NCBI RefSeq assembly: GCF_004137855.1 | Contig: NZ_QBKB01000002.1 | Coordinates: 1,522,750-1,586,749, forward strand | DNA: 64,000 nucleotides | Reading direction: 5' to 3' | Source of the DNA: Methanohalophilus profundi | GTDB lineage: Archaea; Halobacteriota; Methanosarcinia; Methanosarcinales; Methanosarcinaceae | Shown: positions 1 through 64,000 of the stretch, piece after piece | How positions within the stretch are numbered: the first letter of the stretch is position 1 | Layout: the number at the start of each line of letters is the position of its first letter | The notes under the pieces: generated by a model | The model's input: only the letters and a program-made list of their open reading frames with translations | Database searches by the model: none | Told to the model about the DNA's origin: nothing | Position numbers and translations under genes: made by a program

Positions 1-156
1 AATATTCTGGATAGAGATTCAAATAGTTCAGTAAACATTTTATTGAGGTATTTCAAACGTAATGCTCTGTGGACGAGCTATCAACAAACAGTTGATAATC
101 TGCGACAAACAGGTTTATTGATCGGAATTATTCCTAACGGAATGATATCGAGATGA
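1..156 (+). CDS. tnpB: TnpB (RNA-guided nuclease of IS200/IS605 elements), C-terminal fragment
   Basis: The open frame from base 1 encodes 51 residues ending at TGA 154-156. It begins with NILDRDSNSSVNIL, which matches the last RuvC motif of TnpB (DRDxNAAxNI) that carries the third catalytic aspartate. The residues after it (about 35) resemble the usual variable TnpB tail. The rest of the protein is cut off by the window edge, so intactness cannot be judged. TnpB is the transposon-encoded ancestor of Cas12 and uses an RNA made from the element's right end. Confidence 0.7.
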   Translation, partial: NILDRDSNSSVNILLRYFKRNALWTSYQQTVDNLRQTGLLIGIIPNGMISR

Positions 157-230
157 AGTAAACACTCGCAGGAAGTCCCTTCCTCAAATTAACGTGTCTT
201 TGACACGTTAATTAGGGAGGGGTAGTTCAC
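1..230 (+). mobile_element. IS200/IS605-type element, 3' part only
   Basis: The window opens inside a mobile element. A TnpB C-terminus runs to a TGA at 154-156. It is followed by a non-coding right end with a perfect 12-bp stem (187-198 with 202-213, loop TTT) and the terminal sequence GGTAGTTCAC ending at 230. The complete element at 46.85-48.50 kb has the same terminal TAGTTCAC and the same GCAGGAAG box before its hairpin, so the two belong to one related group. The left end and any tnpA lie outside the window. Confidence 0.75.
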
Positions 231-250
231 TGTAATCCTGATCGGATAAT
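157..250 (+). ncRNA. predicted TnpB guide RNA (reRNA/omega RNA) 3' part
   Basis: In known TnpB systems the guide RNA is transcribed through the end of tnpB and the right end; the scaffold stops at the element border and the flanking DNA supplies the guide. Here the scaffold would contain the 12-bp hairpin at 187-213 and end in TAGTTCAC at 230. The guide would be about 231-250 (TGTAATCCTGATCGGATAAT). The RNA 5' end is unknown and its expression is inferred. Confidence 0.5.
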
Positions 251-303
251 TATGTTTTTGTCCAGTAAGTGGAAAAATTAGTAAAAAAGGGACATGTCTC
301 TAT

Positions 304-1788
304 TCAGACATGCTCTATATCAGTATTTCCTGAAATTTCCGTGTTTGTGGTGCACAGGTCTTCTGTGCTTAATTTATGGACATCATCGTTGCCTGTCAGC
401 CGGGCAAAATTCTTCATTTCCTCCGTTGAAACTCTCAGGAAATGCTCCAGTTTTTTGGCGGAATATTCGATCTTCAACCTCTTTCGAAGTTCCGGATCCT
501 GGGTGGTGACCCCCACCGGACACTGTCCTGTATCACACAAACGGTATTGCTGGCATGCACATGCCATCAGGGCTGCAGTGCCTATTGCTATGGCATCGGC
601 TCCCATTGCAAGGGCCTTTGCAAAATCAGAGGAAACCCTCAGGCCTCCTGTGATTACCAGTGAGATATCCTTTTTGTTCCTGTCATCCAGAAATTTCCTG
701 GCCCTGTACAGGGCAAACAGTGTAGGTATTGAAGTTGCCTGCTTGACAAACTTCTTTGCAGCCGCGGTTGCTCCGGGCCGTCCGTCGATTGTAATAAAAT
801 CAGGTTCTGCATGGATTGCAACCTCAAGATCTGCTTCAATATTGCCTGCTGCTATCTTGATGCCGATTGGTTTGCCCCCGGATTCATCCCTGAGCCAGGA
901 AACCTTGTTCTTGAGCTCATCTTTGTTCTTTATATCCTCATACCGGGACGGGGATATTACATCCACTCCTTCGGGAAATCCCCTTACCTTTGCAATCTCA
1001 GGAGTTACTTTCTCGGCCGGCAATTGTCCTCCCATGCCGGGTTTTACTGACTGGCCGATCTTTATCTCGATGGCATCCACTTTTTGCAGGTTCTCATCAG
1101 TGACACTGTACCTGTTGGGTACGTATTCGAATATGTATTTGTGTGCCTTTTCAAAAGATTCCTGCAGGATTCCGCCTTCTCCCGAGCACATGGCGGTTCC
1201 CACAGCAGCACTTCCGGTTGCCAGGGATATCTTAACCTCCCGGGACAGTGCTCCGTATGACATATGGGTAATGTAAAGAGGTGTATCTATCATAAGGGGT
1301 TGTTTTGCGTTTGGACCGATTGTTGTACCGGTGTTCACTGCCTCATCATGGTTTAATGGAAATTTTGCAAGTTGGGCCCCCTTTATAAGTACATCCTCCC
1401 AGGAAACCACATCTATTTTCGTCCTCATGGGTTCGATTATGGATTCGCCTGTGACGGATATCTGGTGAATATCCGACATGTGGCCTTCCAGTTCGTCTGA
1501 TTCCCTTCTCCACTCCCCCAAATATCCGCCCAGCTCCTTATCGAGGGTGGTTATTGACATCCTGCTTTTTGTACCACAGTAGGGACAGGTTACAACTTCC
1601 TCTACATGGGTCTCAGCCTTCTCCTCTTTTACGGGTTTTAAGTGGGTCTTATTCGCTTTACAGATAGGACATTCCCAGTCATCAGGAAAATCCTCCAGTT
1701 TCGTATCCGGCCTGATGTCCGTAAGTGAATTTCCTCTCTCGTCGTCATACTCAAAAACATTACAGATCTCACATCGGTATTTGGACAT
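304..1788 (-). CDS. Rubredoxin-glutamate synthase fusion (FMN-binding GltS domain)
   Basis: The protein is about 494 residues from an ATG at 1786-1788, just before MSKYRCEIC. An upstream in-frame ATG at 1839 would add 17 residues unlike the family. Residues 1-50 form a rubredoxin domain (YRCEIC and WECPIC, two CxxC pairs). A further CPYC pair follows near residue 70. The rest is an archaeal FMN-binding glutamate synthase barrel, with GMGGQLP and the cysteine cluster ACQQYRLCDTGQCPVG that binds a 3Fe-4S centre. Many archaeal homologues carry a ferredoxin domain; here a rubredoxin-like iron or zinc site takes that N-terminal place. The expected reaction is glutamine or ammonia plus 2-oxoglutarate to glutamate. 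There is no amidotransferase domain and no partner gene nearby, so the electron donor is unknown. Confidence 0.85.
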   Translation of the reverse strand: MSKYRCEICNVFEYDDERGNSLTDIRPDTKLEDFPDDWECPICKANKTHLKPVKEEKAETHVEEVVTCPYCGTKSRMSITTLDKELGGYLGEWRRESDELEGHMSDIHQISVTGESIIEPMRTKIDVVSWEDVLIKGAQLAKFPLNHDEAVNTGTTIGPNAKQPLMIDTPLYITHMSYGALSREVKISLATGSAAVGTAMCSGEGGILQESFEKAHKYIFEYVPNRYSVTDENLQKVDAIEIKIGQSVKPGMGGQLPAEKVTPEIAKVRGFPEGVDVISPSRYEDIKNKDELKNKVSWLRDESGGKPIGIKIAAGNIEADLEVAIHAEPDFITIDGRPGATAAAKKFVKQATSIPTLFALYRARKFLDDRNKKDISLVITGGLRVSSDFAKALAMGADAIAIGTAALMACACQQYRLCDTGQCPVGVTTQDPELRKRLKIEYSAKKLEHFLRVSTEEMKNFARLTGNDDVHKLSTEDLCTTNTEISGNTDIEHV

Positions 1789-1859
1789 TGTATCACAGTA
1801 TATTTTTCCTGATGTACTGCACGGAATTTGTATGTTCAAAAAAAGAAATTATGGAAAGA

Positions 1860-2117
1860 TTACTTCCCAAGCTGTTCCTTCTCGGAGCCCCTGGTACAGT
1901 AATAGCCGTTAGTAAGTCCCATTTCCTCTGTTACCGGACATCCTCCGCAGATACAGCCACTTTCATCATTAATACAGTCGCTCTTGCCGATTGTTGGGAA
2001 GCAATATCCGCCCCTTTCCCCGCATTCGACCCAGGAGGGACAGCTAGGGCATATGCACATGGATATTACCATTTCTTTCTTTTGTTCCATTTCCTCAGGA
2101 CTCATTTCTTCTGCCAT
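1860..2117 (-). CDS. DUF2769 Cys-rich protein
   Basis: This 85-residue protein has about ten cysteines in the DUF2769 pattern: CICPSCPSW, a GYCF turn, then CICGGCPV and a closing YYC. Such proteins are common in methanogens and probably bind metal; no reaction is known. The start is an ATG with GGGAG 8 bases upstream. It lies upstream of the glutamate synthase fusion on the same strand with a gap of about 70 bases, so co-transcription is possible. Confidence 0.75.
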   Translation of the reverse strand: MAEEMSPEEMEQKKEMVISMCICPSCPSWVECGERGGYCFPTIGKSDCINDESGCICGGCPVTEEMGLTNGYYCTRGSEKEQLGK

Positions 2118-2256
2118 TCATTTCACTCCCTATATTATATTTTATATTCATAGAATGTATGATTCATGTCTCTTATGTATCGAACTGTTACCTCTGAATG
2201 TGTATGCAGAATGGGACTCTATAAATTACTTTCACTGACAGGTTTTGTTCATCCAA

Positions 2257-2979
2257 TCAATATCTGTGATTGACGTATGTATTTCCTCCATCACCTATAC
2301 TCTCTCCCACAATACCGTTCTGGTCCATCCAGCAGGCGGTTAGGTCGGCCGCCCATTCCACAGCATCCACGATTACGCTGTCAGCGGTTGCTATAATTCC
2401 AAGGTGGCCTGCCTGTTTGAGGTCGAAATCCACATTTTTTGATGTCGTGACGGCTGTTTTGAACGGGTATTGAGCTGCTCTCTTGCGGATGAACTGTGCA
2501 AGTTTGCCACTGTTGCTCATCTGCGTGTCAAGAAGGATTGTTGCAGAATTTACTGCCAGTACCGAGAGTGTGGTCAGCATCTCATCAACGGCCTGGTAGG
2601 TTGTAGCTGTATTGGTGTGGTTCTTGAAAATTCCCCGGGTGTCACGCAGGAATCCATCATCTGCAAACCATACTGTCTCGTTCTGAAGTACACTTTCTAT
2701 GGTTATCAGTACATTGTACCCGTCTATGAATATATCACATCCTTTAAGTTGGGAGCATGCAAGCCTTCTATTACTGCGTCTGGATGCGGTTTCTGGGTCA
2801 AATACAAGCCTTGTGAGAATGTGTCTTTCTTCTTCTGCCAGACGGTAATGGTTACTGACAAACCGGATTGCACCTTTTCTCCTGTATCCCCGGTAGAGAA
2901 GGTACCTTATGTCGGCTGCAGGTTCCCTGAGTTTATTTTTGAGTCTTTCGACTGATGTACTACCGGCGGCAGATTCCAT
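2257..2979 (-). CDS. DUF434 protein
   Basis: About 240 residues, matching archaeal DUF434 proteins of unknown function. The N-terminal third is basic (YLLYRGYRRKGAIRFV) and is followed by a conserved segment (CDIFIDGYNVLITIES) and acidic ILLDTQMSNSGKL. The combination resembles a PIN/NYN-like nucleotide-handling fold, but that is only an inference. I chose the ATG at 2977-2979; the frame stays open to 3012. The gene is divergent from alanine dehydrogenase, and the short gap between them must hold both promoters. Confidence 0.65.
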   Translation of the reverse strand: MESAAGSTSVERLKNKLREPAADIRYLLYRGYRRKGAIRFVSNHYRLAEEERHILTRLVFDPETASRRSNRRLACSQLKGCDIFIDGYNVLITIESVLQNETVWFADDGFLRDTRGIFKNHTNTATTYQAVDEMLTTLSVLAVNSATILLDTQMSNSGKLAQFIRKRAAQYPFKTAVTTSKNVDFDLKQAGHLGIIATADSVIVDAVEWAADLTACWMDQNGIVGESIGDGGNTYVNHRY

Positions 2980-3041
2980 ACCTGAAAATCTCTTCCGATA
3001 AGTTTTATACATGTCGGCAACTACCCTTTAATGGTGATTTT

Positions 3042-4022
3042 TTGGAAATACTCTGGCTTGATCAGGATGATGTGAAATCCCTGCTGGATATGCCTTCAGC
3101 TCTGGAGGCAGTGGAAATGGCTTTTGCCCAGCATGGCAGGAATAAGGTACAGATGCCACCTAAATCCTATCTCTATTTTACTGCACATAATGGTGATCTA
3201 CGCACAATGCCTGCTTTTCTGGAGGAAGAGGATGTTGCAGGTGTCAAGGTCGTAAATGTTCATCCTGAAAACCGCAAAGTAGGTTTGCCTACTGTTATGG
3301 CGACGGTTATACTCAATTCCACATCCTCCGGTGCACCTCTTGCCATGATGGATGGTACATACCTCACGGATATACGCACCGGGGCCGCAGGAGGCGTGGC
3401 AGCCCGCTATCTTGCACGTGAAAACAGCAGTGTCGTGGGGATGGTGGGAGCTGGTAACCAGGCCAGGACACAGTTAGAGGCTATATCGAACGTTTTCTAT
3501 CTTGAACAGGTATATGTGTTTGATCTGGATACGTCAAGGGCGGAGGATTTCAAAGAAGGAATGGAATCAGTTGCATGCTGTGACATAACAGTAGTTGATA
3601 GTATCCAGAAAGCCTGTGATGTGGATATTCTTGTAACCACCACTCCTTCAAGAAAACCAATCATCAAAGCACAATGGTTGCCTGAGGGAATCCACATTAA
3701 TGCTATCGGGGCTGACGCCAGGGGTAAGGAAGAGCTGGACCCTTCTATCCTCCAGAAAGCAAGGGTTGTTGTCGATGATATGGCACAGGCTACCCATTCC
3801 GGGGAAGTGAATGTTCCCCTTTCTGAGGGATATATCCGAGAGGAAGATATCTTCGCCCAGCTGGGCCAGATAGTTGCCGGTCTGCATGTGGTCCGTGAAT
3901 CAGATGCGCAGATCACGGTTTTTGATTCAACTGGACTTGCGATACAGGATATTGTGACCGCCAATCTGGTTTATAAAAAAGCAAAAAATAAAGGTATGGG
4001 CTCGAAGGCAAAATTGTTCTGA
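3042..4022 (+). CDS. ala: Alanine dehydrogenase (archaeal, ornithine cyclodeaminase/mu-crystallin family)
   Basis: About 326 residues. The enzyme interconverts alanine and pyruvate plus ammonia with NAD(H), or acts as a related cyclodeaminase. Visible motifs are the substrate segment MPPKSYL, TGAAGGVAARYLA, the Rossmann motif GMVGAGNQARTQLEA, and the C-terminal DSTGLAIQDI signature. The start is set at TTG 3042 (MEILWLDQDDV), preceded by GGTGA. The longer open frame from 2955 overlaps the divergent DUF434 gene and has no family match in its first 29 residues. The substrate cannot be fixed from sequence alone. Confidence 0.85.
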   Translation: MEILWLDQDDVKSLLDMPSALEAVEMAFAQHGRNKVQMPPKSYLYFTAHNGDLRTMPAFLEEEDVAGVKVVNVHPENRKVGLPTVMATVILNSTSSGAPLAMMDGTYLTDIRTGAAGGVAARYLARENSSVVGMVGAGNQARTQLEAISNVFYLEQVYVFDLDTSRAEDFKEGMESVACCDITVVDSIQKACDVDILVTTTPSRKPIIKAQWLPEGIHINAIGADARGKEELDPSILQKARVVVDDMAQATHSGEVNVPLSEGYIREEDIFAQLGQIVAGLHVVRESDAQITVFDSTGLAIQDIVTANLVYKKAKNKGMGSKAKLF

Positions 4023-4050
4023 TCATGTCTGGTAAGGGCAAGGTAGACCC

Positions 4051-4542
4051 TCAACTTTTGCCCCTTATGGTCTTAAATCCGCCGACCCTTTCCTCACAGA
4101 TCTGCCTGTGGTCTTCCTCCTCTTTAGAGATATGTTCCATATCCTTGAGGAAATTCTTCTGGTCATTTTCATCAGGAAACAGTTCCTCAATTATATAGGG
4201 GTCGGTCTCAGTGATATTCTTGTAAACATCTCGTACAAGGATTTCATATTTCATGATGGCTTTGAACATTTCGGGACTGTCCATATCCTCAAAATCAAAT
4301 ATTTTTTGAGGAAGCCCTCTTGGTATTTTATCTGGAAGTGGGATGCTGGCTTTTTCCATCCAGTTCTTGAGTTTCAGGCCGTGTTTGTCTGAATCATTTG
4401 CAAGTCTTTCAAGGGCCTCCAATTCTTCTCCCATGAGTTCGATGCGTGACTCCCATACGACAAGTTGTTCCATTTCTGTTTCTATCCAGTACATTTTCTG
4501 TAACTGGGATTTCAGAGTTTCTTTATCTTTAATACCGGCCAT
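4051..4542 (-). CDS. Ferritin-like helical protein (rubrerythrin-type, unassigned)
   Basis: 163 residues, almost wholly alpha-helical and acidic. Helices carry spaced Glu/His residues: ETEMEQ, an ELEALERL segment, MKYEILVRDVY and EEEDHRQICEERVGG. The last contains an ExxH-like motif as in di-iron ferritin-like domains. The exact family is not recognised. The start is the ATG at 4540-4542 because AAAGGTGA lies five bases upstream; the GTG nine bases earlier overlaps that ribosome site. It converges with alanine dehydrogenase and is divergent from queC. Confidence 0.55.
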   Translation of the reverse strand: MAGIKDKETLKSQLQKMYWIETEMEQLVVWESRIELMGEELEALERLANDSDKHGLKLKNWMEKASIPLPDKIPRGLPQKIFDFEDMDSPEMFKAIMKYEILVRDVYKNITETDPYIIEELFPDENDQKNFLKDMEHISKEEEDHRQICEERVGGFKTIRGKS

Positions 4543-4602
4543 AAATTTCACCTTTTTATTAATATATTGTAGATATTATATTTGTCAGTTTCGACGGGAT
4601 AT

Positions 4603-4640
4603 CTATAAATAATACTCAGGGAGTACTGGAGGAGTACCGG
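4603..4640 (+). promoter_or_regulatory. queC operon promoter with direct repeats
   Basis: A TATA-like box (CTATAAATAA, 4603-4612) stands about 40 bases before the queC ATG. Where transcription should start there are two near-identical 10-base repeats, GGAGTACTGG (4620-4629) and GGAGTACCGG (4631-4640), one helical turn apart. They could be an operator; the second also contains part of the ribosome-binding region. The role is inferred from position. Confidence 0.4.
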
Positions 4641-4649
4641 TGTATATTA

Positions 4650-5330
4650 ATGAAAGCGGTTTGTTTGATCAGCAGTGGATTGGATTCTGTTGCATCCCTT
4701 GCGATAGCGTCTGCAAAATACGATGTACAGCTTGGCCTGACCTTTGATTATGGGCAGCTGGCTGCGGATGCAGAGATTGAACGCTCCCGGCAGATATGTG
4801 CTCATTATGGCATTCCACACCGTGTAATTTCATTGGACTGGATGAAAGATATTACTACAACTTCCCTGGTAAACCGTCAGGGATATGTTCCGGATATGGC
4901 TGAGGCAGACCTCGGGAAGAGGGAAGTGACTTCTGAATCTGCAGCAAACGTCTGGGTTCCTAACAGGAATGGATTGATGGCAAATATTGCTGCCGCTTTT
5001 GCCGAAGCCATGGATTGTGGCTATATTATTGCCGGTTTCAATGCCGAGGAAGCCGCCACTTTCCCGGACAATTCCCCGGAATTTGTGGACTGTATCAATC
5101 GGGCCTTTTCTTACTCCACTCTCAATGGAGTACGGCTGATATCTCCTGTGCTTGAAATGGATAAGGTGGCCATTGTAAAGGAAGCAATACGGGAGCAGGC
5201 TCCTCTAGGTTTAAGCTGGAGCTGCTATCAGGGCAAAGAAAAACCCTGTGGAGTTTGTGAAAGCTGTGTCAGGCGGGCACGGGCTTTCCGGGAAGCAGGC
5301 ATCAAGGACCCGGCAGTGGAGGATATATAA
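4650..5330 (+). CDS. queC: 7-cyano-7-deazaguanine synthase QueC
   Basis: 226 residues, normal for QueC. It converts 7-carboxy-7-deazaguanine to preQ0 using ATP and ammonia; in archaea preQ0 goes into tRNA archaeosine. The N-terminus has the PP-loop SSGLDSVAS, and the C-terminus the zinc site SCYQGKEKPCGVCESC (three cysteines) plus a preceding SWSC. Its stop TAA overlaps the next ATG (TAATG), so queC-DUF366-queE-queD form a tight operon. Confidence 0.95.
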   Translation: MKAVCLISSGLDSVASLAIASAKYDVQLGLTFDYGQLAADAEIERSRQICAHYGIPHRVISLDWMKDITTTSLVNRQGYVPDMAEADLGKREVTSESAANVWVPNRNGLMANIAAAFAEAMDCGYIIAGFNAEEAATFPDNSPEFVDCINRAFSYSTLNGVRLISPVLEMDKVAIVKEAIREQAPLGLSWSCYQGKEKPCGVCESCVRRARAFREAGIKDPAVEDI

Positions 5331-5893
5331 TGGGAATTAAAATGCATATAATGGATGAGACTTATGATTATGACGGCAGCCAGATATCCTCTCTCTGGGC
5401 CTACCAGATGTTCGGGATACAGGCCGATTCCGTGGTGGCATTCCGGGGACAATGTGATGTGCAAATAGCACACATGATAGACCTTGAGGACAAAAGGGAA
5501 AACGAATCCATTGTATCTGCTGACATGCTTCATTTCATCATTGAGCATTTCGATTCCACCTACCTTAAATTGATCTACAGCAGGCAGCGGCTTTTCACAG
5601 CTCTTGTTGCTGAAACTCTTTCCTCCATGGGGATCATGACTGACAGGGAAGGTGATGATCTTTTTGTCAATGGGAAAAAACTGACAGTGTCCATTGCAAG
5701 TACCTCTGCGGTTTCACAGAAGATACATTTTGGCATCAACGTATCCCATGATTTTTACGGCAACCTGGAAGAATGTGGTATTGCTGTAGCAAAAGCCCGG
5801 CAATTGCTGGAAGCTATCACAGGCAGATACATTAAAGAGATGGAGGATATCGAAGGAGATATTCGAAAATCCCGGCCTCTGGATGTGGTTTGA
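5330..5893 (+). CDS. DUF366 protein in the deazaguanine operon
   Basis: 187 residues, matching archaeal DUF366. It is translationally coupled to queC (TAATG) and followed without a gap by queE. A GGAGG precedes the start. The conserved opening MHIMDETYDYDGSQISSLWA and the central IVSADMLHFIIEHF are visible, with no catalytic motif I can name. Position in the operon suggests a role in preQ0 or archaeosine synthesis or delivery. That is inference; no activity is assigned here. Confidence 0.8.
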   Translation: MGIKMHIMDETYDYDGSQISSLWAYQMFGIQADSVVAFRGQCDVQIAHMIDLEDKRENESIVSADMLHFIIEHFDSTYLKLIYSRQRLFTALVAETLSSMGIMTDREGDDLFVNGKKLTVSIASTSAVSQKIHFGINVSHDFYGNLEECGIAVAKARQLLEAITGRYIKEMEDIEGDIRKSRPLDVV

Positions 5894-6613
5894 GTGGAAA
5901 GGAAACCGGTGTCCGAGATATTCTGTGCGGTACAGGGAGAGGGTCCTTATGTAGGGGCGCGACAGGCTTTTGTCAGGTTTGTTGGGTGTAATCTGGATTG
6001 TTCTTACTGTGATACTCCTTTCGATGAGCCGGTCCATTGTCTTTTTGAAAAGGTGCCTGGAAGCGGTGAATTTGAGAAACTCTCACCTCTGCTTTGCGCT
6101 TCAGACATTGAGGAGAGGACCAGAGCATTTGATAATCTGCATTCGGTATCCCTGACAGGAGGGGAACCTCTTTTACATGCAGAATTCATCAGGGATCTGG
6201 ATCTGCCTGCCCCCGTTTATCTTGAAACTAACATGACCCTGCCGGAAAAAGCAGCAATTTTGAAGGACTCGGTGGATTATGTGGCTGGAGATGTGAAATT
6301 ACCCGAAGAATTTGAAGGGAGTAATTTTGTTGAACACATCGAACGCACATGCCGGTGTTTCCGCACACTTCGCAGCAATCAACACAGGGATTGTTTCTGT
6401 AAAATCATAGTAACTTCTTCAACTAATACGGCTGATGTTATGGATGTTGTAGAGCAGATGTCCGATTACATAAGCTGTGTGATACTGCAGCCGGTCACAC
6501 AGCACACAAGGGCTACTGATATACAGACAATACTTTCCCTGCAGGAAAATTTACTCGAAATAAAAAACACTCTAATAATCCCGCAGACTCACAAAATGTG
6601 GGGGTGTCTATAA
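5894..6613 (+). CDS. queE: 7-carboxy-7-deazaguanine synthase QueE
   Basis: 239 residues. This radical SAM enzyme contracts 6-carboxytetrahydropterin to 7-carboxy-7-deazaguanine. The motif GCNLDCSYCDTPF supplies the CxxxCxxC 4Fe-4S site, preceded by EIFCAVQGEGPYVG for substrate binding. SLTGGEPLLH is the GGE motif. The start is GTG at 5894, one base after the DUF366 stop. The C-terminus ends KMWGCL, and its TAA shares a base with the queD ATG. Confidence 0.93.
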   Translation: MERKPVSEIFCAVQGEGPYVGARQAFVRFVGCNLDCSYCDTPFDEPVHCLFEKVPGSGEFEKLSPLLCASDIEERTRAFDNLHSVSLTGGEPLLHAEFIRDLDLPAPVYLETNMTLPEKAAILKDSVDYVAGDVKLPEEFEGSNFVEHIERTCRCFRTLRSNQHRDCFCKIIVTSSTNTADVMDVVEQMSDYISCVILQPVTQHTRATDIQTILSLQENLLEIKNTLIIPQTHKMWGCL

Positions 6614-6963
6614 TGACAAAAATGAAACTTGGAGTAGAGGAATATATTGACAGTGCCCACTATCTGCCCGGGCATGAAAGTTGTGGTATAGTTCATGGGC
6701 ATACCTATAAGGTGGAAGTTGTCCTTGAAGGAGAAAAAAAGTCATCCGGGATGGTCATTGATTTCTATGACGTAAAACAGACTGTCCGGTCTACTTTGAA
6801 AGAATACGATCATTGTATGCTCAATGAGATCCTGGAGTATCCAAGTTCGGAAAATCTCTGTGAGCACATCTATAACAGGCTTTCTCAGCAGCTGGATTTC
6901 CCTCTCTCCGTGAAGGTCTGGGAAGGACACGGCAAGTGGTGCCAGTTAAGTGGAATTGAGTGA
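6613..6963 (+). CDS. queD: 6-carboxytetrahydropterin synthase QueD
   Basis: 116 residues from ATG 6613 (TAATG overlap with queE). It makes 6-carboxytetrahydropterin from dihydroneopterin triphosphate. Zinc histidines are seen in SAHYLPGHESCGIVHGHTYK (His, then the HGH pair) with the catalytic Cys between them, and GMVIDFYDVK and the C-terminal WEGHG complete the fold. It closes the operon, so every step from dihydroneopterin triphosphate to preQ0 is encoded here. Confidence 0.93.
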   Translation: MTKMKLGVEEYIDSAHYLPGHESCGIVHGHTYKVEVVLEGEKKSSGMVIDFYDVKQTVRSTLKEYDHCMLNEILEYPSSENLCEHIYNRLSQQLDFPLSVKVWEGHGKWCQLSGIE

Positions 6964-7036
6964 GCAGGATTCCAAAACCTATATCTAGATGTGACTCAAT
7001 AGCAACATAAGATTTGTCTAGAGTGGAGGAAATATT

Positions 7037-8002
7037 TTGGCCACAGAGAGCGGAAAGGACCCTGAGGAATGTCTCCTGGAAGAAGAACGGGACTCGATAA
7101 AGAGACTTATTGCCCAGCATCCCTGTTATAACAAGGATGCACAACATAAATTTGGAAGGATACATCTGTCGGTGGCTCCTAAATGCAATATTAAATGTAA
7201 ATACTGTGACCGTAAATATGATTGCGTAAATGAAAGTCGGCCCGGGGTTACAAGTGAAGTATTAACTCCACAACAGGCCCTTGAAAAAACACAAAAGGTA
7301 TTGAAAGAGTATCCATTCATTAAAGTCGTGGGTATCGCCGGTCCGGGTGATCCTCTTGCAAATGATGAAACCTTTGAGACTTTCAAACTTATAAAACAAC
7401 ATTTCCCTGATATCACTCTCTGCCTGAGTACCAATGGTCTGGCTCTGCCTGCCAGGATACAGGATGTCCTGGATTCCGGTGTATCCACATTAACTGTTAC
7501 TTTGAATGCAATTGATCCCGAAATTGGGGCAAAAATTGTGGATCATGTAAATTATAACGGTAAAACCTACCGGGGTGTCGAAGGAGCCAGCATTCTTCTT
7601 GAAAACCAGCTTGAAGGTATCCGCAAGGCTGTGGAAGCAGGACTGGTTGTCAAGATCAACACGGTACTTGTTCCGGGTATTAATGAGGATCATATTATCG
7701 AGATTGCACAGAAACTCAATGACATGGGTGTGTATATCATGAATGTTATGCCTCTTATCTGTCAGGCTGATTTTGCTGACTGGACTGCTCCTACTCCACA
7801 GGAACGTAAAGCTGTACAGGATTCCTGTGAACCATATGTTCAACAAATGCGCCACTGTCGCCAGTGTCGGTCCGATGCTTACGGTCTTCTGGGCAAAGAT
7901 CTTTCTCAAATGAGTGAGGAACGTCGCAACATGGTTAAAGTCGATGCTCTTAAAAAGGCCGAATCCGCCAAAAAGAAAACTTCAGATGATATGTCAGAAT
8001 AA
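7037..8002 (+). CDS. nifB: NifB, nitrogenase cofactor radical SAM protein
   Basis: 321 residues. NifB fuses two 4Fe-4S clusters into the NifB-co precursor of the nitrogenase cofactor. The radical SAM motif is CNIKCKYCDRKYDCVNESRP, a NifB signature with an extra cysteine for cluster binding. GIAGPGDPLAN and the C-terminal CRQCRSDAYG also match. It lacks the NifX-like extension of bacterial NifB, as usual in methanogens. The start is TTG 7037 with GTGGAGG seven bases upstream. No nifHDK genes occur in the window, and the marker protein 2 gene follows 16 bases later. Confidence 0.92.
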   Translation: MATESGKDPEECLLEEERDSIKRLIAQHPCYNKDAQHKFGRIHLSVAPKCNIKCKYCDRKYDCVNESRPGVTSEVLTPQQALEKTQKVLKEYPFIKVVGIAGPGDPLANDETFETFKLIKQHFPDITLCLSTNGLALPARIQDVLDSGVSTLTVTLNAIDPEIGAKIVDHVNYNGKTYRGVEGASILLENQLEGIRKAVEAGLVVKINTVLVPGINEDHIIEIAQKLNDMGVYIMNVMPLICQADFADWTAPTPQERKAVQDSCEPYVQQMRHCRQCRSDAYGLLGKDLSQMSEERRNMVKVDALKKAESAKKKTSDDMSE

Positions 8003-8018
8003 TTGTGGAGATTTTCAA

Positions 8019-8996
8019 TTGGATGTACATACCCTTGCCCAAAAACTGCACGATTTTGAGGGTGTATCCCGCAAAGCACCTATCGCAGACATTGCACGTA
8101 TGTTTGATGACGTGAGGGAAAGTTATGGGGGTACTGTCGTTGATATGGGGGATGACGCTGCAATAATTGATATTGGTGGCGATGACGTCATCCTGTTTGC
8201 AGCTGATGGAGTATGGGGCAGGATCACAGAAGCAAGTCCCTGGTGGACGGGTTATACTTCTGTCGTTGTAAATATTAACGATATATCTGCTATGGGGGCA
8301 CGGCCGCTTGCCATGGTTAATGTGATGTCTTCTTCTGATAAGGATGTATGTGACGGTATGCTGCAGGGTATGAAAGACGGGATGAGAAAATTTGGTGTGC
8401 CCATGGTCGGTGGCCATCTGCATCCTGACACACCGTACAATTCACTGGCAGTGTCCATTATAGGGATTGCAAAGAAGGATTGTGTCATTCGCAGTGATAC
8501 CGCCTGTGTAGGTGACACAATTATTGTCGGCTATGATATGGATGGAAAGGTGGGCAAAAACTCCCCTTACAGCTGGGATACGACTTCTTTCAAGGACCCT
8601 GAAACCGTTCGCTCCCGGTTCATGGTCATGCAAAAGATCGGTGAAAAACATCTTGTCACCGCCGGCAAGGACATCAGTAATCCGGGAACCATAGGTACCC
8701 TGGGGATGCTTTGTGAGACAAGTATGGTGGGTGCAGAGATAGACCTGGGACAAATCCCCAAACCCACAGATGTTGCCCTGGATCAGTGGCTTATGATTTA
8801 TCCGGCAACCGGTTATGTTGTGACTGCAAAACCGGAAAATGTCGATGAATGCCTGGATGCATTCGAAGAAGTGGGTATCACTGCTGCAGTCATCGGGAAA
8901 ATTGATGATAGTCGTTGTGTGAAAGTAACAGATGGCGAAGATTCAGCAAACGTTTTTGATTTCAGCAAAGATTTAATAACGGGGATCAAAGAGTAA
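8019..8996 (+). CDS. Methanogenesis marker protein 2 (AIR synthase-like)
   Basis: 325 residues of the AIR synthase/HypE/ThiL fold, in the methanogen-specific marker 2 family. The ATP-binding region shows DMGDDAAIIDIG and VNINDISAMGARPLAMVN; MVGGHLHPDT is family-specific. I place the start at TTG 8019 (MDVHTLAQKLHDFEGVSRK) because GTGGAG lies eight bases upstream. The longer frame would overlap nifB by more than 80 bases. The substrate is unknown; the family is restricted to methanogens. Confidence 0.85.
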   Translation: MDVHTLAQKLHDFEGVSRKAPIADIARMFDDVRESYGGTVVDMGDDAAIIDIGGDDVILFAADGVWGRITEASPWWTGYTSVVVNINDISAMGARPLAMVNVMSSSDKDVCDGMLQGMKDGMRKFGVPMVGGHLHPDTPYNSLAVSIIGIAKKDCVIRSDTACVGDTIIVGYDMDGKVGKNSPYSWDTTSFKDPETVRSRFMVMQKIGEKHLVTAGKDISNPGTIGTLGMLCETSMVGAEIDLGQIPKPTDVALDQWLMIYPATGYVVTAKPENVDECLDAFEEVGITAAVIGKIDDSRCVKVTDGEDSANVFDFSKDLITGIKE

Positions 8997-8998
8997 TT

Positions 8999-9295
8999 TC
9001 ATTCGGATCCCACGTAGGCTTTCAATTCATCATAAAGGTATTGTTCTGCCGCCTGGACGGCTTCAAGTTCTCCCCTGAGTACTATAACTTCCCTTTCATC
9101 ACATTCAACAATGTTCACACCGATCTTTCTCTCAAGGGGTTCAAGATCGAATTCTTCAACAAGATCATAGACCAGGTAGGAAGGAGTGCCCGGAGGGATT
9201 ACTAGGTCATACAGCCCTTCGATTTCAGCTCCCATCTCATCTTCCATTTTCTCCTTGCTCAGTTTTAGGTCTTCGAGGGTCAGTTTTTTTGCCAT
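8999..9295 (-). CDS. Conserved small protein, family not recognised
   Basis: 98 residues, strongly acidic, starting at ATG with GGTGA upstream (MAKKLTLEDLKLSKEKMEDE). The middle has LYDLVIPPGTPSYLVYDLVEEF, then DEREVIVLRGELEAVQAAEQYL. The pattern suggests a small alpha/beta fold, perhaps dimeric. It converges with marker protein 2, with stop codons two bases apart, and is divergent from the radical SAM gene. Codon use and the clean start support a real gene. Confidence 0.6.
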   Translation of the reverse strand: MAKKLTLEDLKLSKEKMEDEMGAEIEGLYDLVIPPGTPSYLVYDLVEEFDLEPLERKIGVNIVECDEREVIVLRGELEAVQAAEQYLYDELKAYVGSE

Positions 9296-9430
9296 AAGTT
9301 CACCCGTAACGTATATCTTGAGGCTAAATTGGTTTTTCTGGTATTATAATTTGTCTATGGTTACAGTTGTAATTCGATTTTAGAAAGTTTGATATACTTT
9401 TATATTTATTGTTTTGAGTGGGAATATATA

Positions 9431-10129
9431 ATGCGACTTATTAATATGGGTTTAAAGGGAGAACAGGTACGTCTGGACTTTTTTGGATGTAACTTGAAAT
9501 GTCCCTATTGTATTCATATCAGGCAACCCTTTGAGGAATACAGTATAGATGAAGTTGCTGACTTTGTCAGCAATTCGGCTGTAAAGAAGGTTTTTATCGG
9601 AGGGGCCGAACCCACTCTCCAGAAGGATTTAATCCCGTTGATTGAGCGGTTGCATTCAATGGGTATGGAGATTATTCTAAAGTCGGATGGCATGAAACCC
9701 GAAGTACTGGAGCAGTCTCTGCCCTTTGTAAAAGGTTTTGTTCTGGAATTGAAGGCACCACTTGAAGACACGGCTGCAATTGAGGAACTTACAGGCATTT
9801 CCTCCAAAAGGGTAGAACAATATGTCGCAAACCTCAAAACATCGATAGATATTGCTAAAACCAGGTGGCTGCGACTCTGGGTTCGTGTAATTCCCGGTTA
9901 TGTTACTGAAGAATCCGTGAAGAGGATGTTGCCTGTTATGGAAGGATCTTCTGAGGTACTTCTTTATCAATTCTTAAGCAATCCCGACTTTGATCTTCCT
10001 TTTGCGGGATACACTTCGCCTGTGCCTGCATGGGAGGATATGGAAAACCTTGCCAGTCTTATTGTGGAAAAGGTGCCCCGTGTAATAATTGTGGGAGAAA
10101 AAGGGCGCAAGATAGTTGGCAAGGAGTAA
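9431..10129 (+). CDS. Radical SAM protein, substrate unknown
   Basis: 232 residues from ATG 9431 (MRLINMGLKGEQVRLDFFG). FGCNLKCPYCIH provides the CxxxCxxC cluster site and IGGAEPTLQKD is a GGE-like motif. The length and lack of extra cysteine domains resemble activase-type archaeal radical SAM proteins. The frame upstream to 9389 has no family-like sequence. A TATA-like stretch (ATACTTTTATATTTATTG) lies upstream. Function unassigned. Confidence 0.75.
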   Translation: MRLINMGLKGEQVRLDFFGCNLKCPYCIHIRQPFEEYSIDEVADFVSNSAVKKVFIGGAEPTLQKDLIPLIERLHSMGMEIILKSDGMKPEVLEQSLPFVKGFVLELKAPLEDTAAIEELTGISSKRVEQYVANLKTSIDIAKTRWLRLWVRVIPGYVTEESVKRMLPVMEGSSEVLLYQFLSNPDFDLPFAGYTSPVPAWEDMENLASLIVEKVPRVIIVGEKGRKIVGKE

Positions 10130-10142
10130 TTTCTACAATCAG

Positions 10143-10228
10143 GTAATGAGCAAGGTATCGTAAAAAAAGCAGATTGGTGGTATGGTGGTGGTACGATATG
10201 AAAGCTGCTTTTCAGCCTTGCCCATTAC
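10143..10228 (+). ncRNA. candidate structured RNA, possible pseudoknot
   Basis: The gap between two genes holds three complementary pairs. GTAATGAGCAAGG (10143-10155) pairs with CCTTGCCCATTAC (10216-10228), 12 of 13. Inside, TATCGTA (10156-10162) matches TACGATA (10192-10198), and AAAAGCAG (10165-10172) matches CTGCTTTT (10205-10212). The two inner pairs cross, so they form a pseudoknot or two alternative folds. No open frame explains it. Strand, promoter and expression are unknown. Confidence 0.4.
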
Positions 10229-10375
10229 AATATCTGCTATGGTGTAAAAAGTATATAAAGATTATTCCTATAATGATTGAGACGCATATATTTGTTTTTT
10301 ATACAGTATCAAGCCGGTCAATTCCTTAACCGGAACATTTATCCATGTCTGCCGGTATGTAATTAATCGATTGAC

Positions 10376-10687
10376 ATGCAGGAATACAAATTAAAACGTG
10401 GTCATTCCCCTGATATTGAACGTATCTATGAAGCGCTTGAGGAATATTTCCCTTCCGATATATCCAGAGAAGGAGATAAATTAGTTACTTCATACGGTGT
10501 TATGAAGGAACTTTCTGTGTGGCTGAACGGTAAAAAACTTGTAGTTGATACAAATTCTGAAGCCGAAGGTGTCTCTGATGAGGTTATTCTTGATACCAAC
10601 AAGAGATTCCGCGATTTTCTCGATAAGGCAACTGGTTACACTGCCAAGGAACGAGTTAAGAACGCCAAGAAGGCAGTTTCCAAATAA
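10376..10687 (+). CDS. DUF5611-type small protein
   Basis: 103 residues, lysine-rich at the C-terminus (KERVKNAKKAVSK). The sequence MQEYKLKRGHSPDIERIYEALEEYF and VMKELSVWLNGKKLVVDT matches the methanogen family I know as DUF5611; no function is established. It lies 11 bases before the chorismate lyase gene on the same strand, so the two are probably co-transcribed. Confidence 0.65.
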   Translation: MQEYKLKRGHSPDIERIYEALEEYFPSDISREGDKLVTSYGVMKELSVWLNGKKLVVDTNSEAEGVSDEVILDTNKRFRDFLDKATGYTAKERVKNAKKAVSK

Positions 10688-10698
10688 TAGGATCATAC

Positions 10699-11217
10699 GT
10701 GTTTGTCAATCGCGACTTTCTCAAGGATCTCAAGGCTTTTGAGATTCCCACATGCCTGCGTGTCTGTGCAGGTACCGATGGTTCTGTCACCTTCCTGCTG
10801 GAGATTATGACCCGTCATGAAGTTGAGGTAATTACCGAGGATCAGCACCTTGTAAAAGCCGATGAGGAGATGGCCGGGCTTTTGGATGTGGATGTTGGTG
10901 AAGAGGTGAATCATCGCACCGTGCGATTGGTGGCGGATGGTGTCCCTTATGTTCATGCGGTTTCTCTCTCTCCTATAGGCCGTATGCCAGAAGAGGTTCG
11001 CAGGGACATGATGCGTGCCGATATACCAATTGGTAAGATCCTGCGTAATTACGGCATGGAAACCCGCAGGGACTTTGATACCATACAGATGGAATCCGAT
11101 GGTCCACTTTTTGGCAGTCGGGAATATCTCTCAAGGACCTATCGTATTGTGCACCACAATGACATGCTCATGTGGATCAAAGAACGCTTCCCTGCAGATG
11201 GTCGATGGTTGCTCTGA
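10699..11217 (+). CDS. Chorismate pyruvate-lyase family (DUF98), 4-hydroxybenzoate synthesis
   Basis: 172 residues from GTG 10699. The DUF98 family in methanogens includes the enzyme that splits chorismate to 4-hydroxybenzoate and pyruvate, the first step to the aryl part of methanopterin. Family-like segments are LRVCAGTDGSVTFLLEI, HRTVRLVADGVPYVHAVSLSPI and the C-terminal LFGSREYLSRTYRIVHH. It sits with a small DUF5611 gene and just before tRNA-Thr. Confidence 0.8.
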   Translation: MFVNRDFLKDLKAFEIPTCLRVCAGTDGSVTFLLEIMTRHEVEVITEDQHLVKADEEMAGLLDVDVGEEVNHRTVRLVADGVPYVHAVSLSPIGRMPEEVRRDMMRADIPIGKILRNYGMETRRDFDTIQMESDGPLFGSREYLSRTYRIVHHNDMLMWIKERFPADGRWLL

Positions 11218-11287
11218 ACCGAATCCGGAAAACCGAAAACTTATTATGGTATCACTCCTATTGAGGGGTCGCAGTCAAGAAAAGCGT

Positions 11288-11359
11288 GCCTCGGTGGCTT
11301 AGGGGTGTAGTGCGTCCTTGGTAAGGACGAGGTCGCGGGTTCGAATCCCGCCCGAGGCT
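11288..11359 (+). tRNA. tRNA-Thr (GGT)
   Basis: A 72-base cloverleaf. The acceptor GCCTCGG pairs with CCGAGGC, the anticodon stem CGTCC/GGACG encloses TTGGTAA with anticodon GGT, and the T arm is GCGGGTTCGAATCCCGC. The discriminator is T and CCA is not encoded. The accessory region starts directly downstream; I saw no second copy of the tRNA 3' end that would mark an integration site. Confidence 0.95.
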
Positions 11360-11850
11360 TTAAACTTTCAGTACAAAGCCCATCTTTTAGAATTGATTGT
11401 ATTAAATTCACTTTTTTTGCGGCATTGTTGAATGCTGAATTATTATTGTGGCAATATTCCTTATTTTCAACCTATCATATCAGTCTGAAAAATAGATTTC
11501 CACCATCTTTCTATCGTTGAGGTAAGACAACGTGTGGTTTTGCCAAACCCAACAATAAGAACGCAGTGGAAAACCGTAAGCTTTGAGTTGTGTGGGTAAA
11601 GTCTGAAACAAAGACATTAAAACTGGATTTTACTTATCATTCATTCGGATATGCTGATTTCTATCATTGGTTTGATTTCTTATTTTGCAGTATAGAAACA
11701 AAATAACAGACAATACAATTTTTCATATCAAACCACCTCTAAAAAATACAATGAAGTCCTACCTCTCCTAAAAAACTGAAATAGCAAAACTTATACAACT
11801 TACCATCAATCATTTGCTGGAAAAATAAAATATGAAAGGGGTGCTAAAAA
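11360..11850. other. intergenic stretch between tRNA-Thr and helicase, AT-rich
   Basis: About 490 bases without a convincing gene. It holds one copy of a degenerate 45-base element (11565-11609) repeated inverted at 17153-17197. On the minus strand this part reads through a short open frame containing LPTQLKAYGFPL, suggesting the decayed end of a protein gene, possibly from a mobile element. The last 20 bases carry the helicase ribosome-binding site (AGGGGTG). Confidence 0.5.
11565..11609 (-). repeat. degenerate inverted repeat, copy A
   Basis: Read on the minus strand, this 45-base segment matches 17153-17197 on the plus strand at 35 of 45 positions, with the shared core CCCACACA and CGGTTT. 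The two copies face each other around a 5.6-kb accessory segment. They may be remnants of one gene or element end. Confidence 0.5.
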
Positions 11851-14800
11851 TTGGGAGATATTGAACTCAATCCTTCACAATCACAGGCAGTTGATTATAC
11901 AGACGGACCACTTCTAATACTCGCAGGTCCTGGTTCTGGCAAAACCCTGACCATTACGGAAAAGTCGTAAACCTTGTGGATGAAGGATTTTCTCCTGAAT
12001 GCATACTTGCCCTGACATTTTCTGAAAAGGCTGCAGGTGAGATGGAGGAGAGAATCGAATACCGCATTGGAGAATCCAGTGCAATTACGGTATCCACCTT
12101 TCATTCCTACTGCAATGATTTGCTCAAGGAGTTCTCCCTCTATGTTGGCATTAATCAGGGTACCAGATTGATTTCACAGGAACACTCACATGTCTGGGGA
12201 ATAAACAATATCGACTCCTTTGGTTTTGAGAATATTGCGATTCCCAACAGACCCTATGATCTCATCACAAGCCTGCTGGAGGGTGTGTCTCAGTTACATG
12301 ACCATCTGGTAGGTCCGCAGGAATTGCAGGATTTTGTCACGCGAAAGCTGGATGAAACCGTTGACGAAGAAGAAAGGGATGAACTGCTCAAACTTGCCGA
12401 CCTTGCCAGGTTCTATTCACATTACCAGCAGTACAAACTGGGCCATAATTTCATGGATTACGATGACATGATCACAATGACATGTCGCCTGCTGGAAAAC
12501 AATGCCGTTGTTCGAAATCAGATTCGCAACAGATATGATTACGTCCTGGTAGATGAATTCCAGGATACAAATTATGCCCAGCTCTATCTTATCAATCTAA
12601 TTGCCGATGGCACAAATCTTACCTGTGTTGCTGATGATGACCAGTGCATATACAGATTCAGGGGTGCCTATCTTTCCAATATCAAACAACTGCAGGATTA
12701 CTATGCATCCCTTGAGAAAATACCCCTGGATCGCAATTACAGGTCCAGCTCACAGATTGTACAATTATCCCAGCAATTGATTGCAACAAACCCGGAGAGG
12801 GAAGCTAAGACTCTGCATTCCCACAATGGCGATGGGGAGAAAATAAAGGTAGTAAAATCCCCGGATGATTCCAGTGAGGCTCAATGGGTTGCAGATGAGA
12901 TTAAGCGGCTGATTGAAGAAGAGGATATTGCTCCTGAAGAGATCTTTGTACTTACCAGGAAACGTGCTGATGGGAAAAAGTACAGTGATGCATTGAAAGG
13001 CAAAATGATCCCTGTGGAATATGTGGGCAATCTGCAGCTTAAAAATTATCCCATTGTACAGGAAGCCCTGGCCTACATGCATATTGTCGCTGATCCCTTC
13101 AACAATGGAATTGCCTTTGCCAAAGTGTTTGCAAGGGAAGGAGTAAGTGAGCATGACCTCCAGAAGATCAATACTGTGGCAAAAAAGCTCAGCCGGGAAA
13201 CGGAACTGGAAGGGGACGGAATCTATTCTGTGCTGCAACACCATCTGGATGATGTCCATGTAATTCAAAAGGCACTTGTCAAGTCCATCCTTGTCAGGCT
13301 CAATGAACTTATCGATTACAGGAAAAATCACCTGCCCTCTGATACTGTGAAATATCTGTTATCCGAGAAAACCGACCTGTACAGGGCCCAGTTGCTTGCA
13401 GATACCGTGAATTCCAGAAGGAATATTCATATCCTCAATTCCCTGACCAGTATGGTACAAGACCTGGAACTTGTGGACGGGGGTTCTGAATTTGCCAGGG
13501 CTGTTGAATATCTGGAACTGGTTTTCAATCTGGATATCGGGGATGAGGAATCCAGTGAGGAAAATACTGTTAAGGTTATGACCATTCATCAGTCAAAGGG
13601 GAAAGAAGCAAAGGTTGTCTTTGTCTGTGATATGGCTGACCGCCATCTACCCCTGAGATTCACCAAAAAGCAATTCCGTGTTCCCAGGGAACTTGAGAAA
13701 GGTGTGCAGAGGGATGTGGAGGATAAAATCCTGCATCTGGAGGAAGAGCGCAGGCTGGCCTATGTAGCCATGACCCGGTCCAGGGAAAAACTGTACCTTA
13801 CATTTCCTGAAAAATATACAGGCAACAAACGAGGTATCAAACCCAGTGAGTTTGTCACCCAGTTAGATTATGAATCCAATCCCCTGGTCGAATACATTGA
13901 AACTGACAAATTGCAGGATACAGAGACTGTTGCCACGGAATCGCCATTGAAAGGAAAACAGGATGAATATCTCAGGCTTTTGGACATGTATGCCGGCCAG
14001 GGCCAGATGAAGCAGGCACTCGAGTCACTGGTGGTGCTGGCTCAGTTAAAAGAGATAGAGGAAAAGGGCAACCTGGCTGTTTTTGATATTGAGGATTTTC
14101 TGAAGGTCACACCTAAAGAGATGGGAGAATTGGAGGCACTGGTGAATGAAGATTTACCACCTCTTGTAGATTCTGATATGCGCTTTTCAGCGTCCAAGAT
14201 CAGGCAATACATGGAATGTCCCCTGAAATTCAAGTATAGCAATGTACTGAATATACCGATTCCTCAAAAGACATTCTTCCAGACAGGAACCGATGTGCAT
14301 TCTGTGTTTGAACAGCTTTGCAGGCACAAGATGCAGGGCGAGTCCATCGATATGGAACTTGCCACTCGTATCCTGGATAAAACCTGGGATGGCTCTGTTT
14401 TCGATTCAGAGACCCACGAGCAGCAGGAACTTAAAAGAGTCAGGCAGATGCTGGAATACTGGTTTGAGTTTGAGGAAAGTAATGTCAATGAAACGATTGC
14501 TGTGGAGGAAAAGTTCAATCTCAAACTTGATGGAGCACAGTTTGGAGGAGTAATTGACCGAATCGACCAAACCCCTGCGGGCGATTATATTGTTATTGAT
14601 TACAAGACCAGTAAAAATCCATTGAGCAAGAACAAGATGCCAGAAGATGTACAACTTGCCCTGTACTGTCAGGCTGTCAGAGAAAGGTATGGCAAGTATC
14701 CCATCAAAGCAGGGCTGATGTATGTCAATCCGAATGTCCGGGACCTCAGGTTAATGGATGTAGATGAAGCACAGATCAATTCTGTACTTGATGGTGTCAG

Positions 14801-14906
14801 GGAGATTGTGGCAGATATTAAGGCCGAGGATTTTGAGATCAAGGAAGAGCCGAACTGTTATTTCTGTGATTATAAGGGGATTTGTGAGTGGTACAATGAA
14901 AGTTGA
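11851..14906 (+). pseudogene. UvrD-type helicase with RecB/AddB-like Fe-S nuclease domain, frameshifted near the 5' end
   Basis: TTG 11851 has AGGGGTG upstream. The first 39 codons contain Walker A GPGSGKT and end at TAA 11968. The frame resumes one base back as [10 protein letters not shown] and runs to 14906, giving about 1015 residues if A4 at 11960-11963 was A5. Helicase motifs are LTFSEKAAGEM, VDEFQDTN, DDDQCIYRFRGA, LDRNYRS, MTIHQSKGKE and VAMTRSREK. The C-terminal nuclease has MECPLKFKY, GGVIDRID, IDYKTSK and CYFCDYKGIC, so four cysteines can bind a 4Fe-4S cluster as in AddB and Cas4. It resembles single-chain helicase-nucleases used in end resection or defence. The break removes Walker A, but may be a sequence error. 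Confidence 0.85.
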
Positions 14907-14957
14907 AAGGAGGAACTCCCTCCTAACAGAAGCATTTGTCATCTAAAAAAGTGAGAA

Positions 14958-15440
14958 TCAATATTTCTTATGATGAGGGTCTTTTTGAAATCCCAGAGCT
15001 TTTGAGGCTGCATAGTCCGCCTTTTCATTCTGTTCTCGAGGAATCCATTCCAGTTTTATTGAATTGAACTGTCCGACTAGTTTTTTAGCAATCTGGCAGG
15101 GACCTTTAAGATTATCACTTTTTACAGACCATTTTCCATTGACTTGATTTACTACAAGTTTGCTATCTCCCTGTACATTGATGTCAGTCCAACCAAGTGC
15201 TTGTGCCTTTTTTAATCCTTGAATTAGAGCATTGTACTCTGCTTCATTATTAGTGCCAGTCCCTTCAAGCATTTCGGATATTTCATGTAGGACTTGTCCA
15301 TTGTCAAGAAGAACTGCTCCGGTTCCTCTTTTACCGGGATTTGGTATTGCAGCTCCATCAAATTGAATTTGTTTCATCCATTCACATATTTTAGATATCA
15401 TATAAAGAAGCTTTGCTATTTGTTGTTTGTAGATTTTCAT
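14958..15440 (-). CDS. rnhA: Ribonuclease HI family protein
   Basis: Up to 160 residues; degrades RNA in RNA-DNA hybrids. The catalytic acidic residues are seen in IQFDGAAIPNPG (D), TNNEAEYNAL (E), VQGDSKLV (D) and REQNEKAD (last D). The true start may be ATG 15377 (MKQIQFDG) or 15401, since the first 20 residues are outside the fold and no candidate has a clear ribosome site. It converges with the helicase gene. The basic hybrid-binding domain of eukaryotic forms is absent. Confidence 0.85.
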   Translation of the reverse strand: MKIYKQQIAKLLYMISKICEWMKQIQFDGAAIPNPGKRGTGAVLLDNGQVLHEISEMLEGTGTNNEAEYNALIQGLKKAQALGWTDINVQGDSKLVVNQVNGKWSVKSDNLKGPCQIAKKLVGQFNSIKLEWIPREQNEKADYAASKALGFQKDPHHKKY

Positions 15441-15482
15441 AACTACTTGTGTATAAATATGTACTCAAATATTGGCTAATGA

Positions 15483-15761
15483 TCACATAAAGAACAACGC
15501 TTTCTGGACAGCATCTATCGGGTCATCATAAAAAGAGAGCTGGAACTTGCTCAACACTTCAGGTGGTACGCTCCCCAACCGTGCAGTTGAAGCAGATGGG
15601 ATCAATACTTTCTTTGCTCCGCCGTCAAGACACACCTGCAGAAGGTCTGCCAAATTATCCACTGCATTAATGGAGCCACCTATTGTCATATCTCCAATTA
15701 TGGCAGTTTGTTCATGCAGTGGTTTGTCAAGGGCTCCGGAACAGAGACTGATAAAAGCCTT
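15483..15761 (-). pseudogene. brxL: brxL remnant (C-terminus of the BREX Lon-like protein)
   Basis: The 92 codons before the stop read AFISLCSGALDKPL, then IIGDMTIGGSINAVDNLADL, IPSASTARLGSVPPEVLSKF and FYDDPIDAVQKAL. I recognise this as the end of BrxL, the AAA/Lon-like effector of BREX phage defence. The frame is blocked by TAA at 15762-15764, after which the sequence is unrelated. A full BrxL is over 600 residues, so more than 80% is missing. No other BREX gene (brxA, brxB, brxC, pglX, pglZ) is present, so this is a decayed defence locus. Confidence 0.7.
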
Positions 15762-15812
15762 TTAGATTGGAAAAAATACATAAAAGATACACAAAAGGCT
15801 AAATCATCTTGG

Positions 15813-16100
15813 ATGATACAAATAGACAATTATGTGTGTCCAAATATGACAAACACAACTCATTTGGGAAAAAAATCAAATAAAAATTTATGTATGCTCC
15901 CGGATTATGCATATGATACTTTGGAGAATTGTAATCCTAAAAGGTGTCGCTATAAGGTAAAGACAATAAGTCAAACACATTGGAAGATAGAGTTAGAAAG
16001 GCATGAATGTCCGTACAGATTATCTGCTAAATGTCAATATGGAAAGTCAACAATATTTAATTTGGAAGAATGTAATCGCAATTATTGTCCATTAAATTAA
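15813..16100 (+). CDS. Small Cys-rich protein, unknown
   Basis: The frame is open from 15708, but its first part lies over the brxL remnant; ATG 15813 (MIQIDNYVCPNM) gives 95 residues. Eight cysteines occur in pairs: VCPNM, NLCMLPDY, NCNPKRCRY, HECPYRL, KCQYGK and CNRNYCPLN. This suggests a zinc- or iron-binding protein. Codon use is AT-rich like the rest of the accessory region. I do not recognise a family and there is no clear ribosome site, so the call is moderate. Confidence 0.45.
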   Translation: MIQIDNYVCPNMTNTTHLGKKSNKNLCMLPDYAYDTLENCNPKRCRYKVKTISQTHWKIELERHECPYRLSAKCQYGKSTIFNLEECNRNYCPLN

Positions 16101-16162
16101 AAATTGAATCTATTTGTTCTGTTGATAGTTAGTGATATATGATAAATCAAAATTTTTCGACA

Positions 16163-16456
16163 TTATTTTAGTTCAAATGATTTACATATTGAATTATTTG
16201 CAATAACGTTTAGGTTCTTCAAATTACATAAGATTCCATATTCCATGTAATACGAACAAGTCTTACAACAGTAGGGTTTGTTGCATATTTTTCTTTTGAT
16301 TTCATTAACTTTATTTGTAGCAAATCTTTTTCCAGTTGCGTATTTAAGTTGTTCATAAGGTATATTACACATCATTCTGTATACATGTGCAGAAGAAGGG
16401 GGGTTCCAATCATTGTAGACCTGGTGACTACCATTTCCAAGAAAAGGTAAGAGCAT
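16163..16456 (-). CDS. Small Cys-rich protein, unknown (possible)
   Basis: 97 codons; the C-terminal half has ICNKPYCCKTCSYYMEYGILC, a dense cysteine cluster like a metal-binding knuckle, and ends ICKSFELK. The opening (MLLPFLGNGSHQVYNDWNPP) may not be coding, and an internal ATG at MMCNIPYEQ is an alternative start. It converges with the other Cys-rich gene, and together they may be a small accessory pair. Confidence 0.4.
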   Translation of the reverse strand: MLLPFLGNGSHQVYNDWNPPSSAHVYRMMCNIPYEQLKYATGKRFATNKVNEIKRKICNKPYCCKTCSYYMEYGILCNLKNLNVIANNSICKSFELK

Positions 16457-16499
16457 CGATTTGCAAGATGGATAAAAATAGATATGCGAATAAAAAGTA

Positions 16500-16877
16500 T
16501 CAGATTTTTTCTTTGAGACCGTTTATACTTTCGTAAATCATCTGATTTTCAAAAAGAACCTGTTCTTCAATGCTTGAAATGATAGAATCCATGGGTACAA
16601 TCAACTTGTAATATTTCTTAGGTCTGCCTTTTCCACCATTGGCTTTAACTTCCCTATAATCAACCCATCCTTTTTTCTTTATCAGGAAATTCATTGCAAT
16701 ACTGACCTCAGGTTGTTTCAAACCCGCCATATTCTCTATATTGCAGGACGAAATTTCATCTCCACAGGAAAGACATGCAAGCGTTCCTGCGATAGGTCTT
16801 GAATAATTTAAATTTCGTAGTATCTTTGCAATTTCCTTCTGTTTTTCGTTCATCGTAAATTGCTTCTCTTCTTGCAT
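16500..16877 (-). CDS. Winged-helix transcriptional regulator
   Basis: 125 residues. Helices NEKQKEIAKILRNLNYSRPI and ENMAGLKQPEVSIAMNFLIK form a helix-turn-helix, and the wing is GGKGRPKKYYKL, typical of archaeal TrmB/ArsR-like regulators. A cysteine group (LACLSCGDEISSC) in the loop before the recognition helix could sense metal or redox state. The C-terminal coiled-coil (SIEEQVLFENQMIYESI) suggests dimerisation. It is the only regulator in the accessory region; its target is unknown. Confidence 0.65.
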   Translation of the reverse strand: MQEEKQFTMNEKQKEIAKILRNLNYSRPIAGTLACLSCGDEISSCNIENMAGLKQPEVSIAMNFLIKKKGWVDYREVKANGGKGRPKKYYKLIVPMDSIISSIEEQVLFENQMIYESINGLKEKI

Positions 16878-17382
16878 TATAACACCAAGGACTAACTCAA
16901 TATTGTAATAGTAATTTTAATTATATTTATAATAATATGTTAATAGGCCTGTAGTATTGAACTTCGTCTACTCAAAAATTAGTTTTTTGGAAATGGAGGG
17001 ATACTTTTATTTTGCCCAAATCTTCCCAATAACCTAGCAAATTCGGGATTTTTATAGAATTACAGGCAAATATACCTATTCATATCAAAAACCTCTTAAA
17101 ATCGATTCTGAAAAGCATATAATATCAATCACAGTTCAACGTTTCCTTTCATGTTTGAGATTTTGCCCACACACCTTTCCGCTTGCGGTTTCCCACTTCA
17201 TTTTGCCAGTTTCAGTGTAGCAGAGCTACAGCATGGATTATCGGTAAAATAAGACTGTATTTCTAAAGAAACCCAACTCGGTATATCAGAAGCGCTATAT
17301 ATAATGAAACTCATGAAACAAATCAGATGGGTAAAATGAAACCTGTTCAGCATACAAACAAGGTTTCGGGTTATGTGGTAAA
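16878..17382. other. AT-rich intergenic stretch upstream of the PAS kinase
   Basis: About 505 bases. Contains copy B of the degenerate repeat (17153-17197). Its plus strand reads LPTHLSACGFPL in a short frame, matching LPTQLKAYGFPL of copy A, so both look like ends of the same lost gene. Several TATA-like tracts occur near 16905-16935. No intact gene is seen. Confidence 0.5.
17153..17197 (+). repeat. degenerate inverted repeat, copy B
   Basis: Partner of 11565-11609 in opposite orientation (35 of 45 identical). Shared blocks are CCCACACA, GCTT and CGGTTT. Probably a remnant of the same element end on the far side of the helicase/brxL segment. Confidence 0.5.
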
Positions 17383-20007
17383 TTGGATTATAGATTTTTT
17401 GATTTATGGGAAGATAACATTGCAATACTATCTCCAGACGGACTTATCACTTATACCAATGAAAGCTGGAAACAGTTTGCTCAAGAGAATGGGTTGAATT
17501 CTGCAGAATGTGGTGAAGGAATCAATTACCTGCAAATTTGTGATGAATCAACAGGCCAAAATTCAGATGAGGGTTCTATTGCATCAGAAGGAATCAGGGA
17601 GGTGATATCTGGAAAAAAGCCGATATTTAAAATTGAGTATCCATGCCACAATCCAGATGAAAGACGTTGGTTTTTACTGAAAGTTACACCACTCTCAAAC
17701 ACATATCCAACTGATGTTTTTCTACAACATATAGATATAACGGAAATTAAAGAAGCTGAATTGGCATTAAAGAAAAATCAAAACCAGTTAAAAAAAGCAC
17801 AATCTATAGGTAATACAGGCAGTTGGCAATTTGATTTCAATACTGGGACAATATCTGCTTCAGAAGAAGCATACAGAATATATGGCTTTGAGATGGATAA
17901 AGTATGTGGCATTAAAGAAATACAAAAAATACCTTTTCCTGAATACAGACCGATGCTGGATGAAGCACTGAATAAGCTTGTGAGCGGAGAAGGTGCATAC
18001 AATGTTGAATTCAAGATTAAACGGCAAAATGATGGTCGCATTGCCGATATACATTCAGTTGCAGAATATGATTCACAGGAAAATACTGTAACGGGTATTA
18101 TTAAGGACATTACTGCACAGAAAAAATATGAAGAAAAGATAAAGTTGTTCAAAACTATTTTTGACAATGCAAATTACGGAAGTGCAATTGCTGACCTTGA
18201 TGGAAATATCACTTACATAAATGATTATTTTGCAAAAATTCATGGATTTAAACCTGAGGAAGTAATTGGAGAAAATCTGTCTATTTTTCACGATGAAGAG
18301 CAAATGGTAGATGTAAAAAATACTATGAAACAAGTATTGGAAAATGGTTGGTATAATAATTTTGAATTCTGGCATACTCACAGAGATGGCACTACTTTTC
18401 CAATGTTGATGACTGCGACTGTTATAGAAGATGAACAACATATTCCTCAGTTTTTTGCTACTACAGCGATTGATATTACTGAAATAAAAGAGAAAGAAAA
18501 TGAATTGCGTAAAAGTGAATCAAAATTCAAAAATTACGTTAACAATGCTCCTGATGCAATTCTTATTACGGATGAAAATGATTTCTATGTAGATGTAAAC
18601 CCGGCTGCCTGCAAAATGACAGGTTACTCAAAGGATGAATTGATTGGAATGCACATTTTAGACAATTTACCACTTGAAATTCATTCATATGTAACCAATG
18701 AATTCAAAAAAGCAAAACAGAATAAAATAGCGGATATTGCAATTCCACATTTTACAAAATCTGGAGGCAAAAGATGGTGGAGAATTTCCGCTGTTAAATT
18801 AGCTGAAAATAGGGTGGTTGGATTTGCAAAAGATATTACTGAACGCAAAGAAGCAGAAGAGGAACTTCTCCATTTGCATAATCTGATGCGTTACATTATC
18901 GAGCATACCAACAGTGCCGTGGCCGTACATGACAGAAACTTGAATTACATTTACGTAAGTCAGCGCTATCTAGACGAATACAAATTAAATAAAAAAGAGG
19001 TTATTGGAAGGCATCATTTTGAGGTAATTCCTAATTTGCCACAAAAATGGCGGGATGTACATCAAAGGGTACTTAAAGGTGAAATTGTAAGAGCCGACCG
19101 TGACTCCTATTATAGAACAGATGGCATAATGGAATGGACACGTTGGCATTGCATTCCATGGTATGACAAAGGAGGTTCTATCGGAGGAATAATTGTTTAT
19201 ACTGAAATTATTACTGACCAAGTAGAAAAAGAAGAAAAACTGAATGAAATTAATCAACAACTTGAAGATGCTGTCCTTAAATCCAATGAACTGGCAGTTC
19301 AGGCCCAGCATGCAGATAAAACCAAAAGTGAATTTCTGGCAAACATGAGTCATGAGCTGCGTACACCTCTAAACTCAGTAATAGGTTTTTCCGATGTGTT
19401 ACTGGAAGGGCTTAAAGGAGAACTTCGGGATTCACAAAAGAAATATGTCTCCAATATTAACAAAAGTGGTAGTCATCTTCTCAATCTTCTCAATGATATT
19501 CTTGATATCTCAAAAATAGAATCAGGAAAAATAGAACCTGTTTATGAGGACGTTAATCTGTCTACCATTTTCTCAGAGACAGAATCTATAATTTCACCCC
19601 AAGCAAATAACAAATCCATTGCTCTTAAAATTGAAAAGCCACTATATGATTTGGAAATCCGGGCTGATAAGCGCCAGATAAAACAGGTGATTTACAATCT
19701 TTTAAGCAACGCCATAAAATTCACTCCTGAAGAAGGGACTGTTTTACTGAGTGCAAATGAAACTGGTGAAGGATGGATTGAGGTAGAGGTAAAAGATACG
19801 GGCATAGGTATCCCTGAAGATAAGTTAGAAGAAATATTCAATCTTTTCATGCAGGTGGATGCATCAACATCCCGTAAATATGGAGGTGCAGGCTTGGGAC
19901 TTGGAATTGCCAAAAAGATTGTTGAAATGCATGGCGGAGAGTTATGGGTTGAGAGTGAAGTTGGAGTAGGCAGCACTTTTAAATTTACGATACCGATAAA
20001 AAAGTAA
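17383..20007 (+). CDS. Cytoplasmic five-PAS sensor histidine kinase
   Basis: 874 residues from TTG 17383. There is no membrane segment. PAS-like domains sit near residues 10-120, 135-240 (IGNTGSWQFD), 260-370 (FDNANYGSAIADLDGNITYIN), 380-490 (NNAPDAILITDEN) and 505-620 (YIIEHTNSAVAVHDRN). A short coiled-coil leads to HisKA with [21 protein letters not shown] (phospho-His) and HATPase_c with [15 protein letters not shown] and GAGLGLGIAKKI. The signal is internal, possibly redox or a small ligand. No response regulator is adjacent. Its kinase core closely resembles that of the kinase at 60.5 kb. Confidence 0.85.
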   Translation: MDYRFFDLWEDNIAILSPDGLITYTNESWKQFAQENGLNSAECGEGINYLQICDESTGQNSDEGSIASEGIREVISGKKPIFKIEYPCHNPDERRWFLLKVTPLSNTYPTDVFLQHIDITEIKEAELALKKNQNQLKKAQSIGNTGSWQFDFNTGTISASEEAYRIYGFEMDKVCGIKEIQKIPFPEYRPMLDEALNKLVSGEGAYNVEFKIKRQNDGRIADIHSVAEYDSQENTVTGIIKDITAQKKYEEKIKLFKTIFDNANYGSAIADLDGNITYINDYFAKIHGFKPEEVIGENLSIFHDEEQMVDVKNTMKQVLENGWYNNFEFWHTHRDGTTFPMLMTATVIEDEQHIPQFFATTAIDITEIKEKENELRKSESKFKNYVNNAPDAILITDENDFYVDVNPAACKMTGYSKDELIGMHILDNLPLEIHSYVTNEFKKAKQNKIADIAIPHFTKSGGKRWWRISAVKLAENRVVGFAKDITERKEAEEELLHLHNLMRYIIEHTNSAVAVHDRNLNYIYVSQRYLDEYKLNKKEVIGRHHFEVIPNLPQKWRDVHQRVLKGEIVRADRDSYYRTDGIMEWTRWHCIPWYDKGGSIGGIIVYTEIITDQVEKEEKLNEINQQLEDAVLKSNELAVQAQHADKTKSEFLANMSHELRTPLNSVIGFSDVLLEGLKGELRDSQKKYVSNINKSGSHLLNLLNDILDISKIESGKIEPVYEDVNLSTIFSETESIISPQANNKSIALKIEKPLYDLEIRADKRQIKQVIYNLLSNAIKFTPEEGTVLLSANETGEGWIEVEVKDTGIGIPEDKLEEIFNLFMQVDASTSRKYGGAGLGLGIAKKIVEMHGGELWVESEVGVGSTFKFTIPIKK

Positions 20008-20319
20008 AAAAGGTGAGCAGTAAAATATCACCCAAGTTCAGATTCAGTTTCAAAATCTCAACTACAACACTACACTTGCATACGAGTAAATATAAAATAT
20101 AATTGTATAAGCATTTTTTTGTTTCATATATTCTTTCTATTTTATTAATTGGAGGTGAATCGATTCTGCTTTTTTTCGGAAATGTATACTTTACATAATT
20201 AAATAAATTGTAAACATTAGTAAGCCGCAAAATAGCGATTTCACTCATATTTATAACGTATTGTTGACAATACTGTATTAAGAATTTACGTATCTGTACA
20301 AGGTAAACAGTGATTGTCA
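20008..20319. other. AT-rich gap after the PAS kinase
   Basis: About 310 bases with long A/T tracts and no supported gene. A GGAGGTGA at 20151-20158 looks like a ribosome site but leads to no meaningful frame. Confidence 0.4.
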
Positions 20320-20740
20320 TGAGTGGTTTAATTTCCTACCAAACGAAAGACCTTGTTCTCCAGGAACAAGTTGACTATTTGACTATCGATGAATACAACG
20401 CTCTTTTGCAGGCAGTGGAAAACATGATTCCCGTTTTTCCTACATTGATCTTGATATCGAGGTAGAGAATGTCGGTTCTGCAAAAGCCGAAGATGTCATT
20501 ATTTACACTGGTCTCGAAGCCACGCAGGAGGGCATGGTCTGGGACCAGGTTGCAAGCGACCAGGTTGCAAGCGACCAGATCCCGGAAATTGATGTGGATA
20601 AAGCAGTCTCTTATGAGATTTCGAATTTGAAGGTTCCTGTGGGTGAGACGTATCGGATCGGAATCCGGGTTGCGGGGTCAAATACTGGTGTGGAGTATGT
20701 CTACAGTGATTGCATGTTTCCTGACAGGGAATTTCAATAA
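20320..20740 (+). pseudogene. CARDB-like beta-sandwich protein, frameshifted
   Basis: ATG 20320 opens MSGLISYQTKDLVLQEQVDYL and ends early at TAG 20467. One base inserted in the A4 at 20419-20422 rejoins it to FSYIDLDIEVENVGSAKAED and on to 20740, about 139 residues. The second part resembles CARDB/cell-surface beta domains (VENVGSAKAEDVIIYTG, VPVGETYRIGIRVAG). No signal peptide is present, so it may be the end of a larger surface protein. A 15-base tandem duplication lies inside. Confidence 0.5.
20549..20578 (+). repeat. 15-bp tandem duplication in the CARDB-like frame
   Basis: GTTGCAAGCGACCAG occurs twice head to tail, and a GACCAG half-unit precedes it. Each unit adds VASDQ, giving DQVASDQVASDQ. 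It keeps frame. Confidence 0.85.
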
Positions 20741-20977
20741 TTTCTTTTTCGAAGATGGCAGAACCCACACTTACAATCGTGGCTCTTTCCTCGACAACAG
20801 CAATCCCCTAATCATTGGAATACCCATCGAAAGTTGCTGAATGTCTATATAATCCCGCTTTTCCTGTTTCATTTCACCAAAAAGGGTTTCATTTTCCTGA
20901 AATAGGGATGTGCTGTGGTAAAAAAAAGGATGTTCTAATGAAAGTATTGGAGTTTGGGGATTAGTAAAATATTGTGG

Positions 20978-21052
20978 TGGGCCTAACCGGATTCGAACCG
21001 GTGATCGCTCGGTTATGAGCCGAGCGCTCTAACCAGACTAAGCTATAGGCCC
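20978..21052 (-). tRNA. tRNA-Met (CAT)
   Basis: 75-base cloverleaf on the minus strand. The acceptor is GGGCCTA/TAGGCCC, anticodon stem CTCGG/CCGAG, loop CTCATAA with anticodon CAT. The discriminator A is followed by an encoded CCA (20975-20977). Whether it is elongator Met or the Ile tRNA with modified CAT cannot be settled by eye. Confidence 0.9.
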
Positions 21053-21072
21053 ATAGAAAATGATGAAAGGAG

Positions 21073-21145
21073 CGCCGCCAACAGGGCTCGAACCTGTGAC
21101 ATCCTGGTTAACAGCCAGACACTCTACCAACTGAGTTATGGCGGC
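21073..21145 (-). tRNA. tRNA-Asn (GTT)
   Basis: 73-base cloverleaf on the minus strand with acceptor GCCGCCA/TGGCGGC, anticodon loop CTGTTAA (GTT) and T arm ACAGGTTCGAGCCCTGT. It lies 20 bases upstream of tRNA-Met in the transcription direction, so the two are probably one transcript. Confidence 0.93.
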
Positions 21146-21239
21146 ACGTTGCATGCGACTTGTCGCGAGCGCTTCTAATGCATTAATCTGATTTAAACTT
21201 TTGCATGACGGCGGCAAAAAGGGGTTACATCAGAGGATT

Positions 21240-22268
21240 TTACAGGTAACCCCCGTATTTACCAGAGATCGGAATGGCTGCACCACAGTATTCACAATTG
21301 TTATCCTCTGTCAGATGACTTTCTTCCACATCAAAAACACCCCTGCCTATAATCATATTACCGCAGCAAGGGCAGAACGTATGCTCATATTTAGAGGACA
21401 TAACATTGCCCAGATATACATATTCCAGTCCTTCCTCAGTTGCTATTTCATGGGCCAGGTTGAGAGTCTCAACAGGTGTTGGAGGGACATTCTGGAGTTT
21501 ATAGTTTGGATGAAAACGTGTGAAATGAACCGGTGTTTCTTTACCCAGGTTTTCCACTACCCATCGGGAAACATCCCTCAATTCATCCCTTGAATCATTG
21601 AATGTGGGAATCACCAGATACACCACCTCCACATGCATTCCCAGTTCACGGGCCAGTTTGGCTGAATCGAGAACGGGTTGCAAATGGGCAGAAGAAAGTT
21701 CATGATAGAACTTTTCTGTAAACGCCTTGATATCCACCCTGAAAGCATCCAGATAAGGGGCTATATGCTTCAATGCCTCTGGTGTGATATAGCCGTTAGT
21801 CACATAAACCGTGGCCAGGCCTGCTTCCTTGGCAAGTTTTGCACTGTCATAGGTATATTCATACCATATAGTCGGCTCATTATAGGTCCAGGCAATACTC
21901 TTGCAACCTGCTGCAACAGCCCGCTCGATTGCCTGCTCAGGGGTAATTTCCACCGATTGTGCTTCATCCAGGCTAACCTGTGAGATGGTCCAGTTCTGGC
22001 AATATTTACAGCGGAAATTACAGCCAATAGTTCCAAGTGAATAGGAGTAAGTGCCCGGATAGAAATGGAATAAAGGCTTCTTTTCGATAGGATCAACGGC
22101 TTCACTTGAAACCGTATTATAGATCAGGCTATACAGTTTCCCTTCCTTATTCTGTCGTACCCTGCAAATACCGGTTTTGCCTTCTGCTATACGACACCTG
22201 TGATTACATAAATTGCAACGTACCTTTTTATCTTCAAGTTGCTCATAGAACATAGCTTCTTTTAACAA
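21240..22268 (-). CDS. amrS: AmmeMemoRadiSam system radical SAM enzyme (AmrS)
   Basis: 342 residues. The N-terminus has a zinc-like motif VRCNLCNHRCRIAEG and GICRVRQN. The radical SAM cluster site is GCNFRCKYCQNW. The C-terminus adds HTFCPCCGNMII and CEYCGAAIP, two further Cys pairs. These match the archaeal AmrS family, which is associated with MEMO and AMMECR1 proteins; its substrate is unknown. TTG 22268 is supported by GGGGG seven bases upstream; ATG 22253 is the alternative. A MEMO gene is at 32.1 kb. Confidence 0.88.
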   Translation of the reverse strand: MLKEAMFYEQLEDKKVRCNLCNHRCRIAEGKTGICRVRQNKEGKLYSLIYNTVSSEAVDPIEKKPLFHFYPGTYSYSLGTIGCNFRCKYCQNWTISQVSLDEAQSVEITPEQAIERAVAAGCKSIAWTYNEPTIWYEYTYDSAKLAKEAGLATVYVTNGYITPEALKHIAPYLDAFRVDIKAFTEKFYHELSSAHLQPVLDSAKLARELGMHVEVVYLVIPTFNDSRDELRDVSRWVVENLGKETPVHFTRFHPNYKLQNVPPTPVETLNLAHEIATEEGLEYVYLGNVMSSKYEHTFCPCCGNMIIGRGVFDVEESHLTEDNNCEYCGAAIPISGKYGGYL

Positions 22269-22325
22269 ACTTATACCCCCATTTAACTGGTACTTTGAAC
22301 GATAAAAAAACTATCTGCCAATAGC

Positions 22326-23201
22326 TTAGAATGTTCCAACCTTTGCATCCACTGTTGCCTTTTGAAGATAAAATCGATATTGTCATCTGATGAATTTAAA
22401 TTGAAGATTACATAATCTTCGCCTTCATCAACATTATAGTCGCTGGGGGAAGCAAGATCTGCATCTTCAGCAGAGTCATTCAGATATTTCGCCCATGCTG
22501 AAGGATAACTGGTATTCATAGAAATTGTAAGGTTGGTAAGGGACTTATTTTCAAACTCTTCAATCCAATCATTACTTGTAAGTTTTATTTCTTCAATACC
22601 GTTGCTGGTGATAACTACCCTATCCCCGGCAATTTCCATTAAAGTTAAATCAACTAATAGGGATCCAGATTGGTTTTCAATTGAAATGGATGGATCCAGT
22701 TTCATAAGGGATCTTTCCCTTTGTGACACGATCACAGCACCGTTTTCATAGGTAAAGGTTTGGTCAACATAATAACCATTATTTGAAGAATAACGAATGT
22801 TTCCAGATGTATAGTTGCCAGGTGATATGTTAGAGCCTGAGGAGTTTGTTCCTGTAATATTTATCTTATAAATACCATCATTCACCGACAGTACGCCACT
22901 TGATTTGGTGGGACCCACGATGGGAATATCTCCTCCTCCCATCTTGATGGGTACGCTCAAAGAAATAGTGCTATTTTCATCAAGGGAACTGGCAAGGGAA
23001 AGCATATCGCCCGGGCTTTAACTGGGACATGTCATCATAGACATCATCCATATGGGCTTTTTCAGCATCTGCTTTCCATTCAGGTATGTAATGAGCATTA
23101 AAGACAGCCAGTACTGTCACGAAAAGGCCCAGTAAAAGGACAAATGAAACTACTGTTGATACTGCAGATTCGGATTTGAAAAACTGTTTCACTGAATTCA
23201 T
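22326..23201 (-). pseudogene. Type IV pilin-like exported protein, two frameshifts
   Basis: The N-terminus MNSVKQFFKSESAVSTVVSFVLLL has a positive leader and a hydrophobic helix like archaeal pilins (SxAVS start). The first frame stops early. Adding a base at T3 23017-23019 rejoins it to GDMLSLASSLDENSTISL. Near the end, adding one at T4 22360-22363 gives the natural finish KATVDAKVGTF with stop at 22326; without it the frame runs on to 22283. The repaired protein is about 290 residues, rich in Asn/Ser/Thr. It follows the TadC and ATPase genes, so it is a likely substrate. Confidence 0.7.
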
Positions 23202-23238
23202 ATAGTTCCATTACTCCTGATTAAATGTTTATCCTGTT

Positions 23239-25145
23239 TTAGATGAATTGTGTAAAGGTGATATAAGATATCAATACCAGGAAGAGTGAATGTTTCACGC
23301 CAGATAAAACACTACCTGATCCCATCTTCCCGGCAACCAGCCCGGAACACACGCCCTGTATAAGGGAGGCATGGAAGAAAAGCAATATATAGGCTTCCAT
23401 GTCAAATTGAATATTCAGGGGCATACCTGCCACTGCATCTCCTGCAGAAGAGGGTACTTCCGGAAGGAAGTATGCAGCAAGCACATAAACAATGAAAAGA
23501 AACACCAGAAATGCGATATAGACTATGAATACATATACTGTCATTTCAGCGGAGCGTTCCTTTTTAAGCTGATTCTGCATTTCGGCTTCTGATGCAGCTA
23601 TGTTGAGTACACTGATAACATCGCTTGTCGATTCGCTGGCCCTTATGATAAATGTAATAATTCGACTGTTAAATTCAGTCCTGACCCTGTATTCAAACTT
23701 TTGAGAACTTCCTCAAGATTGCCACCCCAGGAAAGATGGGAAGCCATTCTTTTAATTTCCGTATTCAAGACTCCGATTTTTGAACGTGACACCAGGGATA
23801 TTGCGCTGGAGAGGCGAATTCCTGCTTCATTGATACTTGCAAGTTTTTTCAAGAACTCAGGCATTTCACTTTCAACTTTTGAAACCCATCTTCTCTTTGC
23901 TTCATAAAATACAATAAAAGGAACACTTGTGATGAAAAATGCAAACACAATGTAATCATCGATTGCAGCAGCTGTCTCTACATTGATGTAACTTAAACTT
24001 ATGCTTGAAAAATCAAGTGCTGACAATATGGCCAGGTTTTCCCGGATGCCATATAATATACAGATCAGGCCTGCAGGAATACTCAATATTAAAGAATAAT
24101 GAGGTTTGCTGGTCAACCACTTAAAAGGATTGGTAACCTTATCAATAATATTATTTATCCTGTAGTACCTGGAAATTTTCTTCAACATCTTTTCATCGAT
24201 AGTTGAATATTCATTAACCCTGACACCATCAAATTCATTGAGAATCTGCTGTGAAGTCTGAATACTTTTTCTTTCCAGGTTATCCGATATTGTGGATAAG
24301 AAAACTATGAATAAAACTGTGCCTATCGGTATGAGGATATAAACTAAAGTGTACAGTACGTCTAATGAATTCGATCCCATAAAGCCCAATACGATAAGTA
24401 TCGTTATGAGAAAAACAGGACCGACTACGAATACTGTAATATAAACTTCCGCAAGTATTGCAAGTGTTTCAAGGAAGGTCTTTTGTTCCCTGCTTGCAAG
24501 AAAACGATATTGTTCACTTTTATTTTTGAGATATGAAGTAACATCTCCGCCACTGGAAATAATTGAGAGCATGCTATCCAGCAAATTCTTATATTTTTCA
24601 GAGGGGGAATTGTCATTTGCATTTTTCAGTGCTGTGAGCATGTCATAGCCAAAGTATTCCATGTCCCTGATGATGTATCCGAATTCATCTGCAGCGATTC
24701 CATAAATATGCCTCTGCTGGCTTAAAGATTTAAATATATCAAAAAGGCTCATCCCCCCGCCCTTGCTCAATGCGTACAGGTATGCTGTAGCATGGGTTAA
24801 TGATTGGTCAAGGTAAGCCTTGCGAGTACTTGCCCAGAGGGTTGGGAGTTTCATCTGGATATTAAACAGAATCGTGGAAAATAACAGGGCCACAATAAAG
24901 GATGATAGAATAGCAATTATGTACATATCATCGATGATGGATATATCAAAAAGCTCGAAAAGGCGCGATGCAATAAAATAAAATATAATACCTGTGATGA
25001 AAAAAGAAATCAGGGAATAGAAATATCCTGTTGATATATACTGATCTGCAGGAATAGCAAAACGTGCACTTTTCAGGGAATGATATAATCTCGGATACTC
25101 ATCTTTTTTTTTGGAATGCATGTTTGCCGAATAACCTGTATGCAA
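23239..25145 (-). pseudogene. TadC/FlaJ-like pilus membrane platform, frameshifted
   Basis: The first 500-codon frame ends at 23643. In the other frame the sequence continues as KFEYRVRTEFNSRIITFIIRAS and then MQNQLKKERSAEMTVYVFIVY to a stop at 23239. Restoring one base in T4 at 23699-23702 gives about 635 residues. There are many membrane helices in two repeated T2SF halves, with FLKKLASINEAGIRLSSAIS typical of archaeal FlaJ-type proteins. It anchors the ATPase and pilin assembly. The start could be ATG 25121. The upstream ATPase gene is 24 bases away. Confidence 0.85.
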
Positions 25146-25169
25146 TATCCTGAAAAGGCATCATCAAAA

Positions 25170-26816
25170 TCACCTTTCCTGCTGCAGCAGGTCTACAAGA
25201 GCATCATTTTCAATTGCATCCAGCACTATTTCAGGAGATGTCGCATAGGTATTCACCAGTAGTGAAATACTTATGTAATCTCTGATATCATGATCCAGAA
25301 GATATTCCAGGATCATATGGCGATTCTGCGTTTCTTCCCGCAATTTTTGAGGAGACCAACCTTTCTTCTGTACGATGAGTTTTAATACATTGGATTGGCC
25401 ATGGTGGAAAAATTCATCCTTGGTAGAATCCCACTGGTATAATTCATTGATTCTTATATCTCCGCTTTTAGGATCACTTCCTGTAAATTCGACAAGACTG
25501 TCCAGTCTGCGTACTCTTTTATCATCCAGGTACACCTGTCTTTCTATACAGAGGATGTCAAGGGACTGGAGCATTACATGCGGTACATTGATAGGTTCAT
25601 TTTCAAGTCTGTTAACCACCGTCTGCACATCACCCGCATGCATCGTGGAATAGGTTGTATGCCCCGTTGAAAGGGCCTGGAAAAGTGTAAGGGCTTCCTT
25701 GCCTCTGACTTCTCCTACAATCAGGTATTCTGGTCTCTGGCGCAGAGCAGATTTGAGAAGGTCATACATTGAAATTTCTCCCGCTCCACTTCTGCTTATG
25801 GAATCCCTGGTAACACCTGCTATCCAGTTGTCATGGTACATCATGATTTCCCTGGTATCCTCGATAGACACTATTTTGGAAAGCGGCGGTATGAACAATG
25901 AGATCGCGTTAAGCATTGTGGTTTTACCCGAAGCCGTTCCTCCTGCAAAAATGGCACTGAAACCGTTTTCAATTGCCAGCCAGAAGTATACCATCATTTC
26001 CAGATTACAGGTTCCGAAATTGATAAGATCTACAGGAGTAATCGGGTCTCCCCTGAATTTACGCACATTAAAAGAACTGCCCCTGGTAGTAATTTCCTTA
26101 CCCAGGGTAGCCTGCAGTCTCGATCCGTCGTTAAGAGTAGCATCAACAAGCGGTTCACTTACTGAGATGTGTTTTCCTGATCGCTGACAGAGAGTGATCA
26201 CAAAAGAGTTAAGTTTATCTTCAGTATACGAAATATTTGTTTCTATATTTAGATATTTTCGATGATAAAGATATATGGGAATATCTATCCCATCACATGA
26301 AATATCTTCAATATCAGAATCCATCATAAGAGGATTAATTTTTCCAAATCCCAGAAAATTTCGCCTCAGGTAGTAAAGGATCCTGTATTTAGAAGAAACA
26401 TCCAGGGGAATATGGTAACGTTTGAAAAGGGAAAGTGCCTTTGAAACAAGGATAATATCTCTATCTGCATTGGCACACGGTGTTTCATCGATTGTGAGAA
26501 CGTCTTTCAGATCGTTATAGGTGCGCTCCAGAATATCTTTCTCATACACAGAAAGTGAAGGTTCTACAACCACATAACGGTATATACCCAGTCTTTTGAG
26601 AATGCTTACGAATACATAGGGCTCATCGACCCAATAGCGTTCAGTTTCCTCATAACCTTCTGGAATTTCAAAATCTACCAGATCACCATGGAGATCAGGC
26701 TCATAAGCAGGTAGTGTTTCAGGGTTCCCTTTCCAAAACTGTAATTTATCAAGAAAAGATCTATTATATAAGCATGCCTGATTATACTCCTCTATCCTAT
26801 GCGCCAAGTCTTTCAT
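25170..26816 (-). CDS. Type II/IV secretion ATPase (VirB11/FlaI family)
   Basis: 548 residues. It powers assembly of the pilus-like structure. Motifs: Walker A FAGGTASGKTTMLNAI, Asp box VSIEDTREI, Walker B YLIVGEVRGKEA, and His box STGHTTYSTMHAGD. The N-terminal region (residues 1-160) is typical of archaeal homologues, and SEPLVDATLNDGSRLQAT precedes the nucleotide domain. The start is ATG 26816 with AAGGAGA upstream. It heads the operon ATPase-TadC-pilin-like. No prepilin peptidase gene is in the window. Confidence 0.92.
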   Translation of the reverse strand: MKDLAHRIEEYNQACLYNRSFLDKLQFWKGNPETLPAYEPDLHGDLVDFEIPEGYEETERYWVDEPYVFVSILKRLGIYRYVVVEPSLSVYEKDILERTYNDLKDVLTIDETPCANADRDIILVSKALSLFKRYHIPLDVSSKYRILYYLRRNFLGFGKINPLMMDSDIEDISCDGIDIPIYLYHRKYLNIETNISYTEDKLNSFVITLCQRSGKHISVSEPLVDATLNDGSRLQATLGKEITTRGSSFNVRKFRGDPITPVDLINFGTCNLEMMVYFWLAIENGFSAIFAGGTASGKTTMLNAISLFIPPLSKIVSIEDTREIMMYHDNWIAGVTRDSISRSGAGEISMYDLLKSALRQRPEYLIVGEVRGKEALTLFQALSTGHTTYSTMHAGDVQTVVNRLENEPINVPHVMLQSLDILCIERQVYLDDKRVRRLDSLVEFTGSDPKSGDIRINELYQWDSTKDEFFHHGQSNVLKLIVQKKGWSPQKLREETQNRHMILEYLLDHDIRDYISISLLVNTYATSPEIVLDAIENDALVDLLQQER

Positions 26817-26898
26817 ACCATTCTCCTTGAAAGAATAAAGTATAACTCAGGTTACTATTGGAAGAATAATATATATATAAATTTTCACAAAATGATGG

Positions 26899-27864
26899 TC
26901 AGTATTCCCTACTGACCATATAATCGGCAATTTCAATCAATGTTTCTTTAGCCGGAGAATCTTCCAGCAAGCCAAGTTTGCTTTTCCCATCCTCAAGATA
27001 GTTATCAGCCATTTCCCTGACATAGGCAAGGGTTCCTGATTCTTCCAGTTTTGCGACTGTATTGTTGATCTCATCCTGTGTCGCATCAGCTTTGCCAAAG
27101 CATTCCAGTTCAACGCCATTATTCAGGGCATGAAGTGCAATAAGGGTCTTTTTGCCTTCTTTCAGGTCACTACCTCTTGATTTACCTAGAATTTCCTCCG
27201 GAGTAACCAGATCGATAACATCATCATGTATCTGAAAACTTATACCTGTAAGACGGCCGAATTCATACATTGCATCAGCAACTTCATCGGATGCCCCGCC
27301 AAGGATAGCACCCACTTTGGCAGCAGCACCATAAAGCACAGATGTTTTGTTTTCTATCATTTCCAGATATTCGGCCACATCCACAACATCCCTTTTTTCG
27401 AAATCAACATCCAGCCATTGCCCCTCACATATTTCGGTACAGGTACGAGACAATAAGGCCACACACTTGAGTAATTTCTGTGGATCGGCATCCATTTTTG
27501 AAATGATCTCAAAGGCACGGGAATAAAGGGTGTCACCGGCCAGAATTGCTCCTGCAGTGCCCCATTTTACATGAAGTGCCGGCATTCCGCGGCGAATATC
27601 ATCCCGATCCATAATATCATCGTGTATAAGTGTGAAATTATGGATCAGTTCAAGGGCAACCGCAGCAGGAAGCACGGAATCAGAATCGCCACCCACTGCT
27701 TCAGCGGAAAGCATGAGGACTGCCGGGCGAAGTCTTTTCCCTCCGGCATCCGGAAGGTACCGCGTTGCACGGTACAATTCCTCCGGGTGGTCAATGGGCA
27801 AAAATTCCTGTATAGATTCATCGACCAGATCACTGCGTTTTTTTAATTCATCAATTAAATCCAT
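26899..27864 (-). CDS. idsA: Geranylgeranyl diphosphate synthase
   Basis: 321 residues from ATG 27864 (MDLIDELKKRSD) with GGTTGGG upstream; the earlier start at 27903 overlaps RNase J. It condenses IPP units to the C15/C20 prenyl diphosphates for archaeal lipids. The first aspartate-rich motif is HDDIMDRDD and the second is IHDDVIDLVTPEE. It ends the mevalonate operon, so lipid precursors are made by consecutive genes. Confidence 0.93.
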   Translation of the reverse strand: MDLIDELKKRSDLVDESIQEFLPIDHPEELYRATRYLPDAGGKRLRPAVLMLSAEAVGGDSDSVLPAAVALELIHNFTLIHDDIMDRDDIRRGMPALHVKWGTAGAILAGDTLYSRAFEIISKMDADPQKLLKCVALLSRTCTEICEGQWLDVDFEKRDVVDVAEYLEMIENKTSVLYGAAAKVGAILGGASDEVADAMYEFGRLTGISFQIHDDVIDLVTPEEILGKSRGSDLKEGKKTLIALHALNNGVELECFGKADATQDEINNTVAKLEESGTLAYVREMADNYLEDGKSKLGLLEDSPAKETLIEIADYMVSREY

Positions 27865-27892
27865 ATTATCCCAACCAATTATGATTGCAGGT

Positions 27893-29236
27893 TTAATCTT
27901 CAAGATATAATTCTTCTCCGTTTCTCAAGAGATGAAGTGTGTGACCTAGCTCATAGCCTGCATCTTCAGCCATTTCTATATAGGCGCTGTGCATATCGAT
28001 GTTGCCGTGTGCAGGAATTACATGTTCAGGTTTTACGAGTCTTATTAATTCCCAGTGGTCTTCACGGTATGCATGTCCGGAAACATGGACATTGTCATAC
28101 AGACGTGCTCCTTTCATTTTGAGTTTTGTCTCAAGAGCATACCTGTTTGCCTGTGTCATCGGGGTAGGTATTGTGTTTGCTGAGAAAATGACCTTATCTC
28201 CGGATTCTATTTTATAGGCAGTATCACCATTGGCAACCCTGGAAAGAATTGCCCCTGGTTCACCCTGGTGGCCTGTAACGATTGGGAGGTATTTGTCCTT
28301 ACCTTTCTCCATTATCTTCCTGAATGCCTTGTCAATATCTTTGCGGTTACCGTATATTTCTGTTTTCTTCGGCAGTTCGATGTATCCCAGTTCACGGGCA
28401 GTATTCACGTACCTGTCCATGGAACGTCCAAGCAGGATTGGGGTCCTTTTCATTTCTGTTGCAAACTGCAGTATGGAATTCAGACGGGCAATATGGGATG
28501 CGAAAGTGGTTATTATCATGCCCACATCGGATTCTTCAGTTCCAAGCAATACATCACGAACCATATCATGGGCTATTCTTTCGGAAGGGGTTTTACCTGC
28601 ACGTGTCGCATTTGTACTTTCGGCAATCATGGCCACAACACCTTCCTTGCCAAGTTCCCTTAACCTTTCAAATGCCGGAGGTTCTCCGAGGGTAGGTGTA
28701 CGATCAAGTTTAAAATCGCATGCATACAAAATGGCACCCCTGGGAGTATGGACTGCCACAAATACCGCATCTATGATACTGTGCTGTGTCCTTATCATTT
28801 CGATTGAGACATCATCACTAACCTGATATGTGCCGCCGGCCTTTACGGATATTATCCTGTTCTTCACACCAAATTTGCGCTCAGAATCAATCTGGTGTTG
28901 TATCAGGGCAGAGGTGTACGGCGTTCCGATTATTGGAGCTGCATATCTGTGTGCCAGTTTTGAAATAGCACCGATGTGATCAAGGTGGCCGTGTGTACAA
29001 ACAATTGCACATACATTCCCGTCTATCTCTTTCATTATTGTGTCGTCAGGGATAGCACCCATCTCAATTAACTCAAGAGAATGCATTTTATCAATTTCTA
29101 CATCCTCATGGATTTGCACCCTATCCAGACGTAGTCCCATGTCAATTATGATGATCTTGTCATCAACTCTTATAGCAGTCATGTTACGGCCCATTTCATT
29201 GTAACCGCCTACTGCAACAATCCCTAGTTCTGTCAT
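27893..29236 (-). CDS. rnj: Ribonuclease J (beta-CASP exonuclease)
   Basis: 447 residues. This metallo-beta-lactamase/beta-CASP nuclease degrades RNA 5'-to-3' in archaea. The zinc motif is CTHGHLDHIG, with CDFKLDRTP and SGHAYREDHW, PAHGNIDMHS further on. It is common in archaea between isoprenoid genes. The stop at 27893 slightly precedes the idsA start, so the genes are about 28 bases apart. Confidence 0.93.
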   Translation of the reverse strand: MTELGIVAVGGYNEMGRNMTAIRVDDKIIIIDMGLRLDRVQIHEDVEIDKMHSLELIEMGAIPDDTIMKEIDGNVCAIVCTHGHLDHIGAISKLAHRYAAPIIGTPYTSALIQHQIDSERKFGVKNRIISVKAGGTYQVSDDVSIEMIRTQHSIIDAVFVAVHTPRGAILYACDFKLDRTPTLGEPPAFERLRELGKEGVVAMIAESTNATRAGKTPSERIAHDMVRDVLLGTEESDVGMIITTFASHIARLNSILQFATEMKRTPILLGRSMDRYVNTARELGYIELPKKTEIYGNRKDIDKAFRKIMEKGKDKYLPIVTGHQGEPGAILSRVANGDTAYKIESGDKVIFSANTIPTPMTQANRYALETKLKMKGARLYDNVHVSGHAYREDHWELIRLVKPEHVIPAHGNIDMHSAYIEMAEDAGYELGHTLHLLRNGEELYLED

Positions 29237-29297
29237 ATATAGTCCTCTTTAATGATTTTCAATTTCTTAATTTAATGATCTTGATTCAGTAATAGTC

Positions 29298-30389
29298 TCA
29301 AAGTAATTTAGAACGTAATTCAATATCGCGTATGTCAAAGCCTCGCTGGTTCAGGTATTCGAGGGTCTCACCCTGCAGCACAACGGACGATGAGGTCCGC
29401 AGGCTTTCAATATCAGGACAGCCACAGAGGAACATTGCAACTTTCAGTTCCTCAAACATTAATTCAAGGCGTTGTTTTACAGAATCTCCTTCTTTAAGAG
29501 CCGGAGCCACGAAAGGCAGGGCTGCACTGGCCATGTTTGCTCCAAGTGCAAGGGATTTGGCAATATCAAGTCCGGTACGTACACCCCCTGTAGCTATGAG
29601 GGGAAGGGACACACGACATTCAATCAGGGAGGGGATAGTTGGAATTCCGAAATCCCAGAAAAGTTCCCCGAGATGCCCGGAGATACGATCTCCTCTCTGT
29701 TTGGCACGATAAACTTCCACACCGGCCCAACTGGTCCCGCCGGCTCCGCCTACATCTATAGCCGCTACTCCCGCTTCTTTCAAATGCAGGGCATCTTCCC
29801 GGGAAATGCCGGCCCCGGTTTCTTTTACTATAATTGGTACATCGATTGAACATATTTCTTCGATTGCGTTGATACAGCCGGTGGCATCCCTGTCACCTTC
29901 AGGTTGAATTGCTTCCTGAAGGAAATTCAGGTGTACAGCGAGGGCATCAGCATCAAGCATTTCAACAAGTTTTTCTGCACCTTCTATACCGTATTCCTTG
30001 ACCTGGGCCGCTCCAATGTTACCATAAACAAAAGCATTAGGAGCCTTGTCCCTTACTACACTGAATGATTCTTCCTGAACCGTATCTTCTATGGCAGCTC
30101 TCTGGCTTCCTACACCTATTCCAATACCGGTTTCTTCGGCGGCTTCTGCAAGTGCCGCGTTTACAGGTGTCGTATCGGGGTGGCCTCCTGTAATAGAGGC
30201 TATCATGAAAGGTGCATCCATTTTTTTTCCCAGAAAACTCGTGGAAATGTCCACTGAATCCATGTCCATCTCCGGAAGTGCGCGGGGGACAAGTTTCACG
30301 TCCTTAAATCCTGGTCCGGCTTTTCTGGATTCAACCTGTTGCTGGGCACAAAGTTGCATATGTTCTAGTTTTCTGCTGGAAGTACTCAT
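29298..30389 (-). CDS. fni: Type 2 isopentenyl-diphosphate isomerase
   Basis: 363 residues. The FMN- and NADPH-dependent enzyme converts IPP to DMAPP. Visible are MIASITGGHP near the N-terminus, GNIGAAQVKEYG, VHLNFLQEAIQPEGD (the catalytic Gln area), VKETGAGIS, VGGAGGTSW and ATGGVRTGLD. It is in the usual archaeal position downstream of isopentenyl phosphate kinase (15-base gap). Confidence 0.94.
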   Translation of the reverse strand: MSTSSRKLEHMQLCAQQQVESRKAGPGFKDVKLVPRALPEMDMDSVDISTSFLGKKMDAPFMIASITGGHPDTTPVNAALAEAAEETGIGIGVGSQRAAIEDTVQEESFSVVRDKAPNAFVYGNIGAAQVKEYGIEGAEKLVEMLDADALAVHLNFLQEAIQPEGDRDATGCINAIEEICSIDVPIIVKETGAGISREDALHLKEAGVAAIDVGGAGGTSWAGVEVYRAKQRGDRISGHLGELFWDFGIPTIPSLIECRVSLPLIATGGVRTGLDIAKSLALGANMASAALPFVAPALKEGDSVKQRLELMFEELKVAMFLCGCPDIESLRTSSSVVLQGETLEYLNQRGFDIRDIELRSKLL

Positions 30390-30404
30390 AAAAATCCCAA
30401 TTAT

Positions 30405-31184
30405 TCAAGCCTTGTCTTTAATTGCAGTACCTATCATTTCCCCTCTCAGAAAACTCATTACATTACCACCTGCATTGGCATTGAAGATGTAAGAAGGTAC
30501 TTTGGTTTGCCGGGACATCTCAAGCATCTCTTTTACCTTGCCCAGCATCCCGCCGGTTACATCGGTATTCTCCGATCCTCCTATATGCATACTGGCAACT
30601 TCAAAATTATCCGGAGTAATTAGTGGAATGGGATGGCCATGTTCATCAAGTACACCATCTTCTGCACTTCCCACACCTATCCGGTATGCATTGAGCTTTG
30701 AAGCAAGATAAGGAACTATCTGATCCCCGGAGATTACGGAAGAACCTTTTACAGTGTCCATCACAACATCGCCATGAAGTACCGGTGTGATTCCTTTTTC
30801 AAGCATTATTTGCAGTGCAGGGAGGAATGATTCAGATATGCGCCCCCTCTTTGCTACAAAACATCCCATGGGATGTACTCCTACTGCATTAACATTCCTT
30901 TGTGCAAGGGCATTTACAAACGATTCATTTAAGGAGGCGACCGATCGGTGGGTGACCGCGGAGCCTTCCGCGGAATATTTGTCTGCAAGGGCGTACCGTT
31001 GTGCCTGAGGATGGCCGAATGAGCCGGCACCATGTACGATAATAAGACGACCTTCAAAGAAAGAAATTTCACGGGCTATTCTTATTATAGCTTTTTCTTT
31101 GGCTACTCCTTCATCACTGCTCTTGTCCGTGATAACACTACCGCCGATTTTCAATACGGTAATATCGCTAGTTTTCTCATTCAT
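30405..31184 (-). CDS. ipk: Isopentenyl phosphate kinase
   Basis: 259 residues from ATG 31184. It makes IPP from isopentenyl phosphate in the archaeal mevalonate route. The amino acid kinase fold shows VLKIGGSVITDK, IVHGAGSFGHPQ (the catalytic His region), DVVMDTVKG and DVTGGMLGKV. The start codon overlaps the mevalonate kinase stop, with a GGTGG site upstream. Confidence 0.93.
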   Translation of the reverse strand: MNEKTSDITVLKIGGSVITDKSSDEGVAKEKAIIRIAREISFFEGRLIIVHGAGSFGHPQAQRYALADKYSAEGSAVTHRSVASLNESFVNALAQRNVNAVGVHPMGCFVAKRGRISESFLPALQIMLEKGITPVLHGDVVMDTVKGSSVISGDQIVPYLASKLNAYRIGVGSAEDGVLDEHGHPIPLITPDNFEVASMHIGGSENTDVTGGMLGKVKEMLEMSRQTKVPSYIFNANAGGNVMSFLRGEMIGTAIKDKA

Positions 31185-32094
31185 TATCAAAATCCACCCT
31201 TACACCTGAATCAGTAACTCCTGTTACGATGGGGATTCCGCCGGCATTTTTGATCTCTCTGGAAATGGCATCAATATTCTCATTATCTGCAAGGGCAACC
31301 ATACATCCACCGCCTCCTGCTCCGGTAATCTTGGCACCAAACGCACCGGCGGCTCTGCTTGAGTGGATAAGTCTGGAAAGTTCATTACAACCCACACCGA
31401 TTGCTTCAAGCAAACCCTGATTTACATCCATAAGTTCCCCAAGTGCCCTGTAATCCTCCTTTTCCAGAAAGCTTTCTCCTCTCAAAGACGCTTTTCCTAT
31501 AGTAGAAAGAATGGGGGTGATAATTTCCGGATATATACTTTTAAGAGATGCGACTTTCGCTACAAGTTGTCCTGTGGAGGAAAACACATTGGTGTTACCT
31601 ATTACCAGGTTACATAGGGGATTTTTCAGATGTCTCCGTGCAGGTATTGCAACGGTCCCACCCATTGTGGATACATAGGTGTCCGTAGCACTTGCAGCTC
31701 CCTGTATTTCTTTTTCGATTGAATGCCCAAATGATGCTATGGATTCCTTATCCATTCCAAGTTTTAAAAGATTGTTAAAAGCACAAATCGTGGCCACAAC
31801 CACCGCCGCAGAGGAGCCAAGCCCCGAACCCACAGGGATATCCGATTCAATGGATATTGATACTCCTCTATATGGCGATTTTTTTCTTATTTTTTCCACA
31901 ACGGCAGATACATAGGGATGAATTTCATAATCAATACCTGTAGTTCCAAGGGATGAATTGATCACAATATTTTCTGAATATTCAATATTTACCCTGGTAC
32001 GAATATTTACAGCACAGCAAATAGCCGACTCATTATAAACCACGGCATGTTCCCCAAAAAGGTACACCTTTGCCGGTGCTGAACAGGTTATCAT
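31177..32094 (-). CDS. mvk: Mevalonate kinase
   Basis: 305 residues of the GHMP kinase family: SAPAKVYLFGEHAVVYNE at the N-terminus, DIPVGSGLGSSAAVVVA for the phosphate loop and KITGAGGGGCMVAL at the C-terminus. It phosphorylates mevalonate. It is followed by ipk with overlapping ends and preceded by the MEMO gene with a 25-base gap. Confidence 0.94.
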   Translation of the reverse strand: MITCSAPAKVYLFGEHAVVYNESAICCAVNIRTRVNIEYSENIVINSSLGTTGIDYEIHPYVSAVVEKIRKKSPYRGVSISIESDIPVGSGLGSSAAVVVATICAFNNLLKLGMDKESIASFGHSIEKEIQGAASATDTYVSTMGGTVAIPARRHLKNPLCNLVIGNTNVFSSTGQLVAKVASLKSIYPEIITPILSTIGKASLRGESFLEKEDYRALGELMDVNQGLLEAIGVGCNELSRLIHSSRAAGAFGAKITGAGGGGCMVALADNENIDAISREIKNAGGIPIVTGVTDSGVRVDFDNE

Positions 32095-32119
32095 ATGAAC
32101 TCTTTTTCCCTTTACTGGA

Positions 32120-32917
32120 TCATTTCACAATTATGGCTGCATATCCAACAACGGCTGAATAATCCCCGGTCATATCTCCGCTTGTAGCATATTTCAGCAG
32201 TTCTGCAGTATTTGCTCCCATATATTCTGCTGCAGTATACATTGCTACAATGGGTCCATATCCACACGCAGTTGCAAAACGTTCTTCCCGTCTGCGGTTA
32301 AATTCCTCAACATCCATATTTAACAGTGAGTCTATCAGATACATATCTGTCTCTTTTGCGGTTTCATGTGGCTGGTAATGGGTGAAGTCACTTGATGCTA
32401 TAAACACCACTTTCTTCCCGGATTTCTCCGCAGCTTTTGCAACTTCCAAACCGACTTCCCGGGCAGTATCTATGTCCTGCAAACCCATGCATATTGGAAG
32501 AATTTTGAATGAATCACCGAAACGATATTGAAGGAAAGGCAACTGGACCTCGATTGAATGTTCGTACATATGGGCAACTTCATCCATATCGATTATTGAT
32601 CCTGCAAGCATTTCTCCCATTTTCTCATCGGCTTCAACATCTCCCAGAGGAGTAGACCAGGTTTGAGTTGATAGTGCCACTGCAGATCCATAGCCCGTAT
32701 GATTGGGACCGAATATTACATAGGTGTCTGCCTTTGGCAACTTAGAATAGGCATAAGCCGCCACCGGGCCTGAAAACATGTATCCTGCATGAGGAACAAC
32801 TATACCATATACATCTTCGCTGACCAATTCCAAATCTCTGAAACAATGGCTCAGCTCTTTCTTAAGGGGTTTGATACCCAGAGGATAGAACTGGCCTGCT
32901 ACTGTTGGCTGTCTCAT
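32120..32917 (-). CDS. MEMO1-family protein (AmmeMemoRadiSam B)
   Basis: 265 residues of the MEMO family, with an LigB-like fold. It shows VPHAGYMFSGPVAAYAY, FGPNHTGYGS, EHSIEVQLPFLQ and ASSDFTHYQPH, the residues that line the metal-like pocket. The biochemical role in archaea is unknown. RBS AGAGGGG precedes ATG 32917. The radical SAM partner amrS is about 10 kb away; AMMECR1 was not seen. Confidence 0.9.
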   Translation of the reverse strand: MRQPTVAGQFYPLGIKPLKKELSHCFRDLELVSEDVYGIVVPHAGYMFSGPVAAYAYSKLPKADTYVIFGPNHTGYGSAVALSTQTWSTPLGDVEADEKMGEMLAGSIIDMDEVAHMYEHSIEVQLPFLQYRFGDSFKILPICMGLQDIDTAREVGLEVAKAAEKSGKKVVFIASSDFTHYQPHETAKETDMYLIDSLLNMDVEEFNRRREERFATACGYGPIVAMYTAAEYMGANTAELLKYATSGDMTGDYSAVVGYAAIIVK

Positions 32918-33003
32918 AATAATACCCCTCTTACGGTTAGGAGGGAATAATTATATAAGTGATATGGATGGGAGCAAGTTACTCCCGGAATTAACCGGGA
33001 GAC

Positions 33004-33732
33004 TTACAGACCTGCTTCGAAATCTTCCATGGTATAATTGAATGGAATGTCCTTTTCTTTTGAGATTTCCCTTGCAAGAAGCCAGTATATGAGGGAAAGT
33101 GCTTTACGTCCCTTATTGTTTGTTGGGATTACCAGATCAACATTTGATATCATGTTATTGGTATCACAAAGTCCTATAACGGGAATTCCGATGTTGACAG
33201 CTTCTTTGATTACCTGGGCATCCCCTGCAGGATCGGTCACCATTATTGCATCGGGCTCGAAGAATCCTTCAATTGAAGGATTGGTTAAGGTACCCGGGAT
33301 AAAACGTCCTACCATTGATTTTGCCCCAATTGCTTTGGAGAACATTTTGGCAGGGAACTGGCCGTACTGCCTTGCGGACACGACCAGTATTTTTGCAGGG
33401 TCGTATTTTGAAAGGAAGTGGGAGACCTGTCTTATTCTGCTATCTGTAGCCTGTATGTCCAGGACATAAAGTCCATCTGTACGCACACGGTATACAAATT
33501 TCATCATATCCTGTGTCTTCTGCTGGGTACCGATGTGTACTCCGGATGCAAGATATTCGTCTATCGGAACAAGGGAAGTTGAATCGGGGGCAGGACCTTC
33601 CGGATCAGCTGCTTCTGTTGTTTCCTCTTTTGTAGTTTCGACATTTGGAGTCTCTGCTTCTACAGGAGCCTCCTCCACCTTTTGTTCAACCTGTTCATCT
33701 AATGTTTCTTCAATAACCTGATCTTCTTCCAT
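33004..33732 (-). CDS. rps2: 30S ribosomal protein S2 with acidic N-terminal extension
   Basis: 242 residues from ATG 33732, with AGGTGA upstream. The S2 core begins near residue 50 ([20 protein letters not shown]) and has [16 protein letters not shown] and the C-terminal [12 protein letters not shown]. The first 50 residues are almost only Glu, Asp, Pro and Thr, with no basic patch. Similar acidic tails occur on S2 of methanogens and haloarchaea. It is 10 bases downstream of rpoK. Confidence 0.95.
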
Positions 33733-33742
33733 AAAGTTCACC

Positions 33743-33925
33743 TCATGATGAAATATCTCTCTTTACTGTAATAGGGATGACACCCATTTCAAATTCAAAT
33801 TTAGCGATTTGTAAGGAATCATTGCTGTCAATATCAATCAGCACAGGAGCTTCCATTGAAATCTGTAGGGACCTGGCTCCAATGATCCTCGCACGTTCAT
33901 ACTTTGTAAATGTCTCATTGCTCAA
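33743..33925 (-). CDS. rpoK: RNA polymerase subunit K (Rpb6 homologue)
   Basis: 60 residues: [26 protein letters not shown] and [15 protein letters not shown] are the Rpb6/omega signature. It stabilises the clamp and assembly of the archaeal polymerase. It is transcribed after tRNA-Pro and before rps2. Confidence 0.95.
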
Positions 33926-34093
33926 TTAATCACCCTGGCAGAAGTTACAATAGGATGGATGACGTGGAATTTACTGGATCTAGAAAAGTCCATTTATCAA
34001 TATTAATCGGAAATATATAGGGATATTCGGAGTCCCTCCGAATGTGGTTTGCTAACTATTCATACACTTACCAATTCCTTTAGTATAAAGGGA

Positions 34094-34168
34094 TGGGACC
34101 GCTGAGATTCGAACTCAGGTACCGGCGTCCCGAACGCCGAAGGATGGTCCAGCCTACCCTACGGTCCC
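34094..34168 (-). tRNA. tRNA-Pro (CGG) inside the ribosomal operon
   Basis: 75-base cloverleaf on the minus strand: acceptor GGGACCG/CGGTCCC, anticodon stem CGGCG/CGCCG around TTCGGGA (anticodon CGG), T arm TGAGTTCGAATCTCA. Its first base directly follows the rpoN stop codon (34169-34171), so it is probably released from the operon message by RNase P. CCA is not encoded. Confidence 0.94.
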
Positions 34169-34357
34169 TTACTGGTATGGTGCAACTACATCGACAAGTT
34201 CAACGTGTGCAAGGATCATACGTCTGCAACAGTAACGGGTGACGCCAAGATCATCAAGTACTGCAGCAGGAGCTTCTCCTTGTTCAACTCGCCTTTTGTA
34301 ATCTTCCCAGCTATTTGCAATTACCTTGCCACATGTGAAACAGCGAACTGGTAACAT
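34169..34357 (-). CDS. rpoN: RNA polymerase subunit N (Rpb10 homologue)
   Basis: 62 residues: [17 protein letters not shown] is the Rpb10 zinc-site opening and [14 protein letters not shown] holds the second Cys pair. The family length is typical. It follows rps9 by eight bases. Confidence 0.96.
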
Positions 34358-34365
34358 TTATGCTT

Positions 34366-34770
34366 TCACCTGTAAGATTTCTGGTATTTGGCACGAGCGC
34401 CAGGTCCACCAAATTTCTTGGATTCTTTCTGTCTGAAGTCGTTTACCAGAAGACTGCGGTCGTATGCCATGTATGCATCACGAAGAGCGGTGTCATTTGT
34501 CCACTCTACAATACCCCTTGCAATAGCGGTACGCACTGCATTTGCCTGGCCAATAATTCCGCCTCCACTTACTGTTACATCGATATCAATACCTGACACG
34601 GCATCTTCAGCAAGCATGAGGGGCTCCATGACTTTAAGTTTTACAAACTCCGGCTCCAAAACTTCCAGAGGTTTCTTGTTAACACGGGTTTTGCCAACGC
34701 CCTTACAAACAGTTGCGCGAGCAATGGCTGTTTTCTTCTTCCCTGAAGTATTACAAACTTTGTTGGTCAT
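34366..34770 (-). CDS. rps9: 30S ribosomal protein S9
   Basis: 134 residues. [13 protein letters not shown] at the N-terminus and the basic tail [14 protein letters not shown] (which reaches into the P site) identify S9. The [18 protein letters not shown] core is conserved. It lies 12 bases after rpl13. Confidence 0.96.
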
Positions 34771-34782
34771 TTATGATTCTCC

Positions 34783-35202
34783 TTAGAATTTTGAACCCAT
34801 TTTTCTGCTCAATTCCCCGATGGTAATATATTTTGCAGTACTCAGGCGGTCGATATTTGTTCCTTCTACAGCCTCTAATTCAGCATTTCCAAATTCTTCA
34901 GGTATGCCAATATAAACCCTGAGGCGTGCAAAAGCGTCTTTACCACGTGCTCTTTTGTATGGGAGCATTCCCCTGACAGATCTTTTAAGCATCCTGTCTG
35001 CCCTTTTTGGGAAAAATGGGCCGAATTCATGGCTTCCAAGTGACCTTTTGTGCTCGTAATCTTTGTAGGTAGCTATTTTTGCACCAGAGATTATAGCTTT
35101 CTCAGCATTGACTATGGATATGGTTTCACCAGCAAGAAGTCTATGTGCAACCTTACTTGCAAGCCTTCCCATAATAAGTCCATCTGCATTGATAACTGTC
35201 AT
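34783..35202 (-). CDS. rpl13: 50S ribosomal protein L13
   Basis: 139 residues: MTVINADGLIMGRLASKVAHRL, the central KRADRMLKRSVRGMLPYKRARGKDA and the C-terminal LSTAKYITIGELSRKMG are typical of archaeal L13. It is in the standard order L18e-L13-S9-RpoN. Confidence 0.96.
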   Translation of the reverse strand: MTVINADGLIMGRLASKVAHRLLAGETISIVNAEKAIISGAKIATYKDYEHKRSLGSHEFGPFFPKRADRMLKRSVRGMLPYKRARGKDAFARLRVYIGIPEEFGNAELEAVEGTNIDRLSTAKYITIGELSRKMGSKF

Positions 35203-35217
35203 TATAGAACACCTGCC

Positions 35218-35598
35218 TTAGATCAAGATCCTGATACCGGAGCCTGCCGGTTTTTCGTTCATAATCTCTTCAATAGTGACACATCTGCCGCCATTTTCTG
35301 CGATTTTTTCCTTTGCAGATGCACTGAAACCAAGTGCTGCAACAGCCACGGAGCGTTTCAAAGTGCCGGCACCAAGTACCTTTCCCGGAACAAGAACGAT
35401 TTCGCCCTCTGTTGCGTTCCTGTTGAGTTTACTAAGGTTTATCTCGGCATAGTTCTTCCTTGGTTTCTCCAATCTTCTGGCTATATCTCTCCAGATCGGA
35501 GCATCTTCCTGACGTGCCTGTTCCTTAAGGCTATCAATCAGGGAAGGAACCCTTGGATCTGATTTCCTTTCAATCTTGTTTTGTGTTTTTTTACTCAT
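35218..35598 (-). CDS. rpl18e: 50S ribosomal protein L18e
   Basis: 126 residues from ATG 35598 (MSKKTQNKIERKSDPR) with GAGGGAC upstream; the frame is open to 35613. IWRDIARRLEKPRKNYAEINLSK and VPGKVLGAGTLKRSVAV are the L18e/L15-like signatures. It is the first gene of the cluster, so the promoter should be in the roughly 115 bases upstream. Confidence 0.95.
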   Translation of the reverse strand: MSKKTQNKIERKSDPRVPSLIDSLKEQARQEDAPIWRDIARRLEKPRKNYAEINLSKLNRNATEGEIVLVPGKVLGAGTLKRSVAVAALGFSASAKEKIAENGGRCVTIEEIMNEKPAGSGIRILI

Positions 35599-35713
35599 AA
35601 TGTCCCTCTGCAAGAATATCTCTCACTCACGCACAATTTGCGTTCGAACATGGTGAATAGATAGGGAGTGTGGGGTGTAATTAAATTACTAATAGATAAA
35701 GATTGTGCATTAG

Positions 35714-36178
35714 TCAACCGTTAATTGAAACGTTTTGCAGGACCTTTTCATAGAATTTGTCCATATCACAACCAAGCTCTCTTCCGATAATAAGGGCGGC
35801 AACTTCAACATCCACCATACCTGAAAGATTCTCATGCCGATTATTCACAAGTGATACTACCTGTTTTAGGTCCATATTACTGCAGGATGCGATGTATTCC
35901 AGAATCTGATCAACAAGGGTTACCTGGTGCAGGATATCTTTTGAAGGGATGAATCCTCTCGGGATATCAACTTTCGATGGATCAAACGCAGGGTGTAATT
36001 GTTCATCTTCCATATAAAGTAGATGAGAATTTAAAACCATATCAAGTATTCTGGATGCCTGTTCGGGCGTCATCCACTTAAGGTCAAAGGAGAGAGAAAA
36101 TTCAAAATCCTGTGGAAGCATAGTATCGCCTTCATTCCTTTTGAAGGGAGCTGCTGCCACATACTTCAATTCATTCAT
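35714..36178 (-). CDS. DUF2240 protein
   Basis: 154 residues. LKYVAAAPFKRNEGDTMLPQ and SLSFDLKWMTPEQASRIL are DUF2240-like, with a helical C-terminus containing VDVEVAALIIGRELGC. No function is known. The start shares a base with the previous gene's stop, so the two are coupled. Confidence 0.75.
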   Translation of the reverse strand: MNELKYVAAAPFKRNEGDTMLPQDFEFSLSFDLKWMTPEQASRILDMVLNSHLLYMEDEQLHPAFDPSKVDIPRGFIPSKDILHQVTLVDQILEYIASCSNMDLKQVVSLVNNRHENLSGMVDVEVAALIIGRELGCDMDKFYEKVLQNVSING

Positions 36179-36660
36179 CAGGAGCCACGTCTTAATTCAT
36201 TAATTATTGTATCAGCAATTCTTCCACATTCGGTTCTGCCGGGCCCATCAATATGATTGATGCGAAGAGTAAGGACATCTCCTTCAAGAATTGCCCTTAC
36301 CAGGAAGACATCACCTTTGAAAGGGACCCTGCTATATTCGCCATCCAGATAACTGTATTTCAGTGAGATGCGGAAATCCACCATCCCTTCAGGTTCAATT
36401 GTACTAACAACCGAATCAGCATTACGATAATTCAATGGTGAAAAATCAATACCATTCATGACAATTTCAACTTTGAGTTCACGTTTTGCCTGTATTCGGT
36501 AACCTCTTCTTGCAACGGATTCGGTAACAAACATGCCGAATCTGTCATCCGTATTAGCCATCACTTTCACAAGATAGGGCAAATCCGCATAATATCGGTT
36601 CTTTTGTTCAAACTGGACCTCCCTATGTGGGAATCGGTGGTAAATCCTTTTCTTCATCAT
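36178..36660 (-). CDS. Conserved archaeal protein, unrecognised
   Basis: 160 residues, basic N-terminus (MMKKRIYHRFPHREVQFEQKN) and a beta-rich middle (FRISLKYSYLDGEYSRVPFKG), ending GRTECGRIADTIINELRRGS. I do not recognise the family. It lies between serA and the DUF2240 gene on one strand, sharing a base with the latter, so a common role with DUF2240 is possible. Confidence 0.6.
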   Translation of the reverse strand: MMKKRIYHRFPHREVQFEQKNRYYADLPYLVKVMANTDDRFGMFVTESVARRGYRIQAKRELKVEIVMNGIDFSPLNYRNADSVVSTIEPEGMVDFRISLKYSYLDGEYSRVPFKGDVFLVRAILEGDVLTLRINHIDGPGRTECGRIADTIINELRRGS

Positions 36661-36683
36661 GGACTTGGGTCAATTCTTTCTTA

Positions 36684-38255
36684 TTAGAGAGACACCAGTT
36701 TGGCATCTATAATACCATCAACATGGCGAATTTGTTCCAGGGTATCCTCTGATACTTCGGAATCCACATTTAATGCCATTATGGTCTTCCCACATATTTG
36801 GACACGGCCTACCTGCATGCCGGAAATATTGATCTCATTATCTCCCAGTATTATGCAGCAAGGGCCGATTACATTGGGTCTGTTAATGTGGTTAGAAACG
36901 ATCATGTAACCTGAAGGCGCAAGATCTACCCTCTGCCCGTCGATCATGATTATTCTCAAGTCATCCTCTACAACCGTACCGGTAATACTTTTGGAAATTG
37001 AATCCTTGCTGAGTTTGATGGTTATGCTGGATGAATATTCCTCTACCCTTTCGGATTTACTTTCCACGACTTCAATATCCCGGGATTTAGCAATTGAAGG
37101 AGCATTTACATAATTTACAGCAGCACCCATTATGGTTTTCAGTACACCTTTAAGGGCCGCAAGTGTGAGATGCCGGGTATCCTTGCCGGCAACATCTCCC
37201 TTATAGGCGATTTCCACTTTTTCATAGTTGCCGTCCATCAGCTGGGATACTGCACTTCCCAGGGTCTCCGCAAGTTCAAGATAGGGATAGATGGTGGACA
37301 TTATTTCCGGTTTTATGGAGGGAATATTGATCGTACTGCGTGCTGGTCCGCCATTTAATACAGAGATTACTTCTTCTGCTACGGATACAGCTACATTGAC
37401 CTGTGCCTCTTCGGTCGATGCACCAAGATGAGGGGTTACAACAGCATTGTCCAATCCAACAAAAGAACAGTTTTCAGGTGGTTCACTTGTAAAGACATCT
37501 ATGGCAGCACCTGCGATCTTATCATTTTTAAGAGCCTCTCCAAGTGCATCTTCATTGATAATTCCGCCACGGGCACAATTAATGACCCTTGCAGTAGGTT
37601 TCATCAGGTCAAATTCTTCAGTATCGAGAATATTGCGGGTTTCTTTGGTCAGTGGTGTATGTACGGTAATGAAATCGGCACGTTTTGCAATATCTTTTAC
37701 AGATGCCAGTTCCACACCCAGTTCTTTTGCCCTGTCCTCATTTACAAATGGGTCATAGGCAAGGATGTTCATTTCAAGTCCCTGTGCTCTTTTGGCCACT
37801 TCGGCACCTATCCTGCCCAGACCTATCACACCAAAGGTCTTTCCATTTACTTCAACACCTAAAAATTTCTTACGCTCCCACTTGCCTGCTTTAAGTGAAG
37901 CAGTTGCCTGCGGAATGTTGCGTGCCATTGAAAGCATCATTGCAATTGTATGTTCCGCAGCTGAAAGCATGTTGCCCTCCGGTGCATTCACTACAATGAT
38001 TCCTTTCTCTGTAGCTGCAGGAATGTCTATATTGTCCACTCCCACTCCTGCACGCCCCACAATCTTGAGCTTATCCGCGGCTTCGATAACTCTGGCAGTA
38101 ACCTGTGTTCCACTGCGTATTACAAGGGCGTCAAAATCTCCGATTTTCTCAACAAGCTCATCTTCGGAAAGGCCTGTTGAAACCTCCACATCAAAATGTT
38201 CTTCAAGTTTTGCCACTCCTTCCTCTGATAACGAATCACTGACTAGTACTTTCAT
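36684..38255 (-). CDS. serA: D-3-phosphoglycerate dehydrogenase
   Basis: 523 residues from ATG 38255 (MKVLVSDSLSEEG); a GGAG lies nine bases upstream, and an earlier ATG at 38270 overlaps that site. It catalyses the first step of serine synthesis. The NAD fold shows GVIGLGRIGAEVAKRA, CARGGIINEDAL (catalytic Arg region) and TPHLGASTEEAQ (catalytic His). The C-terminus carries the allosteric substrate-binding and ACT domains (GDNEINISGMQVGR, HVDGIIDAKLV), so serine feedback is likely. Confidence 0.95.
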   Translation of the reverse strand: MKVLVSDSLSEEGVAKLEEHFDVEVSTGLSEDELVEKIGDFDALVIRSGTQVTARVIEAADKLKIVGRAGVGVDNIDIPAATEKGIIVVNAPEGNMLSAAEHTIAMMLSMARNIPQATASLKAGKWERKKFLGVEVNGKTFGVIGLGRIGAEVAKRAQGLEMNILAYDPFVNEDRAKELGVELASVKDIAKRADFITVHTPLTKETRNILDTEEFDLMKPTARVINCARGGIINEDALGEALKNDKIAGAAIDVFTSEPPENCSFVGLDNAVVTPHLGASTEEAQVNVAVSVAEEVISVLNGGPARSTINIPSIKPEIMSTIYPYLELAETLGSAVSQLMDGNYEKVEIAYKGDVAGKDTRHLTLAALKGVLKTIMGAAVNYVNAPSIAKSRDIEVVESKSERVEEYSSSITIKLSKDSISKSITGTVVEDDLRIIMIDGQRVDLAPSGYMIVSNHINRPNVIGPCCIILGDNEINISGMQVGRVQICGKTIMALNVDSEVSEDTLEQIRHVDGIIDAKLVSL

Positions 38256-38274
38256 TTTTATATTCTCCATGTGA

Positions 38275-38632
38275 TAACAATGATATAATACACCGATATA
38301 ACGGATAGCCTCCGGTGAACACAGACTTTAGATTGAACCACCCATATAAATATATCTTACCATCTCGGGGGATTATTTTTCATACATGACAGCCATTTGT
38401 AGTGAAGCAAAGTATGTATCATAATAGCAATTGTCAGTATAAATAGAATTATGCATAATAGTCCAGGTTGTTTTTATCAGTCCCAGATATACCTGATAAC
38501 GGCCCTGTGATTATATCTGAAGGAATAAAAAAGATACATATAAAAGCCTGTAAAGGCTGCGATCAAAAAAGAAGGAGGATGAAAAGGTCAACCAACTAGT
38601 TCAAATTTACCCTTTTCATACTTTAATCTTCT
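38275..38632. other. intergenic region upstream of serA, left flank of the IS
   Basis: About 360 bases without a normal gene. It holds the serA promoter on the minus strand and a possible small transcription unit on the plus strand (38537-38627). The last five bases (38628-38632, CTTCT) are the IS target duplication. Confidence 0.5.
38537..38627 (+). ncRNA. possible small RNA or leader with a six-codon ORF
   Basis: A TATA-like ACATATAAAAG (38535-38545) leads to a strong ribosome site GAAGGAGG (38571-38578) joined to ATG AAA AGG TCA ACC AAC TAG. The start region ATGAAAAGG (38579-38587) is complementary, nine of nine, to CCTTTTCAT (38611-38619), so it can fold shut. A further hairpin AGCC-TGTAAA-GGCT lies upstream. 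The IS was inserted just after it. Expression is inferred. Confidence 0.3.
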
Positions 38633-39910
38633 GAGACCATCAAATTAACTTTTCGCTTTAAAAGTGTAACTCTTTTTTCATTACCACTGAACGTTGCATG
38701 AGCGTAGCTCATGCATTACATTTATACATGAGAAAATATGCCAGTCCATGAAATATCATCACAATGTTTCGGACGAAATCTGTACCAAAGATTCAATAGC
38801 CAGTTATCTGAACAAAGACAGCGTATCAATATGCCAGTTATTGTATTTCCTGGATATCGATGACATTGCTTCCTATGTAGAACGTAGCTATTATGCCGAT
38901 AAGGACTGGCACTTCAGGTATAAGATTTCTTCAATGATAAAGCTCATCGTTGTAAAATCCTTCAGAAACCTCTCTTTTGAAAAAACGATATCTACCTTAA
39001 CAAATCAGGAAGCCAAGCTTCTGTATTTTGAGGATGAGAATGGTACCATTAATCTTCCCTCTCATGCAACACTTCACCACTTTGTAAAATACAGGTTGGG
39101 AAAAGAGGGATTTAATGAAATAATGTTCAGGATTGGAAAGAAAATATCGAGAATTACAAAGATTAGGGATCTAAAAACAGATTCGACACCTCTTGAAGCA
39201 TCCAGATATGATAGATATGCGGATTATAATCCGCATTACAAATGTAAGATGGATAAGGCACATATCACGATGATTGGTACACTTCCAATCTATATGACAC
39301 ATACAAAGGGTGCTGCAAATGATTCACCCGAATTGAAAAAACACATTGATGTATTGGTAAAAATGGGAGTGGACATCGATACTTATGCACTGGATGGAGG
39401 GTATGATTCGTTCAACAATCATGCTGATGTATGGTATAAATTGAAGGCAAAACCTGTTATTGCATATTCTTCTGATTCTAAAGTACATAATGAAGGAACA
39501 ATGAAACGAATCGATCACTGGGTCAATAAGATGTGGAAAATCGGCGGATCGATTCATATGAAGTATGAGAATAAACTTCGTTTTCTCTATGAAAACGGAA
39601 GGAAAAAACAAGTAGGGATGCACTTGCGGAATAAGAACATAGAGGATGAGGGATTTGAGGAAGAATATTCAAAAAGAGCAGAATGTGAGAGAATACATAA
39701 GAATATTAAATGGACTGTGAAATTTGATATCAGGGGTATGAAGAATGCAAGTAAGGAAATGTATTCGATTATGAAGTTTGTGACATATCAATTGCTTGTA
39801 ACTGCGAATTTGCAAAATAAGGTCAAACAAACAAATTCATTTGCAAAGTATGTGTGAATTAACATCATCAAATTAGAATGGGAGGAATTATGACCTAATT
39901 TGATAATCTC
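38633..39910 (+). mobile_element. Complete insertion sequence with 5-bp target duplication
   Basis: 1278 bases bounded by imperfect inverted ends, GAGACCATCAAATTA (38633) and, on the other strand, GAGATTATCAAATTA (to 39910). CTTCT flanks both sides (38628-38632 and 39911-39915), the target duplication. A single DDE-type transposase fills it. It lies between serA and ftrB, eight bases from the ftrB stop, so no gene was broken. A palindrome TGCATGAGC-GTA-GCTCATGCA precedes the transposase. Confidence 0.85.
38748..39857 (+). CDS. DDE transposase
   Basis: 369 residues from ATG 38748 (MKYHHNVSDEICTKDS); the frame is open to 38694, but those residues translate a palindrome. Likely catalytic acidic residues are in LKTDSTPLE (D), YALDGGYDSFNN (D) and AECERIHKNIKW (E), in the order of IS4/IS5-type transposases. 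The N-terminal domain (SMIKLIVVKSFRNLSFE, LPSHATLHHFVKYRLG) is typical of these families. The frame is intact, so the IS may be active. Confidence 0.8.
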   Translation: MKYHHNVSDEICTKDSIASYLNKDSVSICQLLYFLDIDDIASYVERSYYADKDWHFRYKISSMIKLIVVKSFRNLSFEKTISTLTNQEAKLLYFEDENGTINLPSHATLHHFVKYRLGKEGFNEIMFRIGKKISRITKIRDLKTDSTPLEASRYDRYADYNPHYKCKMDKAHITMIGTLPIYMTHTKGAANDSPELKKHIDVLVKMGVDIDTYALDGGYDSFNNHADVWYKLKAKPVIAYSSDSKVHNEGTMKRIDHWVNKMWKIGGSIHMKYENKLRFLYENGRKKQVGMHLRNKNIEDEGFEEEYSKRAECERIHKNIKWTVKFDIRGMKNASKEMYSIMKFVTYQLLVTANLQNKVKQTNSFAKYV

Positions 39911-39922
39911 CTTCTAATATCA

Positions 39923-40198
39923 TTACTTAATATACAATCCACACTTACATGCACCACGGGTCTCAACATCATGGGCACGACGTGCACATGGGCAGATAAT
40001 CTTCTTATCTTTTTCTTTATCCCCTGTTCTTTTCTGGCAGAAGCAGTACCATTCACCATACTTACGCTTATTGTTAGCGATATTTTTTACCGCCGTGGTG
40101 ATAATATCATAGTCCGAATTAAGTTTGTATCCGGCAGCTTCAGCACTTTTCTTGGACCGTTCATATAATTCCATCTCAAGTTCATCTTCGAATTTCAT
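39923..40198 (-). CDS. ftrB: Ferredoxin:thioredoxin reductase catalytic subunit
   Basis: 91 residues. Cysteines in EWYCFCQKR, IICPC and GACKCGLY are the pattern of the FTR beta chain, which holds a 4Fe-4S cluster and redox-active cysteines to pass electrons from ferredoxin to thioredoxin. AGGAGTGATATA precedes ATG 40198. It begins a set of redox and oxygen-stress genes that runs to 51.8 kb. Confidence 0.92.
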   Translation of the reverse strand: MKFEDELEMELYERSKKSAEAAGYKLNSDYDIITTAVKNIANNKRKYGEWYCFCQKRTGDKEKDKKIICPCARRAHDVETRGACKCGLYIK

Positions 40199-40251
40199 TA
40201 TATCACTCCTTGCATTGTTTGTTCAATATGGATAAAAAGATTTGGGCACAA

Positions 40252-41454
40252 TCAGGACCGGGCAATTTCACCCAGTTTTATTCCCAGTTGCCTGCAACCC
40301 TCTAAATCTTCCTTTTCAGGTCTGAATTTCACTTTAAAAGGGTCTTCCACAAATTCCATTTTGGTATTCTTGAGAGCTTCTTCCATCTGCCTGATTGCAC
40401 CGCCACCCCAGCCATAGGATCCGAAGAATGATACCTTTTTGTCTTTGGGGCGCAAACCTTTCAGGTACGTCAGGAAACCACCCATTGTAAAGAACATCCC
40501 ATTGTGCATTGTGGGGGATCCAAGGGCAAAGACCCGGCATTCCATTAATTCTTTGATGAGCATGCTCCAGTCATTTTTGCGCAGGTGGAACAAGACAACC
40601 TCGGTCCCTGAGGCCCGCACTCCTTCTGCAATTGCTTTTGCCATCATCTCTGTGCTGGCCCACATTGAATCATAAATCACAAGCACCTTTTGCTCACTTG
40701 TCCCGGAAGCCCATTTTGCATAGGCATCGATTATCCGTTGCGGATCATTGCGCCAGATAACACCGTGGGACGGCGCGATCATGTCGATCTGTAATCCTAG
40801 TTTCCCGACAGTTTCAAGATGTTTGAGTATTCGGGATTTAAAGGGCATCAGTATATTGGCAAAATATATGGCGGCATCTTCCATGACGTCTTCTACCTGG
40901 TCATCGAACCTCCTGGAGGTGGCAATATGCTGGCCAAATGCATCATTGGAAAAGAGAATGTGATCCTCTTTGAGATAAGTCTGCATGCTGTCAGGCCAGT
41001 GGAGCATGACCGCTTCAATAAACATCAGGGTCCTTTTGCCGGTGTTTAATTCGTCCCCCGTTTTCACGGTCTCAAAGTTCCAGCCACTACACCCGGATTC
41101 GGCATAATATTCATTGAGTCCGGTTTTGCCCCTTTCGGTGGCAAATATTTTGGCATTCGGAGCTACTTCCAGGACACGTGGCAGGGCACTGGAATGGTCC
41201 ATCTCCACATGATTGGCTACTATATAATCGATCTTTGCGGGGTCCACTATCCTGCTGATCCTTTCGATCATCTCGTCTGCAAAGGATGCTTTTACAGTGT
41301 CGATGAGGGTGATCTTTTCATCTACTATGAGGTAAGCATTATATGTGCCACCCCGGGGTGTTTCATAACCGTGGAAATCACGCAGGTTCCAGTCGATTAC
41401 GCCAACCCAGTAAACCCCTTTGGCAATTTCAAGTGGCTCTTCTGGAGTATCCAC
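40252..41454 (-). CDS. fprA: F420H2 oxidase / flavodiiron protein FprA
   Basis: 400 residues from GTG 41454 (AGGTGA five bases upstream). FprA reduces oxygen to water with F420H2. The N-terminal metallo-beta-lactamase domain has the diiron motif ANHVEMDHSSALP and HWPDSM; the C-terminal flavodoxin domain starts near residue 250 (VLVIYDSMWASTEMMA) with GSYGWGGGAIRQ. It is next to a rubrerythrin-like gene, a common oxygen-defence pair in methanogens. Confidence 0.95.
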   Translation of the reverse strand: MDTPEEPLEIAKGVYWVGVIDWNLRDFHGYETPRGGTYNAYLIVDEKITLIDTVKASFADEMIERISRIVDPAKIDYIVANHVEMDHSSALPRVLEVAPNAKIFATERGKTGLNEYYAESGCSGWNFETVKTGDELNTGKRTLMFIEAVMLHWPDSMQTYLKEDHILFSNDAFGQHIATSRRFDDQVEDVMEDAAIYFANILMPFKSRILKHLETVGKLGLQIDMIAPSHGVIWRNDPQRIIDAYAKWASGTSEQKVLVIYDSMWASTEMMAKAIAEGVRASGTEVVLFHLRKNDWSMLIKELMECRVFALGSPTMHNGMFFTMGGFLTYLKGLRPKDKKVSFFGSYGWGGGAIRQMEEALKNTKMEFVEDPFKVKFRPEKEDLEGCRQLGIKLGEIARS

Positions 41455-41471
41455 AAAATTCACCTGGTAAT

Positions 41472-41959
41472 TTATGTCTGCATCCTGAAACCGGTAGCTT
41501 CATCCAGCAAACCATCAATGAGCTCATAATGGCCCCGCTCAACTTTGGCAATCTTGCTGAAAAATTCCTGTTCTTCCTTTTCAGTGGCTTTCTTTTCGAG
41601 TTCAAGATAGAAATATTCACTCTTCCTTTCAAAGCGCAGTGTACCAAGCATAATACCAATCTCTTCCAGATTGTTTTCTGTGAATTCCACGTTCAAAGAT
41701 CCACGGAAATCAGGGATATTGGATTCAGGTATTTCAACTTCTTTTCCTTCAAGGAATTTGTGAAGGTACTGAGCATGGTGTTTTTCTTCCTCGGCCAGGA
41801 CTCATAGGTTTTCTTTGCCCCGGGATTGCCGGTAAGATTTGCTCTTTCAAGATAGAAATCATGCCCCTGGTCCTCCAGGGCAATCGCCATTTCCACTGCT
41901 TCTTCAACCGTACTAATGTTCTCGAGCTCTATATCTACATATTTGAGTATATCTTGCAA
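41472..41959 (-). pseudogene. Rubrerythrin-like diiron protein, frameshifted
   Basis: The N-terminal half (VDIELENISTVEEAVEMAIA, LEDQGHDFYLERA) leaves frame after KKTYE. One added base near 41799-41802 restores FLAEEEKHHAQYLHKFLEGK and the downstream part to ERGHYELIDGLLDE. The repaired protein is about 163 residues with ExxH motifs (EDQGH, EEKHH, ERGHYE). I place the start at TTG 41959 (MQDILKYVDIE), with GGGAG upstream. It is in line with fprA, separated by 17 bases. Confidence 0.8.
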
Positions 41960-42009
41960 TTTATACAACTCCCACAATCAGTAGCTAGTATATTTGACAA
42001 TATGAGTAA

Positions 42010-42510
42010 TTAATACTTATTTATGTGAGTTTTATCCCTGACTGCCACACGAGAAGGTTTTTCAGGAGATTCTGCAGGGTATCCCATGGGAATTACGGCT
42101 GCCACATCAAAACCATCCGGAATGGCGAACATGTCCATTATTTTTTTGCCATGGAATGTGAGGGTGACCCCAGCCAGTCCTTCGGCAGTTGCAGCAAGCA
42201 GCATGTTTTCGATGCAGGCATATGTTGAACCCACAGCCTCGTCCCCAAACTTCTTGTTATAACAGACCACGACAATAACGGGTGCGGTCTCGATGGCCTT
42301 CTGCTGCTCTGGTGCCTTTTTTCTCATACTGGCAAGTTGTGCCCTTAGCTTCTCCTCTTTGACAAGAATAAACTCCCAGGGTTCGCTGTTAAAGGCGTTA
42401 GGTGCCTGGGTGCCTGCATAAAGTATTTTATCCAGCGTATCAGCAGGGACCTCGCGGGGAAGGAATTGCCGGATGCTTGTGCGTTTCTCTATTGCTTCAA
42501 GAATTTCCAT
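42010..42510 (-). CDS. Nitroreductase-family FMN protein
   Basis: 166 residues from ATG 42510 (MEILEAIEKRTSIRQFLPRE) with GGGGGG upstream. FMN-binding features are KRTSIRQF, APNAFNSEPWEFILV and the C-terminal VIPMGYPAESPEKPSR. The natural substrate of these small archaeal proteins is unknown; they reduce quinone- or nitro-type acceptors. It sits in the redox region with no operon partner. Confidence 0.88.
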   Translation of the reverse strand: MEILEAIEKRTSIRQFLPREVPADTLDKILYAGTQAPNAFNSEPWEFILVKEEKLRAQLASMRKKAPEQQKAIETAPVIVVVCYNKKFGDEAVGSTYACIENMLLAATAEGLAGVTLTFHGKKIMDMFAIPDGFDVAAVIPMGYPAESPEKPSRVAVRDKTHINKY

Positions 42511-42649
42511 TAAATACCCCCCATTAAAATGACTGCAAACAACCTCTGTTCTAAAATGTAAATAACTTTTCCTGAAAAGGCCCATTTGTACTCTTTTTAT
42601 TGATTATACTAAAACAAAATGACGAGAATAGTTTAGAAACATTGTTTTT

Positions 42650-43108
42650 TTGAGTAAAAGAGGATATTATATAGGGCTTTTTACAGGCATGTATCTTTTC
42701 TTCAAAGAAGACCTGGGGTTTTTGAGGAACCTGACCGCAGAAGTTTTCTCGTTTAGCATGAGCCTTCTGGGAGTCACAAATTCGGTTAATGAAAATGTAT
42801 TACATTTTGCCAATGGAATAACAGCAATGAAAGTCGTGGACGAATGTACCGGCATCTACGAAGTACTTGTCTATTCTGGCTGTGTGCTGGCATATTCCAC
42901 AACTTATCAGAAAAAACTTATGGGAATAGCCTTTGGTGTACCAGCAATACTTGGTATTAACATGGTGAGGTTGGTATGTCTTGGATTTGTAGGGCTCTGG
43001 TTTCCTGAAATATTTGACTATGTCCATTATTACTTCTGGCAGGTCACGTTGATTATAATTATAGTACTGGTTGTTCTGATATGGATCGAGAAAGTAGTGA
43101 AACGATGA
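42650..43108 (+). CDS. Archaeosortase/exosortase-family protein
   Basis: 152 residues and about four or five membrane helices. The catalytic pattern is VDECTGIYEVLVYSG (Cys), then GINMVRLVCLG (Arg) and FDYVHYYFWQ (His), the triad of exosortase/archaeosortase enzymes. They cleave C-terminal sorting tails and attach surface proteins to lipid. A protein with a PGF-CTERM tail is at 49.3-50.7 kb, though archaeosortase A, the usual PGF partner, is normally longer. The start is TTG 42650; the RBS is weak. Confidence 0.85.
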   Translation: MSKRGYYIGLFTGMYLFFKEDLGFLRNLTAEVFSFSMSLLGVTNSVNENVLHFANGITAMKVVDECTGIYEVLVYSGCVLAYSTTYQKKLMGIAFGVPAILGINMVRLVCLGFVGLWFPEIFDYVHYYFWQVTLIIIIVLVVLIWIEKVVKR

Positions 43109-43488
43109 GGATTTCGGTATTTCTAGGCAAATTCCTGTTATACCTGACGATTTTGTTTATTCTGGGCATTCCGGCAATCCGGGCGTACCTTGCCTCCCCG
43201 AGCCATGCATTGAACGCATTTGATTTTATCACATTTTATCTGCCTATGAACCTGGTACCTTTTATTGCACTTATCATGGCTACTCCGATAGATAATAAAA
43301 GAAGGCTGAAACTTATCGTTGGGGGATCGTTTTTGATTCTCTTATTTACTCTGGTGGTTATAGTACTGCAATTTAATTTCATCTCTGTAGCCGGAGAACT
43401 GTTCTACATTTATGCTATTGGCAGGACAGCGTTTCCCTTTTTGTTGTGGTTTGCATTTGTATACAAGGATTTGAACTTTGAATTATGA
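43105..43488 (+). CDS. Membrane protein coupled to the archaeosortase
   Basis: 127 residues from ATG 43105, which overlaps the previous stop (ATGA). Four hydrophobic helices (LYLTILFILGIPAI, FYLPMNLVPFIALIMA, LIVGGSFLILLFTLVVIVL, AFPFLLWFAFVY). The tight coupling suggests an accessory of the sortase. I do not recognise a family. Confidence 0.7.
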   Translation: MRISVFLGKFLLYLTILFILGIPAIRAYLASPSHALNAFDFITFYLPMNLVPFIALIMATPIDNKRRLKLIVGGSFLILLFTLVVIVLQFNFISVAGELFYIYAIGRTAFPFLLWFAFVYKDLNFEL

Positions 43489-43653
43489 ACAAACTGTGCT
43501 GAAAGGAAAGGTAAATTGAGCTAAAAATAATTTTCTGCAAACCATTCTCAGAAACATTTTTATTCAAATGCCGACATTAAGAGGATGGCTCGATGATTAA
43601 TTATATATGATAGTTACGGTAACATATTGCATTCATATTTACGAGGAAGTGTT

Positions 43654-44757
43654 ATGGAGAATATAAAGATCGCAATTGCAGGGATTGGCAACTGCGCTAG
43701 CTCTCTCATTCAGGGTCTGGATTACTACAGTGATAAAACCGAGACAGATGCTATCGGTCTAATGCATTGGACTATTGGAGGATATGAACCCTCTGATATT
43801 GAGGTTGTAGCTGCGTTTGATATTGATAAAAGAAAAGTAGGGAAAGACATATCAGAAGCCATCTTTGCAGAACCAAATTGCACTGCTGTATTCTGTCCGC
43901 ACATTCCTGAAAAAGGCGTAAAAGTTACAATGGGCAGCATCCTTGATGGTGTTTCTGAGCACATGACAGATTATGAAGATAAATACAAATTCATAACCAG
44001 TGATGAAAGCGAGTCCACAAAAGAGGATATTGTGCAGGTTCTGAAAGATTCCGGTGCTGAAATGCTCTTGAATTTCATGCCTGTAGGTTCAGAAAACGCT
44101 GCACGTTTTTATGCAGACTGTGCCCTGGAAGCAGGAATTGGTTTCATTAACAACATGCCGGTTTTCATTGCCAGTAACCCCGAATGGGCTCAAAGGTTCG
44201 AAGAGAAAAACCTGCCTATAATTGGTGATGACATAAAGGCCCAGCTTGGAGCCACTATCACTCACAGGACACTGGCAGACCTTTTCAGCAAACGTGGGGT
44301 CAAACTGGAAAAAACCTACCAGCTAAACACCGGTGGCAATACCGATTTCCTTAATATGCTCAATCGCAGCAGGTTGTCCTCCAAGAAAACATCCAAGACC
44401 GAGGCTGTACAATCCGTACTCAAAGACCGGCTGGATGATGAAAATATACATGTCGGTCCAAGTGACTATGTACCCTGGCAAAAGGACAACAAAGTATGTT
44501 TCCTGAGAATGGAAGGAAAACTGTTCGGCGATGTTCCCATGAATATCGAACTACGTCTCTCAGTTGAGGATTCTCCTAATTCTGCAGGTGTGGTTATTGA
44601 TGCCATCCGCTGTTGCAAACTTGCACTTGAAAGAGGCACTGGAGGAATTCTCTATTCCCCTGCATCTTATTTCATGAAACATCCACCTAAACAATACAAC
44701 GATGACGAAGCCTTCGGCATGACAAATGATTTCATCGAAGGTAATAGGGATAACTGA
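43654..44757 (+). CDS. ino1: Inositol-3-phosphate synthase
   Basis: 367 residues from ATG 43654 with GAGGAAGTG upstream. It converts glucose 6-phosphate to inositol 3-phosphate with NAD, for archaetidylinositol lipids. NAD motif IAIAGIGNCASSLIQG; the catalytic area has GDDIKAQLGATITHR and LNTGGNTDFLNM. DSPNSAGVVIDAIRCCKLA is also typical. It overlaps no neighbour; the DUF429 gene follows eight bases later. Confidence 0.93.
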   Translation: MENIKIAIAGIGNCASSLIQGLDYYSDKTETDAIGLMHWTIGGYEPSDIEVVAAFDIDKRKVGKDISEAIFAEPNCTAVFCPHIPEKGVKVTMGSILDGVSEHMTDYEDKYKFITSDESESTKEDIVQVLKDSGAEMLLNFMPVGSENAARFYADCALEAGIGFINNMPVFIASNPEWAQRFEEKNLPIIGDDIKAQLGATITHRTLADLFSKRGVKLEKTYQLNTGGNTDFLNMLNRSRLSSKKTSKTEAVQSVLKDRLDDENIHVGPSDYVPWQKDNKVCFLRMEGKLFGDVPMNIELRLSVEDSPNSAGVVIDAIRCCKLALERGTGGILYSPASYFMKHPPKQYNDDEAFGMTNDFIEGNRDN

Positions 44758-44765
44758 AATGCAAG

Positions 44766-45569
44766 ATGCCTTATCAAATAAGGAAAATATTTGGTGTGGA
44801 TTTTAGCGGGTCTAAAAAAGCCTGTAATAAAATATGGGTAAGTGAAGGCATCGTTCACGATAACTTCCTCAAAATCCACACCTGTCGTCCTGCTCACTTT
44901 TTTGCTGAAAGCCATGATACTCAGAGCTGTATTACTGCTCTTTATGGCATGATCGCCAGAGAAAAATATGCTATTTTTGGAATGGATTTTCCTTTTGCAC
45001 TCCCATCTTCCCTTACAGAAGAAAACAACTGGAAGGATTTCATAATCAATTTCCCTCTTAAACATGCGTCTGCAGAAAGTTTCAGGGATTACTATCGCCA
45101 GAAAACAGATGGAAAAGAATTCAAACGTAAAAAGGAAAATGAAAAAGGCGCACCATTTGCTGCATACAATCTCTGGTTGTACAAACAGACCTTTCATGGT
45201 ATCTCAAGAATAATTCATCCCCTTGTAAGGAATAACCTTGCCTGTATTCTCCCTATGCAAACCCCTGATCCTGAAAATCCCTGGGTAATTGAGATATGTC
45301 CGGCCTGCACTCTTAAAGAAAAGGGTCTATATATGCCGTATAAAGGAAAAAAGAGTGACAGAGAAACTAATAGGAAAATGATTGTGGATAAGTTAGAACA
45401 ATTCAATATTATGCTTGATGATGAAATAAAAGATATATGTATTTCAAACACTCAAGGAGACGCTCTGGACAGTATTCTGGCAGCGTATGCCGTATTTAGG
45501 AATATGCAAACCCTGGAAGGAAAAAATCCGGATGAACTTGAAAAAAGAGAAAGGGATGTTTATTATTAA
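44766..45569 (+). CDS. DUF429 (RNase H-like) protein
   Basis: 267 residues. The opening KIFGVDFSGSKKACNKIW, FGMDFPFALPS and the C-terminal TQGDALDSILAAYAVF are the three acidic motifs of the predicted RNase H-like nuclease family DUF429. No substrate is known. The stop overlaps that of afpA on the other strand by four bases. Confidence 0.75.
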   Translation: MPYQIRKIFGVDFSGSKKACNKIWVSEGIVHDNFLKIHTCRPAHFFAESHDTQSCITALYGMIAREKYAIFGMDFPFALPSSLTEENNWKDFIINFPLKHASAESFRDYYRQKTDGKEFKRKKENEKGAPFAAYNLWLYKQTFHGISRIIHPLVRNNLACILPMQTPDPENPWVIEICPACTLKEKGLYMPYKGKKSDRETNRKMIVDKLEQFNIMLDDEIKDICISNTQGDALDSILAAYAVFRNMQTLEGKNPDELEKRERDVYY

Positions 45570-46117
45570 TCCCCTTTTGGTTCTATATTCAACAGTTCAT
45601 AAATATCATCAGGTTTTGTCAATATGTGCATGTTTTCCATTTCAGCCAGTTTTTCTGAATTGGTAACATCAATATCCCGCATCTTCAACTTCATTTTTCT
45701 TCCACTGGGTGCATATGTGGTAACATCGCCACGCACCTGATCAACAGGCAGGACATAAATTGGTGTTTGCCCCTTTGCTGTCTGGGCCACCACATTTGTT
45801 ACAAGAGTATCGGCAATACCGTGTGCTATCTTGGCAACAGAATTGGCTGTGGCTGGTGCGATTATTAAAGCATCGTAGTGACCAACCTGCAATGGGCCGG
45901 CAATAAAAGGTGAGTTGGGACCCGAATCTGTTTTGAAGTTCGAGAAATCCTTCTGTATGTTATCCCACATGCGATACCACTTCATTACAGTCTCCCCTTC
46001 TCTTGAAAGAAATACCATAAACTCAATATCGGTTTTTTTCTTAATGTCTACCATTATGTCATACGTCTCTTTTATAAGGTCACCTGAGCCTGTAATTCCC
46101 CACGCGATTCTTTTCAT
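45566..46117 (-). CDS. afpA: Archaeoflavoprotein AfpA
   Basis: 183 residues: RIAWGITGSGDLIKETYDIM, LSREGETVMKWYRMWD and IIAPATANSVAKIAHGIADTLV are typical of this FMN protein of the dihydromethanopterin-reductase-like flavoprotein fold. It accepts electrons from ferredoxin and iron-sulfur flavoproteins. It is the last gene of the minus-strand set ferredoxin-isf-oxidoreductase-afpA. AGGAGTGATAAT precedes the ATG. Confidence 0.92.
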   Translation of the reverse strand: MKRIAWGITGSGDLIKETYDIMVDIKKKTDIEFMVFLSREGETVMKWYRMWDNIQKDFSNFKTDSGPNSPFIAGPLQVGHYDALIIAPATANSVAKIAHGIADTLVTNVVAQTAKGQTPIYVLPVDQVRGDVTTYAPSGRKMKLKMRDIDVTNSEKLAEMENMHILTKPDDIYELLNIEPKGD

Positions 46118-46134
46118 ATTATCACTCCTGTAAA

Positions 46135-46833
46135 TTAATAACCTGTAAATAGTTCATATTTGACTTTTGCTTTATCGATAGCCATTTCATATAGTATTTC
46201 CCTGACAGCCTTCACCATTGTCGGGGGCCCACATAAATAGAACATACGATCCCTGTAATCCGGAATTTCACGCAATATCATGCTTTCACAGACACGCTCC
46301 CTGCAACCTGCCCAATCATTGGAAGCCCTGGTTAATGTATGTACAACTTTCAGGTTAGGATTGTGTTTTTGCATAATTTCCAGTTCATCTTCAAAGGCAA
46401 TATCCTGCTCGATTTTGTTACTGGATATCATTACAATATCTGTATCCATGCCTTTATCTGTACAATAACGCGAAATACTAATCATCGGAGTAATGCCAAT
46501 ACCACCACTAATAAGGGCAATTTTGTCATACTCTCCTGTATAGGTCATTTTACCGAAGGGGCCTTCAATGCCTATCGTGTCACCCGGTTGAAGTAAAGAT
46601 AGTGCATTGGAAAATTCATGGCCGGTCAATTTCTTGGTGAATTCTATATATTCCTTATTGGAGGGGGCACTTGAGATGGTAAAGGGCTTGCGTACCTTAT
46701 TGCCGTTGATTTCCAGTTCTACCATAATATACTGGCCTGCAAGATACTCAAAACCATCAGGCCGGGGAAAAAGGAAACTTAGCACATCTTCTGTTCTGGG
46801 AATAGTTTCCATCAGCCTTGCATCAAATTGCAA
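46135..46833 (-). CDS. FAD/NAD-dependent ferredoxin reductase-like oxidoreductase
   Basis: 232 residues from TTG 46833 with AAAGGAG eight bases upstream. The longer frame (to 46917) only reads the left end of the inserted IS. FAD site: MVELEINGNKVRKPFTISS; NAD site: KIALISGGIGITPMISI and the C-terminal MFYLCGPPTMVKAVRE. It should move electrons between NAD(P)H and a flavoprotein or ferredoxin. The IS sits just upstream of its ribosome site. Confidence 0.88.
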   Translation of the reverse strand: MQFDARLMETIPRTEDVLSFLFPRPDGFEYLAGQYIMVELEINGNKVRKPFTISSAPSNKEYIEFTKKLTGHEFSNALSLLQPGDTIGIEGPFGKMTYTGEYDKIALISGGIGITPMISISRYCTDKGMDTDIVMISSNKIEQDIAFEDELEIMQKHNPNLKVVHTLTRASNDWAGCRERVCESMILREIPDYRDRMFYLCGPPTMVKAVREILYEMAIDKAKVKYELFTGY

Positions 46834-46849
46834 TCTATGCTCTCCTTTA

Positions 46850-47293
46850 TCATGATAGAGTAAGAAGACCACCGTTTTCAAACGGTGATGAATTACACCC
46901 TCTATTGTTATTACCATCTATGTATTTCTTGATCGTTTCAGCAGATACTTGACCGTGTGTTCCTATGTAGTAACTTGGAGACCACAAATGCTTTCCCCAA
47001 AATTCTTTATTTCGTAGTTCAGGGAATTTTTGAAATACTCTTTTTGTAGTAACGCCTTTCATAATTTTGACAATATCTGTAGGTGCTATGAATGGAGGTG
47101 CATTTATGAAAAGATGGATATGTTCAGGCATAACTTCCAGTTCAAGTATTTCCCATTCTTTAGATTCGGCAATTGTTCTTATCTGGTCATCAAGAAATTG
47201 CTTTAATTCATCATTCATAACCTGTTTTTGATATTTCGTACACCATACAATATGATAATTAATTTCATATACAGCAGAACTTGAATAAGACAT
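46850..47293 (-). CDS. tnpA: IS200 family transposase TnpA (Y1 HUH)
   Basis: 147 residues. HUH motif in EHIHLF, nucleophilic tyrosine in IKKYIDGNN, and YEINYHIVWCTKYQKQVM at the N-terminus. It cuts and joins single-stranded element ends. The C-terminal 18 residues read into the left end, and the stop TGA uses the last T of the TTTAT target (46850), so insertion supplies the stop codon. The frame is intact. Confidence 0.93.
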   Translation of the reverse strand: MSYSSSAVYEINYHIVWCTKYQKQVMNDELKQFLDDQIRTIAESKEWEILELEVMPEHIHLFINAPPFIAPTDIVKIMKGVTTKRVFQKFPELRNKEFWGKHLWSPSYYIGTHGQVSAETIKKYIDGNNNRGCNSSPFENGGLLTLS

Positions 47294-47295
47294 AT

Positions 47296-47340
47296 TTACC
47301 TATAGGTTCGAAAAGTATTTAAATATTCCTTACCTATAGG
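47296..47340. promoter_or_regulatory. shared tnpA/tnpB promoter with paired boxes
   Basis: In the 53 bases between the divergent starts, TTACCTATAGG occurs twice (47296-47306 and 47330-47340), 34 bases apart. The A/T palindrome TATTTAAATA lies between. The core CCTATAGG is itself palindromic. It looks like a two-way TATA element with flanking operator sites. Confidence 0.45.
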
Positions 47341-47346
47341 CATATA

Positions 47347-48427
47347 ATGCAAAATCATATAAGTTTAGGTTATATCCTACAAAACAACAAGAAATCAAAT
47401 TGAATAAAACTCTTGATGTTTGTAGATATATCTATAATGAATTTCTTGCAGACCGTAGAAATGCATACGAAAGATGTAATTAGGGAATATCTACAATGGA
47501 ACAGTTGTATCAGGTTCAATACCTTAAATTTGATACGATAGTACATTCACAAGTTAAACAGGATATAATCAGGAGATTAGGAAAATCTTTTGATAATTTC
47601 TTTAGACGATGTAAGAAAGGAGAGACAAAAGTAGGCTATCCACGTTTCAAAGGTAAAAATAGATATAACAGTTTTACTTATCCTCAATCTGGTTTTAGTA
47701 TTTCTGGAAAGAAATTGAATTTATCGAAAATTGGAGAAATTAAGATAGTTCAACATCGGGAAATTGATGGTAAAATTAAAACTTGTACCATTCGTAGAGA
47801 CGGAAAACAATGGTATGCAACATTTCTGTTGTAATTAAAAACAATGTAAAACCTGTAGAACCTATTGCCTTCATTGGAATTGATGTTGGACTTAATTCCA
47901 TTGTGACGTTAAGTGATGGTGCACAAGTCAATTCTCCAAAATATTATTACAATACAGAAATAAAATTAAAAAAGCAACAACGTAAACTTAGTAGAAAAAA
48001 GAAGTTTTCTAATAACTGGAAAAAACAATGTGATAAAGTAAACAAATTGCATCAAAAAATACGTAAACAAAGAAATGATTTTAACCATAAGTTAAGTAGA
48101 GAATTGATTAATGTTTACGATTGTATAGTTTTTGAAGATTTGAATATAAAGAATATGGTGAAAAATTCAAGACTTTCAAAATCTATACATGATGCATCAT
48201 GGAGTAATCTAATTCAGTTTACACAATACAAAGCGGAAGAAGCTGGTAAGTTTGTAAAATTAGTAAACCCATGTAATACATCTCAAATCTGCAGCAATTG
48301 TGGTCAAAACGTAAAAAAATCATTAGCAACGAGGACACATAATTGCCCCCATTGTGGATTAATTATTGACCGCGACCATAATGCTGCAATTAATATTCTT
48401 AATCGTGCTGTAGGGACTACAGTTTAA
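47347..48427 (+). pseudogene. tnpB: TnpB RNA-guided nuclease, two single-base breaks and one TAG
   Basis: The start is ATG 47347. Adding an A to A4 at 47351-47354 gives MQKSYKFRLYPTKQQEIKLN; the frame then meets TAG at 47481-47483 (after YERCN) and continues GISTMEQLYQ. A second lost base in TTT 47823-47825 separates WYATF from SVVIKNNVKP. The RuvC residues are intact: IGIDVGLNS (D), VFEDLNIKN (E) and IDRDHNAAIN (D). The zinc finger is CSNCGQ...CPHCG. The repaired protein is about 360 residues. If the deletions are errors, only the TAG remains, which this lineage might read as pyrrolysine. Confidence 0.85.
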
Positions 48428-48518
48428 GCCTGTGGAATTGAACTAATAGGTTCAATAATGAAGCAGGAAGCCACCCTATTCATAGGGTGGTAGTTCACTG
48501 TTCCAGTCTTTTCATTTG
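48428..48518 (+). ncRNA. predicted TnpB guide RNA (reRNA): scaffold end plus guide
   Basis: The scaffold includes GCAGGAAG and the 9-bp hairpin at 48471-48490 and ends in TAGTTCAC at 48498. The guide would begin at 48499 (TGTTCCAGTCTTTTCATTTG), which is the 3' end of isf. With TTTAT as target motif it matches the empty allele. The RNA 5' end, probably inside tnpB, is not defined. Confidence 0.55.
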
Positions 48519-49118
48519 CTTGGATGTTTCAATAAGTTTTTTCATTGTACGGCGCAGACTGCGTAGGCCTTCCTCATCTTCATCTATTCCTTCTGCCCCT
48601 TTATCCTTGGACCACAGCGTACCTCCCAGATTTGACCCGAAGGAGCCTCCGGCAACAGGGAACATTTCACTGATGACATAAAAATTCAATATGGTCTGGA
48701 GGGCAGGCTCCTGGCCTCCCACACGGTCCCCCCCATCTGCCAGTGCAGCACCCACTTTATTTTGGAATGCCTTGGGATTTGCCGCTACAACCGCCCTGCA
48801 CCTGTCCATTATGGTTTTGGTCTGTGCACTGATATTTCCCTGGTATACCGGTGTCCCTATTATCCAGGCATCCGCCCAGAGCATTTTTTCATACAGGTCT
48901 GATATGTCATCTTTGTGTATACATCCCTGTTTGGTCCTTATGCAATGATCGCAATGGATACAGAATTTCAATTCTTTCCCGCTTGCAGAAAAATACTCCA
49001 CTTCAGCACTGTATTTTTCCTTTGCATAATCCAGTGCATATTGCACGGCACGGGCAGTTGCTTTTTTGCGAGGACTGCCCGATATTCCAAGTATTTTCAC
49101 AATGTCCTTGTCGGACAT
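48495..49118 (-). CDS. isf: Iron-sulfur flavoprotein (Isf family)
   Basis: 207 residues from ATG 49118 with AAAGGAG upstream. The flavodoxin-like fold binds FMN (ILGISGSPRKKATAR, TPVYQGNISAQTKTIMDR). The compact cysteine motif CIHCDHCIRTKQGC holds the 4Fe-4S cluster of Isf, which takes electrons from ferredoxin and can reduce oxygen or peroxide. The IS insertion changed its stop from TAA to TGA without altering the protein. Ferredoxin is 15 bases upstream. Confidence 0.92.
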   Translation of the reverse strand: MSDKDIVKILGISGSPRKKATARAVQYALDYAKEKYSAEVEYFSASGKELKFCIHCDHCIRTKQGCIHKDDISDLYEKMLWADAWIIGTPVYQGNISAQTKTIMDRCRAVVAANPKAFQNKVGAALADGGDRVGGQEPALQTILNFYVISEMFPVAGGSFGSNLGGTLWSKDKGAEGIDEDEEGLRSLRRTMKKLIETSKQMKRLEQ

Positions 49119-49133
49119 CAATTCACACTCCTT

Positions 49134-49325
49134 TCACTCAAGTACAATGGCATCAGCCGGACAGGCATCCACACACAGCTCACATTCTATGCAGTCATCA
49201 GGCCGTGAAACTACTGACTTTGTATCCCCGTTGGAATCTTCTTTCAAATCAAAAACTTCTGTGGGGCATACCTCGGCACATTCGCCGCTTCCTATACATT
49301 TATCTTTGTCTACAACTGGTGGCAT
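49134..49325 (-). CDS. Two-cluster ferredoxin with one altered cysteine
   Basis: 63 residues. The second cluster motif is CIECELCVDACP, a complete 4Fe-4S site. The first is CIGSGECAEVCP, where the usual second Cys is Ser, so it likely binds a 3Fe-4S cluster or a labile 4Fe-4S cluster. An extended loop (KEDSNGDTKSVVSRPDD) lies between them. It is the natural donor to Isf downstream. AGGAAGA precedes the ATG. Confidence 0.9.
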   Translation of the reverse strand: MPPVVDKDKCIGSGECAEVCPTEVFDLKEDSNGDTKSVVSRPDDCIECELCVDACPADAIVLE

Positions 49326-49336
49326 ATTCTTCCTCC

Positions 49337-50707
49337 TTACATATTCCTTCTAAACAAATAAATTGTAAATAATGCAATCAAGCCAACAATACTTCCAAAT
49401 CCTGGTGTTCCTTCTGACTCTACCTCACCGTTTATTCCGCCTTTAACGGACTCCATCTCTACAATCGGAACTTCATACTCTCCTCCAAATAGTTCATCTA
49501 TAAGTGACTGGGGAGCAGACCTGTAGAGCAATTTCGTATCCACAATAATGGGGTCGACTACACCTTCTGGTACAGTAAAATTATGAACTTCAATGGCAGT
49601 TGATTCAGGCGCAATCCTGTTATCAGATATCACATCTGTAACTTCCCATAATTTCATAGTAGGATTGCCGTCAGAATCGGAATATACGGCCCAGTAAATA
49701 GTTCCATTCTCGATATTGCCATCCTCATCCAGATTTCCTGAACTGTAAATTTCGCGTCCCTGGCTGTCTTTTATATCTACCTGGGTCCACATTTGCCTGG
49801 CTTCAGTAAGTCCTGTAGGCAAATTATGACCTGCCCCGGAATTCGTAATTGACACTTCAATGGCAACTTCTTCGCCTGGTTGCGCATTTTCGGGAATGTT
49901 TACTTCTAGTGTAGCCGCTTCCTGAAGTCTTTCGATTGCCATTTCTTTATGATCATCCTCGCCCAGTATTCCTGTAACAAAAACATTGGCTCCTGCGAAG
50001 TTGTGCACTGATATATGGTCTCTTTTGGGTGCACCTGATCCAGCACGCCCGGGATTTGCCTCAAATTCAGTAATTCCAGGTGTCATGTGGCAATCCTGGC
50101 ATTGGACCTCTTCTTCAGCATAGGGTCCTTCGCTCCATGCCTGATAGGTGTCATCCAGCACTACACCGGATGTTGGGTGGGTGATCTGGTGGCACATTCC
50201 ACAATACTCTGATTTTGTATAGAATTCACTGTATTGAGATTCGTGGAACGCAGACTCAGAATCATCGAATGGGCCATATTTGGTCTCAGAAGGAGCCACC
50301 GAATATCCTCCATTGCCTATCTCAGAGGATTCCTTAACACTGTGGCAAAAATCACAGCCCACTCCTTCATCAGCCTCTTCACTTATATGGGGGTTATCTA
50401 TAGGGGGGACCTGCCCCGAAGTCACACTAACAGGTATGTGACAGCGCGTACAGAAAACATCCAGAGAGCCATTTGTCTCTTCACTTGCAAGTTTTAGTTC
50501 TTCCTGGTAAAATGGGTCATCAAAAGCATGATAATGCATACTACCTTCCCACTGGCTGGTCGTGATGGCATGGCATCTGTTGCATGTAGAATACGAAGTA
50601 AAATCTTCATGCGATAAGGTATCTGCTTCAATGGGGGAAGCATCTGCTACAACCCCAGCACAGGCAAATAAAAATGTCAAAATGATAAATATGGATATAT
50701 TTTTCAC
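49337..50707 (-). CDS. Pentaheme cytochrome c with PGF-CTERM tail
   Basis: 456 residues from GTG 50707 (AGGAGGGG upstream). There is a signal peptide (IFIILTFLFACAGVVADA), then five c-type heme sites: CNRCH, CTRCH, CDFCH, CGMCH and CQDCH at residues 42, 86, 118, 169 and 203. The C-terminal half is a beta domain without hemes (EVSITNSGAGHNLPTGLTEA). The end TPGFGSIVGLIALFTIYLFRR is a PGF-CTERM surface-sorting tail. It is therefore an extracellular electron carrier, comparable in role to multiheme cytochromes of Methanosarcina. The ferredoxin gene follows 11 bases later. Confidence 0.92.
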   Translation of the reverse strand: MKNISIFIILTFLFACAGVVADASPIEADTLSHEDFTSYSTCNRCHAITTSQWEGSMHYHAFDDPFYQEELKLASEETNGSLDVFCTRCHIPVSVTSGQVPPIDNPHISEEADEGVGCDFCHSVKESSEIGNGGYSVAPSETKYGPFDDSESAFHESQYSEFYTKSEYCGMCHQITHPTSGVVLDDTYQAWSEGPYAEEEVQCQDCHMTPGITEFEANPGRAGSGAPKRDHISVHNFAGANVFVTGILGEDDHKEMAIERLQEAATLEVNIPENAQPGEEVAIEVSITNSGAGHNLPTGLTEARQMWTQVDIKDSQGREIYSSGNLDEDGNIENGTIYWAVYSDSDGNPTMKLWEVTDVISDNRIAPESTAIEVHNFTVPEGVVDPIIVDTKLLYRSAPQSLIDELFGGEYEVPIVEMESVKGGINGEVESEGTPGFGSIVGLIALFTIYLFRRNM

Positions 50708-50774
50708 TACACGCCCCTCCTGAAATCCCCCGTCAATATTAATCAGAAGGAGGCTTATAGCCTCCTTGCCGCTT

Positions 50775-51124
50775 TTATTCCTGCAGTAACTTTAGTGCTT
50801 CCCTGCATGCTGCAACTGCAGGTGCACCTGAAGTGATAGAGATCACTTCCATTGTTTCCATTATTTCCTCTGCTGTGGCGCCATTTTCAGAGCGCTCTTC
50901 ATCTGGGAGACCGTACAGGCCTCACACTGTTTGGAGGCAACGACTGCCAGTGCCATCAATATCTTGTACTTGGCAGGTATTGCACCGTCTGACAACAATT
51001 TGTCATGACATCTCCTGTACTTATTAACGAAGTTGGGATCGATTTCCTTCAGTGTGTGGAGAATATTCGGGGCAAACCCCATCTTATTCTCTATATCCTG
51101 TACTACTTTCTCATGTTCTGCCAT
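50775..51124 (-). pseudogene. Carboxymuconolactone decarboxylase/AhpD-like protein, frameshifted
   Basis: From ATG 51124 (AGGAGG upstream) the frame reads MAEHEKVVQDIENKMGFAPN and [17 protein letters not shown] (CxxC) before breaking at KMAPQQ. Adding one base at T4 50884-50887 continues [20 protein letters not shown] to a stop at 50775, about 117 residues. The fold and CxxC suggest a thiol peroxidase or reductase. It precedes the pentaheme gene on the same strand. Confidence 0.85.
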
Positions 51125-51146
51125 CAATTAAACCTCCTATATGGAA

Positions 51147-51365
51147 TTAATCAAAGGAATCTTCTATCGTGTTATCAAAACAGTAGTTGCACATAAAGTG
51201 GGGAAGGCCCTTATGAAGGCGTTTGACCTCGGGTGGTTTTCCCACTGAAACCTGTAGTTTTACTTCTTTAGAATGATCCATACACAGCCCTTTCCCGCAT
51301 ACAATACATACTGCAGCGGCTTCTACCTCTGTCCCTGCTTCAGCACAGTCATAACATTTCATCAT
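51147..51365 (-). CDS. DUF2180 zinc-ribbon-like protein, copy 1
   Basis: 72 residues from ATG 51365 (GAGGTGAAT upstream). MMKCYDCAEAG, CIVCGKGLCMDH and a last CNYC give three Cys pairs and a His. The family is known as DUF2180 and is common in archaea; its role is unknown. The neighbour upstream is a paralogue. Confidence 0.8.
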   Translation of the reverse strand: MMKCYDCAEAGTEVEAAAVCIVCGKGLCMDHSKEVKLQVSVGKPPEVKRLHKGLPHFMCNYCFDNTIEDSFD

Positions 51366-51375
51366 GGTATTCACC

Positions 51376-51612
51376 TCAGTAATTTTCCTTCAAAGCCTCA
51401 TGACATGGTTTGCAAAGTATTTTGAGTAGAGGTTGTATGTCCTTTAACTCACAGGCATCTCCCATGCACTTAAGCCTCACTTCGTATTCACCTTCCAATA
51501 CGGGAATTTTTTCTCTTACAAGATGGTCCATACACACGCCTCTGCCACATATGATGCAAATACCGACTGTGTCAGTAGTTTTATTTTCTTTTGCACATTC
51601 AAAACATTTCAT
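51376..51612 (-). CDS. DUF2180 zinc-ribbon-like protein, copy 2
   Basis: 78 residues: MKCFECAKENK, CIICGRGVCMDHL, KCMGDAC and CKPCHEAL. It has the same CxxC pattern as the gene 11 bases downstream, so a tandem duplication. A GGGAGTGAAT-type site precedes the ATG. Confidence 0.8.
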   Translation of the reverse strand: MKCFECAKENKTTDTVGICIICGRGVCMDHLVREKIPVLEGEYEVRLKCMGDACELKDIQPLLKILCKPCHEALKENY

Positions 51613-51660
51613 TATTGATTCACTCCCTTATTGATTCAGAAATATACATAAACAGGATGA

Positions 51661-51783
51661 TTACTCCACGAGTTCCATTTCTTCCCCGCAGCAAATAAGT
51701 ACTCCGCCGCCAACTTCAGTGACTTCAACTTCGTTGCCACAGATATTACAAATGTATTTTTCACCTACTTTTTGGACTCCCAT
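51661..51783 (-). CDS. Desulforedoxin-like protein (40 aa)
   Basis: A very short gene: 40 residues opening [20 protein letters not shown] and continuing [22 protein letters not shown] and ICCGEEM match desulforedoxin or the N-terminal domain of desulfoferrodoxin, with four cysteines binding one iron. AAGGAG precedes ATG 51783. It starts the minus-strand set desulforedoxin-DUF2180 x2-AhpD-cytochrome-ferredoxin-isf. A TATA-like tract lies upstream at about 51805-51815. Confidence 0.85.
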
Positions 51784-51961
51784 AGATTCAACTCCTTGTA
51801 TTTATTTGCATAATAAAAAAGGATAGATGATTATTTATGCATATCGGTGGCTGGGAAAATATAGCAGCCTGTATAATATCAGTGCCCTTCGGGATAAGCC
51901 TGGTAGATTACTGATATATAGGCAAACAGGAATATGCCGTTCAAAATCAATAAGGTTTTAA

Positions 51962-53000
<1,039 letters not shown>

Positions 53001-53001
<1 letters not shown>

Positions 53002-54029
53002 TGGTTCATCCGAAGATACTAGAGGTCATTGATTATGACGTCTGTACCGCTTGCGGGGCATGTGTTTCAGCATGTCCTGCCGGTGCCATCGTCATGAACA
53101 AAAGGGCCGAAGTAAGAGATCCGGACAATTTGGAGCTTTACACCAAAGGTGCTGCCCCAAATGTCTGTGAAGGTTGCTATACCTGTGGGCGCATCTGTCC
53201 TGTAGTGGATGGTTACGTCGAGGATGAATTCGCAAATGTCAGAAGTTTCTTTGGTGCAAAAAGTGATATCGAAGGACAGGACGGTGGTGCAACAACTGCA
53301 ATTGCAAGTAAACTGCTTGAACTGGGGGAAGTAGACTGCTTTGTGGGAATTACCCGCAATGACAATTGGGAAACCCAATTGGAAGTCTTCACCGATCCAG
53401 AAGAAATCAAGAGGGCCAAAGGTACCAAATACACATATGATTCCGTACTCTCTGCTCTGAGGGATCCCTTCGAACAATATGATAAAATAGGTGTAATCGG
53501 CGTACCCTGCCAGGCCCACGGTGCACGTCTGATATCCGAAAATGTCAATGACAAGATCGTGGTTATTATAGGGCTTCTTTGTATGGAAAGTTTCTATCAT
53601 GATGTAATGTCTGAAAAAGTTATAAAGGAGATAATGGAACTCAATCCTGAAGATGTTGTAAAATTCGACTTCGCAAAGGGCAAGTTCTGGGCATACACAA
53701 AGGATGGCGAAAGTCACAGTGTCAAGATCCCAGAAGTTGGTCCGCATGCCAGGAATCCCTGCCACCACTGCTGTGATTACACATCAGTTTCAGCAGATAT
53801 ATCAATAGGTTCTGTAGGTGCACCGGATGGATGGAACAGTGTCCTGATCCGTACAGACGAAGGTGAAAAATACTTCAAGATGGCTGAAGATGAGCTTGAG
53901 ATTATGGAAGATCCAAAACCAGGAATGGACCTTGTCAAGAAACTGGCAACCATGAAACACAGCAACAATTCACAACATTATCTTGAAGTTTGTGAGAAGT
54001 TCAGCTTCGATGAATGTGGCATCAGATGA
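53001..54029 (+). CDS. fpoF: F420H2 dehydrogenase subunit F
   Basis: 342 residues. Two 4Fe-4S sites: CTACGACVSACP and CEGCYTCGRICP. The FAD/F420 domain follows (GQDGGATTAIASKLL, IGVPCQAHGARL) and HARNPCHHCCDYTS adds more cysteines. FpoF takes electrons from F420H2 into the Fpo complex at the membrane. Gene order mer-fpoF matches Methanosarcina. Translational coupling (TGATG) is visible. Confidence 0.96.
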
Positions 54030-54033
54030 AACT

Positions 54034-54555
54034 ATGCATCTTAAAAGGGCATTCTATATAGGGCGCTTCCAGCCATTCCACAAAGGCCATTATTCGGTCA
54101 TAAAAACGATTGGAAAAGACATTGATGAACTCGTAATAGGTGTCGGAAGCGCTCAAAGAAGCCACGAAACACCGAACCCCTTTACTGCCGGTGAGCGCAT
54201 AATGATGATTCGTCATTCTCTTGCAGATACGGACATCAACCATTATGCAGTTCCCATAGACGACATCCAGCAAAACGCAGTTTGGGTTTCCTATGTCACT
54301 GCACGGACCCCTCCTTTTGACATAGTCTATTCCAATAATCCTTTAATCCTCGAGCTTTTCGAAGAAGCAGGCATAGAAACAAAGCAACCTCCCATGTATC
54401 ATCGGGACAAGTATTCAGGCACCCAGATCCGTGAAAAGATGATTGCTGGTGAAAAATGGGAGCAACTAGTCCCTGAATCAGTTACAGAAGTTATTGAAGA
54501 GATTGATGGTGTCAGGAGATTAAAACATGTCTCCGGCAGCGATCAAACTTTCTGA
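54034..54555 (+). CDS. nadM: Nicotinamide-nucleotide adenylyltransferase (NadM)
   Basis: 173 residues from ATG 54034 (MHLKRAFYIGRFQPFHKGHY). It makes NAD from NMN and ATP. GRFQPFHKGH is the HxGH motif and YSGTQIREKM is the second nucleotidyltransferase motif. It lies five bases after the fpoF stop. Confidence 0.93.
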   Translation: MHLKRAFYIGRFQPFHKGHYSVIKTIGKDIDELVIGVGSAQRSHETPNPFTAGERIMMIRHSLADTDINHYAVPIDDIQQNAVWVSYVTARTPPFDIVYSNNPLILELFEEAGIETKQPPMYHRDKYSGTQIREKMIAGEKWEQLVPESVTEVIEEIDGVRRLKHVSGSDQTF

Positions 54556-54632
54556 CAAACTCCTGTCCTTAATTTTTTATAGTACGTCCGTTGAATACTA
54601 TATAGTGTAAGGAATATACAGGGGGGCATTTA

Positions 54633-54833
54633 ATGACTGAGAAAGCACCGGTATTTTGTGAAAAATATTGTATTATATGCAGGGGGGCAAGAGCTGGAAA
54701 TCCTATCTGTAAGGCAATCCAGAATCTTGAACTCAAGATATTTGGTAAGGAAGGTTGCATATGGGGAAAAGCAAGGACCAGATATTACGGCGTAACACCT
54801 GATAAGGAAATACCTCCGGAAAAGAAAAAATGA
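54633..54833 (+). CDS. Small Cys-rich protein, unknown
   Basis: 66 residues with FCEKYCIICRG, GNPICKAI and EGCIWGKARTRYYG and a lysine tail. The five cysteines and the start ATG after CAGGGGGG suggest a real, possibly metal-binding protein. A TATA-like ACTATATAGTG lies upstream. Family not recognised. Confidence 0.6.
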   Translation: MTEKAPVFCEKYCIICRGARAGNPICKAIQNLELKIFGKEGCIWGKARTRYYGVTPDKEIPPEKKK

Positions 54834-55372
54834 TCAAAAAATTTCCCCGCTCCAATCAAAAGCTCCGGGTTTGAATTTATCAAGGGGTGGATGTCCAGAA
54901 GATATGCCGTCGATTATTTCTCTTACATCCCCGGCAACTTCACTTATACTCCGACCTGTGGTACCAACTTCAAATACCATTTCACAGTTCTCGACTGATT
55001 CTACAAGTATAACATCGAGACATTCTGCTTCTATGTTCTCATTCACCTTTGCAGGTTTGTATCCTCTTTTTCCAAGCCTTCTTTTGAGTTCATTTGGGGC
55101 CGTGCGTAGCAGATGGAAATATCTGCAACCAGATGGGCCATGTGGCTGTCAATAATTACAGGATTTTCAGATTCTTCTATGACTGAGAGCCGTTTTTTTA
55201 CCACATTGAGGTCAGTAACCACACAGTCCCGTTGCTTATCTTCTTCTACGAAAAGGTTCTCGGATTTTATGAGTTCGTTCAGATGAACCACTCGATACCC
55301 GAATTCATTCTCAAGCAGCCCGGATACAGATGTTTTCCCGCATCCGGGGGTGCCGGTTAAAGCAATAAACAT
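54834..55372 (-). pseudogene. Adenylate kinase (Fap7/AK6-type P-loop), frameshifted
   Basis: The frame from ATG 55372 reads MFIALTGTPGCGKTSVSGLL with the P-loop GTPGCGKT, and DSHMAHLVADISIC. It breaks near 55108-55110. One added base gives LRTAPNELKRRLGKRGYKPA and the C-terminal VNENIEAECLDVILVESVE to 54834, about 180 residues. This is the archaeal putative adenylate kinase family. It is the last gene after trpG on the strand. Confidence 0.85.
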
Positions 55373-55406
55373 ATGTCCCGAATACAATTGCCTCTACTAT
55401 TAAGGA

Positions 55407-55991
55407 TTAATCCTCCTGTATGCCCAGAGCCAAAAAATTTTCAATAATTTTCAAACCATCACTCATCAGTACCGATTCAGGATGGAACTGGATGCCATAG
55501 ATAGAATATTCTTTATGTTTAATCGCCATTATTGATCCATCTTCTGTATGGGCAATGGATTCCAGGGCCGGGGCAAGTTCTTTAATTTCCAGTGAATGGT
55601 ACCTTCCTCCTTCAAAAGGATTGGCAAATCCCGCAAAAAGAAGCGAATCACTGTGAATTATTGATGAAGCCTTGCCATGGACTGAGCCATTTGTACATCT
55701 GCCGGTACTGCCTCCGTAAGCCCGGTTTATAGCCTGATGACCAAGGCAAACTCCCAGTATAGGGGTATTTGGACCGTATTCCTTAATAATTTGGAGGCAG
55801 TTGCCGATATCCTCGGGTCTTTCAGGGATGCCCGGGCCGGGTGATATGACAATGGCATCTGGTTTTATATTTCTGACCTCTTCCATTTCCACTGTATTTG
55901 GAACAACTACGGTTTCAACACCCAATACGGAAAAGGCATCCACAAGGTTCCATACAAAGGAATCCCGGTTATTGACAAACAGTACTTTCAT
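55407..55991 (-). CDS. trpG: Anthranilate synthase glutamine amidotransferase subunit
   Basis: 194 residues from ATG 55991 with GAGGTGA upstream. The glutaminase triad shows GVCLGHQAI (Cys), YSIYGIQFHPES (His, Glu). It supplies ammonia to TrpE. The start overlaps the trpE stop region. Confidence 0.94.
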   Translation of the reverse strand: MKVLFVNNRDSFVWNLVDAFSVLGVETVVVPNTVEMEEVRNIKPDAIVISPGPGIPERPEDIGNCLQIIKEYGPNTPILGVCLGHQAINRAYGGSTGRCTNGSVHGKASSIIHSDSLLFAGFANPFEGGRYHSLEIKELAPALESIAHTEDGSIMAIKHKEYSIYGIQFHPESVLMSDGLKIIENFLALGIQED

Positions 55992-55992
55992 A

Positions 55993-57559
55993 TCATTCAC
56001 CTCTCACCGCTTTGAGCATGGCAGCCATTTTGCGCTCGGTTTCCTCGTATTCCTTCGAAGGCACTGAATCTGCAACTATACCGGCACCTGCCTGTATCAT
56101 TACATGTCCCTCTCTCATAACAACTGTACGTATTGCAATTGCAAAGTCCGCATCCCCGTTCCAGGAAAAGTAACCTATCCCTCCGCCGTAGACACCCCTG
56201 CCGACTCCTTCAAGTTGTCTAATGATCTCCATTGCCCGTATTTTGGGCGCACCGGAAAGGGTTCCTGCAGGAAGAAGTGCCTTGATTGCATCGAACTGGT
56301 CGCATTTAGGTCTTAATTTACCTTCCACTGTACTTTCAATATGCTGTACATGAGAATAACGTACCACTTTCATGAAATCGGATACTTTTACAGAGCCACC
56401 TTCACAGACCATGCGTACATCGTTGCGGGACAGATCAACAAGCATCACATGTTCTGCCCTTTCTTTTTCGTCCTGGAGCATTGTTTCGGCATAGTTGCAA
56501 TCTTCAGTTTCGTTTTCACCCCTGGGACATGTCCCTGCGATAGGATTGGTGATCACACGCCCATTATCCACAGTCATCAGGGTTTCAGGACTTGCACCCA
56601 CCACGGCCATATCCTTAAACGAAAGCAAGTACATGTAAGGACTCGGGTTAATAGAGCGTAGTTTCCTGTAAAGGTAAAGAGGGCTATTTTGGTAGGGTAG
56701 CTCATAGCGCCGTGAAAGGACTACCTGGAAAATATCACCATCCAGAATATGTTCCTTTGCCTTGCTTACTGCATCTTCATATTCTGCCCGCTCCATTGTG
56801 CAGGAAATATCCTCATTCTTCGCACTTCCCGCTGATTCATTTTCCTTTATCAATGATGATCGGTTAAGTACTACCTGCATGCTGCGGGCTTCTTCAAGTA
56901 CATCATCATAGACCTGTGCTGCATTTGAAGAACTTGCAAGTGGAGTTTTTACGTAATAAGTCCTTTTTTTCAAGATGGTCAAAAACAAAGGTACTAGTAG
57001 TGAACATAAACTGCATGTCCGCTTCCTTTGACCCTGCTGGAACTTCCTGTTTCAACCAGCAATCATAGATAATGTCATATCCAGCATATCCCATTGCCCC
57101 ACCCAGGAAAGTCTGCCTGTCAAATCTATTTGCATTGAGAAGAGGCAGTGAATCATCGGCCACAAATACTTTCCTGAGGCCGTCTAATACTTCATATCCT
57201 GTTTTTATGGTTCCTTCAAAATGACAGGATCTGGATTCAAGAGAATCGCAGACATTTCCCAGTCTTTTTTCCATCAAATCTGTCAGGGCTGATTCATGTG
57301 ACATTGTCAGGCAAACACGTCTGCCCTTCACGGAAAGTAAGGCAAGGGGATCTGCGCCTACAAAAGAAAAACGTGCGTGTCTGCTCTCTTTTTCTACAGA
57401 TTCCAGAATATAGGAGTAATCAAAATGATTCTCCAGAAGAGTGTAGAGGTCAAGTGGGGAAAGGGACGTTTGCACCTCGGCTACCAGCTGTACAAGGGCC
57501 GGACTGTCCTCTCTATTTACAAGTGAAATGAACTCATCTCTTCCAATATCAAATTCCAT
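55993..57559 (-). pseudogene. trpE: Anthranilate synthase component I, frameshifted in this sequence
   Basis: From ATG 57559 the N-terminal part runs to FVFDHLEKK. The frame continues RTYYVKTPLASSSNAAQVYD if T7 at 56964-56970 becomes T8. The C-terminal half has the chorismate-binding motifs DGDIFQVVLSRR, ITNPIAGTCPRG, LVDLSRNDV, LLPAGTLSGAPKIRAMEII and GGGIGYFSWNGDADFAIAIR. The repaired length is about 523 residues. Confidence 0.93.
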
Positions 57560-58220
57560 CAATTACTACACCTCACAGCTCCTATAAAATCACAAACAAG
57601 ATTCAAATCTTTTTTACCTTTCACTTCAACCCCGGAGGAAACATCCACTCCATAGGGGGATACAATGTCCACACATTCGCCCACATTTTTTGGGTTTAGG
57701 CCTCCTGCCACAATCAATGGAACAGGGATGTTTTTGCCACTTCGCCACTTATCTTCCAGTCATGGGTCAGGCCACTACCTCCGCCGCTTCTACAGGCAGT
57801 ATCCAGAATTACTGCATCAATCAGCTTACATTCTGCAAGTTCATTGATGATTTTAATAGTTTCAAGGACCTTTGTTTCATCAGAAATTGAAAATTTCTGG
57901 ATTATCCGGACATGCATTGGCTGCAGTGCAGTGAGTAATCCTCTGTCAGCAGTGGAATGTACCTGCACCATGTCCGGTCTTGCATTACTTACAAGTTTCT
58001 TGGCATGTGCAATCGATTCTGGCATTATTACCATGACCGTAGTGACAAAAGGAGGAGTGGCTTTTATAAGTTCAGTGCTTAATTCCATATCCAGATTGCG
58101 AGGCGTATCCACCGGCACTTCTGTTATAAAACCTACTGCATCAGCACCACACTTTACTGCAATACCTATATCATCCACAGACTTCATTCCGCAGATTTTC
58201 ACCCTTATGGCAGGTTGCAT
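57559..58220 (-). pseudogene. trpF: Phosphoribosylanthranilate isomerase, frameshifted in this sequence
   Basis: ATG 58220 opens MQPAIRVKICGMKSVDDIGI, with the catalytic Cys in KICGMK. The frame breaks at GEVAK near T5 57731-57735. With one base added it continues [36 protein letters not shown] and ends at TGA 57559-57561, overlapping the trpE ATG. The repaired length is about 220 residues. The start is inside the 3' end of trpD. Confidence 0.9.
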
Positions 58221-59232
58221 TTGATCCCCTGGAATTTGTAAAATGTGCAAGTTCTTCGAGCTTTTCAAGAGCTTTGCCATTGTCGATTACCTTTTCAGCA
58301 ATTCTTGCGGCTTCATTAAGAGACGGGGCTTTGTCTGCAACATAGATAGCAGCGGCAGCGTTAGCCACCACTATATCCCTTTTGGGTCCCTTTTCACCCT
58401 GCAGGATATAACGTATGTCCGTTGCATTCTCTTCAGGAGTCCCGCCTACAATATCTGGTGCAGATGCCCTTTTAAAACCAAGGTCTTCAGGCTTAATCTC
58501 ATAGGTAGTGATTACTCCGTCCTTTAGTTCTGCTACATAGGTTTCCGAGAGGGTGGAGATTTCATCCATCCCGTCACCATGGACCACCAGTACTCTTTCT
58601 TTGCCAAGTTTTTTGAGGACTTGCGCAAAGGGTTTACAGAGGGATTTATCGTATACACCAACTACCTGTCTGGAAGCAAGTGTCGGATTAGAGAGAGGGC
58701 CCAGCAAATTAAAAATTGAACGGAATCCAAGTTCTTTCCTGATCGGCGCAACCCTCTTCATGGCAGGATGGAAATATGGCGCAAAGAGAAAACCGATTCC
58801 TACGGACTCCATACATTTTTTCACTTCTGCCGGAGAACAGTTCAGGTCAATACCGAGAGATTCAAGCACATCGGCACTTCCTGAAAGAGACGTTACGGCA
58901 CGGTTTCCGTGTTTTGCGATTGACACATCCGCAGCTGCAGCTATAATGGCTGCGGATGTGGAAATGTTGATTGTGTTATGACGATCTCCTCCCGTTCCTA
59001 CAATATCTACAAGCGGGCCGGCAATTGCAGGTTTTATTATGACAGCCTCATCAAGCATTCCTTCTACAAAACCACTTATTTCTTCCACACTTTCCCCTTT
59101 GACTCTTAAAGCCCCGAGAAAAGCTCCTATCTGGGCATCCGTTGCTTCCTGTAGGATATATTTCAGAGTTTTCTTTGCTTCAGTAGCAGTCAGGTCTTCT
59201 CCGTTTACTATTTTGTGCAGGCACCGTTGCAT
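58171..59232 (-). CDS. trpD: Anthranilate phosphoribosyltransferase
   Basis: 353 residues. LVDIVGTGGDRHNTINISTS is the PRPP-binding motif, then SIAKHGNRAVTSLSGSADVL, MKRVAPIRKELGFRSIFNLLGP and VVHGDGMDEIS. It is the first gene of trpD-F-E-G. The last 50 bases overlap trpF, and the tail NSRGSNATCHKGENL does not look like a family ending. The start has GGTGA upstream. Confidence 0.94.
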   Translation of the reverse strand: MQRCLHKIVNGEDLTATEAKKTLKYILQEATDAQIGAFLGALRVKGESVEEISGFVEGMLDEAVIIKPAIAGPLVDIVGTGGDRHNTINISTSAAIIAAAADVSIAKHGNRAVTSLSGSADVLESLGIDLNCSPAEVKKCMESVGIGFLFAPYFHPAMKRVAPIRKELGFRSIFNLLGPLSNPTLASRQVVGVYDKSLCKPFAQVLKKLGKERVLVVHGDGMDEISTLSETYVAELKDGVITTYEIKPEDLGFKRASAPDIVGGTPEENATDIRYILQGEKGPKRDIVVANAAAAIYVADKAPSLNEAARIAEKVIDNGKALEKLEELAHFTNSRGSNATCHKGENLRNEVCG

Positions 59233-59259
59233 GTAATCACCATACTCAATGTATCAAGT

Positions 59260-59300
59260 TGTACAATTATGTACAGGTATTCCATAGTATAAATATATAC
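59260..59300 (-). promoter_or_regulatory. trp operon promoter with two TGTACA boxes
   Basis: Reading toward trpD, a TATA box (TATATTTATA, about 59288-59297) is followed by two TGTACA hexamers at 59270-59275 and 59260-59265, 10 bases apart, at the expected transcription start. TGTACA is the TRP box bound by TrpY in Methanothermobacter. No trpY-like gene is in the window. Confidence 0.6.
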
Positions 59301-59363
59301 CTCTCATCATGCACACCCAAAATAAAAATACAATAAAATGAATAATAAACAGAGGAGCAATGA

Positions 59364-60431
59364 GTGAGAGATTATAATTCTGAATTTTCCATAAAGGCAG
59401 GAATGGACCCTGGCACACTGATTCATGTTGGGGATAAAAAGGTGAAAGAACCTGAACTGACATTGATAGAGTACAATGAGGATACTCTGGAAGTACGTGT
59501 CAGCCAGAGCATCGACATAATTAAAGATCTGGAATTTGCAGAAGACAGGAAAATATGGATCAATGTAGATGGTTTGCACCAAACAGAATTAATTGAAATT
59601 CTTGGGAAATTATTTGGGGTTCACCCCCTTGTGCTGGAAGATATTCTGAATACCACGCAGCGGCCCAAAACCGAATCCTATGACGATTATATCTATGTTA
59701 CAATTAGGACTCTGTTTTACGAACGTCTGGAAAAAACAGTCGACTCAGACCAGATAAGCATAATACTGGGAAATAATTTCATTCTCTCATTTCAGGAAAT
59801 GGGGACTGATTTATTCAAGCAGATCAGACAGAGAATGGAAAGACCTGCAGTCAACATTCGTAAAAGGGGAGTGGATTACCTCACCTATTCCCTCATAGAT
59901 TCGATTGTGGATAATTATTACCTGCTTCTGGAAGACATCGGAGATGAAATTGAGAGGCTGGAAGATGAACTAATAAAAGAGCCATCTCCTTCAACCCTGC
60001 AAAGTATCCATGGGCTTAAAAGGGAAATGATCATTTTACGCAGGTCCCTCTGGCCACTCAGGGAAATAATTGCATCCCTGCAACGAGATGAATCCGGTTT
60101 AATCAGGGAAAGCACTGGCATATATCTGCGTGATCTCTATGACCACTCGATACAGGTCATCGAAACCGTGGAAACTTACAGGGAAATGTTATCCGGCATG
60201 CTGGACCTTTATCTCTCAACGGTTAGTAACCGGATGAATGAAGTGATGAAGGTACTGACAATAATTGCTACTATCTTTATCCCTCTTACTTTTATTGTAG
60301 GTATCTATGGAATGAACTTCGAGTACATGCCCGAATTGAAATGGGAATGGGGTTATCCTGCAGTTATGATTTTTATGGCCTCTATATCTGTGATTATGCT
60401 GTATTATTTCAAAAAGAAGACCTGGCTGTAA
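59364..60431 (+). CDS. corA: CorA magnesium/metal channel
   Basis: 355 residues from GTG 59364 with GAGGAG upstream. It has a large cytoplasmic alpha/beta funnel (HPLVLEDILNTTQRPKTESYDDY) and two C-terminal helices (IIATIFIPLTFIVGIYGMNF, AVMIFMASISVIMLYYF). YGMNFEYMPEL is the GMN selectivity motif. Positive residues end the tail (FKKKTWL). Confidence 0.95.
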   Translation: MRDYNSEFSIKAGMDPGTLIHVGDKKVKEPELTLIEYNEDTLEVRVSQSIDIIKDLEFAEDRKIWINVDGLHQTELIEILGKLFGVHPLVLEDILNTTQRPKTESYDDYIYVTIRTLFYERLEKTVDSDQISIILGNNFILSFQEMGTDLFKQIRQRMERPAVNIRKRGVDYLTYSLIDSIVDNYYLLLEDIGDEIERLEDELIKEPSPSTLQSIHGLKREMIILRRSLWPLREIIASLQRDESGLIRESTGIYLRDLYDHSIQVIETVETYREMLSGMLDLYLSTVSNRMNEVMKVLTIIATIFIPLTFIVGIYGMNFEYMPELKWEWGYPAVMIFMASISVIMLYYFKKKTWL

Positions 60432-60512
60432 ACCTTTTGTAGAAGCCACATAACTATGAACGTCAAATAATACTAAATAGAACATATATCAATATATATC
60501 AAATAAAATTCA

Positions 60513-62822
60513 TTGAAAAAATTTTATTACCATGCAGATGGGGTATTTAGCATAAAGTGGGCAAACATAAATCTTGAAACCAAGCTGATTCTTCTGATTA
60601 CAATCGGAACTGTAATTGTTTTACTTGGTACTACGCTGGCAATCACTTCTACTGTGACGGATCCGGAAAGGGAACTTGCATACGACAAATCGATCAAGAC
60701 TGCAGAAACTTATGCCAGTCAGTTCAATACGGATATGCAATCAAGTATGACCATTGCGCGTACCCTTGCTAGCAGCCTGGAAAAATACGATACAAGGAAC
60801 CGGACTGAAGCCAATGCTATGCTGGAATAAATACTGCGGGATAATCCAGAGTTAATCGGTACCTATGTCTGTTTTGAACCAAATGCCTTCGACGGGATGG
60901 GTAGAAAATATATAAACACAACCGGCCACGACGAAACCGGTCGCTTCATTCCTTACTGGAATACAATTGGGGGCGAGGTGAAACTCGATCCAATTGTAGA
61001 TTACCAGACTTTCTCCTACTACCAGTTGCCCAAAAAGCTGGAAAAAGACGTGGTTACCGAACCTTACCTGTACGAAGGAGCATTGATTGTCAGTTTTGTC
61101 TCACCAATAATGAAAGAAGGAAACTTTCAGGGAATTGCTGGTGTGGATGTTTCTTTGAATTATATTGATGAAATTGTCAGTGATATAGAAATATTCGATA
61201 CAGGTTATGCTACTGTGGTGAGCAGGACAGGAATCCTGATGTCCCATCCCACTGAAAAGGAATGGATCGGCCACAAATCATTGAACTCATTTGATATACC
61301 AAATATACAAAAACTAAAAGTAGACATATTTTATGGGCGAAGTGGCCATATCGAAACCCTTGATCCCATCACCGGAAAAGAAGTAATTATGTTCTATGAA
61401 CCTGTAGATACGGGCAAATTCTCTTTTCTGTTGGTTGTCCCTAAAAAAGAAATGCTTGCAGGAGTAATTGCACTCCAAAAACAACTTGCAGGTATTTCCT
61501 TTGTAGCTATCTGTTTCATGGGGGGAGGGGCATTATTAATAGCCCGCTCCATAACAAAGCCAATAAAACGAATCGTTGGCAATTTCAATAAGATATCGGA
61601 TAAAGCCATCGAAGGGAAACTGGACACACGGGCAAATACAGATGTAGACATTGATTTCCGGAAAATTCCGGAAGGGTTAAACAGCATACTTGATGCCCTT
61701 GAGGAATCAAGTGCTTCTATCCAGGAAATGAGAGAAGTGATAAACAGCAGTCCGGCTATTGTTTTCAAATGGAAAGCTACACCCAGCTGGCCGGTAGAAC
61801 TGGTGTCCGATAACATCAATTTGCTGGGATATTCAGCAGAAGAATTTGATTCAGGCCATCTGTGGTATGGTGACATAGTACATCCACAAGACCTCGACAG
61901 GGTTCAGAAAAATCTTGATAAACAGATGGCAGAAAGACAGAATAATTTCACACAGGAGTATCGTGTAGTCACCAAATCCGGGGAAATCAAGTGGGTTGAT
62001 GAAAGGACACTCATTAAGAGAGATACAAAAGGTAACATAAAATATCTGCAGGGAATCATTCTTGACATCACTGAAAAGAAGGAAGCTGAGAAAGCAATCA
62101 TAGAAGCAAAAATGATGGCAGAAGCGGCAAACCAGACCAAAAGCCAGTTTCTGGCTAATATGAGCCATGAATTGCGTACGCCCCTAAACTCTATTATAGG
62201 TTTCTCAGATGTGCTGCTGGAGGGGGCTTTTGGAAAACTAAATGAAAAGCAAAAAAAATATGCTCATAATATAAACACCAGTGGTAGACATCTTCTTGAA
62301 ATCATCAATGATATACTGGACCTTTCCAAAATTGAAGCTGGAAAAATGGAATTAAAACCTGAACGATTCGGACTCGAAGAGATAATTTCCGAATTGAAAA
62401 ACACAATGGAACCTCTTGTCAAAAAGAAACAGCTAATTTTGGATGTAGATACCAGTTTGGAATATCCTGTTTATGCGGACAAGCTGAAGATCAAGCAGGT
62501 GCTATATAATTTACTTAGCAATGCAATCAAGTTTACACCTGAAAAAGGAAAGATCACGATTGACATTGATTACGGGAATGAAGATATCACTATTAGTGTA
62601 TCTGATAGCGGGATTGGTATTCCTCCAGAAGAACAGGACAAACTTTTCAAACCCTTCGAGCAACTTGATTCTGATTCCAACCGGCAATATCAGGGAACAG
62701 GCCTGGGATTGGCTCTGGTAAAGAATATTGTAGAGATGCACGGTGGTCAGCTATGGGTTGAAAGTGAAGCCGGAAGGTGGTCCACCTTCAAGTTCACCCT
62801 TCCCCAACAAAATGGCTTTTAA
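60513..62822 (+). pseudogene. Membrane sensor histidine kinase (Cache-HAMP-PAS), in-frame TAA
   Basis: The frame from TTG 60513 carries one stop, TAA 60828-60830, then continues without a shift ([20 protein letters not shown]) to 62822. This looks like a CAA-to-TAA type substitution in the extracellular Cache domain. Helix 1 is LILLITIGTVIVLLGTTLAI; helix 2 [19 protein letters not shown] leads to HAMP, then PAS ([16 protein letters not shown]). HisKA has [17 protein letters not shown] and HATPase has [15 protein letters not shown] and GTGLGLAL. A receiver gene begins at 63927. Confidence 0.88.
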
Positions 62823-63733
62823 GCAGCTACACCCATACCTGTTGCAACTATCAGCAGTCCTCCCAGTATTATAAACTGGCCATCTGCCATTAAGTCGCAC
62901 AGGGAATTATTTCCTGTGATCCTCCCAAAGAAAATAACATAGCAGAGTGCATAAATAACTCCTGCTGCCAGTACTAACAAGGATGCAATACCCAATTGTT
63001 GTATACTGGTGTTTATCATGAAATAACCTGATAGAAGCGTCAGGCAGATTAATAATATGCGGGTTTTTTCTGCACCAAGCAGCACTGGTATGGTTTCAAT
63101 TCCTGAAACACTGTCACCTTCGATGTCTCTCATATCAAAAATTACAGTATTGACAAATACCAGAGAGAAAAAGTAAATAAACGTTACAAATACCAGATCT
63201 CCCATTGCCTGTCCATATACCAGTGAAGGGAGAAAGGCAGGAGTTGAAGCCCATGCCGTTGCTATTACCAGATTTTTTACAGATGGGATTTCCTTTAGCC
63301 TACGATAACGAAAACCTGAAGGAAGCCATGCAAAACTGTAAAGCAAACCACTGACAAGAGGAATAGCAGTAACAAGAAGAGCTTTAAATCCGTAGGGAAA
63401 TGCAAGCAGGAAAGCAAAAAGATAAGCAAGAATTGAAGATAGGAATAAGAATTTTTCATATTTCTTTGTAAAGGAATAACGTTCTGAGTGGTTTATGGAA
63501 TCTTCATCCTCGTCTGCTTTACGATCAATATTATATACAGAATATGTGACAAGGAACATTATAGCCATCGTCTGCCAGGATAGGGCAAGTCCCTGTAACT
63601 GACAGGCCATGTATGCCATTACAGCTCCGGCTATCGAAAGATAAACTGAACTGTAGGTAAGGAAATCAAGAATTCTTTTGACAACTGTACCATCTAGATT
63701 CACCTCGGATGCAGGATATTTAAATTCACTCAT
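62819..63733 (-). CDS. UbiA-family prenyltransferase
   Basis: 304 residues with about eight membrane helices. The two aspartate-rich motifs are [14 protein letters not shown] and [18 protein letters not shown], which bind the diphosphate of a prenyl donor. The acceptor is unknown; lipid or quinone (methanophenazine-like) roles are possible. The stop overlaps the kinase stop on the opposite strand. Confidence 0.85.
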
Positions 63734-63862
63734 GCATGTAATGTTTATAATAGGGGTAAACGTTAGTTGCGGCTCTTAATATTAATCGATCCGATTAATC
63801 TTAGTCATAATAATATATGTATAGTTCTCAGCTTATATTGTATATTATAGGTCAAAGTTCAT

Positions 63863-63892
63863 CCGGGAGGTTTACATTATGTAAACTTCCGG
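63863..63892. promoter_or_regulatory. dyad upstream of the response regulator
   Basis: The sequence CCGGGAGGTTTACATTATGTAAACTTCCGG is an imperfect palindrome with an exact core GTTTACAttaTGTAAAC. It lies about 35 bases before the receiver gene, in the right place for an operator. No further evidence. Confidence 0.4.
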
Positions 63893-63926
63893 AGGTCCCT
63901 TCAAAAACGACAGGTGTGTAGAAAAC

Positions 63927-64000
63927 ATGCTAAAAGAAGATTCCATAATTTTGATAATCGATGACGAGCCCGATATAATCGAATTACTGGAAATTTTTCT
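63927..64000 (+). CDS. Response regulator receiver protein, 5' end only
   Basis: ATG 63927 opens MLKEDSIILIIDDEPDIIEL and is cut by the window edge. The paired acidic residues in IIDDEPD are the receiver-domain signature. It may partner the sensor kinase at 60.5-62.8 kb on the same strand, with the UbiA gene on the other strand between. Confidence 0.85.
   Translation, partial: MLKEDSIILIIDDEPDIIELLEIF

Follow-up and report, generated by a model that had tools for sequence, protein, structure and literature searches.

Predicted surface pentaheme cytochrome within an oxidative-stress gene cluster of Methanohalophilus profundi

We analysed a 64,000-nucleotide stretch of the Methanohalophilus profundi genome (the window; assembly GCF_004137855.1, contig NZ_QBKB01000002.1, positions 1,522,750 to 1,586,749) and found that it carries an intact and conserved gene for a PHC-type pentaheme c-type cytochrome, which lies within the oxygen and oxidative-stress gene cluster of the Methanosarcinaceae. 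The cytochrome most likely contributes to oxygen defence at the cell surface, by a putative transfer of electrons or reduction of an oxidant. The genes that we take to be its orthologs, MA3739 of Methanosarcina acetivorans and MM_0633 of M. mazei, have repeatedly been named as candidates for extracellular electron transfer (EET) on account of their multiheme nature and the response to AQDS; their deletion gave no phenotype in the reported growth and electron-transfer assays, and the family-wide gene context groups them with oxygen-defence genes.

Results

The cytochrome gene and its product

The genes considered here are located in the window as follows.

51661-51783, minus strand: desulforedoxin-like protein of 40 aa, first gene of the cluster (Desulfoferrodoxin N-terminal domain PF06397, 53 bits)
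51379-51612, minus strand: second DUF2180 protein
51147-51365, minus strand: DUF2180 small cysteine-rich protein
50775-51124, minus strand: CMD/AhpD-like protein, with a 1-bp deletion near 50884-50888 relative to four congeners
49337-50707, minus strand: pentaheme c-type cytochrome with signal peptide, five CxxCH motifs, C-terminal beta domain and PGF-CTERM tail
49134-49325, minus strand: 2[4Fe-4S] ferredoxin, about 12 bp past the cytochrome gene; missing from the clusters of some relatives
48495-49121, minus strand: iron-sulfur flavoprotein Isf (FMN_red fold, CX2CX2CX6C)
46851-48498, TnpA on the minus and TnpB on the plus strand: IS200/IS605-type element between isf and the reductase gene
46135-46833, minus strand: FAD/NAD(P)-binding reductase of the FNR type, with its own RBS and a TTG start
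45566-46117, minus strand: archaeoflavoprotein AfpA (TIGR02699, 262.9 bits)
41429-41977, minus strand: rubrerythrin-like gene in two frames, homolog of the gene preceding FprA in M. acetivorans
40252-41463, minus strand: FprA, a flavodiiron protein of the F420H2 oxidase type, 56% identical to FprA of the M. acetivorans operon

The cytochrome gene encodes 456 aa, starts with GTG behind the ribosome-binding site GGAGG and specifies a hydrophobic N-terminus. Its CxxCH motifs lie at residues 42, 86, 118, 169 and 203, all five within residues 42-207, and account for 10 of the 10 cysteines outside the signal peptide. Every full-length relative examined retains all five hemes, and dN/dS values of 0.09-0.22 against five congeners show purifying selection. 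Pfam Cytochrome_C554 matches the protein above its cut-off (38.5 bits).

The C-terminal tail, TPGFGSIVGLIALFTIYLFRRNM, was accepted by the Pfam PGF-CTERM model PF18204 (26.0 bits, cut-off 18.8) and scored below the cut-off of the stricter NCBIfam model TIGR04126 (16.9 vs 24.5 bits). A PGF motif, a transmembrane segment and a basic end are present, and the genome carries an archaeosortase A gene at another place (TIGR04125, 304.7 bits), which places the protein in the PGF-CTERM class, weakly so by TIGR04126. Most archaeal orthologs likewise have a P-G-[FLIV]-like motif with a hydrophobic segment and a basic C-terminus, with only a few of these tails recognised by the PGF-CTERM profile models. 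We infer that the cytochrome is anchored outside the membrane via archaeosortase A. The initial annotation, which had recorded the signal peptide, the five CxxCH sites and the tail and had placed the protein outside the cell, is borne out on the sequence features, and the surface location is supported by the predicted tail; the M. mazei five-heme protein is reported from a surface/membrane fraction (PMC6962339).

Fold, family and heme ligation

In an AlphaFold2 model (pLDDT 87.6; 47-sequence alignment), the sole full-length match in the PDB was the pentaheme cytochrome c552 of Thermochromatium tepidum (5ZE8; E 4e-21, TM 0.63/0.74), which the profile search also recovered at E 2e-31. Profile searches further matched the selenoprotein cytochrome MccSep and cytochrome c554. 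The protein combines five CxxCH motifs, a c554-like N-terminal part, a C-terminal Ig-like beta domain and the 5ZE8 fold, the features of the superfamily of PHC, c552 and ExtKL-like cytochromes. In fold the protein belongs with pentaheme cytochromes such as Thermochromatium c552 and ExtKL, which places it in the PHC kind known in cable bacteria and Geobacter (PMC11976967).

NCBIfam NF040886 (ExtKL) matched all 47 aligned relatives, and the 53.4 bits of the window protein against the equivalog cut-off of 250 make it a relative of ExtKL and not a member. The seven-heme MmcA profile TIGR04314 gave no match to the window protein, and NrfA nitrite reductase was rejected at 12.3 bits against a cut-off of 692.5, all five motifs being CxxCH and none CxxCK. 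In a quick tree, with distant rows on long branches, the set closest to the archaeal cytochromes was a planctomycete group that includes the anammox genus Brocadia (38-40% identity). No stress genes were seen beside the homolog at one Brocadia locus. As a separate observation, loci of the Methanosarcina group in some genomes (L063-L067, L104) contain an open frame of about 790-800 aa that is weakly similar to the heme part of the cytochrome.

Four histidines outside the motifs (58, 155, 235 and 294) are conserved family-wide, and the archaeal/planctomycete clade retains a fifth one, H231. PHC relatives have been modelled with an open heme (PMC11976967). Given H231, an open heme in the window cytochrome is possible and not more than that, and all five hemes may have bis-His ligation.

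Other multiheme cytochromes of the genome

The genome that holds the window (1.83 Mb, 90% complete) also encodes an MmcA homolog (TIGR04314, 875.5 bits) that adjoins rnf genes elsewhere. Another multiheme cytochrome is encoded at 240316-241608 of contig C2 (4317-5609 of locus L114). It has 430 aa, up to eight CxxCH motifs and a PGF-like tail, adjoins a gene set resembling fumarate reductase and is not the rnf-linked MmcA.

Neighbouring genes in the window

The downstream ferredoxin, Isf, NAD-linked reductase and AfpA named in the initial annotation were recovered by coordinates and profile matches, the annotated interval 49134-50707 itself including the ferredoxin gene. That gene list was correct as far as it went and had missed the desulforedoxin domain, the two DUF2180 genes and the CMD gene upstream as well as FprA. 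Together, the upstream genes and FprA decide the interpretation toward oxygen defence.

FprA lies about 4 kb downstream of the cluster, past plus-strand genes, with a nitroreductase and the rubrerythrin-like gene on its own strand. The intervening plus-strand genes encode a 267-aa protein, presumably DUF429, an inositol-phosphate synthase and further ORFs. One of these is an archaeosortase B (42650-43108, plus strand; TIGR04144, 295 bits).

The insertion of the IS element falls exactly between the stop codon of isf and the reductase gene's ribosome-binding site and leaves the coding sequences intact. The element is absent at this junction in all five congeners aligned across it, and its position makes co-transcription in this strain uncertain. 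The stretch separating the cytochrome gene from the CMD gene holds a hairpin, AAGGAGGC..GCCTCCTT, which is similar in most congeners checked and not in the more distant genome G005; the 91-nt region folds only modestly better than shuffled sequences (z -2.4) and has no T run. A scan for sigma-70 promoters and terminators gave nothing above shuffled sequences.

Single-base frameshifts or two-frame genes occur at several places in this assembly, namely in the CMD gene, in the rubrerythrin-like gene and in the trpE region (around 56970). The gene mer (methylenetetrahydromethanopterin reductase, 52016-53001) is also split, by a 1-bp deletion around 52710 relative to four congeners. Because mer is a core gene of methanogenesis, a sequencing or assembly error is the likely cause of its split, and with several such frameshifts, apparently broken genes in this assembly call for caution.

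Conservation of the cluster across relatives

The locus was compared in about 50 relatives, and the cytochrome is present at 38 loci at the level of the order Methanosarcinales; the counts given here are descriptive, as the loci share phylogeny and are not independent. In the Methanosarcinaceae the order is desulforedoxin, DUF2180, DUF2180, CMD, (superoxide reductase), cytochrome, (TusA, DsrE, NifS, NifU-TrxR), (ferredoxin), isf, (reductase), (rubrerythrin), afpA, (rubrerythrin-like, FprA), where the bracketed genes and desulforedoxin vary by lineage. Almost always, where the contig extends that far, the cluster is divergent from mer-fpoF. CMD is present at 38 of 38 cytochrome loci and superoxide reductase (SOR) at 14 of 38, and FprA occurs at most of those with sequence reaching far enough. 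Directly upstream of the cytochrome gene in some Methanosarcina genomes (L106, L110), SOR has extra cysteines; the methanoferrodoxin of M. mazei is a superoxide reductase with an Fe-S cluster (cited in PMC4338226). In a few lineages (loci L069, L070, L071, L085 and L092), TusA-, DsrE-, NifS- and NifU-thioredoxin-reductase-like genes follow the cytochrome gene; these names were read from the sequences without profile matches, and the genes would suggest Fe-S repair within the cluster.

The M. acetivorans locus contains desulforedoxin, two DUF2180 genes, CMD, SOR, cytochrome, isf, afpA, rubrerythrin and FprA. It corresponds to MA4664/MA3734-3743, which has been described as a putative oxidative stress operon of this species, with MA3743, the FpaA/FprA homolog, as its last gene (PMC3729527). 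The window cluster has the same core of genes in the same order. At the Methanohalophilus locus, the SOR gene is not present and FprA and the rubrerythrin-like gene are shifted behind the plus-strand genes. By gene content and order, we regard the window cluster as the oxidative-stress locus of the Methanosarcinaceae in the reduced form that Methanohalophilus has.

The cytochrome is missing from eight Methanosarcina loci (L124-L131), which keep isf, afpA and rubrerythrin and likewise lack CMD, desulforedoxin and SOR. Cytochrome-less loci from two other genera (L133, L134) retain desulforedoxin, DUF2180, CMD, isf, reductase and afpA, and some cytochrome-less relatives retain ferredoxin and reductase. 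Because isf and afpA are kept where the cytochrome is absent, the flavoproteins do not depend on it.

Orthologs in Methanosarcina

Counting back from MA3743 in the operon, the window cytochrome corresponds to MA3739, which we accordingly identify by synteny as its M. acetivorans ortholog. MA3739 is the only five-heme cytochrome gene of M. acetivorans (PMC6703419), and we found one homolog of the window cytochrome in that genome. MM_0633 is very probably the same gene in M. mazei: it is the one multiheme cytochrome gene of that species (PMC6962339), for which reason the M. mazei-type loci were taken as MM_0633. The MA and MM numbers were assigned by synteny and literature, not from annotation.

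Discussion

Whether the cytochrome takes part in oxygen defence at the surface, with electrons supplied from the membrane side, is, in our estimate, an evenly balanced question, and we hold any particular chemistry to be less probable than that role. In such a role, electrons would reach the cytochrome from the methanophenazine pool or MmcA, not directly from cytoplasmic ferredoxin, Isf or AfpA, and would pass either to a partner at the surface or to an external oxidant (O2, superoxide/peroxide or NO); oxidants inside the cell would be left to Isf, FprA, rubrerythrin and SOR. With the cytochrome fed from the membrane and the flavoproteins acting inside, the neighbours would form a stress regulon instead of a single wire leading from ferredoxin to the surface. 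SOR, FprA and the rubrerythrins are expected to be cytoplasmic, so they are linked to the surface cytochrome by gene neighbourhood only, and an oxygen response of the neighbouring genes is suggested by published annotation and known family functions. Of the two options in the initial annotation, an oxygen-scavenging branch thus comes closer, in view of the oxidative-stress cluster and the nearby FprA; the reduction of an oxidant by the cytochrome stays putative.

The other option was a ferredoxin-to-surface route, in which ferredoxin, Isf, the reductase and AfpA feed the cytochrome for EET to humics, Fe(III) or a partner cell. The surface anchor and the distant similarity to Geobacter ExtKL fit such a route, as do the 4.1-fold upregulation of MA3739 in AQDS-grown cells (PMC6703419) and the finding of the MM_0633 protein in a surface/membrane fraction, together with the suggestion that flavoproteins and iron-sulfur flavoproteins join it in a complex (PMC6962339). 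However, AQDS reduction (PMC6703419) and methane formation from Fe(0) (PMC10989991) were unaffected by deletion of MA3739, as were DIET, cathode uptake and growth on methanol and acetate by deletion of MM_0633 (PMC6962339). The other cytochromes are likewise stated not to have been required for electron uptake from Geobacter (PMC10989991), and the M. mazei five-heme gene was down on ferrihydrite (PMC11921357). The persistence of isf and afpA in cytochrome-less relatives and the separate MmcA beside rnf in this genome also speak against the route, which is largely refuted for Methanosarcina and which we consider very improbable overall. Because MA3739 was up on AQDS and also, by 80%, in an mmcA deletion strain (PMC11024163), it may have a secondary or redundant part in exporting electrons, and with both proteins facing outside, the cytochrome could export electrons only when MmcA is absent or overloaded. 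Yet a single mmcA deletion already inhibits AQDS reduction (PMC6703419), so the back-up could not be full, and in M. mazei no multiheme cytochrome gene exists besides the five-heme one (PMC6962339), which means that the role could not be general; we judge a back-up function to be rather unlikely.

Catalytic reduction of a nitrogen or sulfur oxide (NO, nitrite, hydroxylamine or sulfite) by the cytochrome, in a cluster directed against both nitrosative and oxidative stress, would agree with the cytochrome c554 domain, the weak similarity to NrfH/NrfA profiles and the nearest bacterial relatives in planctomycetes including Brocadia. NO is a further possible substrate of flavodiiron proteins of the FprA type. 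All hemes being of the CxxCH type, the NrfA score far below its cut-off and the possible bis-His ligation of all five hemes argue against catalysis of this kind, and we consider it improbable. Returning to oxygen defence, the MM_0633 knockout was described in a Bonn thesis whose title refers to substrate conversion and protection from oxygen radicals (cited in PMC6962339); in the literature we found no report of an oxygen phenotype of five-heme mutants or of MA3739 expression under O2. In its most specific form, which we offer as an unlikely proposal, the cytochrome would be an outward-facing heme-based oxidant reductase drawing on the methanophenazine pool. It would form the extracytoplasmic arm of oxygen defence in methanogens, based on a pentaheme cytochrome of the PHC type that anammox planctomycetes also have.

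Among known systems, the closest are MA3739 and MM_0633, with one homolog per genome, 48-49% identity, five CxxCH motifs, the same type of tail and the same position in the cluster. The Methanosarcina cluster differs in having SOR upstream and rubrerythrin and FprA directly after afpA and in lacking ferredoxin and reductase, whereas Methanohalophilus has its SOR genes elsewhere than in the cytochrome cluster. MmcA is likewise a surface multiheme cytochrome of the Methanosarcinales and is present in this genome too, but it belongs to a heptaheme family related to tetrathionate reductases (PMC11024163), separate from the pentaheme cytochrome, and is needed in M. acetivorans as the route for EET. 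The T. tepidum c552 matches in fold over its whole length, but with 19% identity in the structural alignment, and is a purple-bacterial protein, not an archaeal surface-anchored one. With the PHC family, represented by Geobacter ExtKL, Gsu2801 and the sPHC of cable bacteria (PMC11976967), the window cytochrome shares the pentaheme domain and the C-terminal Ig-like domain, but it has an archaeal surface anchor, no porin partner and a score below the 250-bit cut-off.

Follow-up and report, generated by a model that had tools for sequence, protein, structure and literature searches.

Phased TRP-box-type sites before trpDFEG in Methanohalophilus profundi form a conserved pair that is probably the operator of a TrpY-family protein

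One known tryptophan switch of the archaea is that of Methanothermobacter, in which the regulator TrpY blocks TBP at the TATA box and for which trpB2 is reportedly a second target. We take TGTACA to be the consensus of the TRP boxes of this organism. Binding of TrpY to the TRP boxes represses the trp genes with tryptophan, the promoter regions of trpY and trpE overlap, and trpY is autoregulated, according to the account given in PMC6737238. The same account describes TkTrpY (TK1227) of Thermococcus kodakarensis, which is 42% identical to Methanothermobacter TrpY and belongs to the same family by the authors' comparison; TkTrpY is reported neither to bind trp promoters specifically nor to affect trp-dependent growth, and the trp operon of that organism is activated by Tar instead (PMC6737238). 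Membership of the TrpY family thus does not fix function. The branches of the family with methanogen, haloarchaeal and Archaeoglobaceae members are presented in that account as unexamined and their function as not estimable (PMC6737238). Our literature search found no report of TGTACA or TRP boxes in the Methanosarcinaceae, and it covered sources other than the original Methanothermobacter studies, which might mention other archaea.

The DNA analysed here (the window) is a stretch of 64,000 nucleotides from Methanohalophilus profundi, and its trp locus is laid out in Table 1. A sequence-only reading of this stretch had pointed to TGTACA at 59260 and 59270, just after a TATA box. Both boxes are confirmed, and the description holds in the direction of trp transcription, in which the minus strand reads TATATATTTATA (59299-59288), TGTACA, TAAT, TGTACA, ACTT and GATACA before the ATG of trpD at 59232. 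The same reading had proposed a compact operator of two boxes; the pair itself stands, and the count of two does not, as a degenerate third box is found here and three boxes are found in many relatives. In the aligned promoters the third box is better matched elsewhere, as AGTACA in genome G032 and as TGTACA in G001, and it is frequent and closer to the consensus in many relatives, again at a 10-bp step. Archaeal transcription generally starts about 24 bp from the centre of the TATA element, and the start site of trpD is predicted to lie in or beside box 1. The locus differs from that of Methanothermobacter in the placing of its boxes, which here lie downstream of the TATA element, whereas in Methanothermobacter TrpY acts on TBP at the TATA box itself.

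Table 1. Coordinates of the trp promoter elements and genes within the window.
Feature	Position	Strand	Basis
TRP box 1, TGTACA, closest to the TATA box	59270..59275	-	sequence; kept in relatives
TRP box 2, TGTACA, 10 bp (one helical turn) from box 1	59260..59265	-	sequence; spacer of 4 fixed in relatives
Degenerate third box, GATACA (2 mismatches), again at a 10-bp step	59250..59255	-	sequence
TATA element TATATATTTATA of the trpD promoter	59288..59299	-	sequence; T/A-rich element upstream of the boxes in aligned promoters
trpD, anthranilate phosphoribosyltransferase, first gene of the operon	58171..59232	-	TIGR01245, 426 bits, cut-off 199
trpF, frameshifted in the assembly	57714..58280	-	two matching pieces, model positions 1-142 and 145-191
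trpE, two overlapping frames	55993..57562	-	PF04715 (N-terminal domain) in 56906-57562; PF00425 (chorismate-binding) in 55993-56988
trpG, glutamine amidotransferase subunit	55407..56000	-	PF00117

The naming of the operon as trpDFEG holds for the identity of all four genes, with the correction that trpF and trpE are frameshifted in the assembly. Among the 59 of 60 genomes of the class that have a trpF match, this genome is the only one in which the match is split. The breaks in trpE and trpF are probably assembly errors or else the mark of a strain that is losing tryptophan synthesis, and they leave the promoter untouched. Elsewhere in the window, a sensor histidine kinase (60513-60830 and 60897-62822) is apparently broken into two frames as well, which fits indel errors in the assembly.

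Single TGTACA hexamers are common in the window (24 copies against a mean of 13.6 in 100 shuffles), and this abundance speaks for regarding the pair as an accident, or as a palindromic structure in the leader RNA instead of a protein site. The perfect pair TGTACA-N4-TGTACA is a different matter: the window has one copy and the whole genome of 1,830,088 bp has two, against 0.083 expected from the frequency of the single box. The reversed control pattern is absent from the whole genome. In simulated Markov sequences of 131 bp, the perfect pair appeared in 27 of 200,000 when the composition was that of the trpD intergenic region, and in 2 of 200,000 when it was that of the window. Both perfect pairs of the genome lie directly upstream of a gene for aromatic amino acid synthesis.

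The relatives bear on the question of chance as well. Of 111 Methanosarcinaceae genomes searched, 96 have a trpD match, and for 92 of these we scored the DNA before trpD over a length of up to 200 bp; G002, G075 and G104 (contig end or broken match) and also G097 were left out. A pair with at most one mismatch is present in 56 of the 92 upstream regions, always 22-37 bp before the trpD start, and each of 23 control palindromes of equal composition scored 0 of 92 at one mismatch; at two mismatches, TGTACA reaches 59 of 92 against 21 of 92 for the best control. The regions that miss at one mismatch come from 26 Methanosarcina-like genomes (g13), four genomes of g5 and two of g4, from G067, which has no usable DNA upstream of trpD, and from G003, G030 and G058, whose pairs carry two mismatches. 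Among the 32 genomes of g13, g5 and g4, the nine that were read have trpD directly behind a trpA-like frame (judged by eye), an arrangement in which trpD is not expected to have a promoter of its own.

With g13, g5, g4 and G067 set aside, the boxes highlighted by the sequence-only reading prove to be conserved in relatives: all 59 usable trpD promoters, from nine genera, have the pair with at most two mismatches, and 56 of them with at most one, although the genomes of the family are related and these counts are not independent events. When spacers of 0 to 20 were scored at up to one mismatch, a spacer of 4 was found in 56 of the 59 promoters and a spacer of 14 in 15, and no other spacer in more than two; the spacer of 14 corresponds to an additional box at the next helical turn. 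The 59 promoters carry 1.0-2.0 bits of information in the box columns and 0.6-0.9 bits in the spacer columns, where the bases vary freely. Set against the two pairs seen in this genome where 0.08 are expected, the conservation at every usable promoter and the lack of enrichment for spacers other than 4 and 14, chance as the origin of the pair is refuted, and an accident or an RNA structure together retain a vanishingly small probability.

The pair also moves with the order of the operon, standing before trpC where trpC leads. In g13 and g5, 12 genomes with a leading trpC were scored, and in all of them the pair lies 13 or 23 bp upstream of the trpC ATG; it has no more than one mismatch in five, two in five and three in two (G079 and G102). 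In g10, a perfect pair lies 24 bp before the trpC ATG in seven genomes, and the trpD genes of the same group have the pair at no more than one mismatch in 26 of 27 cases and at two mismatches in the remaining one. All 19 aligned trpC leaders thus place the pair at 13 or 23-24 bp from the ATG; the trpC of G003, which has perfect boxes, was missed by the trpC parser, and the leader of G005 is unscored. The leading trpC encodes indole-3-glycerol phosphate synthase, as checked with PF00218 for one example (L508). An operon led by trpD here and by trpC elsewhere in the family sets these archaea apart from Methanothermobacter thermautotrophicus, where the order is trpEGCFBAD.

Perfect pairs number 61 across the 111 family genomes, against 17 for the reversed control (hand tally). 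Thirty-one of the 61 stand at the starts of genes, namely trpD (16), trpC (8), the paralogue of ADTH synthase described below (4) and trpB2 (3), and 30 lie elsewhere; in this tally trpC was assigned by eye from the N-terminal sequence, with Pfam confirmation for L021. Two family genomes have perfect TGTACA pairs within CRISPR-like arrays (L009 and L014, around 1501), presumably by chance. The extra sites with one mismatch in five genomes of Methanohalophilus fall inside genes or near nothing relevant.

Comparison across genera also bears on whether the boxes belong to the trp operon at all. The gene corA diverges from it on the plus strand, starting at 59364, at a distance of 88 bp from the boxes, close enough for one to suppose that the boxes serve corA and are near trpD by accident. 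Other genera nevertheless keep the pair at a fixed distance from trpD or trpC despite a different divergent neighbour (for example G001 (L003) and L068), and this comparison largely refutes a role at corA, which we regard as very improbable.

The second perfect pair of the genome lies 11 bp before the ATG of an ADTH-synthase-type gene (C2:444081; TIGR01949, 377 bits, cut-off 299). Most genomes of the family have two ADTH-synthase-type paralogues (L001:1528-2319 and L503:3367-4161). In the 49 genomes examined, out of 110 with a match, the box-bearing paralogue has the pair in six of eight Methanohalophilus genomes and in none of the 41 others; this set is less clean, with the control palindrome ACATGT scoring 4 of 49 at one mismatch. 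The other paralogue also meets TIGR01949 and, as read in G033, adjoins a 3-dehydroquinate synthase II gene and aroD- and aroE-like genes (the aro names given by eye), and its upstream regions showed no pair with two or fewer mismatches in the six scored of seven read. We had considered the second site as proof of a regulon of trp and aro genes, and this idea is narrowed to boxes at one paralogue in six of eight Methanohalophilus genomes. A gain at one ADTH-synthase paralogue within the genus is the likely explanation, rather than a general aromatic regulon. Like Tar of Thermococcus, the boxes would coordinate aromatic amino acid genes in an archaeon; Tar, however, is a different protein and an activator, and the boxes here are confined to trp genes and this one aldolase paralogue (six genomes).

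A TrpY homologue, which the sequence-only reading had supposed for this lineage, is present in one copy above the curated cut-off. This single TrpY-family protein (C2:557041-557529, 167 aa) scores 228.7-229.4 bits against NCBIfam NF053754 (cut-off 180) over model positions 1-163 of 163; the model is named 'TrpY family transcription regulator' and is of type 'subfamily', not 'equivalog'. Across the phylum, 286 of 295 genomes encode a single member of the family, and 281 of these members exceed the cut-off. In an alignment of sixteen members, DRR in the N-terminal half and RQ in the C-terminal half are invariant. The C-terminal part gives a weak ACT match of 18.7 bits, below the Pfam cut-off of 27, and searches of the protein found neither a Pfam helix-turn-helix domain nor a relative in the PDB. 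Generic helix-turn-helix models (PF12802 and PF13384) and regulator genes that bear boxes were also tried as a route to TrpY, and they yielded no candidate linked to the boxes.

Unlike its Methanothermobacter counterpart, trpY is here unlinked to the trp operon and not divergent from it, lying about 1 Mb away (C2:557041, against C2:1580923-1581981 for trpD), and its upstream region in this genome has no paired boxes. Within 250 bp upstream, paired boxes with at most two mismatches were found at none of the 36 TrpY loci parsed (39 tried; some start codons are misplaced). Within the genus, the gene for EPSP synthase (aroA) ends two reading frames from trpY (L322:2007-3463), a possible functional link. 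The two intervening frames form one unbroken gene in G034 (L323) and are apparently frameshifted here.

Sites of this type are far more widespread than the one methanogen group in which they were worked out. Arrays of three boxes at 10-bp steps, with at most one mismatch, occur in 17 of 295 phylum genomes, against 0 of 295 for the control. They occupy 18 places, of which 14 precede trpE (4), trpB2 (2), trpC (1), trpD (4) or the ADTH-synthase paralogue (3), and four do not (L061, L062, L067 and L077). All 17 genomes have a TrpY-family member, a co-occurrence that is uninformative because 97% of the phylum has one.

A wider scan for TGTACA-N4-TRTAYA-N4-TGTACA, with one genome per species, returned at least 120 stretches, 18 archaeal and 102 bacterial by title. 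Among the matches listed, the motif adjoins a trp gene in 11 of the 18 archaeal stretches (trpB2 in seven, trpE in two and trpD in two) and in none of the 102 bacterial ones. The hosts of these 11, again among the matches listed, are a Methanoregula, a member of the Methanoregulaceae, one of the Methanomicrobiaceae, another of the Methanomicrobiales, two Methanosarcinaceae, an ANME-2 archaeon, three Methanomassiliicoccaceae and a Thorarchaeote; three of the stretches (L133, L190 and L196) are the same sites as those of G321, G270 and G001 in the phylum scan. Boxes at trpB2 recur in other lineages (L031, L066, L098, L130 and others), as in Methanothermobacter. The Thorarchaeote has a perfect three-box array (L078, around 357-382) that lies at least 220 bp from trpB2 and is a weaker case. 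In two genomes with boxes at trpB2 the TrpY-family protein falls below the cut-off, at about 158 bits in the Thorarchaeote and 132 bits in one of the Methanomassiliicoccaceae. Five of the at least 120 stretches come from a single Desulfobacteraceae assembly, MAG bin_101 (L081, L111, L150, L154 and L179); one of them holds three copies of the motif at intervals of 30 bp, and this is some kind of repeat without a link to trp.

In the Methanomicrobiales, the middle box is often TATA-like (TGTACA-TATA-TATACA), so that the array covers a TATA-like element, at trpE in L063, L064, L065 and L068 and at trpB2 in L066 and L069. The array of the Methanosarcinaceae, by contrast, lies downstream of the TATA element. 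This difference in position suggests that one and the same operator can block transcription in a second way.

The boxes with their constant spacing and position, the conservation of these boxes at the leading genes of trp operons, and the presence of a TrpY-family protein support the earlier suggestion that the boxes correspond to TRP boxes and that TrpY-type control acts in this lineage. We consider it highly probable that they are the conserved operator of trpDFEG, bound by the genome's TrpY-family protein, which would repress at the start site with tryptophan. Binding by TrpY, tryptophan as the signal and repression at the start site are proposed by analogy with Methanothermobacter. The 10-bp step suggests that TrpY dimers take adjacent positions along one face of the helix, with one box to each turn. 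Bound in this way, TrpY would lie between the TATA box and the start codon, on the start site and not on the TATA box. Abundant tryptophan may bind the ACT-like C-terminal part of TrpY; the protein would then spread along the array, and transcription complexes or RNA polymerase would be unable to start. With little tryptophan, trpDFEG would be on.

It is also conceivable, and in our judgement unlikely, that the boxes are a true trp operator used by another regulator (for example of Lrp, MarR or ArsR type) and that TrpY has a different role. The precedent of T. kodakarensis lends this idea some force, since TkTrpY, a protein of the same family, is reported not to control trp there, and Tar does so (PMC6737238). 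TrpY is, moreover, so nearly universal in the phylum that it could have another job, and the genome encodes further winged-helix proteins. Against another regulator stand the seven of 18 archaeal stretches, among the matches listed, in which the same boxes precede trpB2, reportedly a TrpY target in Methanothermobacter, and no helix-turn-helix candidate that we examined is tied to the boxes. To our knowledge, no regulator other than TrpY has been described that uses TGTACA boxes at trp genes of archaea. We therefore keep to TrpY as the probable binder of the boxes.

The wider distribution invites a more tentative proposal, which we hold to be plausible but short of probable. TrpY with phased TRP-box arrays may be an old and widespread tryptophan switch of archaea that dates back to, or nearly to, the ancestor of the Halobacteriota and is also present in Methanomassiliicoccaceae and Thorarchaeota. 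Its operator may have moved among trpE, trpB2, trpC and trpD, and recently to the ADTH-synthase paralogue, as operons were rearranged, and may have moved relative to the TATA box as well. One protein might then exclude TBP in some lineages and block access to the start site in others.

The finding is well supported as an extension of the known TrpY/TRP box system, with TGTACA boxes at the trp promoter and a TrpY-family protein as its shared parts (the box consensus being the one that we assume for Methanothermobacter), rather than as a system of a new kind. For very few repressors of archaea have both the sites and the signals been identified. The conserved operator gives the unexamined TrpY homologues a concrete, testable job in the genetically tractable Methanosarcina. 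It also yields natural variants of the operator as a clean set, and an example of one operator placed differently with respect to the TATA box.
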